In this document: positions 1 to 64,000 of the stretch, one piece after another
How the letters are laid out: every line of letters begins with the position of its first letter
How positions within the stretch are numbered: the first letter of the stretch is position 1
Notes under the pieces: model-generated
Database searches by the model: none
What the model was told of the DNA's origin: nothing
The model's input: the letters and a program-made list of their open reading frames with translations, nothing else
NCBI GenBank assembly: GCA_016213505.1
Contig: JACRAF010000057.1
Location: 1-64,000, forward strand
Direction: 5' to 3'
Origin: Devosia nanyangense
GTDB taxonomy: Bacteria; Pseudomonadota; Alphaproteobacteria; Rhizobiales; Devosiaceae
DNA: 64,000 nucleotides
Made by a program: the position numbers and the translations under genes

Positions 1-242
1 CCGCCGGCGATGAAGTTGTTGATCTGGTCGAGCTGCTTGGCGACGTCGTTCTTGGCGTCTTCGATTTGCACCGTGTTGCCGCTGTCGTCGGCGTATTTCT
101 GGATACCGTTGCGCAGCACGGTCAGGAAGTTGTCGTCGAACAGCGCCATGGTGACGCCGATATTGGCAGCGCTCGCCGTGCCGGTCATCGCCGTGCCGGC
201 GAGCATAAGACCCGTAAGGGTCGCTAGAACGAGTTTCTTCAC
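1..242 (-). CDS. Sugar ABC transporter periplasmic binding protein (N-terminal part, runs off left edge)
   Basis: Only the first 80 codons are present; the gene continues past position 1. The start is a GTG at 242, preceded by GGAGGAG at good spacing. The product opens with a basic, hydrophobic signal peptide ending near ASA, then a segment reading NIGVTMALFDDNFLTVLRNG, typical of the ribose/inositol-type (Peripla_BP_4) binding proteins. It lies 82 bp downstream of the TIM-barrel isomerase gene on the same strand, so it probably belongs to the same leftward operon. The context suggests an inositol- or rhizopine-type ligand (compare MocB/IbpA); the ligand is inferred from neighbours only. Confidence 0.75.
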   Translation of the reverse strand, partial: MKKLVLATLTGLMLAGTAMTGTASAANIGVTMALFDDNFLTVLRNGIQKYADDSGNTVQIEDAKNDVAKQLDQINNFIAG

Positions 243-324
243 GATCGTCTCCTCCACTGTCGGCGCCCGGTTGCGCCCCTTTGCTTTACCGGCGGCCCTC
301 GTTGCGAGAGCCAATCACAGAACC

Positions 325-1161
325 TCACGCGGCCGCAGCCGCGAGCTGAGCCCTGATGAACTTCATGCTGTCGCCGATCGCCGCGGCCGGGTCGGCGAGC
401 GACCTCAGCTCAGCCGCGAACGGCTCGAAAGAAAGCGCCCCGGCATAGCCGGCGGATCGTAGCACCCTGATCTGGGCGACGCTGCCAAGCCGATCGCGCG
501 GACCGACCAGCACCCGGTGGCCGTCGCGCATGTCGCCGACCGCGACCGCGGGGTCGTCGACGCCGGAGATGTGAATGAGCCCGGTCATCGCCGGATAGAG
601 GTCGGGCTCGCCGGCGAGATGGTGATGGAAGGTGTCGTGGGTCAGGCGGAACACCGCCTCGCCGCGCGCCGCACGGATCGCCTCGACCGCCTCGCGCTTG
701 GACCGCAGCGAACAGGCGGCAAAGCCCAGGCACTCGACGAGGCCAGTGATGCCGCGGCTTTCGAGGATGGGCTTGAGGCCGGCAAGCGCTTCGGTGGCGT
801 TGGCCACCCGCTCGTCGTCGTCCATGCCGGTGCCGTCATTGGCGGCGACCAGCACCAGCGCCTGGGCTCCCGCCGACGCGCAATAGTCGGCGAGCGCCTC
901 AGCCTCGGCGGCGCGGGCGGCCGACCAGTGGTTGAATCTCTGCAGCGCGTTGATGGAGAGAATGGTGATGCCCTCGGTCGCAGCCAGGCGCTTCACCTCA
1001 GCCGCCGGCGTGCCGTCGAGGATTGCTTCGCCGGCGATGTCGTTGCGGATTTCCACATCGGCCAAACCCACGCTGCGGGTCAGCCGGAACAAGCCCGCCA
1101 GCGGCAGTTGCGGAGCGACCATGTGGTTGAGCGCAAAGCGGATCGGCATCGTGGCCGGCAC
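325..1161 (-). CDS. Sugar phosphate isomerase/epimerase-like TIM-barrel protein (MocC/IolI-like)
   Basis: A 278-residue protein of the AP-endonuclease-2/xylose-isomerase-like TIM-barrel superfamily. It shows the ordered metal-ligand pattern of the group: E in LVECLGF, DT-x-HHH in the second half, and a closing SFEPF segment. Family members isomerise or epimerise inososes and keto-sugars in the cytoplasm. The chosen start is the GTG at 1161, five to six bases after GGGAGA; an ATG four codons later is too far from that site. It sits between a LacI regulator gene and a sugar-binding-protein gene on the same strand and opposite a mocDEF-like operon, so a MocC- or IolE/IolI-type role in inositol-derivative catabolism is plausible but not proven. 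Confidence 0.7.
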   Translation of the reverse strand: MPATMPIRFALNHMVAPQLPLAGLFRLTRSVGLADVEIRNDIAGEAILDGTPAAEVKRLAATEGITILSINALQRFNHWSAARAAEAEALADYCASAGAQALVLVAANDGTGMDDDERVANATEALAGLKPILESRGITGLVECLGFAACSLRSKREAVEAIRAARGEAVFRLTHDTFHHHLAGEPDLYPAMTGLIHISGVDDPAVAVGDMRDGHRVLVGPRDRLGSVAQIRVLRSAGYAGALSFEPFAAELRSLADPAAAIGDSMKFIRAQLAAAAA

Positions 1162-1302
1162 GTCGTTCTCCCAAGCGTTGCCGCCCTTCTGCGGGCAGTC
1201 TCATCGCCCAGGATGAAATACAGGTTCCGTTTGATTGTCAACGCAGAATTTTTGTTCCAAACGCGGAAGGCGGCGAGGCGCTGCCTGCGGCGCGCCGGCG
1301 GC

Positions 1303-2334
1303 TCAGATGTTCTCGGAAACGAAGATGTCGAACGGCAGGAAGGTCTGGCCGGGCCCAGCTTCCGCGGGCTGAGCCAGCGCCGCGACCATCTGCGCCACGG
1401 CCTGCCGGCTGAGCTCGGCGAGCGGCGTCGACATGGCCGCCGACACGATGTTGTCGGCGAGGGCGGCGCGGCTCACCTCGGTGAGTTCGTTGCAGACGAC
1501 CGCGACCTGCCCGGGCTCGGCCTCCTCGCGCAGCGCGGCGATGGCCCCCTCCATGCCGCCGCCGGCGATATAGATGCCTTTGAGGTCCGGGTGGCGCCGC
1601 AACAGGTCCAGCACCGCCTCGCGGGCCAGGCTCATGTCCTCGAGGCTGGCCTGGGTGTCGGCGATGGCGAGCTCGGGCGCCGCCTCGCGCAGGTAGGAGC
1701 GGCAGCCGATTTCCCGCATCTCGTGGCCGTGGAAGCGGTGGCTCCCCACAAAGAGCACGACCTTGCCCGGCCCCCGAATGCTCCGCGCCAGCAGCCAGCC
1801 TGCCGTCCGCCCGGCCTTGCGATTGTTGAGCCCGAGATAGCCGCGCCGCACCCCCGGCGCGAAATCGCTCAAGAGCGCAAAGACCGGAATGCCCGCCGCG
1901 GCGAGTTCGGCAACGGCAGCCATCACCGCCGGATGGTCGATGGCGACCATGGCGATGGCCTGGCTGCGGGCGGCGGCGGCACGCAGCGCCGCGACGATGT
2001 CCGCCGGCGCCTGCGAAGGGAGGAACTCGACCGCCGAGCCCGCCCGCACCGCGGGCGATGCCGCGCACGCCGCCGCCAGCTCGGCGCTGAAGGCCTGGTA
2101 GAACGGCTGTTCCGGCCGCTGCAGCAAAAAGCTCAGCCGGTATTGCGGGCGGGTCGCGTCGAGCCGCCGACGGAACAGCGCCGTCGCGTGATAGCCGAGC
2201 GCCTCGGCCGCCTCGAGCACCCGGCGTCCGGTCTCTTCGCGGACCACGGCCCGGCCGTTGAGCACCCGGTCGACCGTCGCCACCCCGACCCCGGCGCGCG
2301 CCGCGATATCGGTCAGTGTCGGCCGTTTCGGCAT
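1303..2334 (-). CDS. LacI-family transcriptional regulator
   Basis: A 343-residue repressor. The N-terminal helix-turn-helix reads PTLTDIAARAGVGVATVDRV and is followed by the hinge helix LNGRAVV; the remainder is a periplasmic-binding-protein-like sugar-sensing domain. The start at MPKRPTL is preferred over an in-frame codon 13 codons upstream because LacI proteins normally begin a few residues before the HTH. It is transcribed away from the mocDEF-like operon, with two operator-like palindromes between them, so it likely controls both directions and itself. The VDRVLNGR form of the recognition helix resembles regulators of inositol and rare-sugar clusters. The inducer is unknown. Confidence 0.85.
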   Translation of the reverse strand: MPKRPTLTDIAARAGVGVATVDRVLNGRAVVREETGRRVLEAAEALGYHATALFRRRLDATRPQYRLSFLLQRPEQPFYQAFSAELAAACAASPAVRAGSAVEFLPSQAPADIVAALRAAAARSQAIAMVAIDHPAVMAAVAELAAAGIPVFALLSDFAPGVRRGYLGLNNRKAGRTAGWLLARSIRGPGKVVLFVGSHRFHGHEMREIGCRSYLREAAPELAIADTQASLEDMSLAREAVLDLLRRHPDLKGIYIAGGGMEGAIAALREEAEPGQVAVVCNELTEVSRAALADNIVSAAMSTPLAELSRQAVAQMVAALAQPAEAGPGQTFLPFDIFVSENI

Positions 2335-2345
2335 GCCGCCCCACT

Positions 2346-2358
2346 GATGGTTTCTATC
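2346..2358. promoter_or_regulatory. Putative LacI operator 1
   Basis: GATGGTTTCTATC, an imperfect palindrome (ideal GATAG-TTT-CTATC), 12 bp upstream of the LacI start codon. It matches the reverse complement of the second site at 2388-2400 with one mismatch. The two centres are 42 bp apart, about four helical turns, which suits paired dimers or a looped tetramer. Confidence 0.6.
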
Positions 2359-2387
2359 ATGATCCAAGCCCAACGCGTGATGGCAAT

Positions 2388-2400
2388 GATAGAAACTATC
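2388..2400. promoter_or_regulatory. Putative LacI operator 2
   Basis: GATAGAAACTATC, a perfect palindrome apart from the AAA centre; one more base each side also pairs (TGATAGAAACTATCA, 2387-2401). It lies 61 bp before the mocD-like start codon in the divergent promoter region. Confidence 0.65.
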
Positions 2401-2461
2401 AGCGCGCGATTGTCAAAGCCTCGGAGCGGGCCGTATGTGAACCTCGTCTGGGGAGGACGCG

Positions 2462-3562
2462 ATGCCGGCAATCGGACACAAGCGCGACTATTCGCTGGTC
2501 GGGGCGGACACCGCCGCCGCCATCGCCAGCGGTCTCGCCGCCGCCGAGTGGTACCACACCGAAATTCCGCGCAAGCAGATGAAGGAGCTGATGCAGCGCT
2601 CCGACGGCCCGGCGCTGCGCGACACCGCGCTCTGGCTCGCGCTGATCGGGGGGTTCGCCGCCGGCGGCATCTGGTTGTGGGGCAGCTGGTGGGCGGTGCC
2701 GTTCTTTGCCGCCTATGGCGTGCTCTACGGCTCGTCCTCCGATTCGCGCTGGCACGAATGCGGCCACGGCACCGCCTTCAAGACGCAGTGGATGAACAAG
2801 GTGGTCTACCAGATCGCCTGCTTCATGATCATGCGCAACCCGACGGTCTGGCGCTGGAGCCACGCCCGCCACCACACCGACACCATCATCGTCGGACGCG
2901 ACGCGGAAATTTCCGTGATGCGGCCGCCGGACCTCATCCGGGTGGTCCTCGCCTTCGTCGGCGTGCTCGACGCCTGGCACGCGACGACCGGCATGCTGCG
3001 CTACAGTTTCGGCAGCATCAATGCCGAGGAGAAGAGCTTCATTCCAGCGATGGAGCAGGCAAGAGTGTTCACCGTCGCGCGTATCTGGCTCGCCCTCTAT
3101 GTGGCGGTGATCGCCCTCGCGGTCGTCACCCGCTCGTGGCTCCCCATCGTCTTGGTCGGCACGCCGCGGCTCTACGGCGCCTGGCACATGGTGATGTGCG
3201 GCCTCTTGCAGCATGGCGGACTCGCCGACAATGTCACCGACCACCGGCTCAACAGCCGCACCGTGCTGATGAACCCGGTGAGCCGCTTCATCTACTGGAA
3301 CATGAACTACCACATCGAGCACCACATGTTCCCGATGGTGCCCTACCACGCGCTGCCCCGGCTCCACGCCCTGATCAAGGACGATTTGCCGGCGCCAAAC
3401 CGCTCGATCCTCGAGGGCTATCGCGAAATGGTGCCCGCCTTCCTCCGCCAGCTCCGCTACGAGGACTATTTCGTCAAGCGCGCGCTGCCGCCCACGGCCA
3501 AGCCTTATCGCGAGGAGCTGCACGTGCTCGACCTCGGCGGCGCCCCGCAGGCGGCGGAGTAG
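2462..3562 (+). CDS. mocD: Membrane fatty-acid-desaturase-like oxygenase (MocD-like, rhizopine oxygenase component)
   Basis: A 366-residue integral membrane di-iron oxygenase. The three histidine boxes are HECGH at residues 98-102, HARHH at 134-138 and HIEHH at 284-288, with hydrophobic spans around 53-90 and 200-250. In rhizobia MocD is the terminal oxygenase that receives electrons from ferredoxin MocE and reductase MocF and is thought to demethylate 3-O-methyl-scyllo-inosamine. The next two genes encode exactly such a Rieske ferredoxin and reductase, spaced 4 bp and overlapping, so this is a three-component system. The substrate is inferred from family and neighbours; another O-methyl or alkyl compound cannot be excluded. 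Confidence 0.75.
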   Translation: MPAIGHKRDYSLVGADTAAAIASGLAAAEWYHTEIPRKQMKELMQRSDGPALRDTALWLALIGGFAAGGIWLWGSWWAVPFFAAYGVLYGSSSDSRWHECGHGTAFKTQWMNKVVYQIACFMIMRNPTVWRWSHARHHTDTIIVGRDAEISVMRPPDLIRVVLAFVGVLDAWHATTGMLRYSFGSINAEEKSFIPAMEQARVFTVARIWLALYVAVIALAVVTRSWLPIVLVGTPRLYGAWHMVMCGLLQHGGLADNVTDHRLNSRTVLMNPVSRFIYWNMNYHIEHHMFPMVPYHALPRLHALIKDDLPAPNRSILEGYREMVPAFLRQLRYEDYFVKRALPPTAKPYREELHVLDLGGAPQAAE

Positions 3563-3566
3563 ACCG

Positions 3567-3878
3567 ATGCCCGAGTGGATTGCCGCCTGCGCCACCGACG
3601 ACATCGACACCGAGGACGTCATCCGCTTCGATCACGGCACCCAGACCTTTGCCATCTATCGCAGCCCCGAGGACCGGTTCTACGCCACCGCCGGCATGTG
3701 CACCCATGAGCACACCTGCCTCGCCGATGGCCTGGTGATGGGCGACATCATCGAGTGCCCAAAGCACAATGGCCGCTTCAACTACAAGACCGGGCAGGGC
3801 AAAGGCGCCCCGATCATCGACAACCTCAAAACCTATCCGGTGAAGGTCGAGGGCGGCACCGTGTTCATCGAGGCATGA
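3567..3878 (+). CDS. mocE: Rieske [2Fe-2S] ferredoxin (MocE-like)
   Basis: A 103-residue soluble Rieske ferredoxin. The cluster ligands are C45 and H47 (CTH) and C64 and H67 (CPKH), spaced as in biphenyl-dioxygenase-type ferredoxins, and the length is normal for the family. It would carry electrons from the reductase encoded next to the membrane oxygenase encoded before it. The start follows the oxygenase stop by 4 bp, and its stop codon overlaps the start of the reductase gene (ATGA), which indicates translational coupling. Confidence 0.85.
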   Translation: MPEWIAACATDDIDTEDVIRFDHGTQTFAIYRSPEDRFYATAGMCTHEHTCLADGLVMGDIIECPKHNGRFNYKTGQGKGAPIIDNLKTYPVKVEGGTVFIEA

Positions 3879-5107
3879 GCGCCGGCATGGTCATCGTCGG
3901 CGCCGGGGAGTGCGGCGTGCGCGCCGCGCTGGCGCTGCGCGAGCAGGGTTTCACCGGGCCGGTCGACCTGATCGGCGCCGAGCCGTATCTGCCCTATGAG
4001 CGCCCGCCGCTGTCCAAGGACATCATGGCGGGCGAGGCCGAGCCCGAACCGCGCACCATCGCTTCGGCGGACAGGCTCGCCGCGGCTGGAATTGTGTTTC
4101 ACCCGCAGCGGACGGTGTCCGCCATCGACCGCGCCGGCAAGCAGGTGGCGCTGAGCGGCGGCGGCGCGCTGGCCTATGACAAGCTGCTGCTCGCCACCGG
4201 CGCAGTGCCGCGCCGGCTGCCGATGGCCCCCGAGCCGACCGGGCGGATCGCCTATTTCCGCACCTTTGACGACGCGCTGCGCATCCGCGCGCAGCTGGTG
4301 CCGGGCAAAACCCTCGCCATCGTGGGCGGCGGCTTCATCGGCCTCGAGCTGGCGGCCAGCGCCCGCCATCGCGGCGCCGGAATCGTGGTGATCGAAGCCC
4401 TACCCCGCCTGCTCAGCCGCGGCGTGCCCGAACCGATCGCCCGGCGGATCGAGGCGCGCCACCGCGCCGCGGGCGTCGAGTTCGTGCTGGGCACCGGCCT
4501 TGCCGCCATCGAAGAGACGGCTGCCGGGGTGCGGCTTCGGCTGGCGGACGGCCGCGAGATCGCCGCCGACTTCGTCGTCATCGGCATCGGCGCCGTGCCC
4601 GAGACTTCGCTCGCCGCCGGCGCCGGATTGAGCCTCGACAACGGCATCGCCGTCGACCGCTTGCTGACCACATCCGACCCCGACATCTTCGCCGCCGGCG
4701 ATTGCTGCTCGTTTCCGCACCCGCTCTATGACGGCCGCCGGCTGCGCCTCGAAAGCTGGCGCAGCGCCCAGGAGCAGGGCGCGCTCGCGGCGGCCAACAT
4801 GCTGGGCGCGGCGGAGGCCGTCTCCGCCGTGCCCTGGTTCTGGTCGGATCAGTATGAGCTGACCCTGCAGATCGCCGGGCTTCCGGATGAAGGCGCGAGC
4901 ATCGTCGAGCGCGAGAGCGAGGGCAGCCTCGTGCTGTTTCATTTGAAGCCCGATGGCCGGCTGGTCGGCGCCGCCGGGATCGGCCCGGGCAATGCCGTGG
5001 CGCGCGACATCCGGGTCGCCGAGATGCTCATCGCGCGACGCGCCCACCCCGATATCGGGGCGCTCGCAAAGCCGGATTTCAAGCTCAGATCGCTGCTGGC
5101 AGCATAA
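3875..5107 (+). CDS. mocF: FAD-dependent ferredoxin reductase (MocF-like)
   Basis: A 410-residue pyridine-nucleotide-disulphide-oxidoreductase-family reductase. The FAD dinucleotide fold appears at the N terminus (IVGAGECGVRAALALREQG), the NAD(P) fold in the middle (IVGGGFIGLELAA), and the second FAD motif near residue 280 (DIFAAGDCC). The C-terminal domain resembles the reductase_C domain of dioxygenase reductases. The ATG at 3875 overlaps the ferredoxin stop codon; longer in-frame starts would run inside the ferredoxin gene and are rejected. It completes the electron chain NADH to FAD to Rieske ferredoxin to membrane oxygenase. Confidence 0.85.
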   Translation: MSAGMVIVGAGECGVRAALALREQGFTGPVDLIGAEPYLPYERPPLSKDIMAGEAEPEPRTIASADRLAAAGIVFHPQRTVSAIDRAGKQVALSGGGALAYDKLLLATGAVPRRLPMAPEPTGRIAYFRTFDDALRIRAQLVPGKTLAIVGGGFIGLELAASARHRGAGIVVIEALPRLLSRGVPEPIARRIEARHRAAGVEFVLGTGLAAIEETAAGVRLRLADGREIAADFVVIGIGAVPETSLAAGAGLSLDNGIAVDRLLTTSDPDIFAAGDCCSFPHPLYDGRRLRLESWRSAQEQGALAAANMLGAAEAVSAVPWFWSDQYELTLQIAGLPDEGASIVERESEGSLVLFHLKPDGRLVGAAGIGPGNAVARDIRVAEMLIARRAHPDIGALAKPDFKLRSLLAA

Positions 5108-5304
5108 GGGGGAAGAGATAACGCGCAAGCGACCGACTCCGGCAGTCGGGTCACCTCCCCCCTTGCGGGGGAGGAAGCGAGATAGGACTTAGCCCTTCGC
5201 TAAGTCCGTGATCGAGCCGGAGGGGGGAAGCAGTCAGCATCGAGCGTGGTTCACCCCCCTCCCCAGCTTCGCTACGAGCCTTCGGCTCGAGCTGCGCTAC
5301 CCTC

Positions 5305-5312
5305 CCCGCGAG
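5305..5312. repeat. Target-site duplication, left copy (CCCGCGAG)
   Basis: The 8-bp sequence CCCGCGAG directly abuts the left end of the IS1595-family element and is repeated exactly at 7987-7994 on its right side. Eight-bp duplications are the norm for the IS1595 family. Confidence 0.85.
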
Positions 5313-5479
5313 GGGAACTATGCACTTGAGTGAGCAGAAATCAGATGCTAGTGATTCGGCGACAGGCCGACGCGACGACAGCAAGCCCACGACAATAGCG
5401 ACCCGTGACGACGACGGGCCACTCTCTGTCATGGCTTGCAATCTCGTTGAAGAGGTTCGCTACGTCGACGGAAGGGTCA

Positions 5480-6148
5480 CTACTTCTCGTCGTCGGGTGC
5501 TGGTTCCTTTCCCCGCATAAGCTCACCGCGACTCTTCTTGAGCGCTTCGGGGCCGGGGGTAACGCGAGCGAACGGAAGCTTCAGTCGATCGAGAGGTGGG
5601 ATGGCTAGCGCCTCTTTCTCAAACCTTCCTTCCAGTTCGACAATCCTTGCTCCGACGAAACCAAGGGCTTGTTCGACTATGGCGATAAGCCTCTGATGCA
5701 CTACTTCGCCTTCGCCTATGTAGGTGGCGAGAATGCCGCCGCGCGCCAGGTATCGGCCAGTGGTGGGGTCAATGTGGATGCCAACAACGCCCTGCCTAGC
5801 AGCACCATAGCGGTGCGCCGCGTAGCTCTTCCGTAGGTCGCGCAGACGACGAAAGGTGACAGCGATACCTTCGAAGTCCGGGTAGACTTCTTCAACGACA
5901 AGTGGGTACGTGTTCGTGTCGCCGTCGAAGCACGCGACAAACTGGGTCACCACATCGCGAAACAAACTGACACCGATCGCGTGTCCTCGCTCATCATCTG
6001 CTTTGACGGCCGAAGAAAACTCTTCGGACCAGACTTTGAGCGAGATTAGGCAGTTGTTGATATCGGCTCTGGTGAGTAGCATCTCAGCCAACTCCCGCGC
6101 CACCGGGAGACCTGTGTCGCGCATGAGCGCAAGGGCTTTCTCGTCCAT
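5480..6148 (-). CDS. Transposon passenger protein of unknown function
   Basis: A 222-residue protein with no signal peptide or membrane span. I do not recognise the family. The middle holds an alpha-helical stretch ending RDLRKSYAAHRYG, whose R-x5-H spacing resembles the HEPN nuclease motif; this is weak evidence. The C terminus is charged and low-complexity. The start at MDEKALAL (6148) is chosen because GGAG lies six bases upstream; an ATG nine codons earlier has no such site. It lies entirely inside the IS1595 element and its start codon overlaps that of the opposite-strand small gene. A defence or accessory role is only a guess. Confidence 0.55.
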   Translation of the reverse strand: MDEKALALMRDTGLPVARELAEMLLTRADINNCLISLKVWSEEFSSAVKADDERGHAIGVSLFRDVVTQFVACFDGDTNTYPLVVEEVYPDFEGIAVTFRRLRDLRKSYAAHRYGAARQGVVGIHIDPTTGRYLARGGILATYIGEGEVVHQRLIAIVEQALGFVGARIVELEGRFEKEALAIPPLDRLKLPFARVTPGPEALKKSRGELMRGKEPAPDDEK

Positions 6149-6287
6149 GACCGACTCCGAAAAGTTGACCGACAAAGAGATAGACGCCCGCCGCGAGGCT
6201 GGGCTGAAGAAGCTACTGGCGACGCCGCCGAAGCCTCACAAACCGCTGAAGGCGGCAACGAAATCAACAAAGGCGAAGCCCGCCTAA
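6147..6287 (+). CDS. Small basic protein (46 aa) within the transposon
   Basis: The predicted peptide starts MTDSEKLTDKEIDARREAG and ends in a Lys/Pro-rich tail containing PPKPHKPLK. Short proteins of this pattern (acidic LTD-EI-RR start, TPPKPHKPL tail) occur in many alphaproteobacteria, to my recollection with no known function. The stop codon lies in the loop of a GC-rich hairpin at 6276-6299, as expected for a real short transcript. No convincing ribosome-binding site is visible, and the start overlaps the divergent passenger gene at a shared CATG. Confidence 0.45.
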   Translation: MTDSEKLTDKEIDARREAGLKKLLATPPKPHKPLKAATKSTKAKPA

Positions 6288-6299
6288 CTTGGCGGGCTT
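6276..6299 (+). terminator. Hairpin at the end of the small passenger gene
   Basis: AAGCCCGCC (6276-6284), a six-base loop containing the stop codon, and GGCGGGCTT (6291-6299) form a perfect 9-bp stem. A strong T-run is absent, so it may act as a weak terminator or transcript-stabilising hairpin. Confidence 0.5.
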
Positions 6300-6391
6300 C
6301 CAATCACTGGGGGCCCAAATCGAATGAAGCATCTTCGCGTCCGGCTTTTGATGGCCTTTGCTCGCATGCTCGGCATCCGGGCCGATGTTCA

Positions 6392-6694
6392 TCAGGCCGC
6401 CTTCACGAAAGGCATGAGTGCCCTCAGGCTATCGAGGTAATCAGTTTTCCCCACGACCCGAGCGGACTTGAAGTCCGGCATGCCGACAAGGACCAGATCG
6501 ACCCTAGGGTTGATTGCAGCCTTGAGCCGGGTTGCGAGGGCGTCGATGTCGAGCGATGAGTTGACGAGGTAGAACGAGGTGGGTTCAACCCACCAGCCGT
6601 CGCACGACCTGTCGATGGCCGCATTCAAAGCGTCGTATCGGTCGGAGTAACCAGCGTCGTTGGCTATGCGGAAGGTAATCCAGAAAGTTGCCAT
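6392..6694 (-). CDS. Small transposon passenger protein, possible ferredoxin-like (Cas2/VapD-like) fold
   Basis: A 100-residue protein starting MATFWITFRI. The layout is beta (residues 3-9), a YDALNAAI helix, a beta segment with TSFYLVNSS, a second helix (IDALATRLKAAI), then VDLVLVGMPD. This beta-alpha-beta-beta-alpha-beta order resembles the small ferredoxin-like proteins around Cas2 and VapD, but no catalytic residues can be assigned. A GGCTTC/GAAGCC stem (6698-6715) lies just upstream of the start. It sits between the other passenger genes and the transposase, on the transposase strand. Confidence 0.5.
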   Translation of the reverse strand: MATFWITFRIANDAGYSDRYDALNAAIDRSCDGWWVEPTSFYLVNSSLDIDALATRLKAAINPRVDLVLVGMPDFKSARVVGKTDYLDSLRALMPFVKAA

Positions 6695-6904
6695 GATGGC
6701 TTCCTTGAAGAAGCCGTGATGAGACTTGAACCTTCAATGCGAACATGCATTATGAAAGCGTTATTCGAAATCACTGGTCGCCCCATCAGCGGCGGTTAAT
6801 GACGGTCTACCTGCGGTGAGACGCAGGCCCGTCGAGGCCTATCGTGCACGATTCGTTCTGGTGCGTATAGCCTACGTTAACCACTTGTTAGGCGATCAAA
6901 TATG

Positions 6905-6938
6905 CCCCCGCCGGCTAGTCCTGCGGGGGTTTCTTTTT
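6905..6938 (+). terminator. Rho-independent terminator inside the transposon
   Basis: CCCCCGC (6905-6911) and GCGGGGG (6923-6929) form a 7-bp stem followed by TTTCTTTTT. The T-run points to plus-strand termination, yet no plus-strand gene is visible between 6300 and 6900, so it may insulate the transposase or end a short RNA. Otherwise 6695-6993 holds no gene I can support. Confidence 0.6.
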
Positions 6939-6993
6939 CAGGCGCCTTTCGATTCGTTTAATGAGCGCGATGCGCTGCTTGCGCGTGCGCGGC

Positions 6994-7923
6994 TTAGTGA
7001 GATTGGGAATACATGAGCCGCTTGCCTTCGGCTCCCTTCAAAGCCAGCGCGGCGCGTTCGGTGTCCTCAATGCCAAGGCCGGAACGGTTGGAATACCTGA
7101 AGTCAAATTCCTTCAAGTAGCGATGCAAGTGAGCCTCGCTGACCGAGTGGAACACGCCGATGATGCCGCGCTTGAGGATGCTGAAATATCCTTCGACGGT
7201 GTTTGAGTAGGCATCGCCGCGAACGTATTCGTCCTTGCCGTGGTCGACCGTCTCATAGCGAGCGAACTGCTTGCCGATCTGATGGTAGCCGCCCGCCGTG
7301 TCGGTCATCAGCGATGACTTGCGATCAACCTGGGTAAACAGGATCGGGCGCAGCGTCTTGCCGGTCACGTTCGGGATATGATGCGAGCGGGCGGTGCCGT
7401 CGCGCTCAACCAGCGTGTGGACGATCTGCTTGCCCATGCCGCCAATCTGGGGCTTCGCGGCACGCTTGGACTTATGCTTGTTCTTCTCCTTGCCGCCCAC
7501 ATAGGTGGTATCGGCTTCCACGACCTTGCCTTCGCCGCCCATCGGTCCGGCTTCCGGGCCAAGGCCCATTGCCTCGCGAACGCGCATGGCAAGAAACCAA
7601 GCGGTCCGGTAAGAGCCAAGGCCAAGGTTGCGCTGCAACTGGAGGGCGCTGATACCCTTCTTGCTGGACGCCATCAGGTGAAGCGCCAGAAGCCACTTAT
7701 GGAGCGGGATATGCGAACGCTCCATCACGGTGCCGGTGCGGCATGTGAACTTGTCGCGGCAGTCGCGGCACAGGAACATGCCAGCCTGCGTCTTGCCCGC
7801 CATCTTCATGGTGTCGAGCGAGCCGCAATGCGGGCACGCGACGCCATCGGCCCAACGCGACGCTTCGATATGCGCGCGTGCGGCAGCCTCGTTATGGAAA
7901 ATCTTGGCGGTAAGGTTGGTCAT
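6994..7923 (-). CDS. IS1595-family transposase
   Basis: A 309-residue transposase. The N-terminal zinc ribbon is CPHCG...CRDCRDKF, followed by TGTVMERSHIPLHKW, a hallmark of the family. The catalytic domain has D in VEADTTYVGG, D in LMTDTAGGYH and the N/K pair in YSNTVEGYFSILKRG, matching the DD(N)K arrangement of IS1595 enzymes. The ATG at 7923 follows GGAG by eight bases. Length is normal and no frameshift is seen, so the element may be active. Confidence 0.92.
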   Translation of the reverse strand: MTNLTAKIFHNEAAARAHIEASRWADGVACPHCGSLDTMKMAGKTQAGMFLCRDCRDKFTCRTGTVMERSHIPLHKWLLALHLMASSKKGISALQLQRNLGLGSYRTAWFLAMRVREAMGLGPEAGPMGGEGKVVEADTTYVGGKEKNKHKSKRAAKPQIGGMGKQIVHTLVERDGTARSHHIPNVTGKTLRPILFTQVDRKSSLMTDTAGGYHQIGKQFARYETVDHGKDEYVRGDAYSNTVEGYFSILKRGIIGVFHSVSEAHLHRYLKEFDFRYSNRSGLGIEDTERAALALKGAEGKRLMYSQSH

Positions 7924-7986
7924 CGGCGTTTCTCCAATGACCTCAATATCGTATCGCTAGTGTGCTAAGTCAAGTGCATAGTTCCC

Positions 7987-7994
7987 CCCGCGAG
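7987..7994. repeat. Target-site duplication, right copy (CCCGCGAG)
   Basis: Exact copy of the 8 bp at 5305-5312, immediately outside the right inverted end of the IS1595-family element. Confidence 0.85.
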
Positions 7995-8057
7995 GGGGAG
8001 GGTGACCCGACTGCGCGGGCGAGCGCTTGCAACTTCATCGGCGGCGCGCAATTCATG

Positions 8058-8072
8058 TGACGTCATATGATT
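8058..8072. promoter_or_regulatory. GntR-type operator, site 1
   Basis: TGACGTCATATGATT matches 12 of 15 positions of the island consensus AGTCGTCATATGACT. It ends 17 bp before the TTG start of the glycerophosphodiesterase-like gene. Confidence 0.5.
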
Positions 8073-8089
8073 CGCCGAGGACCCGTCGC

Positions 8090-8851
8090 TTGAGCTCGCC
8101 CGCCCGCCTCGTCATCGCCCATCGCGGCCACAAGGTCGCCGCGCCGGAACAGACCCTCGCGGCCTGGCGCCGCGCGATCGATTGCGGCGCGACGATGATC
8201 GAAGCCGATTTGCGCTTCACCCGCGACGGCGTGCCGGTGCTGCTGCACGACCGGCTGCTCGACCGCACCACGTCGGGCCGGGGACCGGTCACCGCCATGG
8301 ACTGGGCGGAGGTCGCCAAGTTCGATGCCGGCAGCTGGTTCGACCAGAGGTTCAGCGCCGAGCGCGTGCCGCGCCTCGACGACCTGTTCGCGTTGGCCGT
8401 GGCGCGCGGCGTTGCCCTCTGCATCGAAGCCAAGGGCGAGGCCGGCGCCGAGAACGCCCGCGCGGCGCTGTTCGCCGCCCACGAGATCGCCTGGCGCGGC
8501 CGGCTCGACATCGACGTGGTGGCCTCGTTCGATCACGCCGCGCTGGCCGCCGCGGCCGCCGCCGTGCCCGGCCTTCGCACCGCGCCCGACCGCCTGCCCG
8601 AGCGCGGCCCCTCGACCGCCACCGATCTCATCGCCCAGGCGAAGCGGGCGGGTGCCAGCATCATCCAGCATCACTTCGCCGACCTCGATCCGGCGGTCGT
8701 CGCCGAGGTCCAGGCGGCCGGCATCGCGGTGTGGGCCTGGCCACCGGCCGATCGCGCGGAGGCGCTGGTGGCCTGGCGCAGCGGCGCAATCGGCCTCATG
8801 GGCGACGACGTGGCGGCGATCGTCGCGGTGCTCGCCGAGAACGCCGGTTGA
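8090..8851 (+). CDS. Glycerophosphodiester phosphodiesterase-like enzyme
   Basis: A 253-residue GDPD-family TIM barrel without a signal peptide, so cytoplasmic. Near the N terminus is HRGHKVAAPEQT, containing the catalytic H and E, then EADLRFTRDGVPVLLHD with the metal-binding E and D and the second catalytic H, and later CIEAKG. Family enzymes split phosphodiesters between a glycerol or sugar and an alcohol; a relative (AccF) cleaves agrocinopine opines. The TTG at 8090 is preferred because GAGG precedes it and an upstream ATG would place the operator at 8058-8072 inside the coding region. Regulated together with a HAD phosphatase and glycerol-1-phosphate dehydrogenase in the island, judging by shared operators. 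Confidence 0.8.
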   Translation: MSSPARLVIAHRGHKVAAPEQTLAAWRRAIDCGATMIEADLRFTRDGVPVLLHDRLLDRTTSGRGPVTAMDWAEVAKFDAGSWFDQRFSAERVPRLDDLFALAVARGVALCIEAKGEAGAENARAALFAAHEIAWRGRLDIDVVASFDHAALAAAAAAVPGLRTAPDRLPERGPSTATDLIAQAKRAGASIIQHHFADLDPAVVAEVQAAGIAVWAWPPADRAEALVAWRSGAIGLMGDDVAAIVAVLAENAG

Positions 8852-8879
8852 CAGCGGCGAGCGGCACGGCTAGGTCATA

Positions 8880-8894
8880 AGTCGTCATACGTCT
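8880..8894. promoter_or_regulatory. GntR-type operator, site 2
   Basis: AGTCGTCATACGTCT, 12-13 of 15 consensus positions, preceded by GGTCATA. It ends 11 bp before the TTG start of the epimerase operon, so bound repressor would block the transcription start region. Confidence 0.6.
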
Positions 8895-8905
8895 TGAGGT
8901 GCACC

Positions 8906-9913
8906 TTGCACAGTGTCGACCAACTCGAACAGAGGTTGTCCCAGCCCTCGCCGGCGCTGATCGCCGATCTCGGCGCGCTCGATGGCGACATCCTCGTTTT
9001 GGGGGCCGGCGGCAAGCTCGGCCCGAGCCTCGTCAGGCTGGCGCTGCGCGGCGCTGAGGGCAAGAAGAAAATCATCGCCGTGTCGCGCTTCGGCGACAAG
9101 ACGCAGGCCGATGCGCTCAAGCGCGAGGGCGCCGAGATCGTCTCCGCCGACATCACCGACGACGCCGCGCTGGCCGCCCTCCCCGAGGCCAGGAACATCA
9201 TCTTTCTCGTCGGCTCCAAATTCGGCTCGACCGGCCGCGAAGCGGACACCTGGTACACCAACGCCTATCTCCCGGGGCGCGTGGCGGACCGCTACCGGTC
9301 GAGCCGGATCGTCGCGCTGTCGACCGGCAACGTCTATCCGTTCACCCCGATCGGCAGCGGCGGGCCGACCGAGGAGGACGCACCCGGTCCGGTCGGCGAA
9401 TACGCCATGAGCTGCCTCGGGCGCGAGCGTGTGCTCACCCGTTTCGCCCACAAACACCAGACGCCCCTGGCGCTGATCCGGCTCAACTACGCGGTCGAGA
9501 TGCGCTACGGCGTCCTCGTCGACATCGGCCGCAAAGTGCGCGCCGGGGAGCCGGTCGACGTCGCCATGGCGGCCGTCAACGTCGTCTGGCAGGGCTACGC
9601 CAACGAAGTGATCCTGCGCGCGCTCGGGCATGCCACGCCCGACCCCTTCGTGCTCAATCTCGCCGGGCCCGAGACGCTGTCGGTGCGGCAGCTGGCCCAG
9701 GCCTTCGGCGCCGCCGCGGGCGTCGAGCCGCACTTCACCGGCACCGAGGCGGGCGCCGCGCTGCTCTCCAATTCGGCCAAATGCATGCGCCTCTTCGGCT
9801 ATCCCGACGTGTCGCCGGCCGCACTGATCGAGTGGACCGCCGCCTGGCTCGCCGCCGGGCTGCCGCTGCTCGACAAACCCACCGGCTTCCAGAAGCGCGA
9901 CGGAAAATTCTGA
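8906..9913 (+). CDS. NAD-dependent epimerase/dehydratase family protein
   Basis: A 335-residue extended short-chain dehydrogenase. The nucleotide-binding loop reads ILVLGAGGKLGPSLVR (GxGxxG-like), and the central segment has VALSTGNVYPF followed later by EYAMSCLGRERVL, where the usual catalytic YxxxK tyrosine is present but the lysine position is altered. Family members act on sugar nucleotides or free sugar acids and lactones. The start is taken as TTG at 8906 because GAGGTG lies just upstream; a TTG four codons earlier overlaps the operator. It is the first gene of an operon with a DapA-like lyase (1-base overlap) and a PL22-like lyase. Confidence 0.75.
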   Translation: MHSVDQLEQRLSQPSPALIADLGALDGDILVLGAGGKLGPSLVRLALRGAEGKKKIIAVSRFGDKTQADALKREGAEIVSADITDDAALAALPEARNIIFLVGSKFGSTGREADTWYTNAYLPGRVADRYRSSRIVALSTGNVYPFTPIGSGGPTEEDAPGPVGEYAMSCLGRERVLTRFAHKHQTPLALIRLNYAVEMRYGVLVDIGRKVRAGEPVDVAMAAVNVVWQGYANEVILRALGHATPDPFVLNLAGPETLSVRQLAQAFGAAAGVEPHFTGTEAGAALLSNSAKCMRLFGYPDVSPAALIEWTAAWLAAGLPLLDKPTGFQKRDGKF

Positions 9914-10938
9914 TGAGCCCGCTCGACCTCTTTGCCCAGGGCTGCGTCATCCCCGCCCACCCGCTGGCGCTGACCGAAGGACGCAGGCTCGACGAACGGC
10001 GGCAACTGGCGCTTGGCCGCTACTATGCCGACGCCGGCGCCGGCGGCATCGCCGTGGGCGTCCACACCACGCAGTTCCCCATCCACGACAACGGCATGCT
10101 GCGCCCGGTGCTGGAGATCGCCCTCGACGCCGTGCGCGGCGCCAAGCGCCCGATGGTGATGGTGGCAGGGGTGCAGGGCGACGTCGCCCAGGCCGTCGCC
10201 GAAGCCGAACAGGCGGCCCGGCTCGGCTATCACATGGTGCTGCTGCGCCCGGCGCCCGGCAGCGACGACGAGATGATCGCGCGGGCCCGCGCGGTGGGCG
10301 CAGTGCTGCCGGTGATCGGCTTTTACCTCCAGCCCGCGGTCGGCGGCCGCGTCCTGTCGCGCGACTTCTGGCAGCGCTTTGCGGCGCTCGATTCGGTGGT
10401 CGGCATCAAGATCGCGCCGTTCGACCGCTACCGCACGCTCGACGTGCTGCACGGCGTCGCCCGCTCCGGGCGGTACGATAGAATAGCGCTCTATACCGGC
10501 AACGACAACCTCATCATCTCCGACCTCTTGGCGTCCTATGCGCTGGAGACGCCGGCCGGGCCGGTGGAGCTGCGCTTCGTCGGCGGGCTCCTGGGACAAT
10601 TCGCGGTGTGGACCAAAACCGCGGTCGAGCTGCTGGCTTCGGTCAAGACCGCAGTTGCCGGCGACGACATTGCGCTGCGAAAACTGCTGCGGCTCGACCC
10701 GCAGCTGACCGACGCCAATGCCGCGGTCTTCGACGTCGCCAACGGCTTTGCTGGTTGCATCGCCGGGATCAACGAGGTGCTGGCGCGCCAGGGCCTGCTC
10801 GGCGGCCGCTGGTGCCTCGATGCGCACGAGGATCTGTCGCCCGGACAGGCCGAGGAGATCAGCCGCGTCATCGCCGACTATCCGCAGCTGACCGACGATG
10901 CCTTCGTCGCCGAAAATCTCGACCGCTGGCTCGCCTGA
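9913..10938 (+). CDS. DapA-family (dihydrodipicolinate synthase-like) aldolase/dehydratase
   Basis: A 341-residue class I lyase of the DHDPS/NAL family. The Schiff-base lysine is K166 in VGIKIAPF and the conserved catalytic tyrosine is Y138 in GFYLQP. Relatives cleave or dehydrate 2-keto-3-deoxy sugar acids to pyruvate and an aldehyde, or form such bonds. It is longer than DapA at the C terminus, with an added helical region. It overlaps the upstream epimerase stop (TGATG) and is followed one base later by the lyase gene, so all three are co-translated. A role in breaking down a uronic-acid-derived keto acid is inferred from the neighbours. Confidence 0.8.
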   Translation: MSPLDLFAQGCVIPAHPLALTEGRRLDERRQLALGRYYADAGAGGIAVGVHTTQFPIHDNGMLRPVLEIALDAVRGAKRPMVMVAGVQGDVAQAVAEAEQAARLGYHMVLLRPAPGSDDEMIARARAVGAVLPVIGFYLQPAVGGRVLSRDFWQRFAALDSVVGIKIAPFDRYRTLDVLHGVARSGRYDRIALYTGNDNLIISDLLASYALETPAGPVELRFVGGLLGQFAVWTKTAVELLASVKTAVAGDDIALRKLLRLDPQLTDANAAVFDVANGFAGCIAGINEVLARQGLLGGRWCLDAHEDLSPGQAEEISRVIADYPQLTDDAFVAENLDRWLA

Positions 10939-10939
10939 T

Positions 10940-12160
10940 ATGATCGGCACCATCACCGCCGCCGAATCGGTCACCGAGATCGACCTGGTCACCGGGCGCA
11001 AGGTCACGCGCCTGACCGACGGCCGCTCCAATTGTTATGCGCTCTACTACTTCACCACCTCGATCACCCCGGACGGTCGCTATCTGGTCTTTCACAGCGA
11101 GCGGAGCGGCAGCGTCCAGCTCTACCGGCTCGACCTTCAGACCGGCGCGATCGGCCAGCTCACCGACGGCCACACCGCCGATGCCGGCTGGGCGGTGTGG
11201 TGCGAATGGCACCTCGGCGGCATCTACAACCACCTTTCGGCGATCCATCCGCAGACCGGCGAAGTCACCTACTTCGAGGACGGCGAGATCCGCGGCACGG
11301 ATGTCGCGAGCTTCGCCAACCGCCGCGTCGCGATGCTGCCGGCGGGCCGCATGCCGATCGGCCAGGCGGCGTTCTCGCCCGACGGGCGCTGGTTCGGCTA
11401 CATCCACGCCGACGAGGCGGCGTTTCGCGCGCTGCTGAGCAAGCGCGAGGCCGACACCAGGGCCGGTACGTTCTCGTGGAACCGCGACCACCATCACGTC
11501 TTCCGCAACGCCATCGGCGCGACGCTCGCCGTGGTCGATACCGCGACCGGCGAACAGCGGACGGTGATCGCCACCGACTATCACTTCCACCACGTGCTGT
11601 TCGTCGACAACGAGACGATCCTGCTCAACCATCCCAAGGGCTGCGCCGGCATGTGGGTGGTCAAGCTCGACGGCAGCGGCGTCGAACACCTGCGGCCGGC
11701 GACGGCGCCGGGCGCGCATGGGGCGGCGGTCAACCACCAGGTGGTCACGGCGCGCGGCATCGCCTACGAGGCGACGGTCGACACCGCCAGGGGCGAGCGC
11801 CAGACCTGGTTCGGGATCTTCGACCCCGAGAGCGGGGAGTTCTCCGAGAAATTGCTGCCGGTCGACGGCTACGTCCACACCGGGTTCGATCCCGCCGGCC
11901 GGTTCGCCTTCATCGAAAACGCCGGCGCCCGGCACGAACTGCTGACGGTGCACCGGGCGAGAGCCCCGGGCGGGCCGCTCGAGACGCGGCTGCTGCGCAC
12001 GCTCATGAGCCCCGCGCACGACGACCAGCGCCATCACGCGCACCCCTTCCTCGCGCCCGACCGCCGGCGGCTCTACTTCACCGACTGGTCCGCCGAGGGG
12101 TTCGCGCAGGTCTGTGCCATGGACGTCGCCGATCTGGTGGCGGTGGCGGACGCGGGCTGA
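10940..12160 (+). CDS. PL22-like oligogalacturonate lyase (beta-propeller)
   Basis: A 406-residue beta-propeller protein with no signal peptide, hence cytoplasmic. Repeats of the type SPDGRW-F and TPDGRYLVFHS mark the blades. Near residue 363 it has DDQRHHAHP, giving Q363-x2-H366-x-H368, which matches the Mn-binding Q..H.H motif of oligogalacturonate lyases (PL22). Such enzymes release 4-deoxy-L-threo-5-hexosulose uronate from short pectin oligomers. The ATG follows the DapA-like stop by one base. Identity to a proven pectinolytic enzyme cannot be judged here, so substrate is inferred; another oligouronide is possible. Confidence 0.7.
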   Translation: MIGTITAAESVTEIDLVTGRKVTRLTDGRSNCYALYYFTTSITPDGRYLVFHSERSGSVQLYRLDLQTGAIGQLTDGHTADAGWAVWCEWHLGGIYNHLSAIHPQTGEVTYFEDGEIRGTDVASFANRRVAMLPAGRMPIGQAAFSPDGRWFGYIHADEAAFRALLSKREADTRAGTFSWNRDHHHVFRNAIGATLAVVDTATGEQRTVIATDYHFHHVLFVDNETILLNHPKGCAGMWVVKLDGSGVEHLRPATAPGAHGAAVNHQVVTARGIAYEATVDTARGERQTWFGIFDPESGEFSEKLLPVDGYVHTGFDPAGRFAFIENAGARHELLTVHRARAPGGPLETRLLRTLMSPAHDDQRHHAHPFLAPDRRRLYFTDWSAEGFAQVCAMDVADLVAVADAG

Positions 12161-12239
12161 GGCGCAACTCGCTCGCGACCGTTGAAGGCGCCGCTTGCGC
12201 TGGCTCCCTTCTCCCCTTGAGGGAGAAGGAAACGCGATG

Positions 12240-12322
12240 CCAGCGGCACGGCCACGCACAATGCCTACCTCCGCAACCGCGCGTCGATCTCCGCCATCAG
12301 CGTCACGGGCGCGAGCACCGCA
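12240..12322 (-). pseudogene. 3' remnant of a second Gfo/Idh/MocA gene
   Basis: These bases closely repeat 12842-12920, the 3' end of the neighbouring dehydrogenase gene and its downstream flank. On the minus strand the fragment translates to [15 protein letters not shown] followed by a stop, against [15 protein letters not shown] and stop in the intact gene. No upstream part of a gene is present, because palindromic repeats take over beyond 12325. It is a leftover of a local duplication. Confidence 0.65.
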
Positions 12323-12547
12323 GCGCCGCTTGCGCCGAACCCGTTCTCCCCCTGAGGGGGCGAGGGGACGCGACTGAGGATCCGGTTCTATCGTCCCCTC
12401 GCCCCTCTGGGGAGAGGGTGCCGAGCGAAGCGAGGCGGGTGAGGGGTCGGCTCCCCAGACACCGAATTTGCGGAGACGACCCCTCATCCGACGCTGCGCG
12501 CCACCTTCTCCCCGGAGGGGGGGAAGGGACTCAGTGCAAGCGGCACG

Positions 12548-12653
12548 CACCATGCCGACTGCTTCCCCCCTCCGGCTCGATCACGGACTTAGCAAACGCT
12601 AAGTCCTATCTCGCTTCCTCCCCCGCAAGGGGGGCGGTGCGCCGACTGAGAGA
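12548..12653 (-). repeat. Inverted partial copy of the 5143 palindromic element
   Basis: The reverse complement matches the left part of the 5143-5312 element for about 95 bp with few differences, including GGACTTAGC, GCTAAGTCCGTGATCGAGCC and the CCCCCCTTGCGGGGGAGG stem. The terminal CAGTCGG is also shared. Confidence 0.75.
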
Positions 12654-12870
12654 CTCGCGCGACCCGCCGTCGAGGGCGCCGCTTGCGCCCGAGCCCTTCC
12701 TTCCCCCCTTGAGGAGGAAGGTGGCGCGCAGCGCCGGATGAGGGGTTTCTCTCCGCGCCTGCTATGCCTGTGGAGGCTCACCCCTCATCCGTCTCGCGCT
12801 GCGCGCGATCCACCTTCTCCCTCCAGGGGAGAAGGGGCTCCGGTGCCGGCGGCACAGCCTTGCACAATGC

Positions 12871-13716
12871 CTACCTCCCCAGCACCGCCTCGATTTCCGC
12901 CATCAGCGTCACCGGAGCCAGCAGGTCCTCGCGGCTCATCGGGCTCGTCCCCACGCGCAGCATGGCGGCGATGGCGGCGGCGACGGGCGCCATGTAGTCG
13001 TCGCCCAGCGGCACCGGTTGGAGGATCGAGGTGTCCGATGCGGTGACCGAGACGCCGAACGCCGAGGACCCGGATTCGCCCAGCGGACGAAATTCGAGCG
13101 TCACCGCGTGGTCGCCCGAGCGGTAGCCGACGCGTGGCGCCGGGCCGTCGACCAGCGTCACGTCCCGCCAATCGGGACCGATCAATTCCTGCACCAGCTC
13201 GACGGTGTGGATGGCGTAAAAGATCGCGCCGCCATAGTCGTTCTCGGGGTACCAGGTGCCGTAGGCCGCGATCTCGCAGGGACCAGCGAGACCGGCGAGC
13301 CGGGCCTTCAGCGACTGCGTTTCGGCCTGCCAGCGCAGCGCACTGCCCGAGAGCAGCGGCACGCCCGCGTCCTCCGCCGCCGCGACGATCGCCTCGGCGT
13401 CGGCGACCGAACCGGCGAGCGGCTTGTCGACGAACACCGGCAATCCCGCTTCGATTGCGGCAAGCGCGTGCGGCCGGTGCAAATCGCCATGGCGGTCGCC
13501 GACGATCACCGCATCGACCATGCCGGTCAGCTGCTGAAGCGTCGCAGCCGCCTGCAGTCCCGGAGCGGAGGCGCAGAGCGCGTCGCGGCGGACCGGGTCA
13601 TCGCCCCACAACGCCACGACCCGCATGCCGGGATGTCGCGCTTCGGTGTTGAAATGGCGGAGGAAGTCCTCGGCATGGCTGCTGTCGAGCCCGGCGAGGC
13701 CAATGCGAATCGTCAT
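12871..13716 (-). CDS. Gfo/Idh/MocA-family oxidoreductase
   Basis: A 281-residue NAD(P)-dependent dehydrogenase, somewhat short for the family (usually 330-390). The N terminus [18 protein letters not shown] is a variant Rossmann loop, and the family signature lysine lies in FVDKPLAGS, equivalent to the EKP motif. The second ATG of an ATGATG pair (13716) is chosen because AGGG then has a five-base spacing. It is divergent from the CUT1 transporter operon and a GntR-type site lies between them. It probably oxidises a sugar or sugar acid taken up by that transporter; the substrate is unknown. Confidence 0.8.
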
Positions 13717-13771
13717 CATTGCCCTGCGATGTCACTTGACGCTCAGGGGGGTCCCTGACACATTAGTCATA

Positions 13772-13786
13772 AGTCATCATATGTTC
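13772..13786. promoter_or_regulatory. GntR-type operator, site 3
   Basis: AGTCATCATATGTTC, 12 of 15 consensus positions, preceded by GTCATA. It lies between the divergent Gfo/Idh/MocA gene and the CUT1 transporter operon. Confidence 0.6.
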
Positions 13787-13843
13787 TTAGACAACGCCTA
13801 ACCTGCCTCGGCACACTGCCCCCTCACCAGAAGGAAGAACCCG

Positions 13844-15187
13844 ATGAGACCCCTGCTCCGCCACTTTCTCCTCCTTTCGACCACTGCAATCGCAGCGTCC
13901 GCACTGAGCGCCACCGCCCCGGCGATGGCGCAGGACAAGACGCCGGTCACCGTGCTCACCATCGGCTACCCGGACAAGGACTCGACCGACGCCGTGACCG
14001 GTACCGTCTCGCCCGGCATCGGCAACCTCGAGACCGCGTTCGAGGCCGCCAACCCGACCATCGACCTCGTCGTCACCAACATCCCCTGGGGCGAGGGTGC
14101 CACCGGTTACGCCCCCAAGACCGAGGCGATGATCCAGGCCAACGAATCGTGCCTCTACGAGATGCCCGGCGCGGCCGGCTATGCCCGGCGCGGCCTGTTG
14201 TCCGACCTCGGCGCGCTGATCGCGGCGGACAAGGACTTCAAGAACGTCTGGGGCAAGCAGATCGAGACCGACAAGGTCTGGGGCCCGACGGCCAAGAGCC
14301 TCTACTACATCCCCAATAACACCGGCGAGCGCGTCATCCACTGGGATGCGACACTGTTCGCCAACTACGGCGTCGAGCCGCTGTCCAAGAACCCGACGCT
14401 CGACGAGATCGCGGCCAAGGCCAAGGCCCTCACCGGCACCGACCCGGTTACCGGCCAGCAGACCTATGGCTATTACTACCAGGGCAAATATGCTGTCTGG
14501 CAGTTCCTCTCCATCGCGCACGCCATGGGCGCCAACTGGGGCTCGGTCGATGAAACCGGCAAGATGACCGTCACCTGGAACACGCCGGAATATCTCAAGG
14601 CGCTGCAGTGGTTCGTCGATATGGCCAAATACGCCCCGTCGGGCGCGCTCGGCAGTGACGGCATGCCGCAGGGCTTCCTGTCGGACGACAACGTCGTCGC
14701 CATCATCCCGGAAGGCGAGCAGGGCTATTTCATCCAGCCGCTCATCGCCAACCCGGAGCTGCAGAAGCGCTTCCGCTCCTCGTTCAACCTGCGCGGCGCC
14801 GACGGCGTCGGCGGCGTCGCCACCATCTCGCCGATGGCGATGGCCGAAAGCTGCACCAACAAGGAGGCGGCCTGGACCGCCCTCAAATGGCTCGCCGGCA
14901 GCGCCGAGTCGCAGAAATACTACTTCGACTCCAATGGGCGTATCCCGGTCAGCGACAATGGCGCCGCGGCGCTGCCGCAGATCGCCGCCTTCCCCGATGG
15001 CGATGTGGTGCTGACGCAGCCGCAATTCGCCGAGGCCCCCTATCCGTGGGCGGCCGACCAGCCGCGCTGGGCGATGCAGACGGCACTCGAGGGAGCTCTA
15101 GCCGGCACCCTCTCGCCGGCAGACGCACTTGCCCAGGCGCAGAAGGAGACTGACGACTGGCTCGCCCAGCAGGCAGTGCAGAAGTAA
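13844..15187 (+). CDS. CUT1 sugar ABC transporter substrate-binding protein
   Basis: A 447-residue extracellular solute-binding protein (family 1 type). It begins with a clear signal peptide ending ATAPAMAQ, and AAGGAAG precedes the ATG. The body shows the usual bilobed pattern, for example TLDEIAAKAKALTG and the aromatic-rich MAESCTNKEAAWTALKWLAG. Such proteins bind oligosaccharides in the periplasm and deliver them to the two permeases encoded directly downstream. Co-regulation with lyases and dehydrogenases suggests an oligouronide or a glycoside as ligand; this is inferred. Confidence 0.9.
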   Translation: MRPLLRHFLLLSTTAIAASALSATAPAMAQDKTPVTVLTIGYPDKDSTDAVTGTVSPGIGNLETAFEAANPTIDLVVTNIPWGEGATGYAPKTEAMIQANESCLYEMPGAAGYARRGLLSDLGALIAADKDFKNVWGKQIETDKVWGPTAKSLYYIPNNTGERVIHWDATLFANYGVEPLSKNPTLDEIAAKAKALTGTDPVTGQQTYGYYYQGKYAVWQFLSIAHAMGANWGSVDETGKMTVTWNTPEYLKALQWFVDMAKYAPSGALGSDGMPQGFLSDDNVVAIIPEGEQGYFIQPLIANPELQKRFRSSFNLRGADGVGGVATISPMAMAESCTNKEAAWTALKWLAGSAESQKYYFDSNGRIPVSDNGAAALPQIAAFPDGDVVLTQPQFAEAPYPWAADQPRWAMQTALEGALAGTLSPADALAQAQKETDDWLAQQAVQK

Positions 15188-15191
15188 GTCC

Positions 15192-16145
15192 ATGAAGCCG
15201 GAGTCCGCACCATCCTCCCTGGGCTCCGGCTTCCTTCTCTCCCGCCTGCGGCGCGCCTTTCGCGGCACGCTGGTGTGGTACGGCTTCCTTGCCGCGCCGC
15301 TGTTTTTGATCATGGTGTTCGTCGGCTATCCGACCTTCCTCGCCTTCCAGCAGTCGGTCTATACCGAAACCCCGGCCGGGGACGTCTTCGCCGGCACCTT
15401 CCACTTCCAGCGGCTGTTCTCGAGCCAGGTGTTCTGGGGAGCGCTCGGCAACACCGTTCTACTGGGCGTGGCGTTCCTCGCCATCATCCTGCCGCTGGCG
15501 ACGATCTTCGCCTCGATGCTCAACCGCCTGAGGCGCGGCGCGACGCCGCTCAAGGTGATCTACTTTCTGCCCCAGCTCACCTCTTCGGTGGCCGTCGCGA
15601 TCATGTTCAACTACGTCTTCCAGCCCGATTGGGGACTGCTCAACGGCGTCCTGCGCTCGCTCGGCATCAGCCAGCTGCCGCTCTGGCTCGCCGACCCCCG
15701 GTTGAGCCTCACCGGCTCGCGCGCCGCGGTAACGCTGCTCGCCGTCTGGGCCGGGCTCGGCTACTTCATCATCGTCATCCTCGCCGGCCTCCAGTCGATC
15801 CCCACCGATCTCTACGACGCCGCGGCGATCGACGGCGCGAGCCCGCTCCAGTCCTGGGTTCACATCACGCTGCCCAGCCTCCGGCCGACCTTCATCTTCC
15901 TGATCATGACCGGAACGGTCGACGCGCTCTCCCGCTTCGGCGACCTGTGGACCCTGGGCGGCCCAGGCGGCTCGCCGGCCCGCTCGCTGCAGAGCGTCGT
16001 CATGTACATGTTCCAGCAGGGCTTCGAGAGCAACGACTTCTCGCTCTCGGCGGCCACCGCCGTGGTGTTCTTCGTCATCGTCCTCGTCATCAGCGCCATC
16101 TCCTTCTGGGGATTTCTGCGCCGCGAATTCAAGGCGATCCGCTGA
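15192..16145 (+). CDS. CUT1 sugar ABC transporter permease (MalF/UgpA type)
   Basis: A 317-residue inner-membrane permease with six predicted spans. The EAA-loop that contacts the ATPase is visible as DAAAIDGASPLQSWVHITLP near residue 215. The ATG follows the binding-protein stop by four bases, and the stop overlaps the next permease gene by one base (TGATG). No ATPase gene follows, so the pair must use an ATPase encoded elsewhere, as many CUT1 systems do with a shared MsmX/UgpC-type subunit. Confidence 0.9.
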   Translation: MKPESAPSSLGSGFLLSRLRRAFRGTLVWYGFLAAPLFLIMVFVGYPTFLAFQQSVYTETPAGDVFAGTFHFQRLFSSQVFWGALGNTVLLGVAFLAIILPLATIFASMLNRLRRGATPLKVIYFLPQLTSSVAVAIMFNYVFQPDWGLLNGVLRSLGISQLPLWLADPRLSLTGSRAAVTLLAVWAGLGYFIIVILAGLQSIPTDLYDAAAIDGASPLQSWVHITLPSLRPTFIFLIMTGTVDALSRFGDLWTLGGPGGSPARSLQSVVMYMFQQGFESNDFSLSAATAVVFFVIVLVISAISFWGFLRREFKAIR

Positions 16146-17035
16146 TGGCCGTGGACCAGACTCTCGCCGTGACCGGGACCAGGGCGACGCCCCGGCGCCG
16201 CTGGCGCCTGCCGCACGACTGGCGCGGCCAGACCGGCATGGCGATCGCGCTGATCCTGGGCGCAGTGGTGATGCTGGCGCCGTTCCTGTGGATGGTCGCC
16301 ACCTCGCTGTCGCGCAAGGCCAATGTCTCGATGCCGCGCACCCCGAGCCTGTGGCCGCCGGACCCGAGCCTGTTCAACTATTTCATCGCAAGCGACAATT
16401 TGCCCATCGTCCGGCTCTACCTCAACAGCCTCTTGGTGGTCGGGGTGACGACCGGCGGCTACCTGCTGTTTTCCTCGCTCGCCGGCTACGCCTTCGCCAA
16501 GGGCCGCTTCCCCGGCAAATCGGTGCTGTTCATCGCCTTTCTGGCGACCCTGTTCATCCCCTTCGAGACGCGCATGATCCCGCTCTATCTGTTCATGGGG
16601 CAACTGCATCTCACCAACAGCTACGGGGCCCTGATCCTGCCCTTCCTCGCCGGCGGCTTCGGCACCTTCCTGATGCGCCAGACCATCGCCGGCATCCCCG
16701 ACGAGCTGATCGAGGCGGCGCGGATCGACGGAGCGTCTGAACTGCGCATTTTCTTCCAGATCGTCTTGCCGCTGTGCAAGCCGACGCTCGCGACCCTCGC
16801 CATCCTCAACGTCATCTGGCGCTGGAACGATGTGCTCTGGCCGCTGCTGGTGACCTCCAACCGCGACCTGTTCACCGTGACCCAGGGCCTCGCCATGGCC
16901 GGCCGGTCGCAGGGCATCTATACCGGCGTCGCGCTTGCGACCGCGGTGATGGCGATCCTGCCGGTCGTCGTCGCCTACCTGTTCTTGCAGCGCTATGTCA
17001 TCCGCAGCGTGGTTTCGAGCGGGGTGAAGGGCTAG
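16145..17035 (+). CDS. CUT1 sugar ABC transporter permease (MalG/UgpE type)
   Basis: A 296-residue inner-membrane permease with six spans, the second half of the heterodimer. Its EAA loop reads IEAARIDGASELRIFFQIVL. The start overlaps the preceding permease stop. The C-terminal segment LFLQRYVIRSVVSSGVKG is typical of MalG-type subunits. It is followed by about 100 bp and then the GntR regulator on the same strand. Confidence 0.9.
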   Translation: MAVDQTLAVTGTRATPRRRWRLPHDWRGQTGMAIALILGAVVMLAPFLWMVATSLSRKANVSMPRTPSLWPPDPSLFNYFIASDNLPIVRLYLNSLLVVGVTTGGYLLFSSLAGYAFAKGRFPGKSVLFIAFLATLFIPFETRMIPLYLFMGQLHLTNSYGALILPFLAGGFGTFLMRQTIAGIPDELIEAARIDGASELRIFFQIVLPLCKPTLATLAILNVIWRWNDVLWPLLVTSNRDLFTVTQGLAMAGRSQGIYTGVALATAVMAILPVVVAYLFLQRYVIRSVVSSGVKG

Positions 17036-17084
17036 AAGCCGCCGCTAAGCGGTGGATTCGCCCTCCCTGCAGGCTGCCGCGCGT

Positions 17085-17099
17085 GGACATGTGACGACT
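17085..17099. promoter_or_regulatory. GntR-type operator, site 4 (autoregulatory)
   Basis: On the minus strand this reads AGTCGTCACATGTCC, 12 of 15 consensus positions. It is 42 bp before the GntR start codon, so the regulator likely controls itself. Confidence 0.55.
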
Positions 17100-17141
17100 A
17101 ATGTCTATGTTCGGTTTCAGAGCCGATTAGTGAGACAACCC

Positions 17142-17882
17142 ATGGCCTTGGTCAGAACACGACCGCTCCTCCCCGACGTCGTCCGCTCCGAGCTGAGGCG
17201 AGCCATCATCGAGGGCGAGTTCGCGCCGGGCTCGAAGCTGCCCAACGAAGAGGCGCTGTGCACGCGCTTTGCAGTGAGCCGCATCACGCTGCGCGAAGCG
17301 GTGCGCGGGCTGATCGAGGACGGCTATGTGAGCCGCCGGCAGGGCGCCGGCACGTTCGTCACCAAGAGCCCGGCGCTGCGCAATTCGCTCGACACCAATT
17401 TCAGCTACACCGAATACCTCGAAAGCACCGGCATCAAGGTGTCCAAGAAGGTGCTCGACGCGCATCGGATCGCCGCCGACGACGATGTCATCGCCGATCT
17501 CGACCTCAAGCAGGACGCCGAGATCGTGGTGATCCGCCGCGTCCGCATCGCCGGACGAAAGCCGGCGATCTACTCCATCGACAGCCTGCCCGCCGACATC
17601 GTCGACGCCCGGCGCGATCTCAAGGCCTTCAGCCAGTCGCTCTACAAGCTGCTCGCTTCGCGCGGCCACGACGTCGACCATGCCCGCGCCATCCTGACGC
17701 CCTCGATCGCCACGGCCGAGATCGGCAAGATCCTCGACGTGCCGCCGGGCACCCCGATCCAGCATTTAAAGCAGGTCGACTACGACACCACCGGCCGGCC
17801 GGTGATGCGCTCGCTCGAATGGCACGTGCCCGCGGTGATCGAGCTCCGCGTTTATCGCCGCGGCCCCGGCCCGATGCCCTGA
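17142..17882 (+). CDS. GntR-family regulator with UTRA domain (HutC-like)
   Basis: A 246-residue regulator. The winged helix spans roughly residues 10-75 (LPNEEALCTRFAVSRITLRE, then GYVSRRQGAGTFV), and the rest is a UTRA ligand-binding domain. The start at MALVRTRP is chosen because upstream in-frame codons would overlap the operator. HutC-type proteins bind short palindromes and release DNA on binding a pathway intermediate. Seven related 15-bp palindromes lie in front of the units of this island, including its own gene, so it is the probable island regulator. Confidence 0.88.
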   Translation: MALVRTRPLLPDVVRSELRRAIIEGEFAPGSKLPNEEALCTRFAVSRITLREAVRGLIEDGYVSRRQGAGTFVTKSPALRNSLDTNFSYTEYLESTGIKVSKKVLDAHRIAADDDVIADLDLKQDAEIVVIRRVRIAGRKPAIYSIDSLPADIVDARRDLKAFSQSLYKLLASRGHDVDHARAILTPSIATAEIGKILDVPPGTPIQHLKQVDYDTTGRPVMRSLEWHVPAVIELRVYRRGPGPMP

Positions 17883-17918
17883 GCCCGCTGGACAGCGGCA
17901 CCGGCACCCCATATCATA

Positions 17919-17933
17919 AGTCGTCATATGACT
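17919..17933. promoter_or_regulatory. GntR-type operator, site 5 (best match)
   Basis: AGTCGTCATATGACT, the consensus itself, with an extra upstream TCATA. It ends 14 bp before the ATG of the BNR-repeat gene. Confidence 0.7.
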
Positions 17934-17947
17934 ATGGATCCTGCGCT

Positions 17948-19174
17948 ATGAACGACGACGCCCCCGCGCTGCACCTGCCGGTGCCGCTGATCGAAGACAT
18001 GGCGTGGTGCTGGTGGACGCAGCCGCGCGCCACGCGCATCGGCGATGTCGTTTATTTCGGCGCCATCGATTCGGCCGGCGGCATCGTCGCGGCCAGCCGT
18101 GACTTGAGGACCGGCGCGGTCGAGCGTCAGCGGCTGGCGCAGTTCGAGCCCGACGATCACAACAACCCGGCGCTCGTGGCGGTGGCCGGCCGGCCGCTGC
18201 TCTGCTTTTACTCCCGCCACGACGCCGAGGAGGGCCTGCGCTACCGCATCTCGTCGCGGCCGCTCGATCTCGTCGACTGGCAGCCGGAACAGATCCTCAC
18301 CTTCGGCGGCTCGACCACCTACGCCCAGGTGCACCAGGTGGATGACGAGCTGCATCTCTTCACGCGGGTCGACGAGACCCGCTGGAGCTGGCGGCGCTCG
18401 GACGACTGGGCGCAGAGCTGGGCGCCGCCGCGCGATTTCCTGTCCTTCGACACCGACCAGCAGGTCTACATGGCGACGGCGCTGCTCAGCGACGGCCATA
18501 CGCTGCGCGTCGCCGTCTCCGGCCACCCCAAGGAGTACGAGAAAAAGCCCCTCCACGACGTCTGGGCCTGCGCGGTTGACCTCAGAACCGGCGCCATCAC
18601 CACGGCGAGCGACGGGCGGGTGCTGGGCAATCTGAGGACCGGCGCCGGGCTGCCGCTCGACTACTCGGCGCTCGAACTGGTGCATCGCACCCCGGCCGAC
18701 CGGACCGCCAACCTGTTCGACGTCGGCAGGGGACCGGCCTTCGAGATCGGCTTCGTTTCCAAGATCAAGGACGACCTCACCACGCGCGACGCCCGCTATC
18801 ACGTGACCGCGCTGCGCGACGGCGCCTGGCGCACCGAGGGTGTCGTCGGAGCCGGCGGCAAGTTCGGCTACATCGACGCCGGCCTCTATGTCGGCGGCAT
18901 GGCCTTCCCCGGACCCGGCCGGGACGGCGAGGTCTATCTCACCCGCGAGGACCACGGCCTCTGGCATCTCGAGCTCTGCCGCCGCGACGGCGACGGACGC
19001 TGGTCCGGCACCGACCTCGTCACTCCGACGCCGACGCGCCTGACGCGGCCCTGGGCGGTATCGCCGCGAACCGAAGCGATCGCCGTCGTCGCCCTGGCGC
19101 TCGAGCGCTATCCCGACGACAGCTACTACGACACGCTGTCGCATCTGGTCGGGGCGCCGGAGCCAGTCCGGTGA
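17948..19174 (+). CDS. BNR-repeat-type beta-propeller protein, possible glycan lyase or hydrolase
   Basis: A 408-residue protein with no signal peptide. Repeated blades of the form aromatic-R-x-S-D-D-W and YLTREDHGLWHLELCRRDG point to a BNR_4-type propeller, the fold used by several polysaccharide lyases and sialidase-like enzymes. Histidines and tyrosines that could form an active site are present (DDHNNPALV, YSRHD, TYAQVHQ), but I cannot assign catalytic residues. Its promoter carries the best operator of the island, and it overlaps the following dehydrogenase gene (GTGA), so it works in the same pathway. Function remains open. Confidence 0.65.
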   Translation: MNDDAPALHLPVPLIEDMAWCWWTQPRATRIGDVVYFGAIDSAGGIVAASRDLRTGAVERQRLAQFEPDDHNNPALVAVAGRPLLCFYSRHDAEEGLRYRISSRPLDLVDWQPEQILTFGGSTTYAQVHQVDDELHLFTRVDETRWSWRRSDDWAQSWAPPRDFLSFDTDQQVYMATALLSDGHTLRVAVSGHPKEYEKKPLHDVWACAVDLRTGAITTASDGRVLGNLRTGAGLPLDYSALELVHRTPADRTANLFDVGRGPAFEIGFVSKIKDDLTTRDARYHVTALRDGAWRTEGVVGAGGKFGYIDAGLYVGGMAFPGPGRDGEVYLTREDHGLWHLELCRRDGDGRWSGTDLVTPTPTRLTRPWAVSPRTEAIAVVALALERYPDDSYYDTLSHLVGAPEPVR

Positions 19175-20190
19175 GCGCGCCGGGCATCGGCCTCGGCATC
19201 GTCGGCTGCGGCTGGGCCGCCAGCGAGATCGCCCGCGCCTCGGCCGACATGGCGGACATCCGTATCGTCGCCGCCTGCGACGCCGACCCGGCGCGCGCCG
19301 CCGAATTTGCCGCCAAAACCGGCGCCGCGCTTGCGCCGAGCATCGACGCGCTGCTCGCCCATCCGGATGTCACCACCGTCTATGTCGGCCTCCCGCATCA
19401 CCTGCTGGCGCCGACGGTCGAGCGCGCCCTAGCGGCCGGCAGGCACGTGCTCGCCGAAAAGCCGCTGGCGCTCGACGCCGCGGAAGCGCGCCGGCTCGGC
19501 CAATTGGCCGAGGCGCGCGGCCTCAAGCTCACGGTGTTCTTCGAGCTGCGCCGCGCCGGCACGGTCGAGGCGGCGCGAAAGCTCATCGCCGACGGCGCCA
19601 TCGGCGCGCCGCTTCTGGTGCGCATCCGCACCATCATCGACAAGCGGCTCGACTACTGGGGCGCGCCCAGTGCGCTCAACTGGCGCGCCAGAAAGGCCGA
19701 GGCCGGCGGCGGCGTGGTGCTGATGAACACCATCCACCAGCTCGATACGCTGCGCTACATCACCGGCCTCAAGGTGGTGCGCGCCTCGGCCGAGATCGCG
19801 ACGATGGTGGCGCCGGCCGAAGTCGAGGACACCGCGAGCGCCAGCCTGCGGCTCGTCAATGGCGCCATCGTCAGCCTCGTCGCCAGCGCCCACAGTCCCG
19901 GCGCCGTCAACGAGGAAGCCATTGAGATCGAGGGCACGCTCGGCCGGCTCGACCTGCCCGCTCCCTTCGGCACCACGCCGCTCCGGCTCTACCGCACGGC
20001 CGACAAGACCTGGAGCGAGTTCGCGATGGCAAGGCTGGACAGCCATCGGCTGATGCTCGAGAGCTTTGCCGACGCGATCCTCAACGACCACCCGGTTCCG
20101 GCCGGTGCGGCGGACGCGGCGGCGGCGCTCGCGACGGTGCAGGCGATCTACCGCTCGGCCGCCGAGGGCCGCGCCATCGACATCGGCTGA
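19171..20190 (+). CDS. Gfo/Idh/MocA-family oxidoreductase
   Basis: A 339-residue NAD(P)-dependent dehydrogenase of normal family length. The Rossmann loop is GLGIVGCGWAASEIA and the signature is HVLAEKPLAL with the catalytic lysine; the C-terminal domain carries GGGVVLMNTIHQLDTLRY with the conserved D/H region. The GTG start at 19171 overlaps the stop of the BNR-repeat gene. It probably oxidises or rearranges a sugar released by that protein. It differs from the shorter paralogue at 12871-13716. Confidence 0.85.
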   Translation: MSAPGIGLGIVGCGWAASEIARASADMADIRIVAACDADPARAAEFAAKTGAALAPSIDALLAHPDVTTVYVGLPHHLLAPTVERALAAGRHVLAEKPLALDAAEARRLGQLAEARGLKLTVFFELRRAGTVEAARKLIADGAIGAPLLVRIRTIIDKRLDYWGAPSALNWRARKAEAGGGVVLMNTIHQLDTLRYITGLKVVRASAEIATMVAPAEVEDTASASLRLVNGAIVSLVASAHSPGAVNEEAIEIEGTLGRLDLPAPFGTTPLRLYRTADKTWSEFAMARLDSHRLMLESFADAILNDHPVPAGAADAAAALATVQAIYRSAAEGRAIDIG

Positions 20191-20199
20191 GCGCCGCCG

Positions 20200-21645
20200 C
20201 TAGCGCCACAGCGGTTCGAGCGCCGCGAAACCGTCGCGATAGCGCCGGTAGGCGTCGTCATAGACCGGCGGCCCGGGCGCGATACTGCGCATCGGCAGCC
20301 GCAATGCGGCACAGGCCGTTCCGATGTCCGGCATGATCCCGGCCGCCACCGCCGCGAGCAGTGCGGCGCCGATCGCCGAGGCGTCGCTCTCGGTCAGCAG
20401 TTCGGCGGGCCGCCCGCTCACATCGGCGCGGATCTGGCACCAGAGGTCGCTTCGCGCGCCGCCGCCCATCAGCCTCAGTCGCGTCGTCGGAACCCCCAGC
20501 GCATCGAGCCGGTCGATGACGTCGCGCATGGCGAAGGCGGTGCCCTCGAGCACGGCACGCGCCAGATGCGAAGCGCCGTGGCTCGGGGTGAGGCCGATGA
20601 AGCTGCCGCGCGCCGCCGCGATCCATTTGGGCGACATGGCGCCGCTGAGGGCCGGGATGAAGGTGACGCCGTCGCACCCCGGCGGTGCCTCCGCGGCCCT
20701 GGCCGAGAACGCCTCGTCGCCGGCAATCGAGAGCAGCGCCGAAGCCCAGCGCACCGCGCCGCCCGAGAGCCAACCGGGATTGCCCAGGTGAAAGCGGCCG
20801 CCCGGAAAGGCGTGGGTCTCGACCAGCATGCCGGGGTCGACGATGTCGCGATCCGACAGCGCCGCGACCGTTTCCGCCGTGCCCAGCGACACCGCGACAA
20901 TCCCCGGGCGGTGGATGCCGCAGCCGAGCGGATTGGAAAAATCGTCGCCGGTCCCGACCGCCACCGGCAGGCCCGCGTGAAGGCCGGTGAGGTCCGCACC
21001 TTCCGCGGTCAGCAACCCCGCGATCTCCGCGTCGCCGGCGATCGACGGCAATTGGTCGCGCCGCGTTCCGAACAACGCCAGCAGCGCGTCGTCCCAATCG
21101 CCTTTGTGCATATCGTAGAGCATCGTGGTCGAGGCGAGCGAGTGCGACACGACCCGCCGGCCGGTGAGCGCGGCGACGAGGAAGCTCACCGGCTGATGCC
21201 AGGTCGCGACCTCGCCGCGTTGCGGCAGATGCGCATCGAGCCAGGCGATCTTGGCGCCCATGTGGGTCGCGTCGAGAACGAGGCCGCAGCGGTCCCGGAT
21301 GAGGGCGGGATCGATGGCGGCCAGCAGCGACTCGGCCCGCCGGTCCATCCAGATGATCGCCGGGGCCAGCGCCCGCTCCTCCCCATCGGTGGGAACGCAG
21401 CCATCGAGCTGACCGCAGACGGCCAGCGCCGCGATATCGCGCGATGTGACGCGAGCCTCGGCGAGGGCGGCGGCGATCGCCGGCCGCAGCGCCGCGAGCC
21501 AATGGCGCGGATCCTGCTCGGCCCAACCCGGTTGCGGGAACGCCGGCCGGTAGCCGACGCTGCCGGCGCCCAGCGCCTGCATCTGGTCGCCGAGGACGAC
21601 GGCCTTCAGGCTCTGCGTGCCGACATCGACGCCGAGGGTGGGCAT
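20200..21645 (-). CDS. FGGY-family carbohydrate kinase, xylulokinase-like
   Basis: A 481-residue kinase with the FGGY N-terminal signature (MPTLGVDVGTQSLKAVV) and the C-terminal ATP-site segment LMGGGARSDLWCQIRAD. Central residues WMDRR and GTGDDFSNPLG are as in xylulokinases. It would phosphorylate a ketose or polyol in the cytoplasm. It is the last gene of a leftward operon with a TIM-barrel protein and a glycerol-1-phosphate dehydrogenase, with gaps of only 10 and 16 bp. D-xylulose is the likeliest substrate by family; related ketoses or polyols are possible. Confidence 0.8.
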   Translation of the reverse strand: MPTLGVDVGTQSLKAVVLGDQMQALGAGSVGYRPAFPQPGWAEQDPRHWLAALRPAIAAALAEARVTSRDIAALAVCGQLDGCVPTDGEERALAPAIIWMDRRAESLLAAIDPALIRDRCGLVLDATHMGAKIAWLDAHLPQRGEVATWHQPVSFLVAALTGRRVVSHSLASTTMLYDMHKGDWDDALLALFGTRRDQLPSIAGDAEIAGLLTAEGADLTGLHAGLPVAVGTGDDFSNPLGCGIHRPGIVAVSLGTAETVAALSDRDIVDPGMLVETHAFPGGRFHLGNPGWLSGGAVRWASALLSIAGDEAFSARAAEAPPGCDGVTFIPALSGAMSPKWIAAARGSFIGLTPSHGASHLARAVLEGTAFAMRDVIDRLDALGVPTTRLRLMGGGARSDLWCQIRADVSGRPAELLTESDASAIGAALLAAVAAGIMPDIGTACAALRLPMRSIAPGPPVYDDAYRRYRDGFAALEPLWR

Positions 21646-21655
21646 AAAGCTCCGG

Positions 21656-22330
21656 TCAGACCGTCTCGCAATCGGCGATCACGTCGCCGAGCTGGGACAG
21701 TATCGAGCCCTTGCGGGGGTTGTAAGAGCCGTCGAACACCGCCGTACCGATGGTGAAGGCGTCGGCGCCCGCCGCTGCCACTTCGGCGATGCGCTGCCGC
21801 GAGGTGATCGACCCGGCAACGATCAGATAGCCCGTGCCCAGCCCGCGCCGTGCCGCGCGCACCAGCTCGAGCGGCGCCGCCTCGGTGGCGCGGAAGGCGA
21901 GGAGGTCGGCCCCGGCGCAGCCGGCCGCCATGAACCGCTCGCAATGGGCGGTGACGTCCGCCGGCTGGCCGCCGAGTTTGGTCGGATGGCCGGAGGGAAA
22001 GCCCGGGAACGGGAAATACCGCGTCGCCGTGCCCGCAAGGATGTCCCGGACGCTCTCGACGTCGGTGCCGCCGAGCAACCGGTCGATGCCGAGCGTCCGC
22101 GCCGACTCGGCGGAACGGAGGCAGGCTTCGGGCGTCTCCGACACCACCTCCATATAGGACGTCGCTCCACTGGCGCGGATGCGCTCGGTCAGCCTGACCA
22201 GGGTCGAGAACTCGACCCCGACATCCTTGAAGCCGACATGCCTGAGGCCGAGCGGCGCGATCTGGTCGTAGACGGCAAGGCAATCCTCGATCGTCTTGTC
22301 GCCCCGCGTCAGCATGAAGATGAAATCCAT
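21656..22330 (-). CDS. Small TIM-barrel protein, probable sugar-phosphate isomerase/epimerase
   Basis: A 224-residue protein with repeating beta-alpha units: VGFKDVGVEF, TSYMEVVSETPE, then YLIVAGSITSRQRIAEVAAAGA and DAFTIGTAVFDG, the last two resembling the phosphate-binding end of HisA/TrpF/NanE-type barrels. I do not recognise a named family. The start at MDFIFMLTRG is chosen over a codon ten residues upstream that would overlap the preceding gene. Its place between a dehydrogenase and a kinase suggests a phosphorylated-sugar substrate. Confidence 0.6.
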   Translation of the reverse strand: MDFIFMLTRGDKTIEDCLAVYDQIAPLGLRHVGFKDVGVEFSTLVRLTERIRASGATSYMEVVSETPEACLRSAESARTLGIDRLLGGTDVESVRDILAGTATRYFPFPGFPSGHPTKLGGQPADVTAHCERFMAAGCAGADLLAFRATEAAPLELVRAARRGLGTGYLIVAGSITSRQRIAEVAAAGADAFTIGTAVFDGSYNPRKGSILSQLGDVIADCETV

Positions 22331-22346
22331 CGATTGGCTCCGCCAC

Positions 22347-23687
22347 CTAGATCGTAACAAGGGAGGATTCGAGACGCCCGCTGGCCGCGGCGAGATCGAG
22401 CATCGTGTAGCGGTTGCGGATTTCGCGGCCGTGCCGCAGCGCCGACTGATAGAAGCCGCGCTCGAGGTGGATGTCGGCCGGAATCATCGGCGCGCCGGCG
22501 GCGGCGAGCACCGCTTCCATCCGCCCAACCGGCAGCAACACGGCGGCGATCTTCTCGCGGATGGCATCCCAGCCGGCGGCGATCCGCCGGTTGAGCGCCT
22601 CGGCCCCGGCGCGGTCGAGGCGCTTTTGCGAAAACTCCTCCCACACCGAGCCGCCGAGCTCGTCGCCGAAGCGTCGCCGGATCGATGGCTCGTTTTCGAT
22701 GTCGAGATGAACCACCGGCCGGACGTCCAGCATGGCGTGCTGCAGGCGGGCCAGCGACAGCGTGGTGACGCCGACCTGCTCGCCATGAAACACCGGCGGA
22801 CGCCCGGGCGGTTCCAGCATGTCGATGTAGTGGCTGACCAGATGCTCGCCCTGGCTGGCCGGCGCGCTCGAGCCGACGATGGCGGTGCCGAAACCCGAGA
22901 GCACCAGGGTGCGGGCGAGGATGCGCATCGCCTCGAGACTGCCTCCGAGCAACTCGCCGGCTCGGTCGAAGAGCTGCGGTTCGTCCGCCGCGAGCAGGGC
23001 GAAGGGAAGCTCGCGATAGGGCGTGTCGAACAGCAGGTGCGACAGCAGCCAGTCGGCCTGCGCCGTGGTGCGGCAGAGGCTGTCGCCCAGCCCGGCGCGG
23101 ATCATCCGCGGCGGTGCCGCCGCGAGCACGCCGATGTCGAAGAAGGCGCCCGCGGGAGCCTGCGCCGGCAGCGTGCTCTTGTGGCCGCCGACCGTGATCG
23201 AGGCGGTCAGCGATACATAGCCGTTCATCGACGGCGCGGTGCCGAACACGGCATAGGGCTTACGCTCGAGCGCGCTGGCATATTTGACGAGATCGTTGAT
23301 GGTCCCCGAGCCGACCGCAATGAAGGCGTCCGCCAGGCCCGATGCCGCGCGCAGCCGCGCCACCGTCGCGTCGTCGGGGACGACGTCCGCCGGCAGCACC
23401 AGACTCTGTACCGCGTAGCGGCCCGCCAGCGCCGCCTCGACGCGGACGCCGAGGACACCATGCGTGGTCGGATCAGACACCAGTGTCAGTCTCTTGCCGA
23501 AGCCCAGATCGGCGACCAGGCCGGCCTCCATCCCCGCCAGCGAATCGGCGATGACGAGGCCGCGCGTCCTGACGCCGACGGCCGCGCCGGTTTGCGGATC
23601 GGGATAGGTTCCCTTGAGCAGCAGCTCCAGCGGATCGCCGGAAACGCGTCGCTCCGGGGCGGGCGCGGTCATGACCTGGAGCGTCAT
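22347..23687 (-). CDS. AraM/EgsA-like sn-glycerol-1-phosphate dehydrogenase
   Basis: A 446-residue member of the iron-containing alcohol dehydrogenase superfamily, AraM branch. Diagnostic segments are the dinucleotide site IAVGSGTINDLVKYAS, the GTAPSMNGYVS loop, and the metal ligands in GLGDSL, SQGEHLVSHYIDM and FHGEQVG. AraM of Bacillus interconverts dihydroxyacetone phosphate and sn-glycerol-1-phosphate. A second possible start lies five codons downstream. It leads a three-gene leftward operon preceded by a GntR-type operator about 100 bp upstream. With a phosphodiesterase and a phosphatase under the same operator type, it may act on a phosphoglycerol or phosphopolyol; that is inferred. Confidence 0.75.
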   Translation of the reverse strand: MTLQVMTAPAPERRVSGDPLELLLKGTYPDPQTGAAVGVRTRGLVIADSLAGMEAGLVADLGFGKRLTLVSDPTTHGVLGVRVEAALAGRYAVQSLVLPADVVPDDATVARLRAASGLADAFIAVGSGTINDLVKYASALERKPYAVFGTAPSMNGYVSLTASITVGGHKSTLPAQAPAGAFFDIGVLAAAPPRMIRAGLGDSLCRTTAQADWLLSHLLFDTPYRELPFALLAADEPQLFDRAGELLGGSLEAMRILARTLVLSGFGTAIVGSSAPASQGEHLVSHYIDMLEPPGRPPVFHGEQVGVTTLSLARLQHAMLDVRPVVHLDIENEPSIRRRFGDELGGSVWEEFSQKRLDRAGAEALNRRIAAGWDAIREKIAAVLLPVGRMEAVLAAAGAPMIPADIHLERGFYQSALRHGREIRNRYTMLDLAAASGRLESSLVTI

Positions 23688-23786
23688 ATCACCCGCTCCG
23701 CGACACGGCTCTGGTAACGATACGCAGGGTCCCGCGGGGGCCCGCCGGCGATGTTTCGATCAAACTGCACGATCTGCCAAGTGGTA

Positions 23787-23801
23787 AGTCGTAATATGAC
23801 T
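23787..23801. promoter_or_regulatory. GntR-type operator, site 6
   Basis: AGTCGTAATATGACT, 14 of 15 consensus positions and nearly a perfect palindrome. It lies 100 bp upstream of the glycerol-1-phosphate dehydrogenase operon and just past the end of the HAD phosphatase gene. Confidence 0.65.
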
Positions 23802-23855
23802 TCACTACATGATTTGAACCGGGCTCGCAACCGTCCGGAGCGCGCCTTCATCGGC

Positions 23856-24653
23856 TCAGCCTCGCGCCGCGAGCAGGGCCGTGGCGACCTCGGCAAAGCC
23901 CGCGCCGAACGAGGCTTCGGCGACATAGGCCGGCAGCGCCTCGATGCGCCCCTCGAACTGCCGCACATTGGCGACGCCGACGGCATTGGGGAAATAGCCG
24001 AACATCGGGGCGTCGTTCGGACTATCGCCGACGAACACGACGTCCTCGGGGTGGCGGCGTCCGTCGATGCCGAACACGTCGCCGAGCAGCGCCAGGCTGC
24101 AGCTCAGCTTGTCGTGGTCGCCGTACCAGCCATTGACGTGGATGGACGACACCTTCGCGGTGGCGCCGTGGCGCTCGAAGATGTCGACGATCCGCCGCAC
24201 GTCGTCGGCCCCGAGCGGCGGCACGTCCTCGCGGAAATCGATGGCGAGATCGGCGGCGCGGTACTGCTGGTCGGCAGCCAGCGACGTGCCGGGAACGCGC
24301 GTCAGCACTTCGGCGGCGATGGCGTCGAGCCGCCGCCGGTCATCGCGTCGCTCTGCCTCGCTGCGAAAGTAGGTCCGGATCATTTTGCGGGCCGCGTCGT
24401 CGTAGCGGAACCAGAAGGCGCCGTTCTCGCCGACGACGGCATCGACCGGCCATTGCCGGGCGATGAGATCACACCACCCCGACGGCCGGCCGGTCACCGG
24501 CACGACGATGAGACCGGCCGCCCGCAGCCGCTCCATCGCCGCATAGGCGAGCGCCGGCAACCTTCCGTCGGAGGTGAGCGTGTCGTCGATGTCGGTGAGC
24601 ACCGCCCGAACGGCGCGGGCCGCCGCGCGCGGCAAAGAAGTCAAGGGTTTCAT
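23856..24653 (-). CDS. HAD-superfamily phosphatase (Cof/sucrose-phosphatase-like)
   Basis: A 265-residue HAD hydrolase with a C2-type cap. Motif I is LTDIDDTLTSDG, motif II is VVPVTGRP, and motif IV is VVFVGDSPNDAPMF. Such enzymes dephosphorylate sugar phosphates. The start at MKPLTSL is chosen because an upstream ATG would lie in the operator region; no clear ribosome-binding site precedes it, and the operator ends only 10 bp upstream, so the transcript may be nearly leaderless. Its operator places it in the island regulon. Confidence 0.78.
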   Translation of the reverse strand: MKPLTSLPRAAARAVRAVLTDIDDTLTSDGRLPALAYAAMERLRAAGLIVVPVTGRPSGWCDLIARQWPVDAVVGENGAFWFRYDDAARKMIRTYFRSEAERRDDRRRLDAIAAEVLTRVPGTSLAADQQYRAADLAIDFREDVPPLGADDVRRIVDIFERHGATAKVSSIHVNGWYGDHDKLSCSLALLGDVFGIDGRRHPEDVVFVGDSPNDAPMFGYFPNAVGVANVRQFEGRIEALPAYVAEASFGAGFAEVATALLAARG

Positions 24654-24662
24654 GCGGACCAA

Positions 24663-24677
24663 AGTCATATGATGATA
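24663..24677. promoter_or_regulatory. GntR-type operator, site 7
   Basis: The minus strand reads TATCATCATATGACT, 12 of 15 consensus positions; the surrounding AGTCATATGATGATATGACC is itself a longer palindrome (GTCATA-N6-TATGAC). It lies directly before the HAD phosphatase start. Confidence 0.6.
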
Positions 24678-24762
24678 TGACCTATCTAGCACGAACGTCC
24701 GCCGTCAGGGAATAGCCCAAAGCACGGACTTCGGACTCTCGGTCAGAAGCCGGCCGGCAAGC

Positions 24763-25440
24763 CTAGCTGATGCAGAGCGGGCTTCCCGGGATGGTGACCA
24801 ACAGGCCCAGCACCCCCGAGGCGCCGAGCGCCGCGCCGGCCCACCATTTGCCCTTCGGCGTCGCGCCGAACTGGCTCATCCGGTAGAGGCCCAAAGCGCT
24901 GAGCGTGACCGTCGGAACCGTGCCGAGGCCGAAGGCCGCCATCATCGCCGCCCCGTTCTGCCATGACCCCGAGAGCAGCGAGTTGAACAGCGCTAGGTAG
25001 ACCATGGCGCACGGCATGGCGCCCCAGAACAGGCCCGCGACCAGGAGGCCCCGGTAGCCGCTCGCCGTCCATTTCGAGCGGAATCCGGCGATCACGCCCG
25101 CCGCCGGGGCCAGCGCCCGGTCGAGCCCGGCCATCGCCGGCACCAGCCCGACCGTCACCAGCGCCATCCAGATGATGGTCAGCGAAGCGCTCCATTGCAG
25201 CACCGTGTGCGCCGCCTCGAGGTTGACGAGGCCATAAAGGCCCGCCCCGAACACTCCGAAGGCGGCGCCCAGCAGGCCATAGGAGGTGAGCTTCCCCGCC
25301 TCGGCCGAGAACAGCGCGAGCCAGGCATTGGTCTTGGTGTTCGACAACAACAGCGCGCAGCCGATCGGCCCGCACATGCCGGCACAATGGAGGCTCGAGG
25401 CAAGCCCCATCAAGAGGCCCGAAACGACCGCCGTCAGCAT
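24763..25440 (-). CDS. TauE/SafE (UreH-like) family membrane protein near cbb3 oxidase
   Basis: A 225-residue protein with six predicted spans, starting MLTAVVSGLLMGLASSLHCAGMCGP. The HCAGMCGP motif in the first span marks the UreH-like/SafE group that is commonly found beside ccoNOQP-GHIS operons and is thought to help copper handling for cbb3 oxidase. A second Cys pair region includes WGAMPCAMVY. It is divergent from ccoN, and the FNR-type box between them may serve both directions. Confidence 0.78.
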   Translation of the reverse strand: MLTAVVSGLLMGLASSLHCAGMCGPIGCALLLSNTKTNAWLALFSAEAGKLTSYGLLGAAFGVFGAGLYGLVNLEAAHTVLQWSASLTIIWMALVTVGLVPAMAGLDRALAPAAGVIAGFRSKWTASGYRGLLVAGLFWGAMPCAMVYLALFNSLLSGSWQNGAAMMAAFGLGTVPTVTLSALGLYRMSQFGATPKGKWWAGAALGASGVLGLLVTIPGSPLCIS

Positions 25441-25561
25441 ACGCCGGCCGCCCGATCGGCCGACGGCTCCGGCGGCCGTGTCGCACTATCGTTCATCGCC
25501 GGATTTCCCTGCCACACGACCAAATGTCGCACGAGCCTTGCGACGCCAAACAGCCCCGTCT

Positions 25562-25575
25562 TTGACCTAGATCAA
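25562..25575. promoter_or_regulatory. FNR/FixK-type box upstream of ccoN
   Basis: TTGACCTAGATCAA fits TTGAT-N4-ATCAA with one mismatch. It lies 61 bp before the ccoN start, consistent with activation under low oxygen. Confidence 0.8.
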
Positions 25576-25636
25576 AGGCGGACGCACACCATCGCCTAGT
25601 CGAGTTACGGGCACTCGACAATCAAAGGGGCAAGAC

Positions 25637-27247
25637 GTGCGAAACATGCCATGGATCATCGCCTTAGGGCTGGGGACGCTCGGCGTGATCGTCTTCGCCG
25701 GCCTGGCGCACGACGACGCGTTCCGCGTCCATATGGGCGTTTTGACGCTGCTGCTGGGCGGCGGCACCATCTACCTGCTGCGCCAGACCAACCGCCCGGA
25801 AACGCCGCCCGCCAATCCGGACGACTACATGGACGGGCCGATCCGCGTCGGCAGCATCCTCACCGTGTTCTGGGGCGTCGTCGGGATGACCGTCGGAGCG
25901 CTGGTCGCGGCGCAGCTGGCCTGGCCGGAGCTCAATTTCGGGCCCTGGCTCAATTTCGGCCGGCTGCGGCCGCTGCACACCTCCGGCGTGGTCTTCGCCT
26001 TCGGCGGCACGGCGCTCATCACCACCAGCTTCTACGTGGTGCAGCGCACCACGCGGGCGCGCCTGTTCGGCGGCGACCTCGGCTGGTTCGTCATGTGGGG
26101 CTACCAGCTGTTCATCGCCATGGCGGCGACCGGCTATCTGCTCGGCATCACCGAGTCACGCGAATACGCCGAACCGGAATGGTATGTCGACCTCTGGCTG
26201 ACCGTCGTCTGGGTCGCCTATCTGGTGATGTTCCTGGGCACGCTGGTCAAGCGCAAGGAACCGCACATCTACGTCGCCAACTGGTTCTATCTGAGCTTCA
26301 TCGTCACCATCGCGATGCTGCACGTCGTCAACAATCTGTCGATGCCGGTGTCGCTGTTCGGCTCCAAGAGCTACTCGGCCTTCTCGGGCGTCCAGGACGC
26401 GCTGACGCAATGGTGGTACGGCCACAACGCCGTCGGCTTCTTCCTCACCGCCGGGTTCCTGGGCATGATGTACTACTTCATGCCCAAGCAGGCGGGGCGG
26501 CCGGTGTTCTCCTACCGGCTCTCGATCATCCACTTCTGGGCGCTGATCTTCCTCTATATCTGGGCCGGTCCGCACCATCTGTTCTACACCGCGCTGCCCG
26601 ATTGGGCACAGACGCTGGGCATGGTGTTCTCGATCATGCTGTGGATGCCCTCATGGGGCGGCATGATCAACGGCCTGCTGACCCTGCGTGGCGCCTGGGA
26701 CAAGATCCGCACCGATCCCATCATCCGGCTGATCGTCATCTCGCTGGCCTTCTACGGCATGTCGACCTTCGAGGGTCCGGTGATGTCGATCAAGGCGGTC
26801 AACGCGCTCTCGCACTATACCAACTGGACCATCGGGCACGTCCATTCGGGCGCCCTGGGCTGGGTCGGCATGGTGTCGTTCGCCGCCATCTACTTCATGG
26901 TGCCGCGGCTCTGGGGCCGTGAGCGGCTCTACTCGCTGCGCATGGTCAACTGGCATTTCTGGCTCGCCACCCTCGGCATCGTCGTCTACGCCGCGGTCAT
27001 GTGGGTCGCCGGCGTCACGCAGGGCCTGATGTGGCGCGAGTACAACGACCAGGGCTTCCTCGTCTACTCGTTCGCCGAGGTCGTGGCCGCCATGCATCCC
27101 TACTACGTGATGCGCCTCATCGGCGGGCTGCTCTATCTCGCCGGCATCCTGCTGATGGCCTTCAACATCTACATGACCATCAGGGGCCGGGTCCGCGAGG
27201 AGAAGCCCTTCGTCGCCGCCGCCACTCACCTCACGCCCGCCGAATAG
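25637..27247 (+). CDS. ccoN: cbb3-type cytochrome c oxidase subunit I
   Basis: A 536-residue haem-copper oxidase subunit with about twelve to fourteen spans. It holds haem b and the b3-CuB site; histidines are visible in [43 protein letters not shown] and [11 protein letters not shown]. It reduces O2 to water at high affinity in the inner membrane. The GTG at 25637 is used, with AAGGGG seven bases upstream. It is the first gene of ccoNOQP and follows an FNR-type box. Confidence 0.97.
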
Positions 27248-27258
27248 GACCAGCGAAA

Positions 27259-27990
27259 ATGACACTTCTGGACAATCACAAGGTCATCGAGCGCAACGTC
27301 ACGCTGCTCTTGGTGCTGTCGCTCCTGGTGGTCTGCGTCGGCGGTATCGTCGAGGTGGTGCCGCTGTTCTTCTTCAAGAACACCATCGAAACCGTGGAGG
27401 GCATGCGGCCCTACACCCCGCTCGAGCTGGCCGGGCGCAACATCTATATCCGCGAGGGCTGCTATGTCTGCCACTCGCAGATGATCCGGCCGCTGCGCGA
27501 CGAAGCGCAGCGCTACGGCCACTACTCGTTGGCCGCCGAGTCGATGTACGATCACCCCTTCCAGTGGGGCTCGGCACGGACCGGCCCGGACCTGGCGCGC
27601 GTCGGCGGGCGCTACTCCAACGACTGGCAGATCGAGCACCTGATCGATCCGCGCGCCGTGGTGCCCGAATCGATCATGCCGCGCTATGACTTCCTCGCCA
27701 GAACGCCGCTCGAATTCACCCACATCGCCGACGACCTGGTGGCCAACGCCAGGGTCGGCGTCCCCTACACGCCCGAGATGATCGCGGCGGCCGGGGCCGA
27801 TGTACTGGCCCAGAGCAGCGTCGACGGCGACAAGTCCGGCCTCCTGCAGCGCTACCCCAAGACCCGCGCCGAGGATTTCGACGGCAGCCCCGCCCAGATC
27901 ACCGAGATGGATGCGCTGGTCGCCTATCTCCAGATGCTCGGCACGCTGGTCGACTTCAAGAACTACGACGAAAACGGCAACAAGCGGTAA
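27259..27990 (+). CDS. ccoO: cbb3-type oxidase monohaem cytochrome c subunit
   Basis: A 243-residue membrane-anchored cytochrome c. One N-terminal span is followed by the haem site CYVCHSQM and a Met-containing segment (ESIMPRYDF). It passes electrons to CcoN. The ATG lies 11 bp after ccoN and the length is normal. Confidence 0.96.
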
Positions 27991-27999
27991 GAGGCGGCG

Positions 28000-28173
28000 A
28001 TGTCCGAGATACTCAACTTCTACACCCTGCAGCACTTCGCCGATCAGTTCGGGCTCGTCTACATGGTGGTGCTGTTCAGCGGCATCGTCCTGTTCCTGCT
28101 CCGCCCCAAGGCCAAGGTGCACGCCAAGCAAGCCGCCTCGATCCCTCTCCGCGACGACGCCCCAAGGAGCTGA
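28000..28173 (+). CDS. ccoQ: cbb3-type oxidase small subunit CcoQ
   Basis: A 57-residue single-span protein reading MSEILNFYTLQHFADQFGLV and then a hydrophobic stretch ending FLLRPKAK. Position between ccoO and ccoP, length and layout match CcoQ, which stabilises the oxidase complex. The ATG follows GAGGCGGCG by a short gap. Confidence 0.92.
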   Translation: MSEILNFYTLQHFADQFGLVYMVVLFSGIVLFLLRPKAKVHAKQAASIPLRDDAPRS

Positions 28174-28178
28174 ACGTC

Positions 28179-29045
28179 ATGGCAAATCACGAAGTCGACG
28201 ACATCACCGGCGTCGAAACGACCGGCCACGAGTGGGACGGCATCAAGGAACTCAACAACCCGCTGCCGCGCTGGTGGCTGTGGACCTTCTACGGCTGCAT
28301 CGCGGTGGGACTGGGCATCTCCGTCCTCTACCCGGCCTGGCCGCTGTTCGGCGGACCGACACCCGGCGTGCTCGGCTATTCGACGCGCACGGAACTCAGC
28401 AACGACCTCGCCGCGGCGCAGCTGGCCCAGGCCGGCCTCATCGCCAAGGTCGCGGCGACACCGGTCGCCGATATCCTCATCGATGCCGACCTCAACCGCT
28501 ATGCCACCGCCGGTGGCGCCTCGGCCTTCAAGGTGCATTGCATCCAATGCCACGGCACGGGCGCCGAAGGCGGCGTCGGTTACCCCAACCTCAACGACGA
28601 CGAGTGGATCTGGGGCGGCACGATCGACGAGGTCTACGCCACCATCACCCACGGCGCGCGCGACCCAGGCGATCCGGACACGCACTACAACATCATGCCG
28701 AACTTCGGCGCCGATGCCATTCTCGAGGCGCCGCAGATCGCCACGGTGGCAACCTATGTCGCCTCGCTGTCGGGCCTCGAGGGTGGCGTCAACACCCCGG
28801 AGGGCGCGCAGATCTTCGCCGACAATTGCGCCGCCTGCCACGGCGACGACGCCAAGGGCAAGCCGGAGCTCGGCGGGCCTGACCTGACCGACCAGATCTG
28901 GCTCTACAACGGCTCGCTCGACTCCATCGTGGCCCAACTCGGCAAGCCGCGGCACGGCACCATGCCGGCCTGGGGCGTCCGGCTCGGCGACACCACGGTC
29001 AAGGAGCTCGCCGTCTACGTCCATGGCCTGGGCGGCGGCAGATAG
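28179..29045 (+). CDS. ccoP: cbb3-type oxidase dihaem cytochrome c subunit
   Basis: A 288-residue subunit with a short cytoplasmic start, one span around residues 32-55, and two cytochrome c domains with haem sites CIQCHG and CAACHG. The first domain contains the axial methionine in YNIMPNF and the second in TMPAWG. It receives electrons from soluble cytochromes. It lies five bases after ccoQ. Confidence 0.96.
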   Translation: MANHEVDDITGVETTGHEWDGIKELNNPLPRWWLWTFYGCIAVGLGISVLYPAWPLFGGPTPGVLGYSTRTELSNDLAAAQLAQAGLIAKVAATPVADILIDADLNRYATAGGASAFKVHCIQCHGTGAEGGVGYPNLNDDEWIWGGTIDEVYATITHGARDPGDPDTHYNIMPNFGADAILEAPQIATVATYVASLSGLEGGVNTPEGAQIFADNCAACHGDDAKGKPELGGPDLTDQIWLYNGSLDSIVAQLGKPRHGTMPAWGVRLGDTTVKELAVYVHGLGGGR

Positions 29046-29055
29046 CCGCCCAGCC

Positions 29056-29069
29056 TTGATCCAGGTCAA
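29056..29069. promoter_or_regulatory. FNR/FixK-type box upstream of ccoG
   Basis: TTGATCCAGGTCAA fits TTGAT-N4-ATCAA with one mismatch. It begins 11 bp after the ccoP stop and 57 bp before ccoG, so the assembly genes have their own oxygen-responsive promoter. Confidence 0.8.
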
Positions 29070-29125
29070 CGCCCGCGGTCTGCCTCCTGGGGCATGCTGC
29101 GGGCGACCTGCGGAGACTATGAACT

Positions 29126-30709
29126 ATGCTCGATACCCCGGAAGCCGGCGACGCCACCCAACCGGACCGGTATGACGTCGGGGCGGTCAACTCCAAGGCG
29201 CAGCGCGAGAGCCTCTATGCGGCGCGCAAGAAGATTTTCCCCAAGCGCGCCTCGGGCAAGTTCCGGCAGCTGAAGTGGATCGTCATGGCGATCACGCTGG
29301 GCATCTATTATCTGGTGCCGTTCCTGCGCTGGGACCGCGGCGCCTACGCCCCCGACCAGGCGGTGCTGGTCGATCTCGCCAACCGTCGCTTCTATTTCTT
29401 TTTCATCGAGATCTGGCCGCAGGAATTCTACTACGTCGCGGGCCTTCTGGTGATGGCCGGCGTCGGGCTCTTCCTCATCACCTCGACGGTCGGCCGCGCC
29501 TGGTGCGGCTACGCCTGCCCGCAGACCGTGTGGGTCGATCTCTTCCTCGTCGTCGAGCGGGCGATCGAGGGCGACCGCAACGCCCGCATCAAGCTCGACA
29601 GCGGGCCGTGGACGCTCGACAAGATCGGCAAGCGCCTCGCCAAGCACAGCATCTGGATTCTCATCGGCATCGTCACCGGTGGCGCCTGGATTCTCTATTT
29701 CGCCGACGCGCCGACCCTGATCGCCCAGGTGTTCACCCTTCAGGCGCCGTTCGTCGCCTATGGCACGATCGCGCTCTTGACGGCGACGACCTACACCTTC
29801 GGCGGCATCATGCGCGAACAGGTGTGCACCTATATGTGCCCGTGGCCGCGCATCCAGTCGGTGATGCTCGATGAGTACTCGCTGACCGTCACCTACAATT
29901 CCTGGCGCGGCGAACCGCGCTCGCGCCATGCCAAGAAGGCCATCGCCCAGGGCAAGCCGGTGGGCGATTGCGTCGATTGCAACGCCTGCGTGGTGGTCTG
30001 CCCGATGGGCATCGACATTCGCGAGGGCCAGCAGCTCGAATGCATCACCTGCGCCCTGTGCATCGACGCCTGCGACGACGTGATGGGCAAGCTCGGCCGT
30101 GAATCGGGCCTGATCTCCTACGCCACGCTCAACGACTTCAACGCCAATATGGAGCTGGCCGGAGCCGGCATGCCGGCGGGCATCGAGCCCAGGCGGGTGC
30201 GCGACTCTGTCACCGGCAAGCTCGTCGACGCCATCCGCCACACCACCTGGCGCTCGATCGTGCGGCCCCGCACCATCGCCTATTTCGTCGTCTGGGCCAG
30301 TATTGGCCTGTTGATGCTGGCCGCCCTCGCGGTCCGCACCCCGCTCGAAGTCAACGTCCTCCACGACCGCAACCCGCAATATGTGCTGCTCTCGGACGGC
30401 TCTATCCGCAACGGCTTCACCCTCAAATTCCTCAACATGACGCAGGCGCCCCGCGCCATCGTGCTGACGCTGTCGGGGCTCGACGGCGCCACCATGAGCA
30501 CGGCCGAGGGCGGCGACCAGCCCGCCACTTCCTTCGCCTTCGAAATCGAGCCTGATCGCGTCCTCGAGGAGCGCATCTTCGTCCGCCTGCCCGCCGACGC
30601 CGCTACCGGTCCGGCCAAGGATTTCCGCTTCGAGGTCACCGCCGGCGACGGCTCGATCCATGCTTCGGCCGGCGCCAAGTTCGAAACCCCCAGCGAGACC
30701 CGGAAATGA
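29126..30709 (+). CDS. ccoG: cbb3 oxidase accessory ferredoxin-type protein CcoG
   Basis: A 527-residue membrane protein with four to five spans and cytoplasmic iron-sulphur sites: CGYACPQTVW, then CVDCNACVVVCPMGID and CITCALCIDAC, two 4Fe-4S sets. CcoG is reported to act in Cu(II) reduction for cbb3 assembly. The C-terminal part is an Ig-like periplasmic domain. The start ATG at 29126 is in frame; an ATG seven bases earlier is not. Confidence 0.95.
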   Translation: MLDTPEAGDATQPDRYDVGAVNSKAQRESLYAARKKIFPKRASGKFRQLKWIVMAITLGIYYLVPFLRWDRGAYAPDQAVLVDLANRRFYFFFIEIWPQEFYYVAGLLVMAGVGLFLITSTVGRAWCGYACPQTVWVDLFLVVERAIEGDRNARIKLDSGPWTLDKIGKRLAKHSIWILIGIVTGGAWILYFADAPTLIAQVFTLQAPFVAYGTIALLTATTYTFGGIMREQVCTYMCPWPRIQSVMLDEYSLTVTYNSWRGEPRSRHAKKAIAQGKPVGDCVDCNACVVVCPMGIDIREGQQLECITCALCIDACDDVMGKLGRESGLISYATLNDFNANMELAGAGMPAGIEPRRVRDSVTGKLVDAIRHTTWRSIVRPRTIAYFVVWASIGLLMLAALAVRTPLEVNVLHDRNPQYVLLSDGSIRNGFTLKFLNMTQAPRAIVLTLSGLDGATMSTAEGGDQPATSFAFEIEPDRVLEERIFVRLPADAATGPAKDFRFEVTAGDGSIHASAGAKFETPSETRK

Positions 30710-31185
30710 CCGACACCAGCGCGCCGCGCGGCTTCACCGGCTGGCATATGCTGGCCGCCATGCTGCTGTTTTTCGGCGTCGTCATCGGCGTCAATGTCTA
30801 CCTCTCGGTCATGGCGATCCGCACCTGGACCGGGGTGGTCGTCGACAACTCCTACAAGGCCGGACTGGACTTCAACGAGAAGGTCAAGCGCGCCGAGGAG
30901 CAACTGGCGCTCGGCTGGACCAGCCATCTGCGCTACGCAGCCGGGACGCTCCACTTCGAGCTGCATGACGTGAAGGGTGCGATGCTGAAGGTCTCGGGCG
31001 TCACGGCGCGGATCACCCGGCCGATCGGCGACCGGGACGATCAGGCGATCACCCTCACCGCGCAGCCCGACGGGTCCTTCCTCGGTGCGCTCACCCTCGC
31101 AAGCGGCATCTGGAACGTCGTCACAATCGCCGCCGATACACCGCACGGCGCCTACGAGCGTCGCGATCAGATCACCGTGCCCTAA
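30706..31185 (+). CDS. ccoH: cbb3 oxidase assembly protein CcoH/FixH
   Basis: A 159-residue protein with one N-terminal span (MLAAMLLFFGVVIGVNVYLS) and a periplasmic FixH domain including AVRTWTGVVV-like residues and NSYKAGLDFNE. It helps assemble the oxidase. The start overlaps the ccoG stop (ATGA) and its stop lies three bases before ccoI. Confidence 0.93.
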   Translation: MTDTSAPRGFTGWHMLAAMLLFFGVVIGVNVYLSVMAIRTWTGVVVDNSYKAGLDFNEKVKRAEEQLALGWTSHLRYAAGTLHFELHDVKGAMLKVSGVTARITRPIGDRDDQAITLTAQPDGSFLGALTLASGIWNVVTIAADTPHGAYERRDQITVP

Positions 31186-31188
31186 GCC

Positions 31189-33450
31189 ATGACCGCGCCC
31201 GGCCTTGCCCTCGAGAACGGCGCCAGCGGGGCCGCCGGCCCCTCCGCGTCCGACGAGCTCCTGGCCTACAGCGTGCCGGCCGGCGAAGGAACGCGGGCCA
31301 TCGAGTTCGTCGTCCCCGACGTCCATTGCGCCGCCTGCATCAGCACGATCGAAACCGCTCTCGACCGGCTGCCGCAGGTCAAATCGGCCCGCGTCAACCT
31401 GTCCAAGCGGCGTGTCCGCGTTGCCTTCTCGCCCGAGATCGGCTCGCCGCTCGAGCTCGAGGCCGCCATCCGCGCCAGCGGCTATCGCACCCATCCGCTC
31501 GACCCATCGGCCAACACCGCCCGCAACACCGCGCTCGGCGAGCTGGTGCGGGCGATGGCGGTCGCCGGCTTCGCCGCCGCCAACATCATGCTGTTTTCGG
31601 TCTCGGTGTGGTCGGGTGCGGACGCGCCGACGCGCGACCTCTTTCACTGGGTGTCGGCGCTGATCGCCCTGCCCGCCATCGCCTATGCCGGCCGGCCGTT
31701 CTTCCGCTCCGCCTTCGCCGCGCTGCGCGTCGGCCGCACCAACATGGATGTCCCGATCACCATCGGCATTACCCTCGCAACCTGTCTCAGCCTCTACGAA
31801 ACCGCAATCTCGGGCGCGCACGCCTATTTCGATGCCTCCACCATGCTGCTGTTCTTCCTGCTCGTCGGGCGCACGCTCGACCACCTGATGCGCGAGCGCG
31901 CGCGCGGCGCCCTCGGCAATCTCGAGCGGCTCGCCCCGCGCGGCGCGACGCGCATCCACGCCGACGGCACCCTCGCCTTCATCGCCATCGACAAGATCGT
32001 GCCGGGGATGAAGCTCCTGGTCCGCCCCGGCGACCGCCTGCCGGTCGATTGCATGGTGGCCGAAGGCACCGGCGAGGTCGACGCCTCGCTGGTTACCGGC
32101 GAGTCGCTGCCGGTCGCCGTGTCGTCCGGAACCCGCATCGCCGCCGGGACCATCAACGGCGCCAGCAGCCTCGAGGTCGAGGTGGCAAGGCGCGCCGCCG
32201 ACTCGTTCCTCGCCCGCATGATCACCATGATGAGCGAGGCAGAAGGCGCCCGCACCCGTTACCGCCGCATCGCCGACCGCGTCGCCGCCATCTACGCGCC
32301 GGTGCTGCACACCACCGCCGCGCTGACCTTTCTCGGCTGGGGGCTGTTCACCGGCGACTGGCACGGGGCCCTGGTCAACGCCGTCGCCGTGCTCATCATC
32401 ACCTGCCCCTGCGCCCTGGCGCTGGCTGTCCCGATGGTTCAGGTGGTCGCGGCGGCGCGGCTCTTCCGCAACGGCATCATGATGCGCGACGGCGCCGGGC
32501 TCGAACGGGCGGCGCGGGTCGACGCCGTCATCTTCGACAAGACCGGCACCCTCACCGAGGGCGCGCCGCGGCTCGAGCGGCAGAATTTTGGGACACCCGA
32601 CTTGCTGGGCGTCGCCGCCGCGATCGCCGCTCACAGCACGCACCCCCTGGCTCAGGCGCTCGCCCGGTCTGCCGGCAGCGTCCGGCCCATACGGGGTGAC
32701 GTCCGCGAGCATGCCGGCGCCGGGGTCGAGGTCCGCGACGGCGCCGTGCTGTGGCGCCTGGGCAATGCGAAATTCTGCGATGCGCCCGATGAGCCCGCCG
32801 ACGTCGCCGGCAGTCGCGTGTATCTGTCGCGGAACGGGGAGGTCGTCGCCGGCTTCTCGTTCGAGGACAAACTGCGCGCCGATGCCTCCGAGGCGGCCGA
32901 CCAACTGCGCCGTAGGGGGCTCGATCTCGAAATCCTTTCCGGCGATACGCCCGGCGTCGTGGCGCGGGTCGCCGCGCATCTGTCGATCGCCTCCTGGCGC
33001 GCCCGCCAGCGCCCCGAGGACAAGCTCGACCGGATCGCAGCCCGCACCGCGGCGGGCGACCGGGTGATGATGGTCGGCGACGGCATCAACGACGCGCCGG
33101 CGCTGCGCGCCGCCTCGGTGTCGATGGCCCCGTCCGAGGCCGCCGACATCGGGCGCAATGCCGCCGATTTCGTGTTCACCAGCGGCAAGCTGGCGAGCGT
33201 GCCGTTCCTCATTGACATTGCCCGCCGCGCCGAACGGCTGGTCGTCGAGAACCTGTCGCTGGCCGTGATCTACAACGCCATCGCCCTGCCGCTCGCCATC
33301 GCCGGGCTCGTCACCCCGCTGATCGCCGCGCTCGCCATGTCGGGCTCGTCGCTGCTGGTCGTCGCCAATGCCATGCGGCTCAATCTCGGCGCGCCGGCGC
33401 GGCGACCCGCCCCCGGCGTGCGTCCGGCTCTGGCGGAGACCGCCGCATGA
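31189..33450 (+). CDS. ccoI: Copper-translocating P-type ATPase CcoI/FixI
   Basis: A 753-residue heavy-metal P1B ATPase. The N-terminal metal domain has HCAAC (C47, C50), the membrane metal site is TCPCALAL, the phosphorylation motif DKTGTLTEG and the hinge GDGINDAPAL. CcoI-type ATPases export copper to the periplasm for cbb3 assembly. It carries one metal-binding domain. It overlaps ccoS by four bases. Confidence 0.95.
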   Translation: MTAPGLALENGASGAAGPSASDELLAYSVPAGEGTRAIEFVVPDVHCAACISTIETALDRLPQVKSARVNLSKRRVRVAFSPEIGSPLELEAAIRASGYRTHPLDPSANTARNTALGELVRAMAVAGFAAANIMLFSVSVWSGADAPTRDLFHWVSALIALPAIAYAGRPFFRSAFAALRVGRTNMDVPITIGITLATCLSLYETAISGAHAYFDASTMLLFFLLVGRTLDHLMRERARGALGNLERLAPRGATRIHADGTLAFIAIDKIVPGMKLLVRPGDRLPVDCMVAEGTGEVDASLVTGESLPVAVSSGTRIAAGTINGASSLEVEVARRAADSFLARMITMMSEAEGARTRYRRIADRVAAIYAPVLHTTAALTFLGWGLFTGDWHGALVNAVAVLIITCPCALALAVPMVQVVAAARLFRNGIMMRDGAGLERAARVDAVIFDKTGTLTEGAPRLERQNFGTPDLLGVAAAIAAHSTHPLAQALARSAGSVRPIRGDVREHAGAGVEVRDGAVLWRLGNAKFCDAPDEPADVAGSRVYLSRNGEVVAGFSFEDKLRADASEAADQLRRRGLDLEILSGDTPGVVARVAAHLSIASWRARQRPEDKLDRIAARTAAGDRVMMVGDGINDAPALRAASVSMAPSEAADIGRNAADFVFTSGKLASVPFLIDIARRAERLVVENLSLAVIYNAIALPLAIAGLVTPLIAALAMSGSSLLVVANAMRLNLGAPARRPAPGVRPALAETAA

Positions 33451-33602
33451 GTGGCCTCTTGGTGCTTATCCCGATCGCGCTGCTGCTCGGCATCGGGGCG
33501 CTCGCGACCTTCCTCTGGGCCCTCCGCTCGGGCCAGTATGACGACCTCAAAGGCGCCGGCGAGCGCATCCTGTCGGACGATCCGCGCGATCACCTCAAGT
33601 AG
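33447..33602 (+). CDS. ccoS: cbb3 oxidase maturation protein CcoS
   Basis: A 51-residue single-span protein (MSGLLVLIPIALLLGIGALA), with the conserved FLWALRSGQYDDLKGAGERI segment of CcoS, required for cofactor insertion. The start overlaps the ccoI stop. Its 3' end overlaps the convergent Crp/Fnr-type gene by eight bases. Confidence 0.93.
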   Translation: MSGLLVLIPIALLLGIGALATFLWALRSGQYDDLKGAGERILSDDPRDHLK

Positions 33603-34347
33603 CAGGCGATGTCACCCGAAAGTTGCGAATGCGGCCGTAGCATCCGCAGGCGCGTCGCTCGAGAGCCTCGCGATCGGTGATCATGAGCAGGCCGCGCCGA
33701 TACCGGATGACGCCCTCGTCCTTGAACCGCGAACAGGCTTCGCTGACCGTCGCCCGCCTGAGACCGAGAATGTGCGACAGCGAGTCCTGCTTGATCAGGA
33801 ACGCCTCGTCTCCCATCCGGTCGCTGGCCTCCAGCAACCACCGGGCCACCCGCTGCTCGGCGTTGTGAAGGCTGTTGCAGGCGACGGACTCCATGAGCTG
33901 GACGATAAACGCCCGGGCATAGTTCTGCATGGCGTTGCGAACGCACGAAAACTCGACATGGGCCGCGTCGAGATCGTCGAGCGACAGCCAGGAGGCGTAG
34001 CCCGCGACTTGTACCGTCGACCGGCTCAGAGCGTGGCGCCCGCCCATCACCAGCGCAAGACCGACAAAGCCCTCGCGACCGACCGACGCCTTCTCGATGC
34101 TTCGTCCGCCCTCCATCTCGGTCATCAGCGATATCGCCCCGGTGTGCGGGAAGATCGCGTGCGTGAACGGCGCGCCAGTCTCATAGAGGACCTCCCCCGG
34201 CGACATCTGCCGGGTCACCATGCGGGTTTTGAGGAACGCCCGGGCCTCAGGCCTCAAGGAAAGCAGCACGCGATTGTGGACAATCGCCGAATCGTCTGAG
34301 GCGTCGGTCAAGGTGAGCGGGCTCCGGGACGCGGAACGACACTTCAA
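33595..34347 (-). CDS. Crp/Fnr-family transcriptional regulator
   Basis: A 250-residue regulator with a cyclic-nucleotide-binding-like domain (SPGEVLYETGAPFTHAIFPH) and a C-terminal helix-turn-helix (DSLSHILGLRRATVSEACSR). It lacks the N-terminal cysteine cluster of oxygen-sensing Fnr, so it does not carry an Fnr-type 4Fe-4S sensor; it is more like the FixK-type or the general Crp-like group common in this order. The start codon is a TTG and is uncertain. Control of the adjacent cco operons is possible but not shown. Confidence 0.75.
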   Translation of the reverse strand: MKCRSASRSPLTLTDASDDSAIVHNRVLLSLRPEARAFLKTRMVTRQMSPGEVLYETGAPFTHAIFPHTGAISLMTEMEGGRSIEKASVGREGFVGLALVMGGRHALSRSTVQVAGYASWLSLDDLDAAHVEFSCVRNAMQNYARAFIVQLMESVACNSLHNAEQRVARWLLEASDRMGDEAFLIKQDSLSHILGLRRATVSEACSRFKDEGVIRYRRGLLMITDREALERRACGCYGRIRNFRVTSPAT

Positions 34348-34386
34348 TCGTCCCGCGCCCGGCCGGTCAATCCCGTGACGGGCAGT

Positions 34387-35199
34387 CTAGGCGCGCTGCA
34401 CGGTTCGGATCGCGCCCGCCTGCGGGTCGTAGCCGCGGGCCGCGAGCAGGAACGCCACCACCGTGCAGCCGGCCACCACCCCGAGCGAGAGCAGGTTCAA
34501 TTGCCCATAGGCGGCGAAGCGGATCAGCTCGACCGCGTGGTTGAAGGGGTTGAGCTCGGACAGCCAGTAGACGAGATCCGCGCCGGCCTCGCGCAGCTTC
34601 CACAAGGGGTAGAGGGCGGACGATAGAAAGAACATCGGGAACACCACGAAGTTCATCATCCCGGCAAAATTCTCGATCTGTCGCGTATAGACCGAGACCA
34701 AGAGCCCGATCGATCCCAGCATCAGGCCGGCGAGCACGATCGCCGGGGCGGCATAGAGGGTGCCGAGCCCTGGGAACGCATAGCCGAAGATGCGCGCCAG
34801 CAGCAGGAACGCATAGGCCTGCAGCAGCGCGAGAATCGTCGCCGCGGCGATCTTGGCGAACAACAGGAAACTGCGCGGCAGCGGGCTGACCAGCATCACC
34901 CGCATCACCCCTGCCTCGCGGTCGTAGACCATCGACAGCGCCGACTGCATGCACTGGAACAGGACGACGATGCCGACCAGTCCCGGCAGGACGTATTCCT
35001 GATAGGGCGTGTAGGTCTGGTAGGGCGGAATGATCGAGATGCCCAACAAATCGTGGAGGCCCGTCGCGAACACCAGCAGCCACAGCGCCGGCCGGATCAG
35101 CGACGAGATCAGCCGCTCGGTCTGCCGCAGGAACTTCGCGATCTCGCGCCAGGTGATGGCGGAAAAGCCGAGCCACAGGTGGCCGATGGTTACTGGCAC
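34387..35199 (-). CDS. ABC-2 type permease of the PQQ-dehydrogenase-associated ABC system (LutF-like)
   Basis: A 270-residue ABC-2 permease with six spans, of the kind regularly found beside PQQ-dependent alcohol dehydrogenases and in lanthanide-utilisation (lut) clusters. Recognisable parts are RPALWLLVFATGL, the YVLPGLVGIVVLFQCMQSALSMVYDREAGVMRVMLVSPLPRS-type region and FVVFPMFFLSSALYPLW. The GTG at 35199 overlaps the stop of the binding-protein gene by ten bases; longer starts lie inside that gene. Its ATPase partner is probably 40420-41181. Confidence 0.8.
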   Translation of the reverse strand: MPVTIGHLWLGFSAITWREIAKFLRQTERLISSLIRPALWLLVFATGLHDLLGISIIPPYQTYTPYQEYVLPGLVGIVVLFQCMQSALSMVYDREAGVMRVMLVSPLPRSFLLFAKIAAATILALLQAYAFLLLARIFGYAFPGLGTLYAAPAIVLAGLMLGSIGLLVSVYTRQIENFAGMMNFVVFPMFFLSSALYPLWKLREAGADLVYWLSELNPFNHAVELIRFAAYGQLNLLSLGVVAGCTVVAFLLAARGYDPQAGAIRTVQRA

Positions 35200-36365
35200 T
35201 TGAACTCCGGCTCGTCGGTGCCCAGCGTATCGAGCACGTTGGTCTGGTGCAGGAACCCCTCCAGCGGCGCCACGTCGATCACCGCGTTGGACGTCGACAG
35301 CATGATCGGCATCCTGAGCTGTCCGTCCCACGGCCGGAAGTTCATCGACACGCCCTTCGATCCGTCGACGCGCAGCCGGTTGCTGCGCATGAAAGCGTCG
35401 ACCTTCTTGAAGTCCTCCGAATTGGCCTTGACGTAAGAGGTGACGATCGCCTTGGCGGCCATCCAGGTCGACCAGTCATGACCGGTCATACGCAGACCGT
35501 TGGTGAACCTGCCGAAGCGCAGGGTGACCTGGGTCGCGCTATCGTGGTCCGCCGACCAGTGCCACGCGCTGGCGACGAGACCGGCGGTGCCGACCACCGG
35601 CCGCGGCAGTTGCGTGGCATAGGGGAGGTAGCGGCCGAACTCGCCGAAACTGTCGGCGAGAAAGACCAGATCGTAGTCGGCCCCGCCGGTGATCAGCTTG
35701 GCGTTGTTCTGTTCGCGATTGGCCGGGTCGGTCGCCAGCGTGAACTGCCTGGTGTCCGCTATGTCGAGCCGCAGGCGCTGCGCCGCGGCGGTGAAGGCGT
35801 CGGCGATTTCCTTGTCGCGCTTCTCCTCTCCATACAGCACGAGAACGCGGGTCCAGTTCTGCGTGCGCAGATACTGCACCATGGCATCGGCCAGCATGCG
35901 GTCGGAGGCCGCGCTGTGCAGCAAATTGGGATAGCACCGGGTCCGCAGATAATCGTCCGGGGCCGTGGCATTGATCAGCGTCACCGGCTGGTCGCGCGTC
36001 AGCGCCGCCACCTGGTCGAGGAGCGACGCGGGCAGGTCGACGATGACGAAATGCTCGCCGGCTGCCACCATCCTGCGCACCGCATCGACGAGACCCGTGA
36101 TGTCGGCCGCCTTCTCGAAATCGAGCGTGAAGCTCATGCCCACCGCTTGGCCGATGATGCCGAGGTCGTCGACGCCCATTTTGGCGCCGAACGTCGGATC
36201 GTCCGGGGGATTGATCTCGATCCGGGTGTAGACGAGATCCGGCTGATAGCGCGGATCGTCGCTGAGGCCGAGATAGCCGATGGTCACGCTGCCGCCGGCG
36301 AACGTCGCCCCCGCCTGGACGGCGAAGGCGAGCAAGAGGCCGATGGCGGCGAGGCACCTAGTCAT
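35190..36365 (-). CDS. ABC substrate-binding protein of the PQQ-dehydrogenase-associated system (LutA-like)
   Basis: A 391-residue exported protein. The signal peptide (MTRCLAAIGLLLAFAVQAGA) is followed by a branched-chain-type binding fold: VTIGYLGLSDDPRYQPDLVY, then VLVLYGEEKRDKEIADAF and DYDLVFLADSFGEFGRYLPY. Family members accompany PQQ dehydrogenases; in Methylorubrum a relative in the lut cluster takes part in lanthanide handling. Many acidic residues are present but no proven metal site can be named. The ATG at 36365 overlaps the upstream beta-propeller gene by eight bases. Confidence 0.8.
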   Translation of the reverse strand: MTRCLAAIGLLLAFAVQAGATFAGGSVTIGYLGLSDDPRYQPDLVYTRIEINPPDDPTFGAKMGVDDLGIIGQAVGMSFTLDFEKAADITGLVDAVRRMVAAGEHFVIVDLPASLLDQVAALTRDQPVTLINATAPDDYLRTRCYPNLLHSAASDRMLADAMVQYLRTQNWTRVLVLYGEEKRDKEIADAFTAAAQRLRLDIADTRQFTLATDPANREQNNAKLITGGADYDLVFLADSFGEFGRYLPYATQLPRPVVGTAGLVASAWHWSADHDSATQVTLRFGRFTNGLRMTGHDWSTWMAAKAIVTSYVKANSEDFKKVDAFMRSNRLRVDGSKGVSMNFRPWDGQLRMPIMLSTSNAVIDVAPLEGFLHQTNVLDTLGTDEPEFKCQ

Positions 36366-37347
36366 CGATGACCACCGAATGAGGCACACGTCCGATCGGC
36401 AGGGACTTTACCGCCGACATCGACGCCATGTCGACGATGGTGATGTCGTCCGACAGGCCGTTGGCCACGATGGCGATCTTTTCGTCCTTGCTGAGGTCGA
36501 TCGACCAGGCGCGCTTGCCGACAAGCACATATTTCAGCACGTCGTGCGTGTGCGCGTCGATGATGGCGATGTGGTTGGCGCGCCCGAGGCTGAGCAGGAT
36601 CTTGCTGCCGTCGCGGGTGATCGCCATGCCGACCGGCGTCACGTCCTCCTCGCGGAAGCCGGGCGGCACGAAGGTCAGGCTGTCCTTGATCTCGAGCGTC
36701 TTGGTGTCGATGATGTCGATCTCGCTCGACAGCTCGCACGAAACCCAAAGCTCGGACCCGTCCGGCGTCAGGATGAGGCGGCGCGGCCGCGTGCCCACCA
36801 CGATGTTCTTGGTCACCGCCCCGCTCGCCGGATCAATGACATGGACCATGTCGGCCACTTCCGAGGTGGCGTAGACCGTTTTGCCGTCGGGCGTCACCAG
36901 AATGCCTTCGGGCTCGGCCCCGGTCGGGATGTCCTGGGTCGAGATGCGGCTCGTGAGGTCGATGCGCTCGACGCGCGAATCCTCCTCGTCCGAGACGTAG
37001 ATCGCCGACTCGTCGCCGGTGAAGGCGAACACCTCCGGGCTCGGGCCGGTCGGGATGCTGTCGACCACCTCGAGCGTGGCAACGTCGATGACGTCGATCG
37101 AGTCGTCATCCCCGCAGGCGACATAGAGCAGCGTATGGGCGGCATTGAAGTGCATGTCGCGCGGGCGGCGCGACGTGGGAATGCGCTTGACGATAGTGTA
37201 GTCCTTGTCGAGGACGACGATTTCGTTGCCCTTTTCGGTGGACACGAAGATGAGGCCCGTACCTGCGGCCACAGCCGGCAGGGTCAGGAACAAGGCCAGG
37301 ATGAGCGCGGCAGCGCTCGCCAAAAGCGATCTCGGATGCACGGTCAT
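36358..37347 (-). CDS. Periplasmic YVTN beta-propeller protein, PQQ-catabolism type (LutD-like)
   Basis: A 329-residue exported propeller with a signal peptide ending PAVAAG. Blades repeat the pattern IDVATLEVVDSIPTGPSPEV, TLYVACGDDDSIDVID and VYATSEVADMVHVIDP. Such proteins are fixed members of the PQQ-dehydrogenase ABC gene set, and the lut version (LutD) was reported to bind lanthanides. The many DD and ED pairs between blades would suit metal binding. It overlaps its neighbours on both sides, showing tight operon structure. Confidence 0.82.
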   Translation of the reverse strand: MTVHPRSLLASAAALILALFLTLPAVAAGTGLIFVSTEKGNEIVVLDKDYTIVKRIPTSRRPRDMHFNAAHTLLYVACGDDDSIDVIDVATLEVVDSIPTGPSPEVFAFTGDESAIYVSDEEDSRVERIDLTSRISTQDIPTGAEPEGILVTPDGKTVYATSEVADMVHVIDPASGAVTKNIVVGTRPRRLILTPDGSELWVSCELSSEIDIIDTKTLEIKDSLTFVPPGFREEDVTPVGMAITRDGSKILLSLGRANHIAIIDAHTHDVLKYVLVGKRAWSIDLSKDEKIAIVANGLSDDITIVDMASMSAVKSLPIGRVPHSVVIDD

Positions 37348-37775
37348 TTCACCACGAATTTGCCGATGAGGCCGCGCGTCTCGTAGCCCGGCACGTAAAA
37401 GTCGTATTCGCCGGGCCGCACCGGAACGAACGAGATTTCGACGGTCTCTTCATCGCCGAAGCTGATCTCGTCGAAACCGGCGAGGCTGATCGAGACTTCG
37501 CCCACTGAGACCTGATTGATCCATGAATTGCGCAGCAGCTCCGGCATGGCGAAGTCGATCTCGTCGCTGCCGTCGCTGCTGATCTCCAGGCGGTAATACT
37601 GGCCGGTTTCGAGCTGGTACTCGGTTTCCGAAAACGTCAGATCGGCCATGTTGATCTCGAGTTCGTCGAGATCGGTGCCATTGGCGGCGAGATTGCCTTC
37701 GGCCGATGCCCCGAACGGGGCGAAAACGCCCAAGAAAACAGCTATCGCTGCAATAGATTTTTGCAATGCCGGCAT
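37344..37775 (-). CDS. Exported cupredoxin-like protein without copper ligands
   Basis: A 143-residue protein with a signal peptide ending FGASAE. The C-terminal segment VRPGEYDFYVPGYETRGLIG follows the layout of cupredoxin-fold proteins (compare YxFxCPxPGHxxxGMxG), but the copper-ligand Cys, His and Met positions are all substituted. It is strongly acidic (DLDELEINMADL, DGSDEIDFAMPE). The start at MPALQKSI is chosen for the signal peptide; an earlier in-frame start is 19 codons upstream. It is the first gene of the leftward lut-like operon and may chaperone a hard metal ion rather than copper; that is speculation. Confidence 0.65.
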   Translation of the reverse strand: MPALQKSIAAIAVFLGVFAPFGASAEGNLAANGTDLDELEINMADLTFSETEYQLETGQYYRLEISSDGSDEIDFAMPELLRNSWINQVSVGEVSISLAGFDEISFGDEETVEISFVPVRPGEYDFYVPGYETRGLIGKFVVK

Positions 37776-37917
37776 CGAAAGCCTCCAGTTCGCATGATTG
37801 GCATCGAGCCTGAGGGCCGGCAACCATGACACGACAATGCTCAGTATTGTCTAGACTGATGAGGTCAGATGCTAGCGCTTGGAAAAACAGGGGGTTGAGG
37901 CCCTCGAGGGGAGAACC

Positions 37918-38907
37918 ATGCGCAGCTTCGTACGTCCACTTCTGGCCGGTCTGGCGATCGCATCCGCCGTCGTCTTGTCCGGATTCTCGCCGGAGACCCA
38001 CAAGCTCACCCTCGGCCTGCAGGGCACCGGAACCGCCAAGTGGGAACTCGCCGCGATGACGGCGCTGGGCATCGACAAAAAGCACCAGCTCGAGCTCGAC
38101 GTCCGCGACCTCGCCGATTCCAAGGCCGGGCAGATCGCGCTCCAGGCCGGCGAGGTCGAGGTGATCCTCTCCGATTTCGTCTGGGTGTCGCTGCAGCGCC
38201 ATCAGGGCAACATGGTCACCATGGTGCCGCATTCGCTGACCGTGGGCGGGCTGATCGTCGACCCGGCGGCCGGCATCGCGACCATCGCCGACCTCAAGGG
38301 CAAGACCCTCGCCGTCTCGGGCAGCGCCGTCGACAAAAGCTTCGTCATCCTCAGCGCCTACTACGCCAAGCAGACCGGGTCCAAGCTCCTCGACGACGTC
38401 GACGCCAAATTCGGCGCCCCGCCGCTGATCAACGAGCTGATCACCGGTGACAAGGCGCAGGCGGCGCTCAATCTGTGGAACTGGAACGCCAGGGCCAAGA
38501 TCGCCGGCAAGACCGAGCTGATCTCGGTGCCCGCGATGCTCGCCGATCTGGGCGTCTCCGAGACCCCGCCGCTGCTCGGCTGGGTGTTCTCGGACGACAC
38601 GGCAAACCAGAAGAAGGTCGAACTCAAGGCCTTCCTCGATTCTTCCTTCGAGACCAAGGCGGCGCTGATGACGGACGACGCCGTCTGGGACACCATTCGG
38701 CCCGCCATGAACGTCGGCGACGACGACGCCCTGTTCAAGCAGCTGCGTGACGACTACCGCGCCGGCATCGTGCTGAAATACTCGGCCAGCGACATGGGAC
38801 CGGCCGAGCAGTCCTTCGCCCTGATGGCCAAGTTCGGCGGACCCGACGTCGTCGGCGACGCCACCGACCTGGCCGACGGCACGTTCTGGAAGGGCTATCA
38901 CAAATAG
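37918..38907 (+). CDS. NitT/TauT-type ABC transporter substrate-binding protein
   Basis: A 329-residue exported protein. GAGGGGAG precedes the ATG, and the signal peptide ends near VVLSGFSPET. The body is a type II periplasmic fold of the nitrate/sulphonate group: VEVILSDFVWVSLQRHQG, then TIADLKGKTLAVSGSAVDKSF. The three-gene set (this, permease, ATPase) lies divergent from the lut-like operon and ends by overlapping the PQQ-associated ATPase gene, so it works with the quinoprotein cluster. The ligand is unknown; family members bind sulphonates, nitrate, bicarbonate or aromatic compounds. Confidence 0.82.
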   Translation: MRSFVRPLLAGLAIASAVVLSGFSPETHKLTLGLQGTGTAKWELAAMTALGIDKKHQLELDVRDLADSKAGQIALQAGEVEVILSDFVWVSLQRHQGNMVTMVPHSLTVGGLIVDPAAGIATIADLKGKTLAVSGSAVDKSFVILSAYYAKQTGSKLLDDVDAKFGAPPLINELITGDKAQAALNLWNWNARAKIAGKTELISVPAMLADLGVSETPPLLGWVFSDDTANQKKVELKAFLDSSFETKAALMTDDAVWDTIRPAMNVGDDDALFKQLRDDYRAGIVLKYSASDMGPAEQSFALMAKFGGPDVVGDATDLADGTFWKGYHK

Positions 38908-38972
38908 ACCAAGCGCCCGCTGGTCGCGCAACGACAATCCGACCGGCACGCGCCGATCGCGGTCGCCGGGAT

Positions 38973-39713
38973 TTGCCTTGGGAGCTGATCAGCCCGATCC
39001 TGCTGCTGGTCGTGTGGCAGGCGCTGGCGATGCTGTTTCCAGGGCGGTTGTTTCCGACGCCCATCGCCGTCGCCCAGCAGATCTGGACCGCCACCGTATC
39101 GGGCAAGCTGCTGGCCGACATGGCCAAGACGCTGACCCGCGCCGGCATCGCCTTCGCGATCTCGATGGGCATCGGCATCGCCATCGGCATTGTCCTCGGC
39201 CGCATCAGGCTGGCCGACCGGTTGTTCTCGACCTGGGTCATCATCGGGCTCAACCTGCCGGCGATCGTCATCGCCATCGTCCTTTACATCTGGCTCGGGC
39301 TGACCGAGGTCGCACTGATCCTGGCGGTGATCGTCAACAAGGTGCCGCTGGTGATCGCCACCATCCGCGAGGGCGTGCGCAGCTTCTCGCGCGACTACGA
39401 CGAGCTGGCGCGCGCCTACCGCATGCCGCTCGGCCGGCGGCTGCGGCTCATCTTCGTGCCGCAGCTCACGCCCTATGTGCTGGCGGCGGCGCGCACCGGC
39501 CTGTCGCTGATCTGGAAGATCGTTCTGGTCTTCGAGGTGCTGGGCAGCGATGGCGGCGTCGGCTTCCGCATCAGCGAGTTTTTTCAATTCTTCGACATCA
39601 AGGGGATTCTCGCCTACACCACGGCGTTCATCCTCGTGGTGCTCGTCTTCGAGTACGGGATCATGCGGCCGCTGGAGCGCAGTGCAGTCAAATGGCGGAC
39701 GGACCGCAGCTGA
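38973..39713 (+). CDS. NitT/TauT-type ABC transporter permease
   Basis: A 246-residue permease with six spans and the EAA-like loop DELARAYRMPLGRRLRLIFVPQLTPY. The only near start is the TTG at 38973, without a good ribosome-binding site; the frame stays open back to the preceding stop, so the true start is uncertain. It forms a transporter with the binding protein upstream and the ATPase that overlaps it by 22 bases. Confidence 0.82.
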   Translation: MPWELISPILLLVVWQALAMLFPGRLFPTPIAVAQQIWTATVSGKLLADMAKTLTRAGIAFAISMGIGIAIGIVLGRIRLADRLFSTWVIIGLNLPAIVIAIVLYIWLGLTEVALILAVIVNKVPLVIATIREGVRSFSRDYDELARAYRMPLGRRLRLIFVPQLTPYVLAAARTGLSLIWKIVLVFEVLGSDGGVGFRISEFFQFFDIKGILAYTTAFILVVLVFEYGIMRPLERSAVKWRTDRS

Positions 39714-40423
39714 ACATCGATATCGTGGCCAAGCGCTTTGCGGTGCTGCCCGTTCCCCTGATGGTCGATCTCCACCTCGAGGTGGCGGCGGCCTCGGTGG
39801 TGGCGCTGGTCGGGCCGTCGGGCGTCGGCAAGTCGACGCTGCTGCGCATGATCGCCGGCATCGACACCGATTTTGCCGGCACCATCGTGATCGACGGCGT
39901 GCCCGCAGCCACGGCGCCGCCCGCCGGATTCGTATTCCAGGATGCGCGCCTGCTCCCCTGGCTCACCGCCGAGGCCAATATCCGCGCGGTGCGCGAGGCG
40001 ACCACGCCGGCCGAGGCGCGCGACCTGCTTGGCCGGGTCGGGCTCGCCGGCTACGAGAATGCCTATCCGCACGAATTGTCGGGCGGCATGCAGCGCCGTG
40101 TGGCGCTGGCGCGGGCCTTCTCGGTCAATCCGCGCCTGCTGCTGCTCGACGAGCCCTTCGTGTCGCTCGACCGGCACCTCGTCACCGAGGTCCAGCAGGT
40201 GTTCCTCGACCTCGTGCGCGACACCAGCGCCACGGTGGTCCTCGTCACCCATCTGCCTGAGGACGCGGCGCGCCTCGCCGACCGGGCCATCTTGCTCACC
40301 GGCCAGCCGGCGCGCATCATCGCCGACATCGTCCTGCCCGGCCTGCGCGGCACCCGCGGCGCGGCGGAGATTTCCCGCCTCATCGACGAAATAGCGTTGC
40401 CATCGAGCGAGACCGCACTGTGA
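39692..40423 (+). CDS. NitT/TauT-type ABC transporter ATP-binding protein
   Basis: A 243-residue ATPase. Walker A is GPSGVGKST, the Q-loop is FVFQDARLLPW, the signature LSGGMQRRVALARAF and Walker B LLLLDEPFVSLD. It overlaps the permease gene by 22 bases and the next ATPase gene by four (GTGA). Confidence 0.88.
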   Translation: MADGPQLNIDIVAKRFAVLPVPLMVDLHLEVAAASVVALVGPSGVGKSTLLRMIAGIDTDFAGTIVIDGVPAATAPPAGFVFQDARLLPWLTAEANIRAVREATTPAEARDLLGRVGLAGYENAYPHELSGGMQRRVALARAFSVNPRLLLLDEPFVSLDRHLVTEVQQVFLDLVRDTSATVVLVTHLPEDAARLADRAILLTGQPARIIADIVLPGLRGTRGAAEISRLIDEIALPSSETAL

Positions 40424-41181
40424 CCGACACTCCCCCCGTGCTTGAGCTCGACGATGTGCGCAAATCCTACGGCCGCACCGAGGCCCTCAAGGGCGTCACC
40501 TTCTCGCTAGCGCGCGCCGAAATCGTCGGGCTGCTCGGACCCAATGGCGCCGGCAAGTCGACGCTGTTCCAGATCGCCGCCGGCCTTTTTGCGCCCGATG
40601 GCGGCAGCGTCAAACTGTTCGGCCTCGACTATCGCGGGCACTCCGCCGAGATCCTGTCGCGGCTGGGTGTGGTGTTCCAGGCCCGCGCCATCGATCTCGA
40701 CATGACGGTCGAAGCCAATCTGGCGTTCCACGCCGCGCTGTTCGGCCTCCACGGCCCATCGGCACGGCAGCGCTTCGCCGACGTGGCGGCGCTGCTCGGG
40801 ATTTCCGATCTGGTCAAGAAGCCGGTGCGCACGCTGTCGGGCGGCAACCAGCGCCGCGTCGAAGTCGCCCGGGCGCTGCTTAACCTGCCGGACCTGCTGC
40901 TCATGGACGAGCCCTCGGTGGGGCTCGATCCGACCACGCGGCAGCTGCTGGTGCGGCACATCCACACCGTGCGCGAGCAGCACGGCACCACCATCCTGTG
41001 GGCCACCCATTTGATCGAGGAGGTCGCCCATGCCGACCGCATCGTGCTCATCGTCGGCGGCAAGATCGTCGATCAGGGAACACCGGCCGAACTGATGCAA
41101 CGGTCCGGCCGGGCCAGCCTCACCGAGGCCTATGTGGCGCTGACCGGAGCGCGGACGGCCGAGGCCCCGCCCCTCGCCTGA
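40420..41181 (+). CDS. ABC ATP-binding protein of the PQQ-dehydrogenase-associated system (LutE-like)
   Basis: A 253-residue ATPase of the ABC-2/drug-export type. Walker A is GPNGAGKST, the signature is LSGGNQRRVEVARAL and Walker B LLLMDEPSVGLD. The sequence around GVVFQARAIDLDMTVEANL is characteristic of the PQQ-alcohol-dehydrogenase ABC family. Its natural partner is the ABC-2 permease at 34387-35199, from which it is separated by the whole NitT-type operon. The GTG start overlaps the preceding gene. Confidence 0.82.
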   Translation: MTDTPPVLELDDVRKSYGRTEALKGVTFSLARAEIVGLLGPNGAGKSTLFQIAAGLFAPDGGSVKLFGLDYRGHSAEILSRLGVVFQARAIDLDMTVEANLAFHAALFGLHGPSARQRFADVAALLGISDLVKKPVRTLSGGNQRRVEVARALLNLPDLLLMDEPSVGLDPTTRQLLVRHIHTVREQHGTTILWATHLIEEVAHADRIVLIVGGKIVDQGTPAELMQRSGRASLTEAYVALTGARTAEAPPLA

Positions 41182-41324
41182 GAGGGGGCCGCATTCGCGA
41201 GGTGGCCTGTCGCCAGAGCAAGTCAGGTCCGTCCAGACCCTGTCTATGGCAGGGGCCAATCCTGGCTATCGGCTTTTCCAATGCCTGACATGGCTAGGCT
41301 GCCCCGACGCTTCACGGAGACGGC

Positions 41325-42134
41325 ATGCGCAGCTGGCACATCCTCGTCGCCCTGGGCCTGATCCTGTCGTCGGCGCTCGGGCTTCTGGTCATGGCGGGCG
41401 GGGCGCGCGAACTTTTGTCGCCGCCTCTTCAGGCCGAACTCGCCGTGCAGGATTTCCCCTTGCCGCCGGACATGGGCGTCGATCCCAACCGTGTGGCCGT
41501 CTTCATGGCCAAAGAACTGCAACAACGGCTGGATGACGATATTGCGATCCGCCTGACACTGAAGGCGGATACGGTGAAAAAGGTGAAGGAGATCGTGCTG
41601 CCGCGGCTGATGAATGTCGTCGTGGTTCAGGCGATGATGCATGAGATCCCCGAACTGTCGGCGCTTCTGGACCTTGGATCCTTCCGCCGCACGGTCAGCG
41701 GGTCGGTCACCAGCGCCAATGCCGCCGACGATGTGGCACTTACCGTGCCGGGCGCCCTGCTGGCCGCCGTCGACGGACAGAAGGTCAAGGTCACCGCAAC
41801 TTCGACCGGGATGGCAGCGCTGGAACTCGGCCCCATGACGGCGGGGCAAAGCCATCAGGTGACTCTGTGGATGGACGCCAGCGCGACGGGGGCCGACCTC
41901 GGCCAGTCCATCCTCCTCGGCGCCGCCAATGGCCAGCGCGGACGCGTCCTGCTCTGGGGCGATCACGGCTGGTTCGGTGCCGATGTCGAAGCGCTGCGCT
42001 GGGGGCGCTGGCTGATCGGAGCGGATCTGGGCGCTGTCTTGGCCTTCGGCCTGGCCAGCCTGATATTGCCTTTCCTGACCCGCCGGCGTGACCGCGCGCG
42101 CCCCGCATTGGCCAGGCCGGCCAAGCCGGCCTGA
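41325..42134 (+). CDS. Membrane-anchored protein of unknown function
   Basis: A 269-residue protein. An N-terminal hydrophobic segment (ILVALGLILSSALGLLVMAGG) and a C-terminal span (LIGADLGAVLAFGLASLILPFL) bracket a periplasmic region with a long helical part (ELQQRLDDDIAIRLTLKADT). I do not recognise the family. GGAGA precedes the ATG. It is convergent with the following group of genes and separated from the ABC genes by 143 bp in which I see nothing. Base usage here appears less extreme than in the upstream operons, an impression not measured. Confidence 0.55.
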   Translation: MRSWHILVALGLILSSALGLLVMAGGARELLSPPLQAELAVQDFPLPPDMGVDPNRVAVFMAKELQQRLDDDIAIRLTLKADTVKKVKEIVLPRLMNVVVVQAMMHEIPELSALLDLGSFRRTVSGSVTSANAADDVALTVPGALLAAVDGQKVKVTATSTGMAALELGPMTAGQSHQVTLWMDASATGADLGQSILLGAANGQRGRVLLWGDHGWFGADVEALRWGRWLIGADLGAVLAFGLASLILPFLTRRRDRARPALARPAKPA

Positions 42135-42318
42135 TCGATCCGGACAGACCTGGCCGATCGCGCCCATCAGTTGGTTGTACCTGCGCACCGCAAGGGCCAC
42201 ACGCCCCACGCCACGACAATCTCGGCCGGGGACAGACCGACGCGACGAGCCCGACCGCCTCGAGCCTATGTCGTGCCGACCGGCAACCGCGCCCCGGGCG
42301 AAGGACCGTCCCGGCCGA

Positions 42319-42909
42319 TCATTCTGGCTTTTCGGGAGTGACGGGGGCGGCTTCAACGCCGAAGGTCAGCATCCCGGCTTCGAACTGGAAAACCCGCTCG
42401 CCCACGGTCCCTGCCCCGCCGGGTCTGCCGTCGACCATGCCCGTCTCGATTTCCTGCGCCAGGGCTTCAGCGGTCTCTTCAGGCAAGGCCATCCTGGCAT
42501 CGACCGTGCCCTGGATTTGCTCGCCCTGGGCAATCTTGCCCATTGCCTCGTTGACCTTGATCTTCAGATCGTCCGAATAGGGGAGCTGGTAGGCGCGTGG
42601 CTGACCCAAAGGGAAATTGGCGGCATCCAGCGTTTGCAGCCACAGGAACACATGTCCCTTTTCGCTCTGCAGCGGATTGGGCTCGATCACCTGGGCCCAG
42701 AGCATGCGGAAGCTGAACGGGATCGGGCCGTCCGTAGGCAAGCCGCGCAATTCGCCGACGCCATTGAACGTCAGCGGAATGAGCGCGACGGTCGCCGCCG
42801 TCGCCAGCGCCTTGAACACCCAGTGCAGCCGTGACGCCAGCAGAAGGTAGGCCAACAGTGCCGCCACCAGCGCATAGGCCGCCGTCAGGGACAGGATGGT
42901 GAAGGTCAT
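42319..42909 (-). CDS. Two-span membrane protein of unknown function
   Basis: A 196-residue protein with two N-terminal spans (TILSLTAAYALVAALLAYLLL and VFKALATAATVALIPL) and a soluble, probably periplasmic, C-terminal region. Family not recognised. It overlaps the next upstream gene by four bases (ATGA), so it is the last member of a tight operon of a TolQ-like protein, a single-pass protein and itself. Confidence 0.55.
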   Translation of the reverse strand: MTFTILSLTAAYALVAALLAYLLLASRLHWVFKALATAATVALIPLTFNGVGELRGLPTDGPIPFSFRMLWAQVIEPNPLQSEKGHVFLWLQTLDAANFPLGQPRAYQLPYSDDLKIKVNEAMGKIAQGEQIQGTVDARMALPEETAEALAQEIETGMVDGRPGGAGTVGERVFQFEAGMLTFGVEAAPVTPEKPE

Positions 42910-43592
42910 TGCTGAATCACTTGTCCAGTCGTTGCATCAATCGGTCCGCCCTGCCCCTGCCCATTGGGGCCCGACGCGCCGCCTTTCCCAATGGATGACC
43001 GCGTCAGCTCAACAAGGCTTTTTGGCGTACTGATGACATTGACCACGTCCTGCCCCTTCAGCGTGAAGCGCACCGCCGTCTGTTCATCGCCCGTGCCCTT
43101 CAGCTCCAGCGTCTGGTAGAAGATGATCTTCACCGTCGGGTTCAGCTTTTCGACCTTCACCTGCACCGGCAGGGGCGCCGAGCCGTTGGCGATGTAGTGG
43201 ACGACGTTGACGACGTATTCGCCGTCCTGCAGCCCGCGGAAGGCAACGATTTCCTGGTTCAGCGGATTCGAGATTTCCTTGCTGTCCAGCAGGATCACAT
43301 CCTTGAACATACCCCGGTCGTCGCGTTCCAGGTTCATCAGCCCGCCTTCGCGCTGGTTGTACCAGACGATGTTGCCGGCCGGATCTTCGACATAGGTGTC
43401 CACGTCGTCGGGATTGTTGTCGGGCCAGGCGACGGTGATCATCATCTCGGCCTTGGGGTCGACCTTGCCCTCGTCGGCTGGCTTGTTGATCATCGCGAAC
43501 GAGATGAAGAACATGAAGGTGATGGCCTTCAGCGAGTTGAACAGAAGGGCCGAGAAGATCTCGAACTCCGGTTCCTGTTCCTCTTCAAACAT
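42906..43592 (-). CDS. Single-pass periplasmic protein paired with a TolQ-like channel protein
   Basis: A 228-residue protein with an acidic cytoplasmic start (MFEEEQEPEFEIF), one span (residues about 14-36, LLFNSLKAITFMFFISFAMI) and a large periplasmic domain. The layout is that of ExbD/TolR/MotB partners, but the membrane aspartate that carries protons in ExbD is absent; a lysine sits near the start of the span. The periplasmic part (DVDTYVEDPAGNIVWYNQRE and so on) resembles proteins of unknown function. It overlaps both neighbours, so it surely acts with them. Confidence 0.6.
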   Translation of the reverse strand: MFEEEQEPEFEIFSALLFNSLKAITFMFFISFAMINKPADEGKVDPKAEMMITVAWPDNNPDDVDTYVEDPAGNIVWYNQREGGLMNLERDDRGMFKDVILLDSKEISNPLNQEIVAFRGLQDGEYVVNVVHYIANGSAPLPVQVKVEKLNPTVKIIFYQTLELKGTGDEQTAVRFTLKGQDVVNVISTPKSLVELTRSSIGKGGASGPNGQGQGGPIDATTGQVIQQ

Positions 43593-44328
43593 CGCGCTCG
43601 CCCCTGGCCAACAGGGGCAGCAGGGACACTTCTGTGAAGCTGACCGCCGTCTGGCTGATGTCGGTCACGAGCGCATCGGCAATGTTGTATTCCAGCCGAA
43701 GAAGGATGCCGCCAATCAGCCCGGCAATCGTGGTCAGCAGAGACACGGCCATGCCCGCGATCATCTGCTGCAAGGCGCCGCGCAGCGTATCGACGTCGAA
43801 ATCCGACAGATCTCCCATGGAATTCAGCATCATGACGAAGCCGACCATCGTGCCCAGCATGCCGAGCTTGTAAAGAAGGTCCGTGCCATAGGTGCCGATC
43901 TTCGTGCGCCGGCGAAAACTGGCCCCCAGGCTCTGCATCAGAAGATGCGCGTTGCCCTCGACCTCGCCCGGACGCTCGCGCGAGCGGATGATGTCGGCCA
44001 TGTAGCGGTCGATCAGCCCGCCGCCACGCGGCAGTTCGGGAACCTTCGTCGACGTGGCCAGCATATCCTTTACCTGAAGCGCCCGGCGGTATTCGCGCGC
44101 CAGCTCCACCAGAATCCACAGGCAATGGCCCGAGAAGGCCACGTAGAGGACCGCGATCAACACAGTGATCTTCGATCGGTCGGCGCCGAACAGATAGCTC
44201 AGCAGCCCATAGTCATAGGACACGACCGTCGCCACCGCGATCAGCGCCATCAGAAGCACCCATTTCAGGACCGCATCAAAAGCCCCGTTGCGGCCCGGTG
44301 CCATGATTGCATCGGTAAGTTGCGCCAT
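43585..44328 (-). CDS. MotA/TolQ/ExbB-type proton channel family protein
   Basis: A 247-residue inner-membrane protein. Two N-terminal spans, a cytoplasmic loop, and the conserved helix pair GTDLLYKLGMLGTMVGFVMM and GMAVSLLTTIAGLIGGILLR match the MotA/TolQ/ExbB channel domain. Such proteins pair with an ExbD/TolR/MotB-like partner to convert proton flow into work, for example on outer-membrane receptors. The partner candidate overlaps it directly. It is close to a quinoprotein and lut-like genes, so energising metal uptake is an attractive but unproven role. Confidence 0.78.
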   Translation of the reverse strand: MAQLTDAIMAPGRNGAFDAVLKWVLLMALIAVATVVSYDYGLLSYLFGADRSKITVLIAVLYVAFSGHCLWILVELAREYRRALQVKDMLATSTKVPELPRGGGLIDRYMADIIRSRERPGEVEGNAHLLMQSLGASFRRRTKIGTYGTDLLYKLGMLGTMVGFVMMLNSMGDLSDFDVDTLRGALQQMIAGMAVSLLTTIAGLIGGILLRLEYNIADALVTDISQTAVSFTEVSLLPLLARGERDV

Positions 44329-44336
44329 CGTCCGTC

Positions 44337-44900
44337 CTATCTGTAACCGCCCGGGGTTTCGCGGCGGCGAAACACCCAGGGTTCTTCGAAATTCACGCCC
44401 GGCTGCCACAGGCCGACCGCGGCCGTGATCGCATCGGCCATTGCGGCATCGTAGTCATCGGATTGCTCGCCAAAGGCGAGCGCCAGACCGGCCCTCACCA
44501 TTTCGGCATTCAGATCCTGGCCACCGCCCTCGCAAACGCCGAAGCGGCGGCCGAATGGGTCCGGATCGCTCTTGTAGGTGCAGGTCACTTCCCCGCGCCC
44601 GGCCAACAGCTGCAAATGGCGGAACGCCACGTCATAGCACCCCCACAGCTCGCCGTTCAGCTGGCAGGTCTGCTTCCTTTCGGGGGCATCGACGCCCCAC
44701 AGGATCACGCGCTGCGTGCCGAATTTCAGGACGTCGGCGTCGATCACCTCGGGCGTGCCGCGGATTTCGGTGTCGGTCGTCTGGGCCTGGGCGGAGCCGG
44801 TCAGCGCGCCGCACAAGGCGGCACCGGACAGCAAGGCAATTGAAAGGGCCAATGTCCAGGATTTGCGAAAGCGCTGGAGGCGGCCAGTATCAGAAGGCAT
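44337..44900 (-). CDS. Exported thermonuclease-like (SNase) protein
   Basis: A 187-residue protein with a signal peptide (ALSIALLSGAALCGALTGSA) followed by an SNase domain. The active-site pattern R-x-I-L-W-G-V-D-A-P-E-R carries the arginine and glutamate pair of staphylococcal nuclease, and PFGRRFGVC supplies the second arginine. Four cysteines could form disulphides in the periplasm. It would cleave nucleic acids outside the cytoplasm. It is eight bp downstream of nothing on its strand and 35 bp divergent from the pentapeptide-repeat gene. Its role in this cluster is not clear. Confidence 0.75.
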   Translation of the reverse strand: MPSDTGRLQRFRKSWTLALSIALLSGAALCGALTGSAQAQTTDTEIRGTPEVIDADVLKFGTQRVILWGVDAPERKQTCQLNGELWGCYDVAFRHLQLLAGRGEVTCTYKSDPDPFGRRFGVCEGGGQDLNAEMVRAGLALAFGEQSDDYDAAMADAITAAVGLWQPGVNFEEPWVFRRRETPGGYR

Positions 44901-44934
44901 AAGCAGGCCCTTTCGAAAGCCGGAGAGACCAAGA

Positions 44935-45705
44935 ATGCGCATTGTGATTGCGGCGGCCCTGGCCTTGATGGCGGGCCCGGTCTTTGCGGATGACGTCGCC
45001 GATCTGATCGCCGGAACGATCAGGGAATGCCGGGGCTGCGACCTGCATGGCGCGAATTTCAAGAAGGCCGATCTGACCGGGGTTGACCTGACCGGTGCGA
45101 ACCTGACGGACGCCACGTTTCACCGCGCCAACCTGCGCGGCGCGATCCTGACCGGCGTCACCGCCATCGGCACCAATTTCAATCTGGCCGATCTGACCCA
45201 GGCCCAGATGGCCAAGGGCGATTTCACCCGCTCTATGTTCTACAGCGCCCAGCTGTCGGGCGCAGATCTTTCGGGGGCCAACCTGACCGAGACGCGGATG
45301 CAGGAGGTGCGGCTGACCTCGGCCAAGCTGCCGGGCGCGGTGCTGGACCGCGCCATCATGCACGACGCCCGGCTGAACAACTGCGATTTCACCGGAGCAT
45401 CCTTCCTGGGGACGAACCTTGAACGCACCAGGGCCGAGCGTTCCAAGTTCATCGGCGCCACGATGTACAGCGCCAGCTTCGGCAAGTCCCATGCCGCTGC
45501 GGCCGATTTCTCGGGCGCGACGATCACCCAGAGCGACTTCTATGGCGTCGACCTGCGCCGGGCGACATTCGACGGCGCCAAGATCTCGGCCAGCCGCTTC
45601 ACCCGGGCGGCCACCGACGAGGGCACCTTCACCGGCGCGGTCTTGACCAACAACTTCATGCCCGACGGTCGCTTGCAATCTCAGGGCCCCTCGGACGGCA
45701 AATAG
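44935..45705 (+). CDS. Exported pentapeptide-repeat protein
   Basis: A 256-residue protein with a signal peptide (MRIVIAAALALMAGPVFADD) and then about 35 tandem A-(D/N)-L-x-x-type pentapeptides from residue 35 on (for example GVDLTGANLTDATFHRANLR), which fold as a right-handed quadrilateral beta-helix. Two cysteines precede the helix (ECRGCDL). A periplasmic location is unusual for DNA-mimic pentapeptide proteins, so a scaffold role is more likely. Its 3' end overlaps the convergent neighbour by 25 bases. Confidence 0.8.
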   Translation: MRIVIAAALALMAGPVFADDVADLIAGTIRECRGCDLHGANFKKADLTGVDLTGANLTDATFHRANLRGAILTGVTAIGTNFNLADLTQAQMAKGDFTRSMFYSAQLSGADLSGANLTETRMQEVRLTSAKLPGAVLDRAIMHDARLNNCDFTGASFLGTNLERTRAERSKFIGATMYSASFGKSHAAAADFSGATITQSDFYGVDLRRATFDGAKISASRFTRAATDEGTFTGAVLTNNFMPDGRLQSQGPSDGK

Positions 45706-46442
45706 GGCGGGTTCACCAGTTCCAGCCGGGTCTCCGACTGGTAATAGCCCTTGTTGACCTGTTGGGTTTCGCGGCTCAGCCCCTCTTGGCCCTTCTTGCG
45801 CAGATAGCTCCCCTCGATCACCACCGTCTGGCCGCTGCCGTCGGGATTGGTGCCAGCGCAGCGCTGATGAATGAATTCGCTGCCGACCTTCTGCTCGCCC
45901 TCCCGCATCGGGATATCCTGGCAGTCGAGGTTCCAGGGCCCGAACCGCGCCTGGAAATTCTTGCTCAGCACCACTGCGACGCGGCGCTCGCGGTCGCTGG
46001 CGCGGTCGTCGGTCACGATGCGGATGCCCTGGGACACGCCCTTGTCGTCGACGAGGATCGAGACGATGACGGGATGGGCATAGACGGAGGTGCCGCCGGC
46101 CAGGGCGCGGTATTCCAGCTCCAAAGCGCGGGCGATGTAGTCGTTCTCGTCGTCATAGGTGAAGGCGATCTCGCGCAGGCCTGAGGCTTCGGGCGTGCAT
46201 TGCGCCCAGTCGCCGAAGCTCTTGATTTCTATCGACATCGGGCCGCCATTGGTGCCGCAGGCGATGATCGCGGCGACGCTGTCGGGGATGGCGGTCACGG
46301 GCTGGCCGAGCTGGACATCCCAGATGGCGAAGTCCGGCTCGACCGTGGAATTCTGCGCCGCCGCGGTACCGGGCAGACCGGCGAGGCCCGCCACCATCAG
46401 CAGCAGCATCCGCCCGACCCATCCCCCGCCCCGACGCTGCAT
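45681..46442 (-). CDS. Exported protein of unknown function next to cytochrome c
   Basis: A 253-residue protein with a signal peptide (MLLLMVAGLAGLPGTAAAQN, starting near residue 12) and four cysteines. I do not recognise the family. The ATG at 46442 overlaps the stop of the cytochrome c gene (TGATG), so the two are coupled, and a function tied to the periplasmic electron chain is likely. Its C-terminal coding end overlaps the convergent pentapeptide gene by 25 bases, a rare arrangement. Confidence 0.6.
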   Translation of the reverse strand: MQRRGGGWVGRMLLLMVAGLAGLPGTAAAQNSTVEPDFAIWDVQLGQPVTAIPDSVAAIIACGTNGGPMSIEIKSFGDWAQCTPEASGLREIAFTYDDENDYIARALELEYRALAGGTSVYAHPVIVSILVDDKGVSQGIRIVTDDRASDRERRVAVVLSKNFQARFGPWNLDCQDIPMREGEQKVGSEFIHQRCAGTNPDGSGQTVVIEGSYLRKKGQEGLSRETQQVNKGYYQSETRLELVNPPYLPSEGP

Positions 46443-46972
46443 CACTTGTCCTCGAGGTAAGAGCAGGCTTTGGCGGCCGAGGTGTCATAGTAGTGCGTGC
46501 ATTCCTCGTATGTGGGCTTGCCGTGCCCGACAATGTACTCTTCGAGATAGGCGATCAGGTCGATCATCTGCTTTTCGCGGAAGGTCTTGCCCTTGACCGG
46601 CGCCTGACCGGCGTCGAAGTCTGACATTACAAGGTCGTAGCAGCGATCGTCCTTGTAGCTGACGCCGTCGTGATAGGGCATCTGCGTGCCCGGAATGCCG
46701 CAACGGATGGTGTCGTAAAGGGCCTGCGCATCCAGCTCGGTTTCGCGCAGGTTGGCCGCGGCCGCATGCGCCATCGGATTTCGCCCCGCCTGGCCGTCGC
46801 CTGCCCAGCCGTGGCAATTCACGCAAACGCCGACGCGTTGGTAGACCTGCTTGCCCTTTTCGGCATCGCCCTGAGTGAAGTCCGGGTTTGCGATGAATTC
46901 CGCCAGCACCGTAGAGTTCAGGCACAGCAAGGCCGGCGCGCCGAAAGCCACAAGTTTCAGGGCTTGGAGCAT
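46442..46972 (-). CDS. Monohaem cytochrome c, probable quinoprotein electron acceptor
   Basis: A 176-residue exported cytochrome c with a signal peptide (LKLVAFGAPALLCLNSTVLA). The haem site is CVNCHG and the likely axial methionine lies in GTQMPYH. The C-terminal region adds cysteines (CYDLVM, CTHYYD, ACSYLEDK) beyond those for haem. The ATG at 46972 follows GAGG closely. It lies 115 bp downstream of the PQQ dehydrogenase on the same strand, the usual place for the electron acceptor (XoxG/cytochrome cL-type role). Confidence 0.82.
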   Translation of the reverse strand: MLQALKLVAFGAPALLCLNSTVLAEFIANPDFTQGDAEKGKQVYQRVGVCVNCHGWAGDGQAGRNPMAHAAAANLRETELDAQALYDTIRCGIPGTQMPYHDGVSYKDDRCYDLVMSDFDAGQAPVKGKTFREKQMIDLIAYLEEYIVGHGKPTYEECTHYYDTSAAKACSYLEDK

Positions 46973-47087
46973 CAGATCCTCAGGAAAGTCGCGGGCCTTC
47001 CAAGGAAAGGCCGCCGCGGGGTCGGACACGACCGACAAGTATGCAAGGGCCGGGCAGGTTTCCCTGCCCGGCCCAAGGTCACTGGTC

Positions 47088-48827
47088 TCAGAGACCGAAG
47101 ACCCACAGGACGTTGGCGGCCGAGATGCCTTCCAGCTCCGGGTGACCGAAGGCTGCAATGCCGATGCCGCCACCCACGATGGCGATGTATTCCTTGCCAC
47201 CCGCGTTGAAGGCGATGGGCGAGCCCTGGAACGAGGTGCCCACGTTCATCGACCACTTCACGTCCAGCGTCTTCGCGTCATAGGCCGCGAAGGTGCCGTC
47301 CAGCGAGCCGGCCCACACCAGGTCGCTCGTGGCCAAGACGCCGCTATACATCGGGAACGGGGTCGCCTTCTGCGCAACCTGCTTACCGGTGGTCACGTCG
47401 ATGGCGTTGACCGTGCCGGTTTGCACGCCGCTGTTCGTGCCGGCGCCGCCGATGAAGATCTGGCCGGGCACGACGTCTGCCGGGGCCACGGTCTTCACTG
47501 ACAGGTCCGAGCACCCTTCGATGCCGACTGCATAGGCGATACCGAGCGTCGGGTTGTAGCCCGTCGGGAAGAAGTTTGAACCGCCCTGGATGTTCGGGCA
47601 GGTCGTAGCCTTCGCCCCGGCGCGGTCGATCTTGCCCATCGCGTAGGTCTGCAGCGACTTGGTCGGGTCATATTCGAGCGGCATGCCGGTCTTCGGGTCG
47701 ATGCCCTTGGTCCAGGTCAGCTTCGTGACATACTGGCCCGACTGGATGTAGGCGCCGGTGGTGCGGTCGAGGTCATAGAAGATGCCGTTCCGGCCGAAGT
47801 GCGCCAGAACCTTGCGATCCTCGCCGTTGATCTTGGTGTCCAACAGCAGCTGGGGCCCGACTTCGTCATAGTCCATGTAGTCGCCGGGCGTGTACTGGAA
47901 GTGCCACTTCAGCTTGCCGGTATCGACGTCGATGGCAAGCGTCGAGTTGGTATAGAGGTTGTCGCCCGGACGATATTCCGGATCATACATCGGCACCGGG
48001 TTGCCCGTGCCCCAATAGGTCGTGTTGGTTGCCGGGTCATAGGCGCCCGTCACCCACATGCCGCCGCCGCCGGTTTTCCAGCAATCGGGGTTGCCCGCCT
48101 CGTCGCATTTCCAGGTTTCCGATCCGGGCTGGCCCGGTTCCGGCACCGCGTAGGTGCGCCACAACTCGTCGCCGGTATCGGCCTTCAGCGCCGCGAGAAA
48201 GCCGCGCGTCGCCCAGTCACCAAGGGAATTGCTGATGAGGATCTTGTCGCCTACGACCAGCGGTGCGGCGGTGAAGCCTTCACCATTCGTGCCGACCTGC
48301 TTATCCCAGACCACGTCACCGGTTTCGCTATCGCAGGCGACCACGTGGCCGTTGCCAAGCCCGGTGATGACGTTCTTGCCCGAGAGCGCGAGGCCGCGGT
48401 TCGCCAGGATGACGCTGTAGGTGGGGTCCTTCTCGACACCCGTGTCGCAGGTCCAGACCAGTTTGGCGGACTTGCCGTCCGACACGTCGAACTTGTAGGG
48501 CGTTCCCCATGGGTCCGACACATAAAGGAAGCCATTGTCGGCCAGGGGCGTCGTTTCGACCGAGCCCACGCCGAAGCCGCCCGGCTCGGTCCCGCCGATG
48601 GTCGCTGCCGTGACAACGCGCAGGCCGGCGACGTTGCTGGCGTTGATTTCGTTGAGCGTCGAGAACCGGTTCGAATCATAGGTCTTGTGGACCATCAGCC
48701 AGTTTCCGGCTTCGGCTTCGGTCCCTGCGGCCAACAGACGGTCGGGCGTTACCTGTGCCCAAGCCGTCGCCCCGCTCAAAGCCAGAACTGCTGCGCAGGT
48801 TCCGGCCAGTAGTTTCACCATTCTCAT
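47088..48827 (-). CDS. PQQ-dependent alcohol dehydrogenase, lanthanide-type active site
   Basis: A 579-residue exported quinoprotein, an eight-bladed propeller. The ATG at 48827 is seven bases after GGAGG; the signal peptide ends TAWAQ. Compared with methanol dehydrogenases, the metal ligand N276 (GTGNP), catalytic D319 and R346 (FGRNG) are kept, W258 stacks on PQQ, and D321 two residues after D319 (MDYDE) is the extra aspartate typical of lanthanide-dependent enzymes. The usual metal-ligand glutamate is D204 (SLGDW), and the vicinal cysteine pair is absent (S138-V139). The substrate is unknown; it feeds the neighbouring cytochrome c. It is not a canonical XoxF but clearly of the methanol/ethanol family. 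Confidence 0.88.
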   Translation of the reverse strand: MRMVKLLAGTCAAVLALSGATAWAQVTPDRLLAAGTEAEAGNWLMVHKTYDSNRFSTLNEINASNVAGLRVVTAATIGGTEPGGFGVGSVETTPLADNGFLYVSDPWGTPYKFDVSDGKSAKLVWTCDTGVEKDPTYSVILANRGLALSGKNVITGLGNGHVVACDSETGDVVWDKQVGTNGEGFTAAPLVVGDKILISNSLGDWATRGFLAALKADTGDELWRTYAVPEPGQPGSETWKCDEAGNPDCWKTGGGGMWVTGAYDPATNTTYWGTGNPVPMYDPEYRPGDNLYTNSTLAIDVDTGKLKWHFQYTPGDYMDYDEVGPQLLLDTKINGEDRKVLAHFGRNGIFYDLDRTTGAYIQSGQYVTKLTWTKGIDPKTGMPLEYDPTKSLQTYAMGKIDRAGAKATTCPNIQGGSNFFPTGYNPTLGIAYAVGIEGCSDLSVKTVAPADVVPGQIFIGGAGTNSGVQTGTVNAIDVTTGKQVAQKATPFPMYSGVLATSDLVWAGSLDGTFAAYDAKTLDVKWSMNVGTSFQGSPIAFNAGGKEYIAIVGGGIGIAAFGHPELEGISAANVLWVFGL

Positions 48828-49419
48828 CGTCATTCCTCCCTGAGAAAACAGATGCGGCACATCCGTTAAAGGGATTGTTGGCACCATCGAAATTAGGAAA
48901 TTCCTATACTGAGGATAGGCCCCGCTGGGCGCATGGCCATGCGGCAATCACGCCGGGCTGTGCTCTGGCATCAGGTCGGTCGTGGGCCGAAGCGATTGCG
49001 ACTGCATGGCCGGATTGTCGTCGGTCCGACAAAAACCAATCGACTTCTGGTAGATCCGCGCGCAGGACGTGCGACAGAAGGTGCTCGGGCATGGCCAAGA
49101 CGAGTAGCCTGCTCATCCCGTTGATTCCAAACGGCTTCACCTCGTCGCGTATCGACGTGTTCAGGTTCGGCGATCAGGAAATGGGAAAGTAGCCGGTCAC
49201 AGCGCCGACAGCGGTGGATGGCGCCGGTCAACCGGCCCGCGGGCCGCACCACCGGGCAAGGGGCAGTCAAACTGGCCTGGCCCAGCCGGAGGATGGTTCC
49301 GACATCACAGACGGACGCACCCCGCAGCCCGGGATGCGCCAGACCATTGTTCTAGAGGAGCGGATTGCCGGTCTCGCATCGCGCGACGACGGGCAATCGT
49401 TCGCCAGGTCGGGACCGCC
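48828..49419. other. Intergenic region upstream of the quinoprotein
   Basis: This 592-bp stretch has no intact gene. It holds the quinoprotein promoter and a decayed LysR-type gene end (48904-49173). Other open frames here on both strands show no family resemblance. Confidence 0.5.
48904..49173 (-). pseudogene. Remnant of a LysR-type regulator (C-terminal end)
   Basis: Minus-strand translation of 49173-49072 gives NTSIRDEVKPFGINGMSRLL and then VLAMPEHLLS. This aligns with residues near the C terminus of the intact LysR gene at 50236-51246 (NVSRRVRFYAVDGLSRTVIL, then AMPKHLM). A stop codon lies just before it in frame, and the preceding sequence matches only in another frame. The region downstream of HLLS has lost similarity. 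It is best read as a degraded regulator gene next to the quinoprotein. Confidence 0.5.
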
Positions 49420-50034
49420 TCAAACCTTCGGCTTGCGGACAAACAAAGGACGGATCAGGCCCAGGAAAGTCAGAACCCCTCCCGCGGCGAGAGACAGCCA
49501 GTAGCCGATTTGGAGGTCCGAAACCATCTTGAGTTTGGCGTCCGAACCGGGGTCCGTGTAGACCCCTTTTCCAAGGAAATTGATCCCGGACGCTGAAGCC
49601 TTCAATGTGCCAATTCCCAAGGCCAGTCCGACAGCCATCATGTACGAGAGGCCGACCAACAGGATCAGAACCATCGCGAGCGACAGATTGATCGGGCCAA
49701 GGCGAAACCGCCGTGTCACGAAAAGGCCGGCGGCGATAGCCAGCATGCAGACCGCCAGATACACCCACATGAAGCCGGCAAAAACCTGCGGGAAGGGCAT
49801 CTGGAAGAGAGATTGGTCGATATTGGTCCTGACCTGAGGCGCCGCTTCGACCCCCCAGGGACGCAACACCATGTCAGCATCACCCTTGATCACGGCGATG
49901 TCTGTACTCCACCACGGCTGGAACCATGAATAGATCATGAAAGCAGCGCCAGCGACGAGCAGGACACGGAAGATCCATGCCCCTACATCGCCACGGGTCG
50001 TGCTTGTCGTGCTTGCCACATCAGTCTGTACCAT
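49420..50034 (-). CDS. Four-span membrane protein of unknown function
   Basis: A 204-residue protein with four spans (FRVLLVAGAAFMIYSWF; FAGFMWVYLAVCMLAIAAGL; LSLAMVLILLVGLSYMMAVG; IGYWLSLAAGGVLTFLGLI) and a periplasmic loop between the first two. The family is not recognised. The start MVQTDVAS is chosen because GGGGGG precedes it. It stands alone between the LysR remnant and the intact LysR gene on the same strand. Confidence 0.55.
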   Translation of the reverse strand: MVQTDVASTTSTTRGDVGAWIFRVLLVAGAAFMIYSWFQPWWSTDIAVIKGDADMVLRPWGVEAAPQVRTNIDQSLFQMPFPQVFAGFMWVYLAVCMLAIAAGLFVTRRFRLGPINLSLAMVLILLVGLSYMMAVGLALGIGTLKASASGINFLGKGVYTDPGSDAKLKMVSDLQIGYWLSLAAGGVLTFLGLIRPLFVRKPKV

Positions 50035-50235
50035 GATCCCCCCGCGCCGGCCCGCCATCAGGCGGCCAGCTGTCATCCTGTGAATTTATGCACTGATCGC
50101 GGACGATAGCCCGGCGACCTTCAGAAGCATGCTAGCCCCGCGATTTTCCGCAGGTCAAGCTTGGGACTCCCTGGAACTCCAATGAAGGCTATTGGCTTCT
50201 CTTCGACCGGTTGGATCGGCAATCCGGCCAGCCGC

Positions 50236-51246
50236 TCAGGCGCGCCGCGGCAGCTCGATCACGGTGCCCAGACGCGGCAGTTCTTCGACCTGCTTGAACA
50301 GGTTGTCCTGACGGTATTCATCGTGGGCGTAGGCGACGATCTTGTTGAAGATGCCGGCATAGGCGGGCAGCGTCATCAAATGCTTGGGCATGGCAAGGAT
50401 CACAGTCCGCGACAGGCCATCCACGGCATAGAAGCGCACGCGCCTGGAGACATTGTCGGGCAGGCCCGGCAGCAGCGACAGCGGGCAATGCGCCGTCGCC
50501 AGTCCAGCAGCGACGAGGTCGACGGCCGCCGCATAGGTCATGGTCGAGAACATCGGGGTCGCGGCCGGCAGATTGTGCCGGAACCATTCGTCCGACTTGG
50601 CGCGCATCGGCACGTTGGAATCCATCTCGACATAGCGCGCCAGGGCGCCGCCGAGCTTTTGGGGCTTGCTCCCCGGCAGCAGGGCCCGCTCGACCTCGTC
50701 ACGGCCGATTTCGGCCGGCACGGCCCAGCACAATGGCTCCTCGAACAGCGTGGCGACGGCGAAGGAAGAGCGGCCCTCGGCGATCGAGGATTCGTTGACG
50801 ATGATGCAGTTGAGCTGATGCAGCCGCAATTGCTCGACGAGCTCGCCGCTGGTCAGGGCAAAACGCAGTTCGAATTTGGCAAAGCCCGGGCTCTCGGAAG
50901 CGATCCGGGCCGATGCGGCAATGAACGGACCGCGCAGCGTCGGCGGAACGCCCATGCGCAGGATGACGGCGTTGTCGAAGTAGCGCCGGTTATGCTCGGT
51001 CACCGCCTGGTCGAGGCGACGCAGCATGTCCTCGGCGACCTTGAACCAGTACTCGCCCGAAGGCGTGAGGCTCACCAGGCCGGTGCGATTACGCTGGATG
51101 AGCTGCGCCCCGATCTTTTCCTCGAGCTTGGCCAGCTGCTGCGAGATCGACGGCTGCGACAAGCCGACCCGGCGCGACGCCTTGGTGATCGATCCGGCCA
51201 CCACGACGGCCTGGAAGATCTGAAGCTGCTTGAGGCTGATGTCCAT
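50236..51246 (-). CDS. LysR-family transcriptional regulator
   Basis: A 336-residue regulator. The winged helix-turn-helix is at residues 1-60 (LKQLQIFQAVVVAGSITKAS, VGLSQPSISQQLAKLEEKIG) and the rest is a LysR substrate-binding domain. It has the length of CbbR but not the CbbR-type N terminus, and it is not divergent from the cbb operon, so I do not call it CbbR. The neighbouring cytochrome c gene lies upstream on the same strand. The decayed LysR copy beside the quinoprotein is its closest relative in the window, so it may control the quinoprotein or cytochrome. Confidence 0.85.
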   Translation of the reverse strand: MDISLKQLQIFQAVVVAGSITKASRRVGLSQPSISQQLAKLEEKIGAQLIQRNRTGLVSLTPSGEYWFKVAEDMLRRLDQAVTEHNRRYFDNAVILRMGVPPTLRGPFIAASARIASESPGFAKFELRFALTSGELVEQLRLHQLNCIIVNESSIAEGRSSFAVATLFEEPLCWAVPAEIGRDEVERALLPGSKPQKLGGALARYVEMDSNVPMRAKSDEWFRHNLPAATPMFSTMTYAAAVDLVAAGLATAHCPLSLLPGLPDNVSRRVRFYAVDGLSRTVILAMPKHLMTLPAYAGIFNKIVAYAHDEYRQDNLFKQVEELPRLGTVIELPRRA

Positions 51247-51356
51247 TTTTCCTCATCCCTGAGGGGACAATCAGATCACAATGCTCAAAATTGGGGAACC
51301 GAATATATAGTCGCAGCGGGCCGGGCCGTGCGGTCCGGCCCGCTGGTCGGTCCATG

Positions 51357-51794
51357 TCACTGCGCCGGCGCGGACGAGGCCTCGGCCGAGGGCGCTGGTG
51401 CAGCCGGCACGTAGTTCGGCGAAAATGTCAGCAAATAGGCGATGACGTTGTCGATATCCGCCTGTTCGGCGAGGCCGGCGAACGACATCTTGGTCGCCGG
51501 CACGACATCCTTGGGCTTATGCAGCCAGGGCGCCAGGGTTTCGGGCGTCCAGATCAGGCCGGCCGAGCCGGCATCGATGAGCGCCTGCGAGTATTTGAAC
51601 TTTTCGGCGGTGCCGGCGGTGCGGCCGACCACGTCGTTGAGGACCGGACCGACCTTGTTCTTGGCCCCTTCCCCAACGGCGTGGCAGGCCAGGCATTTCT
51701 TGAACACGACCTCACCCGCAAGGGGATCACCAGCGGCGGACGCCGGTCCCGCCAGCAGCGCGACCAGCAGGATGCAGATAACCCATAGTCGCAT
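51357..51794 (-). CDS. Class I cytochrome c
   Basis: A 145-residue exported cytochrome c with a signal peptide (LWVICILLVALLAGPASAAG). The haem site is CLACHAVG and the axial methionine lies in TKMSFAGL, as in cytochromes c2/c550. A Pro/Ala-rich tail (PAAPAPSAEASSAPAQ) follows the domain. It is a likely electron carrier to the cbb3 oxidase, or acceptor from a dehydrogenase; it lies 110 bp upstream of the LysR gene. Confidence 0.88.
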   Translation of the reverse strand: MRLWVICILLVALLAGPASAAGDPLAGEVVFKKCLACHAVGEGAKNKVGPVLNDVVGRTAGTAEKFKYSQALIDAGSAGLIWTPETLAPWLHKPKDVVPATKMSFAGLAEQADIDNVIAYLLTFSPNYVPAAPAPSAEASSAPAQ

Positions 51795-51946
51795 CGTCTT
51801 GCTCACTCCTCTTGTGTGGTCCAGGGCCACCAGCCCCCGGCTGAAACATCCTCCCGGACGCGTCGACGGCCGCATTGCAGCGGCTCTCGAGAATCCGCGT
51901 CGGCCGGTCTGCCGCCGCTTCGGTGCTGGTCCCCGTCCCGACCAAT

Positions 51947-53224
51947 CTATGACACCCTTTTGGCGCGCCGCAATCGGCGGATCAGCAGGAACACCATGAC
52001 GATCACGGCCGGCGCCAGGATCGCCAGCAGCAGCGGCTTGCCGACCGGCAGGCTGTCGTGAACGCCCTCGAGCACATAGCCCAGGATGCCCAGCAGGTAG
52101 TATGAGATGGCGATGATCGACAGGCCTTCGACCGTCTCCTGCAGGCGGTACTGGCTCTGCGCCGTGCGCAGGATCGTGTCGAGCACGGCCTGATTCTGCG
52201 TCTGGATGGACACCGTGATCGTCGCGTCGAGCAGTTCGATCGAGCGCTGCACCTTGGCGGTGAGTTCGGCCAGCCGCTTTTCCATCGCCCGGCACGTCGC
52301 CAGCGCCGGCTGGATGCGGTTGTCGAGGTAGCGCGCCAGCGTCGTGGTCTCGTCGATGGGCGTTTCGCCCAGCCGCATCAGCCGGTTGGCGAGGATTTCC
52401 CCATACGCTTGCGTGGCGGCGAAACGAAAGCCCGTGTCCTCGACCGTGCTGCTGGCCTCGACCGACAGCGCGTGCAGGTCGGTCAGGGCGTGGCGGTGGG
52501 CTTCGGCCGACGACTGCTCGCCGATCTCGCGCATGATCCGCGACAGGCCCGCCTCGTAGGTCTGCACCTTCGCCCCCAGCTGCCGCGCCACCGGCAGGCC
52601 GAGGAGTGCGATACAGCGGTAGGTCTCGATTTCGAGCAGCCGCCGGACGATGACGCCGCTGCGCTGCGCGCCGCAGCGGCCGGCGGCGACCGAAAATCGC
52701 ACGAACTGTTCGGAGTTGGGCAAAAAGTCCGTGGCGATCTCGGCCCGTCCGCCATAGATCGACGAGCGGCAGAGGCTGAACGGCGCAAACCGGGCCAGAT
52801 CCGCCTCGGCGATCGTCTCCGCCGCCAGCACGTCGATTTCGACCGCCGCGACGAAGCCGAGGCCGGCGTGCCATTCGAGGCCGATCCCTTCCGGCCAGAT
52901 GCGCCGCTCCTCCTGCGGTGACTTCCAGGTGAGCGTCACGAACTCGTTATGCATCTCCCAGGTGACGTTGAGGTCGTAGGCCTCAAAGCTCAGCTGCCGC
53001 GACCACGCCGAGGCACCCTCCGCCATACCGGCCAGATTCCACATGCGCCGGTGCAATTCGGCCAGATCCTTGCCGCGATCGGCGCTCATGAAGGCGACCC
53101 GCCGGATCGTCGCCGGGGCGCCCACCGGCGGCACGGGACGCGCATGCGTTTCGGCGTGGATGAAGGGACGATAAGGATGCTCGGTCCAGCCGAACGGCAG
53201 CGGCAGAGGTCGCGCATCGATCAT
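51947..53224 (-). CDS. DUF3422-family membrane protein
   Basis: A 425-residue protein of the DUF3422 family, widespread in alphaproteobacteria and of unknown function. The soluble N-terminal part (HPYRPFIHAETHARP; ISYYLLGILGYVLEG near the end) is followed by two C-terminal spans and a basic tail (LIRRLRRAKRVS). AGGAGG lies six bases before the ATG. It is downstream of the cbb operon on the same strand, after a 231-bp gap. Confidence 0.8.
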   Translation of the reverse strand: MIDARPLPLPFGWTEHPYRPFIHAETHARPVPPVGAPATIRRVAFMSADRGKDLAELHRRMWNLAGMAEGASAWSRQLSFEAYDLNVTWEMHNEFVTLTWKSPQEERRIWPEGIGLEWHAGLGFVAAVEIDVLAAETIAEADLARFAPFSLCRSSIYGGRAEIATDFLPNSEQFVRFSVAAGRCGAQRSGVIVRRLLEIETYRCIALLGLPVARQLGAKVQTYEAGLSRIMREIGEQSSAEAHRHALTDLHALSVEASSTVEDTGFRFAATQAYGEILANRLMRLGETPIDETTTLARYLDNRIQPALATCRAMEKRLAELTAKVQRSIELLDATITVSIQTQNQAVLDTILRTAQSQYRLQETVEGLSIIAISYYLLGILGYVLEGVHDSLPVGKPLLLAILAPAVIVMVFLLIRRLRRAKRVS

Positions 53225-53455
53225 CGTGTGCCTCCTTCCCATACCGTCGCCAGACGCTCCGCCTCGGCCGGGGAAATCCCTGCCGATCGGTTCGCTATGC
53301 GGTCCCGCGACGGCGGAAATCGCAATAGGGAAGATTGGAATAGACGATTACAGGCAAGGACAGGCAAGATTTCTGCCCGTCTTAGCGATGTGCCACGCAC
53401 TCCCTGATCGACAGCGGCCAGGTCGTCGTCCCGCCGGAGGGGCCCGCCAATACCG

Positions 53456-54112
53456 TCAAGCCCGCCAGTCGAAGCCCACGAGATCGGCGACGACAATCGC
53501 GGCGGACGAAAAATCCTCCCCGGCGGTGTAGAGCCCCGGCGTCACCACCGTCCGCAGCCCGGCGCCCGTGGCTGCCTTCAGCCCATTGACCGAATCCTCG
53601 AAGGCGAGCGCGACACCAGCGTCCAGATCGAGCCGGCGCAGCGCGAGCACATACGCTTCTGGATCGGGCTTGAGTGCGGCAACATCCTCGCCTGTGACGA
53701 TCGCGTCGAACGGCGGCAGGTCGACGGCGGCGAGCAGCGCACCGAGATTGCTCCGACCGGTCGTCGTCGCGATGGCGAGTTTGAGGCCCGCCTCCCGCGC
53801 CGCATTCATCAGCCCGGCAACCCCCGGCCTGAGCGCGATGCCCTCTGCCATCGCATCGGCATAGAACCGGTTCTTGCTCTGGTGCAAGGCGCCAGCGAGA
53901 GCCTCGTCCGGTGGCAGCCCGGCGTCGGCGAAATGGCGGAGGATGCGGCGCTTGCCGCCGGTGACCGCCAGCAATTGCCGATAGCGCGGCCGGTCCCAGG
54001 CGATGTCGAGCCCGGCTGTGGCGAAGGCGCGATTGAAGGCGAGCCGGTGCAGCTCTTCGGTCTCAGCCAGCGTTCCGTCGACGTCGAAGATGAGCGCCCG
54101 CGGCTCAGGCAC
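53456..54112 (-). CDS. cbbY: CbbY, HAD phosphatase for RuBisCO inhibitors
   Basis: A 218-residue HAD hydrolase with motif I IFDVDGTLAETEELH, the CbbY-type TGGKRRI segment in the cap domain, and motif IV AFEDSVNGLKAA. Red-type CbbY dephosphorylates xylulose-1,5-bisphosphate, a misfire product that blocks RuBisCO. It overlaps the upstream phosphatase gene by eight bases and is the last gene of the operon. Confidence 0.92.
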   Translation of the reverse strand: MPEPRALIFDVDGTLAETEELHRLAFNRAFATAGLDIAWDRPRYRQLLAVTGGKRRILRHFADAGLPPDEALAGALHQSKNRFYADAMAEGIALRPGVAGLMNAAREAGLKLAIATTTGRSNLGALLAAVDLPPFDAIVTGEDVAALKPDPEAYVLALRRLDLDAGVALAFEDSVNGLKAATGAGLRTVVTPGLYTAGEDFSSAAIVVADLVGFDWRA

Positions 54113-54839
54113 GCCGCCATGCCTCGATGGCCGCGGGCATGTCGAGCAGGGTTTCGATCACCACGCCAGGGCCGAGGGTCTCGAGCGGCACGGTCGAATA
54201 GCCGTTCCGCAGTGCCACCGAGAAGACGCCCGCCGCAGTGGCCGACCGGATGTCGGCGGCGCTGTCGCCGAACATCATGGCGTCCGGCGCGGCGACCGCG
54301 AGCCGCGTCAGCGCGAACTGCAGCATGTCGGGCGACGGCTTTGGCGACAGCCCGAACGGTCGCGCCTGATCGCCGATGATGACCTGAAAGCGCTCCGACA
54401 GCTCGAAATGCTCGAGCACGATGTTGGCGGCCGATTGCAGCTTGTTGGTCACCAGCGCCAGCGCGCTTCCGGCGCGTGCCAGCATCTCGATCGCCTCCAG
54501 CGCGCCGGGCATCAGCCGCGTGCGCCCCGTCAGGTGATGCGCATAGATCTCGCGCATGCGCTCGCTCATGATCTCGAGGCCCGCAGCATCGAGCCGCCGG
54601 TGACGCGCGGCGAAGGCCCGCTCGACCAGCACCCTCAACCCATAGCCGACCATCTCGCGCACCTCGGCCTCGGTGAAGACCGGCAGGTCCGCGCTCGCCA
54701 TCAGCTCGCCGACCGCCAGCGTAATGTCGGGCAGCGAATCGATCAGCGTGCCGTCGAGATCGAACAGGGCGGCACCGGGAAACGCATCGGCGAGCCGCGG
54801 CAGTGCAGGAGTGGACAGCGTGAGGTTCGGATAATCCAT
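54105..54839 (-). CDS. cbbZ: Phosphoglycolate phosphatase CbbZ/Gph
   Basis: A 244-residue HAD phosphatase with ALFDLDGTLIDSLPDI, VTNKLQSAA and MFGDSAADIRSATAAG. It removes phosphate from 2-phosphoglycolate formed by the oxygenase reaction of RuBisCO. The ATG at 54839 lies 14 bp after the epimerase stop; it overlaps cbbY. Confidence 0.93.
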   Translation of the reverse strand: MDYPNLTLSTPALPRLADAFPGAALFDLDGTLIDSLPDITLAVGELMASADLPVFTEAEVREMVGYGLRVLVERAFAARHRRLDAAGLEIMSERMREIYAHHLTGRTRLMPGALEAIEMLARAGSALALVTNKLQSAANIVLEHFELSERFQVIIGDQARPFGLSPKPSPDMLQFALTRLAVAAPDAMMFGDSAADIRSATAAGVFSVALRNGYSTVPLETLGPGVVIETLLDMPAAIEAWRRA

Positions 54840-54853
54840 CGTTCTACTATTGG

Positions 54854-55528
54854 TTATGCCGCGATCGCCGAAACCGCCGCCGAGCGGATGGCCTCGATGT
54901 TCCGCGCGTAAGCGGCCGGGCCGCCGGCGAACACCGCCGAGCCTGCGACGAGAACATCGGCCCCTGCCGCGACCACCAGCGGCGCCGTCGCCGGCGTGAC
55001 GCCACCGTCGATCTCGATGTGGACGTCGCGGCGCCCGACCATGGCGCGCACCCGTCTGACCTTTTCGACCACCGAGCCGATGAAGGACTGGCCGCCGAAG
55101 CCGGGGTTCACCGTCATCAGGAGGATCAGGTCGAGGCGGTCGAGCACGTATTCGATGACGCTCTCCGGGGTCGACGGATTGAGCGAGACCCCGGCCTTCT
55201 TGCCGAGGTCGCGGATCGCCTGCAGCGAGCGGTCGAGGTGCTTGGTGGCCTCGGCGTGGACGGTGATGATGTCGCAACCGGCCTCGGCGAACGCCTTCAA
55301 ATAGGGATCGGCCGGCTCGATCATCAGATGGCAGTCGAACACCGCCCTGGTGCGCGGCCGCAGCGCCTTGATGACGCCTGGCCCGAACGTGATGTTGGGA
55401 ACGAAATGGCCGTCCATCACGTCGAGATGCACCCAGTCGGCGCCGGCGGCCATCACCGCGTCGACCTCTTCGCCCAGCTTGGCGAAATCGGCCGAGAGGA
55501 TGGAAGGCGCGATGATCGGACGGCTCAT
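54854..55528 (-). CDS. cbbE: Ribulose-phosphate 3-epimerase
   Basis: A 224-residue TIM barrel with [17 protein letters not shown], the [19 protein letters not shown] motif and [11 protein letters not shown]. It interconverts xylulose-5-phosphate and ribulose-5-phosphate in the Calvin cycle. The start overlaps the cbbX stop by four bases. Confidence 0.95.
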
Positions 55529-56484
55529 GATTGTTCCTTGCGTTCGCTGTCGAGCCCGCCGGAGAATACCCGGCTGGCGAGAATATCGGCGGCGGTGATG
55601 GTCGATAGCGCCTCGACGCCCACCGGGCCAGTCGTTGTTTCGAACAGCCGGTTGGCCTGCCGCAGCCGGGCCCGGTCGAGCGCGTTGCGGATGGAGCGCG
55701 CATTGGCAAAATGCGGCTGCTTGCGGCGGAGCGCGATGTACTGCGTCATCGCCGCCCGCGCCCCGGCGTCGAGGTGATAGTTCTGCCCGGTCAGCATGGT
55801 GTCGGCGATCGCCAGGAGTTCGCCGTCCTCGTAGTCCGGAAAATCGATGTGGTGGGCGATGCGCGACCGAAAGCCGGGATTGGACTGGTAGAACTTGTCC
55901 ATCCGGTCGGCATAGCCGGCAAGGATCACCACCAGATCGTCGCGCTGGTTCTCCATCACCTGGAGCAGAATCTCGATCGCCTCCTGGCCGTAGTCGCGCT
56001 CGTTGTCCGGCCGGTAGAGGTAATACGCCTCGTCGATGAAGAGCACGCCGCCCATGGCCTTGCGCAGCACCTCCTTGGTCTTGGGCGCGGTGTGGCCGAT
56101 ATATTGGCCCACCAGGTCATCGCGCGTCACCGAGATGAGGTGGCCCTTGCGCACATAGCCCAGCCGGTACAGCAAATCCGCCATGCGCAGCGCCACGGTG
56201 GTCTTGCCGGTCCCCGGATTGCCGGTAAAGCTCATGTGCAGCGTCGGCGTCGTCTGGGTGAGGCCCATGCGCTTGCGCGCCCGGTCGACCAGCAGCAACG
56301 CCGCGGTCTCCCGGATGCGCAGCTTCACCGGCCTCAGCCCGACCAGCTCGCGGTCGAGCTCGTCGAGCACTTCGGCGACGCCCGAGGCGCGGAAATCCGC
56401 CGCGAGGTCGACGCTGGTGGGGACCTCGCCGGTTTCGGGAGGCGCAGGCGGCGCCTCTCCGGTGGGAACGATCGTGGTCGACAT
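55525..56484 (-). CDS. cbbX: CbbX, red-type RuBisCO activase
   Basis: A 319-residue AAA+ protein. Walker A is GNPGTGKTT, Walker [11 protein letters not shown], and pore-loop YIGHT is present. CbbX pulls on the RuBisCO large-subunit C terminus to remove inhibitory sugars and is activated by RuBP. It overlaps cbbS by one base (TGATG), fixing the red-type (form IC) assignment. Confidence 0.95.
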
Positions 56485-56873
56485 CAATACTCGGTGGTCA
56501 TGGTGATGTTGACGGTCCGACCGGCGACCTCGGTGCGGGTGACCTTGAAGGTCGGCTCGACCTTGGGCCGGTTGACGAGGAAGCTCATCCGCACCGTCTC
56601 GAAGCCCCGTGTCGAATCGAAGGCGTTGATGCGGATGTAGAAATTGGGGAAGGCCTTGCGGCAGGCCTTGAGCTCCATCATCACGCCCGCGGCGTCGCGC
56701 AGGTCGAACATCGGGTTGCCCCACATCTCCCAATAGGTGTTCCGCGGATGTGGATCGTCGCTGTACTCGATGCCGATCGCCCACTCGTTGCGAAGGCAAT
56801 ACTCGATCTGGGCGGTGATCTGGTCGTCGCTGAGATCGGGGAGAAACGAAAAGCAGCCTTGGGTGATACGCAT
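56484..56873 (-). CDS. cbbS: RuBisCO small subunit (red type)
   Basis: A 129-residue small subunit starting [19 protein letters not shown], with the [19 protein letters not shown] segment and the C-terminal beta-hairpin extension seen in red-type enzymes ([13 protein letters not shown]). It lies 13 bp after cbbL. Confidence 0.97.
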
Positions 56874-56886
56874 CTGTGTCTCCTGA

Positions 56887-58374
<1,488 letters not shown>

Positions 58375-59454
58375 CTATGCGGCAATCTGGGTGGCGGTAC
58401 GCGGATCGAGCGCTCCCGAAGCGTAGCGCTTGGCCATTTCGCTCATCGGGATGACCTTGATGCGCGAGGCATTGCCGGCCGTACCGAACGCCTCGAAGCG
58501 CTCCCGGCAGACCTTGCGCATCGCCTCGATCGCGGGCTTGAGGAACTTGCGCGGATCGAACTCGGCCGGGTCGGTCGCGCCGACCTTGCGGAACGCCGCG
58601 GTCGCCGCGAGACGGAGGTCCGTGTCGATATTGACCTTGCGCACGCCGTGCCGGATACCGCGCACGATCTCCTCGACCGGCACGCCCCAGGTGGCGCGCA
58701 TTTGCCCGCCATTGGCGTTGAACACGTCCTGCCATTCCTTGGGCACCGAGGACGAGCCGTGCATCACCAGATGGGTATTGGGCAGCAGTTCGTGCAGCTT
58801 CTCGATGATGTCCATGGCGAGGATTTCGCCGCTCGGCTCGCGGGTGAATTTGTAGGCGCCGTGGCTGGTGCCGATGGCCACGGCCAGCGCGTCGACCTTG
58901 GTGGCGGCGACGAAGCGTGCCGCCTCCTCGGGATCGGTGACCAGCATGTGGCGCTCGAGCCGACCCTCGAAGCCATGCCCGTCCTCGGCATCGCCCTCGC
59001 CTGTCTCAAGGCTCCCCAGAACGCCGATCTCGCCCTCGACAGAAGCGCCGACGAAGTGCGCCAGCCGCGCCACGTCGGAGGTGATGGCGACATTGTAGTC
59101 GTAGTCCGACGGGGTCTTGGCGTCCTCCTTGAGCGAGCCATCCATCATCACCGAGGTGTAGCCGTGCTGGATAGCGCTGAGGCAGGTCGCGACATTGTTG
59201 CCGTGGTCCTGGTGCATGCACAGCGGAATGGCCGGGAACATCTCCTCGAGCGCATCGATGATGCGGCCGAGCATGATGTCGCCGGCATAGGAGCGCGCCC
59301 CGCGGCTCGCCTGCAGGATCACCGGCGCGTCGACATCGCGCGCCGCCTCCATGATCGCGAGCGCCTGCTCCATGTTGTTGATGTTGAAGGCGGGCACGCC
59401 GTAGCCGAACTCACCGGCGTGGTCGAGCAGCTGGCGCAGGGTAATGCGGGCCAT
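58375..59454 (-). CDS. cbbA: Class II fructose-bisphosphate aldolase
   Basis: A 359-residue zinc aldolase with the signatures [20 protein letters not shown] and the zinc histidines in TSHGAYKF and VMHGSSSVP. It makes fructose- and sedoheptulose-bisphosphates in the Calvin cycle. The start is immediately after the pgk-like stop codon. Confidence 0.95.
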
Positions 59455-60056
59455 TCAGTTGGTCTCCAGGACTTTGGTTTTGGACAAAAGGGCAGCAACG
59501 CCGGGGAGGCGCAGCGCCTCGGCTTGGTCGAGATCGGCAACCGCGGCGCTCAGCTGCGGTCCGGCGAAGGCCGGCATCAACGGCACGATCGCGTCGATCG
59601 AGGCGTGCCGGCGCACCGAGCACGCGGGCGCGTCGTTGACATAGATATCGCCGTTGACCGAGAGCATCAGCGCAAACGTCCGGTCGTTGTGCTCCTCGCC
59701 GGCGTGAAAGCGCAAATTCTCGAGCACGGCGACGGCACCATCGGGCAGGCTGCGCGTCGTCCGCTCGGCGACGGCGCCGATGCAGTCGCCGACGAACTGG
59801 ACCTCGCGTCCGAGCTCGACGCTCAACAGCCGGGCGATCGGCGCGATCGACAGCACCGGGTTGGCGATGCCCTTGGGATGGCCGAGATGGGCGATGACCA
59901 CGACGCGGGCATCACGCTCGACCAGCGCTGCGATCGTCTCGGCGCACCGGACGATGCGCGTCGCGTCCGCCACGCCGCCGCGCAGGACGACATTGAGGTC
60001 GGCCCTGAGCAGCACGGTCTTGCCGGCGATATCGGCATCGCGGATGTCGGGGAGAT

Positions 60057-60060
<4 letters not shown>
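59455..60060 (-). CDS. Phosphoglycerate-kinase-like protein, N-terminal domain only (201 aa)
   Basis: Phosphoglycerate kinases are about 390-400 residues; this ends at 201 with a normal stop, directly before cbbA. It corresponds to the 3-phosphoglycerate-binding domain: D21 and N23 (RADLNVVL), R35, H58, R117 (LENLRF) and R150 (SVRRHAS) are kept, but the HLGRPKG motif reads HLGHPKG (R to H at 61) and VNDAFG reads VNDAPA. The ATP-binding domain is missing, so kinase activity alone is unlikely. It sits in frame within the cbb operon, overlapping cbbT by four bases, and shows no frameshift. A regulatory or binding role, or decay of cbbK, are both possible. Confidence 0.8.
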
Positions 60061-62096
<2,036 letters not shown>

Positions 62097-62108
62097 GATA
62101 CTTCCCCC

Positions 62109-62981
62109 TCAGGAATTGCGGTGCTTGCGCTCGACCAGCTGCAGGATCAGCGGCGTCAGGATCAGCTGCATGGCGAGGTCGAGCTTATTGCCGGGCACGA
62201 CGATGGAATTGGCCCGCGACATGAACGAATCGTGGATCATCGACAGCAAATAGGCGAAGTCGATGCCACGCGGATTCGCGAAGCGGATCACCAGCATGGA
62301 TTCGTCCGGCGTCGGGATCCAGCGCGCCACGAACGGGTTCGACGTATCGACGATCGGCACGCGCTGGAAATTGATTCCAGTGCGCGAAAACTGCGGCGTG
62401 ATGTGGCGGACGTAATCCGGCATGCGGCGGAGGATGGTGTCCATCACCGCCTCGGTGGAGTAGCCACGTGATGCCTTGTCGCGGTGGATCTTCTGGATCC
62501 ACTCGAGATTGATCACCGGCACGACGCCAATCTTGAGATCGGCGTGCTGCGCCAGATCGACCGTATCGGTCACCGCGCAGCCATGGAGGCCCTCGTAGAA
62601 CAACAGATCGCTCGGCTCGAACTCGCGCCACGGGCTGAAGGTGCCGGGCGGCACGCCGAACTGCGCCGCTTCCTCGTCGTCATGAACATAGGTGCGGGTC
62701 CGGCCGGTTCCCTTACGGCCGTAGTCCTCGAACACCTTTTCGAGGATCTCGAGCTCGTTCGCCTCCGGATTGAAGTGCGAGAAGTTCGGATTGCCCTTGG
62801 CGTCCTCCTCCGCGATCTTCTGCTTCATCGCCGCCCGGTCGTAGCGATGGAAGGCGTCGCCCTCGATGAAGGCGGCGGTCACCTGCTCGCGCCGGAAGAT
62901 CAGCTCGAAGATGCGCTTCACCGACGTCGTGCCCGCGCCCGAAGAACCGGTAATGGAGATGATCGGATGCTGCGCCGACAT
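62109..62981 (-). CDS. cbbP: Phosphoribulokinase
   Basis: A 290-residue class I phosphoribulokinase with the nucleotide loop SITGSSGAGTTSVKR, FIEGDAFHRYDR and LFYEGLHGCAVTD. It makes ribulose-1,5-bisphosphate from ribulose-5-phosphate and ATP. It lies 12 bp from cbbT and 11 bp from cbbF. Confidence 0.96.
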   Translation of the reverse strand: MSAQHPIISITGSSGAGTTSVKRIFELIFRREQVTAAFIEGDAFHRYDRAAMKQKIAEEDAKGNPNFSHFNPEANELEILEKVFEDYGRKGTGRTRTYVHDDEEAAQFGVPPGTFSPWREFEPSDLLFYEGLHGCAVTDTVDLAQHADLKIGVVPVINLEWIQKIHRDKASRGYSTEAVMDTILRRMPDYVRHITPQFSRTGINFQRVPIVDTSNPFVARWIPTPDESMLVIRFANPRGIDFAYLLSMIHDSFMSRANSIVVPGNKLDLAMQLILTPLILQLVERKHRNS

Positions 62982-62992
62982 GAAACGTCCCT

Positions 62993-64000
62993 CTAGTTGC
63001 GAAACAGGCCGCGCGACCCGAACAGCGGCGACAGGATGCCGGCCGGATCGAGATCGGCGTGGTAGTGCCCGACCTGGCGGACCTCGGATTTGGAACCGAA
63101 GACAAGCGGCGTGCGCTGATGAAGGCTCGTCGGCACGATCTCGAGGATGGGAGTGACCGTGTCAGTGGCAAGGCCCCCCGCCTGCTCGGCCAGCAGCGCG
63201 ATCGGGTTGGCCTCGTAGATCAGCCGGAGGCGGCCGTTGGTGTATCCCTTGCGGCGATCACCGGGGTAGAGGAACACCCCGCCGCGCACGAAGATGCGGT
63301 AGGCCTCGGCGACCAGCGAGGCCACCCAGCGCATGTTGAAGTCGCGGCCCTGCGGCCCCTCCGCGCCGCGCAGACAATCGTCGACATAGTGGCGCACGGC
63401 GTCATCCCAGAAACGGCGGTTCGAGGCGTTGATCGAAAATTCCGTGGTCTTGTGCGGGATCTCGAGCTTGGCCTTGGTGTGGATGAAGGTGGCGAAGCGC
63501 GGCGAGTAGGTGAAGATATGGGTGCCTTCGCCCACGGTCAGCACCAGCGCCAGCTGCGGCCCGTAGATGAAGAAGCCGGCCGCGAGCTGCGCCGACCCGG
63601 GCTGGAGGACGCTCGGCATGAAATCCCGGCTCGGATCGCCCACCACCTTGAGGATCGAAAAGATCGTGCCGATCGAGACGTTGACGTCGATGTTGGACGA
63701 GCCGTCGAGCGGGTCGATGGCAAGCGCCAGCGGCGCCTTGGGGTCCAGAACCACCGGATGCTCGAGTTCCTCGGACGCATAGACAGCGATCGGCGCTCGG
63801 CCGGCCGCCTCCAAGAACCGCTCGTCGGCGTAGAGGTCGAGCCCCCTCTGGGCATCGCCGGCGGCATTGTGGCTGCCGCTGTGCTCGGCGAACACCGTGC
63901 CCAGCGCCCCGCTGGCAATTTCGATGGAGACGGCGACCGCTGCCGAGGCCAGTGCGGTGACGGTATCGGCCACGGCCTCGCGCTGCGCGTCGCCGGCCTT
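62993..64000 (-). CDS. cbbF: Fructose-1,6-bisphosphatase (5' end beyond right edge)
   Basis: A class I fructose-bisphosphatase; 335 codons are present and the reading frame stays open to the window edge, with KAGDAQREAVADTVTALA upstream of the first internal GTG (63973), so the start is outside. The metal site is LAIDPLDGSSNIDVNVSIG, and the sugar site includes YPGDRRKGYTNGRLRLIYEA. It acts on fructose- and probably sedoheptulose-bisphosphate. It is first in the visible cbb operon; cbbR may lie beyond the edge. Confidence 0.93.
   Translation of the reverse strand, partial: KAGDAQREAVADTVTALASAAVAVSIEIASGALGTVFAEHSGSHNAAGDAQRGLDLYADERFLEAAGRAPIAVYASEELEHPVVLDPKAPLALAIDPLDGSSNIDVNVSIGTIFSILKVVGDPSRDFMPSVLQPGSAQLAAGFFIYGPQLALVLTVGEGTHIFTYSPRFATFIHTKAKLEIPHKTTEFSINASNRRFWDDAVRHYVDDCLRGAEGPQGRDFNMRWVASLVAEAYRIFVRGGVFLYPGDRRKGYTNGRLRLIYEANPIALLAEQAGGLATDTVTPILEIVPTSLHQRTPLVFGSKSEVRQVGHYHADLDPAGILSPLFGSRGLFRN

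Follow-up and report, generated by a model that had tools for sequence, protein, structure and literature searches.

The locus considered here, at 34.4–48.8 kb of a 64,000-nucleotide stretch of Devosia nanyangense DNA (the window), raises the question of what a motor-type membrane operon does next to a PQQ-dependent alcohol dehydrogenase. In soil and sea, the oxidation of methanol and other alcohols depends centrally on periplasmic quinoproteins, and to our knowledge the way in which they receive their metal and PQQ is largely open. The original prediction grouped a quinoprotein, a Lut-like ABC set and a TolQ-like operon, and proposed that the operon energises the supply of a lanthanide to the enzyme. 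All of these components proved to be real genes, and neighbourhood comparison shows that the three modules form an island conserved in relatives. Overlooked at that stage were a third member of the TolQ-like unit (U3), a second ABC transporter of the NitT/TauT type inside the island (37918–40423), and SNase-like, pentapeptide-repeat and U5 genes between the operon and the quinoprotein.

The quinoprotein (47088–48827, minus strand), with a signal peptide recognised by eye, carries the third-acid motif GDYMDYDEV, in which an acidic residue lies two positions after the catalytic Asp; this DYD aligns to the DFD of 6zcv, the best solved relative. It scores 403 bits with TIGR03075, under the cut-off of 480, and a sequence check revealed neither a haem motif nor vicinal Cys-Cys. 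Judging from its sequence, this divergent enzyme probably uses a rare-earth metal. The adjacent cytochrome c (46442–46972, minus; PF13442/PF00034) is likely its electron acceptor. Then come U5 (45681–46445, minus), an exported protein kept beside third-acid quinoproteins that matched no Pfam or NCBIfam family in the profile search, an exported pentapeptide-repeat protein, PedD-like in kind (44935–45705, plus; PF00805), and an exported SNase-like protein (44337–44900, minus; PF00565) directly upstream of U1.

The ABC set comprises a PedC-type ABC-2 permease (longest frame 34387–35331, minus; TIGR03861, 337 bits against a cut-off of 241.35), whose match starts at residue 53, so that the gene start is not fixed, a substrate-binding protein of the PQQ-alcohol-dehydrogenase type (35190–36365, minus; TIGR03863, 373.9 bits, below 413.6), a YVTN beta-propeller (36358–37347, minus; above the TIGR03866 cut-off) and an ATPase of the PQQ-alcohol-dehydrogenase type (40420–41181, plus; TIGR03864, 272.2 bits, below 302.25). 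Each protein has its own model as top match, and with all four matched, two of them above cut-off, the expected kinship of this set with transporters kept beside PQQ dehydrogenases is borne out as PedA1A2BC type. Between these genes lie an exported cupredoxin-like protein (37344–37775, minus; PF13473, E 0.0015, 19 bits, under the cut-off of 27) and the second transporter, composed of an NMT1/SsuA-type binding protein (37918–38907, plus; PF09084) and, by profile match, an SsuC-type permease (38973–39713, plus) and a NitT/TauT (SsuB)-type ATPase (39692–40423, plus). U4 (41325–42134, plus), with two membrane segments, is present in four of the neighbourhoods compared (L027, L028, L029, L176).

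As described in the available parts of PMC6839425 and PMC12997753, the ped cluster of Pseudomonas putida likewise combines a PQQ alcohol dehydrogenase whose lanthanide position is acidic with a pentapeptide-repeat protein, a cytochrome c and an ABC set homologous to that of the island, whereas the island adds U1-U2-U3, the SNase-like protein, U5 and the second ABC transporter. The term TolQ does not occur in the available main text of the 2026 review used for this comparison. According to the accessible portion of PMC6839425, PedA1A2BC is required for growth of P. putida at low (nanomolar) La, and a search of that organism for homologues of the TonB receptors of methylotrophs gave none. The lut cluster of Methylorubrum extorquens AM1 also ties an ABC transporter and exported proteins to a lanthanide-type quinoprotein, but it includes the TonB-dependent receptor LutH and lanmodulin (PMC7391723, available in part), whereas the search of the host genome gave no TonB receptor. 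The island is best explained as a ped-like cluster for alcohol oxidation that carries a separate inner-membrane complex, U1-U2-U3.

U1 (43585–44328, minus), with about four membrane segments by hydropathy, belongs to the MotA/TolQ/ExbB family (PF01618, 30.8 bits against a cut-off of 22.9). PF01618 is matched at E 0.01 by all 53 U1 relatives scanned, and the membrane core reads GT..GF...GMA.AL.TT..GL, with G159, T160, G163, F164, G192 and T200 invariant. U2 (42906–43592, minus) consists of one membrane helix (residues 9–35) and a beta-sandwich (50–187), and U3 (42319–42909, minus) of two membrane helices and a small beta-rich domain with a PRAY.LPY motif. Because the U1/U2 and U2/U3 reading frames overlap, by 8 and 4 bases respectively, the three genes are probably translationally coupled. 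The Zorya defence system was rejected as an identity for U1, which gives only weak ZorA matches (26.9 bits against a cut-off of 100); the Zorya models left U2 and U3 unmatched and revealed no ZorB partner.

Neither U2 nor U3 matches a Pfam or NCBIfam family. U2 does not match ExbD/TolR (PF02472) at E up to 5, and the sole match to that model in the host genome is a gene on contig 3. In single-chain structure predictions the beta-sandwich of U2 is well predicted, the family alignment shows invariant acidic residues, and by analogy this head may be periplasmic. Its overall fold resembles that of TerD proteins (3ibz, 2qz7, 2qng, 2kxt; Z 8.9–10.8 over 128–141 residues), but the profile comparison showed no sequence relation (hhalign probability 0.5), and PF02342 (TerD) has no match in the host genome. 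The search of U2 against PDB sequences gave nothing under E 0.23, and in Foldseek neither U2 nor U3 had a match at E 0.001 or better. DUF2135 and PPC were discarded for U2, with weak matches to 7/74 and 5/74 members, and the top Z of 6.3 in the U3 fold comparison was read as no clear fold.

The closest architectural parallels are ExbBD, TolQR, MotAB and other 5:2 ion-driven motors. As far as these are described in the available parts of PMC9389320 and PMC12505986, U1 shares the family membrane core, and U2 likewise places a second domain after a single membrane helix, the family Asp being kept by most members. The differences are that the U2 domain is a TerD-like beta-sandwich, that U3 is extra and that the Asp is absent in the host's clade. 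GldLM, set beside U1-U2 by description, offers a precedent for a key acid on the ring protein (GldL E49), although GldM, unlike U2, has a long multi-domain shaft (PMC8986121, available in part). No description of the triad was found in the accessible parts of the literature searched, and the term PQQ does not occur in the available text of the MotAB-evolution paper.

Conservation of the triad spans Alpha- and Gammaproteobacteria; at 80 named U2 loci, a U1 reading frame is present in 76 and a U3 reading frame in 71. Comparison of neighbourhoods ties the operon statistically to PQQ dehydrogenases, as the original prediction anticipated: all 19 genomes with a strong U2 have such an enzyme, as against 10/42 other relatives (p 6.7e-9). 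Across the class the enzyme occurs in 28/30 top-scoring U2 genomes versus 83/357 others (p 1.1e-14) at a cut of 1e-60, placed at a score gap and chosen after the scores were known, and in 37/56 genomes when all U2 scores under 1e-40 are counted. The two are also close together, with an enzyme within 10 kb at 14 of 22 U2 loci (13 of the 19 strong, one of the three weak). Three of the strong loci lacking a near enzyme (G003, G018, G025) lie on short or broken contigs. As a control, 148 places with other MotA_ExbB genes were collected among the matches listed, two U1 rows being left out; not one of the 76 in enzyme-bearing genomes lies within 10 kb of the enzyme, and chance neighbourhood was rejected on this ground. 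For the 80 best-scoring named loci, a biased sample because the query came from the host's neighbourhood, the enzyme lies within 5 kb in 51, and in 31/46 where both 5-kb flanks are present.

The link between triad and quinoprotein is not universal. A phylum-wide draw of 23 places, of which 20 were analysed since G000, G365 and G057 were already in the set, gave a PQQ dehydrogenase at a distance of up to about 9 kb from 4/20 U2 loci (4/10 genus codes). A distant U2 clade does not track quinoproteins (9/26 genomes, p 0.15); pairing with the enzyme occurs there at least twice (L043, L208).

Nor is the link confined to one kind of enzyme. Besides third-acid enzymes, among them the DYD enzyme of the host, the triad accompanies haem enzymes with DYT or DFT (Ca-type) motifs at 40 loci. 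PedABC-type genes are absent from the sequence stretch examined at all 40, and SNase, pentapeptide or U5 genes occur at 19/21 third-acid loci and at 0/40 DYT/DFT loci. The triad is thus common to two disjoint quinoprotein neighbourhoods, although the DYT-set genomes are not independent, because that set is confined to one part of the tree. In the motif scoring 6/75 quinoprotein reading frames without the motif region were left out; five quinoprotein loci present twice in the locus table were reduced to one copy, and genome G004 is missing because its remaining copy (L033) lacks the motif. Since the triad tends to accompany the enzymes whether or not they look to be of the rare-earth type, it probably serves the enzyme itself and not rare-earth import.

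In ion-driven motors a membrane Asp is the ion carrier. This residue is kept in 125 of 138 scorable U2 reading frames (from 140, two gapped at the motif being dropped and some loci present twice) and in 9/20 further ones from the phylum-wide draw. The host helix reads FSALLFN, the Asp having become Ala and a Lys having been gained in its clade. A membrane Lys is found in every Asp-less U2 of the two sets (13/13 and 11/11) and in no Asp-bearing one (0/125 and 0/9). On a tree of 120 of the 140 rows, with fragments and sequences more than 97% alike left out, the loss requires three changes; the 97% set has 108 members with and 11 without Asp. Charge separates the two groups at U1 columns 18 (acidic in 8/12 Asp-less cases), 139 and 183 (both basic). 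As candidates for a U1 residue that would compensate for the lost Asp, all three columns lie outside the predicted membrane segments, though column 18 is one residue ahead of the first.

The reading we favour, with a probability of roughly 0.45, is that U1-U2-U3 is a new motor-type envelope complex that serves periplasmic quinoproteins and does not import lanthanides. U1 would form the ring, U2 the central dimer and U3 an extra subunit of a 5:2 motor-type complex, and ions would pass by the U2 Asp in most bacteria. In the host's clade, with its altered ion site, coupling may differ or be lost. With less assurance, the U2 head may act in the periplasm on a need common to both quinoprotein kinds. 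Candidate tasks are to load or release the metal-PQQ cofactor, or to maintain the enzyme or its partner in electron transfer. A bolder version, which we consider rather improbable, makes the complex a dedicated ion-driven rotary machine in which U1 is the ring and U2, with a head that binds metal, the axle, joined by U3. This machine would load or renew by mechanical means the metal-PQQ cofactor of periplasmic quinoproteins, of Ca- and Ln-type alike, and would have swapped its Asp for Lys in several lineages.

The lanthanide-uptake proposal would make U1/U2 an ExbB/ExbD-like pair energising an outer-membrane step for the DYD enzyme. A DYD enzyme and a PedA1A2BC-type set do adjoin U1/U2, P. putida needs that set at nanomolar La although homologues of the methylotroph-type receptors were not found there either (PMC6839425, available in part), and a TonB receptor is present in 11/19 strong-U2 genomes. 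However, the other 8/19, the host among them, yield none in the PF00593 search. The absence of a receptor noted for the window extends to the host genome (0 matches, 91.75% complete), and the same search gives matches in 3/14 control genomes. Dedicated energy coupling of lanthanide supply also fits poorly with a triad that goes with Ca-type enzymes lacking the ABC set, and the ExbB/ExbD comparison breaks down on U2, which is outside the ExbD family and without the ion-carrying Asp in the host's clade. We regard this proposal as quite improbable. PQQ import through a PqqU-like receptor, as the step that is energised, was likewise set aside, the host having pqqE and no TonB receptor found, although pqqE is missing in several strong-U2 relatives.

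A doubtful though serious competitor is a general Tol-like envelope or stress machine for periplasmic alcohols and aldehydes, with an ecological link to quinoproteins. Other contexts are indeed common: 20 tree rows in the core clade and 16 in the distant clade are of the 'none' kind, 16/20 phylum loci have no enzyme nearby, and some members have genes for two-component regulators or for an exported protein nearby (names by eye). Such a machine does not readily account for the tight convergent pairing at loci titled SAR86, Pseudomonadales, PS1 and Rhodobiaceae, nor for the lack of such proximity among the other MotA_ExbB genes listed. The kinase and response-regulator genes adjoining Asp-less members (L114, L169, L175, L190 and L191; names by eye), together with the three tree changes and the invariable Lys, would suit a sensor or regulator of ion-motive force or periplasmic metal, with Asp-less forms as non-pumping sensors. 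We find this improbable: the triad encodes no regulator, none was annotated in the window nearer than a LysR gene at a distance of about 6 kb, and most members keep the Asp.

As a complex serving quinoproteins, U1-U2-U3 would be a new accessory factor, following many of these enzymes at loci whose titles name SAR86, Rhodobiaceae, PS1, Pseudomonadales and Devosia. The Asp-less forms with a membrane Lys, which arose more than once, provide a natural test of the charges that a 5:2 motor needs. If the bolder version were true, cofactor maturation would have a motor of its own, and the family would be a natural experiment in how such motors are coupled.

The island at 34.4-48.8 kb of the Devosia nanyangense contig opens with four minus-strand genes, for an ABC-2 permease, a binding protein, a YVTN propeller and a cupredoxin-like protein. 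Plus-strand genes for a NitT/TauT-type ABC transporter, the PQQ-type ABC ATPase and the two-helix membrane protein U4 (41325-42134) come next, and beyond U4 the minus strand encodes U3 (42319-42909), U2 (42906-43592), U1 (43585-44328) and an SNase-like protein. A pentapeptide-repeat gene on the plus strand separates the SNase-like gene from U5, an exported protein (45681-46445), which with cytochrome c and the PQQ dehydrogenase (47088-48827) ends the stretch on the minus strand. The SNase-like, pentapeptide-repeat and U5 genes span 44337-46445. The NitT/TauT-type transporter (binding protein, permease and ATPase, 37918-40423) splits the PedABC-type set, the ABC genes kept beside PQQ dehydrogenases, into two halves, and this insertion recurs at six other loci (L027, L029, L032, L033, L176 and L179). 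The host genome (4.19 Mb, 69 contigs, 91.75% complete) carries the island on contig 40, whose bases 1-64000 make up the window, with pqqE at 69752-70822 of the same contig.

In the triad of U1, U2 and U3, the end of each gene overlaps the start of the next. U1 belongs to the MotA_ExbB family, as do 53 of 53 scanned relatives (E 0.01). U2 and U3 of the window match no family in NCBIfam at E 0.01 or in Pfam at E 0.1. Searches for U2 gave matches in 20 of 61 relatives, 66 of 387 class genomes (E 0.001) and 22 of 397 phylum genomes (E 1e-40). At least 502 stretches of the GTDB set encode a U2 relative, and at the best 80 of these, the named loci, the triad is mostly intact (U1 ORF at 76, U3 ORF at 71). 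Two U2 copies, in tandem or flanking U1, occur at L182 and L208. The predicted structure of U2 is good (mean pLDDT 87.9), with a helix at 9-35 and a beta-sandwich at 50-187. In the model this head resembles TerD structures, with 3ibz at the top (Z 10.8, rmsd 3.8, 141 residues) and 2qz7, 2qng and 2kxt at Z 8.9-9.2, 9a6r ranking among these; matches below the TerD rows drop to Z 6.1, on a scale where models without a clear match usually top out at 7-8. Sequence-profile comparison gives no support for TerD homology of the head. Its invariant residues include W56, D63, D65, D91, G94, E114 and E170. Structure searches with the U3 model (pLDDT 85.1) yielded no clear fold match.

The window dehydrogenase has the catalytic site GDYMDYDEV, and its best solved relative is 6zcv, which we take to be PedH, where the aligned residues are DFD. 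It is the sole TIGR03075 dehydrogenase found in the host genome (search at E 1e-50). Since it scores below the TIGR03075 cut-off and an adjacent Cys pair was looked for in it and not found, its probable use of a lanthanide is read from the motif alone. Each of the four NCBIfam models for the PQQ-alcohol-dehydrogenase system has its match in the ABC set, two above and two below cut-off. In earlier work, growth of P. putida at nanomolar La was shown to require PedA1A2BC (PMC6839425).

Among the 61 relatives, host included, a TIGR03075 match is present in 19 of the 19 that carry strong U2 (E < 1e-40) vs. 10 of the 42 others. In the class, it is present in 28 of 30 genomes with U2 below 1e-60 vs. 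83 of 357 other genomes, and in 9 of 26 with U2 between 1e-60 and 1e-40, the 1e-60 cut being a gap in the scores picked with the scores already seen. A TIGR03075 gene lies within 10 kb of 14 of 22 U2 loci; in enzyme-bearing genomes, none of 76 other MotA_ExbB genes lies that close to the enzyme (drawn from 148 places among the matches listed). At the best 80 U2 loci a dehydrogenase is present at 54, within 5 kb at 51; where 5 kb is available on each flank, it lies within 5 kb at 31 of 46. Two contigs titled Sphaerisporangium and Phycisphaeraceae (L048, L054) appear to be misbinned; the cluster on them is Devosia- or Bauldia-like.

Against the association, a phylum-wide draw gave a dehydrogenase within about 9 kb at only 4 of 20 loci, ten of which share one family code (4 of 10 by genus code), and a PedC-like gene at one further locus. 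In a tree of 120 U2 sequences, the enzyme is present at 57 members of the core clade (n = 97), the ABC set at 8 and neither at 20, 12 being too short to judge, while in the distant clade (n = 23) 1 has the enzyme, 16 lack it and 6 are too short; the enzyme-neighbour label needs 10 changes. Because triad loci exist with no quinoprotein nearby, a general envelope role for the triad stays a serious rival to service of quinoproteins. In the distant clade the triad is paired with a dehydrogenase and ABC genes at L043, and at L208, added after the tree and placed there by identities, with a dehydrogenase, ABC genes, U5-like and cytochrome c genes. At L107, L115, L117, L161, L185, L186 and L187 (L115 and L185 being one contig), which have no quinoprotein nearby, U3 is followed by an exported protein (cluster 21) that also occurs at L118 and L121.

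A Thr at the third place of the motif usually indicates Ca, an acid there a lanthanide. Among 69 quinoprotein ORFs with the motif region available, 41 are DYT/DFT and 28 DYD/DFD/DLD; a C-terminal haem motif is found in 40 of 40 of the former vs. 0 of 26 of the latter (ORFs >550 residues), and one DYT/DFT example is closest to 1kv9, a type II quinohaemoprotein. With each locus counted once, in the stretch available, PedABC-type genes occur at 8 of 21 third-acid loci vs. 0 of 40 DYT/DFT loci (p 6.9e-5), and at least one of SNase, pentapeptide and U5 at 19 of 21 vs. 0 of 40 (p 7e-14). The triad is the element common to both quinoprotein neighbourhoods. A search of the 19 strong-U2 genomes for TonB receptors found none in 8, host included, four of these being 99% complete; the remaining 11 have one to three each. 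The original prediction, that the island may supply a lanthanide to the quinoprotein through a dedicated energy-coupling pair, is not supported, given those 40 DYT/DFT loci and the eight genomes in which no receptor was found. The sole ExbD/TolR-family gene found in the host genome, on contig 3, stands beside a MotA_ExbB gene and adjoins YbgC- and RuvB-like frames; named by eye, the pair reads as TolQR. Eight related genomes (G003, G004, G005, G006, G013, G016, G018 and G019) may depend on outside PQQ, since they have dehydrogenase and triad and pqqE was not found (E 1e-40); in G004, G005, G006, G013 and G019 no TonB receptor was found either.

At the motor-Asp place of the U2 helix, 125 of 138 scorable ORFs have F[TRQ]D and 13 do not; the window U2 and its nearest relatives have FSALLFNSLK. 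Counting from the Phe, all 13 Asp-less proteins carry Lys at +6 or +9, whereas the stretch +2 to +22 is free of Lys and Arg in each of the 125, 42 of which have one at the edge, +23. The rule repeated in 20 further U2: Lys at +6 in 11 of 11 Asp-less proteins, ten of them sharing one family code, and in none of nine with Asp. On the U2 tree, built without the Asp/Lys columns, Asp loss needs three changes. A conserved membrane Asp is a mark of MotB, TolR and AglQ/S (PMC9389320); in GldLM the ring protein GldL bears the key acid (PMC8986121). No clear compensating acid was seen within the membrane part of U1 in Asp-less cases; in 8 of 12 of these, U1 has an acidic residue at column 18, which lies at the edge of its first segment. 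Because the U2 Asp is missing and no such U1 acid is clear, motor coupling in the window's clade would appear to be either rewired or lost. Asp-less triads at L114, L169, L175, L190 and L191 adjoin, by eye, apparent histidine kinase/response regulator genes.

We interpret the triad as an envelope complex of motor type, serving quinoproteins of both metal types. Our first guess is that the triad would load cofactor or metal into these enzymes, since each type needs PQQ, a metal to bind and a cytochrome as partner, and since acidic residues are retained in the U2 head, whose fold also occurs in a Ca-binding protein (title of 2kxt).
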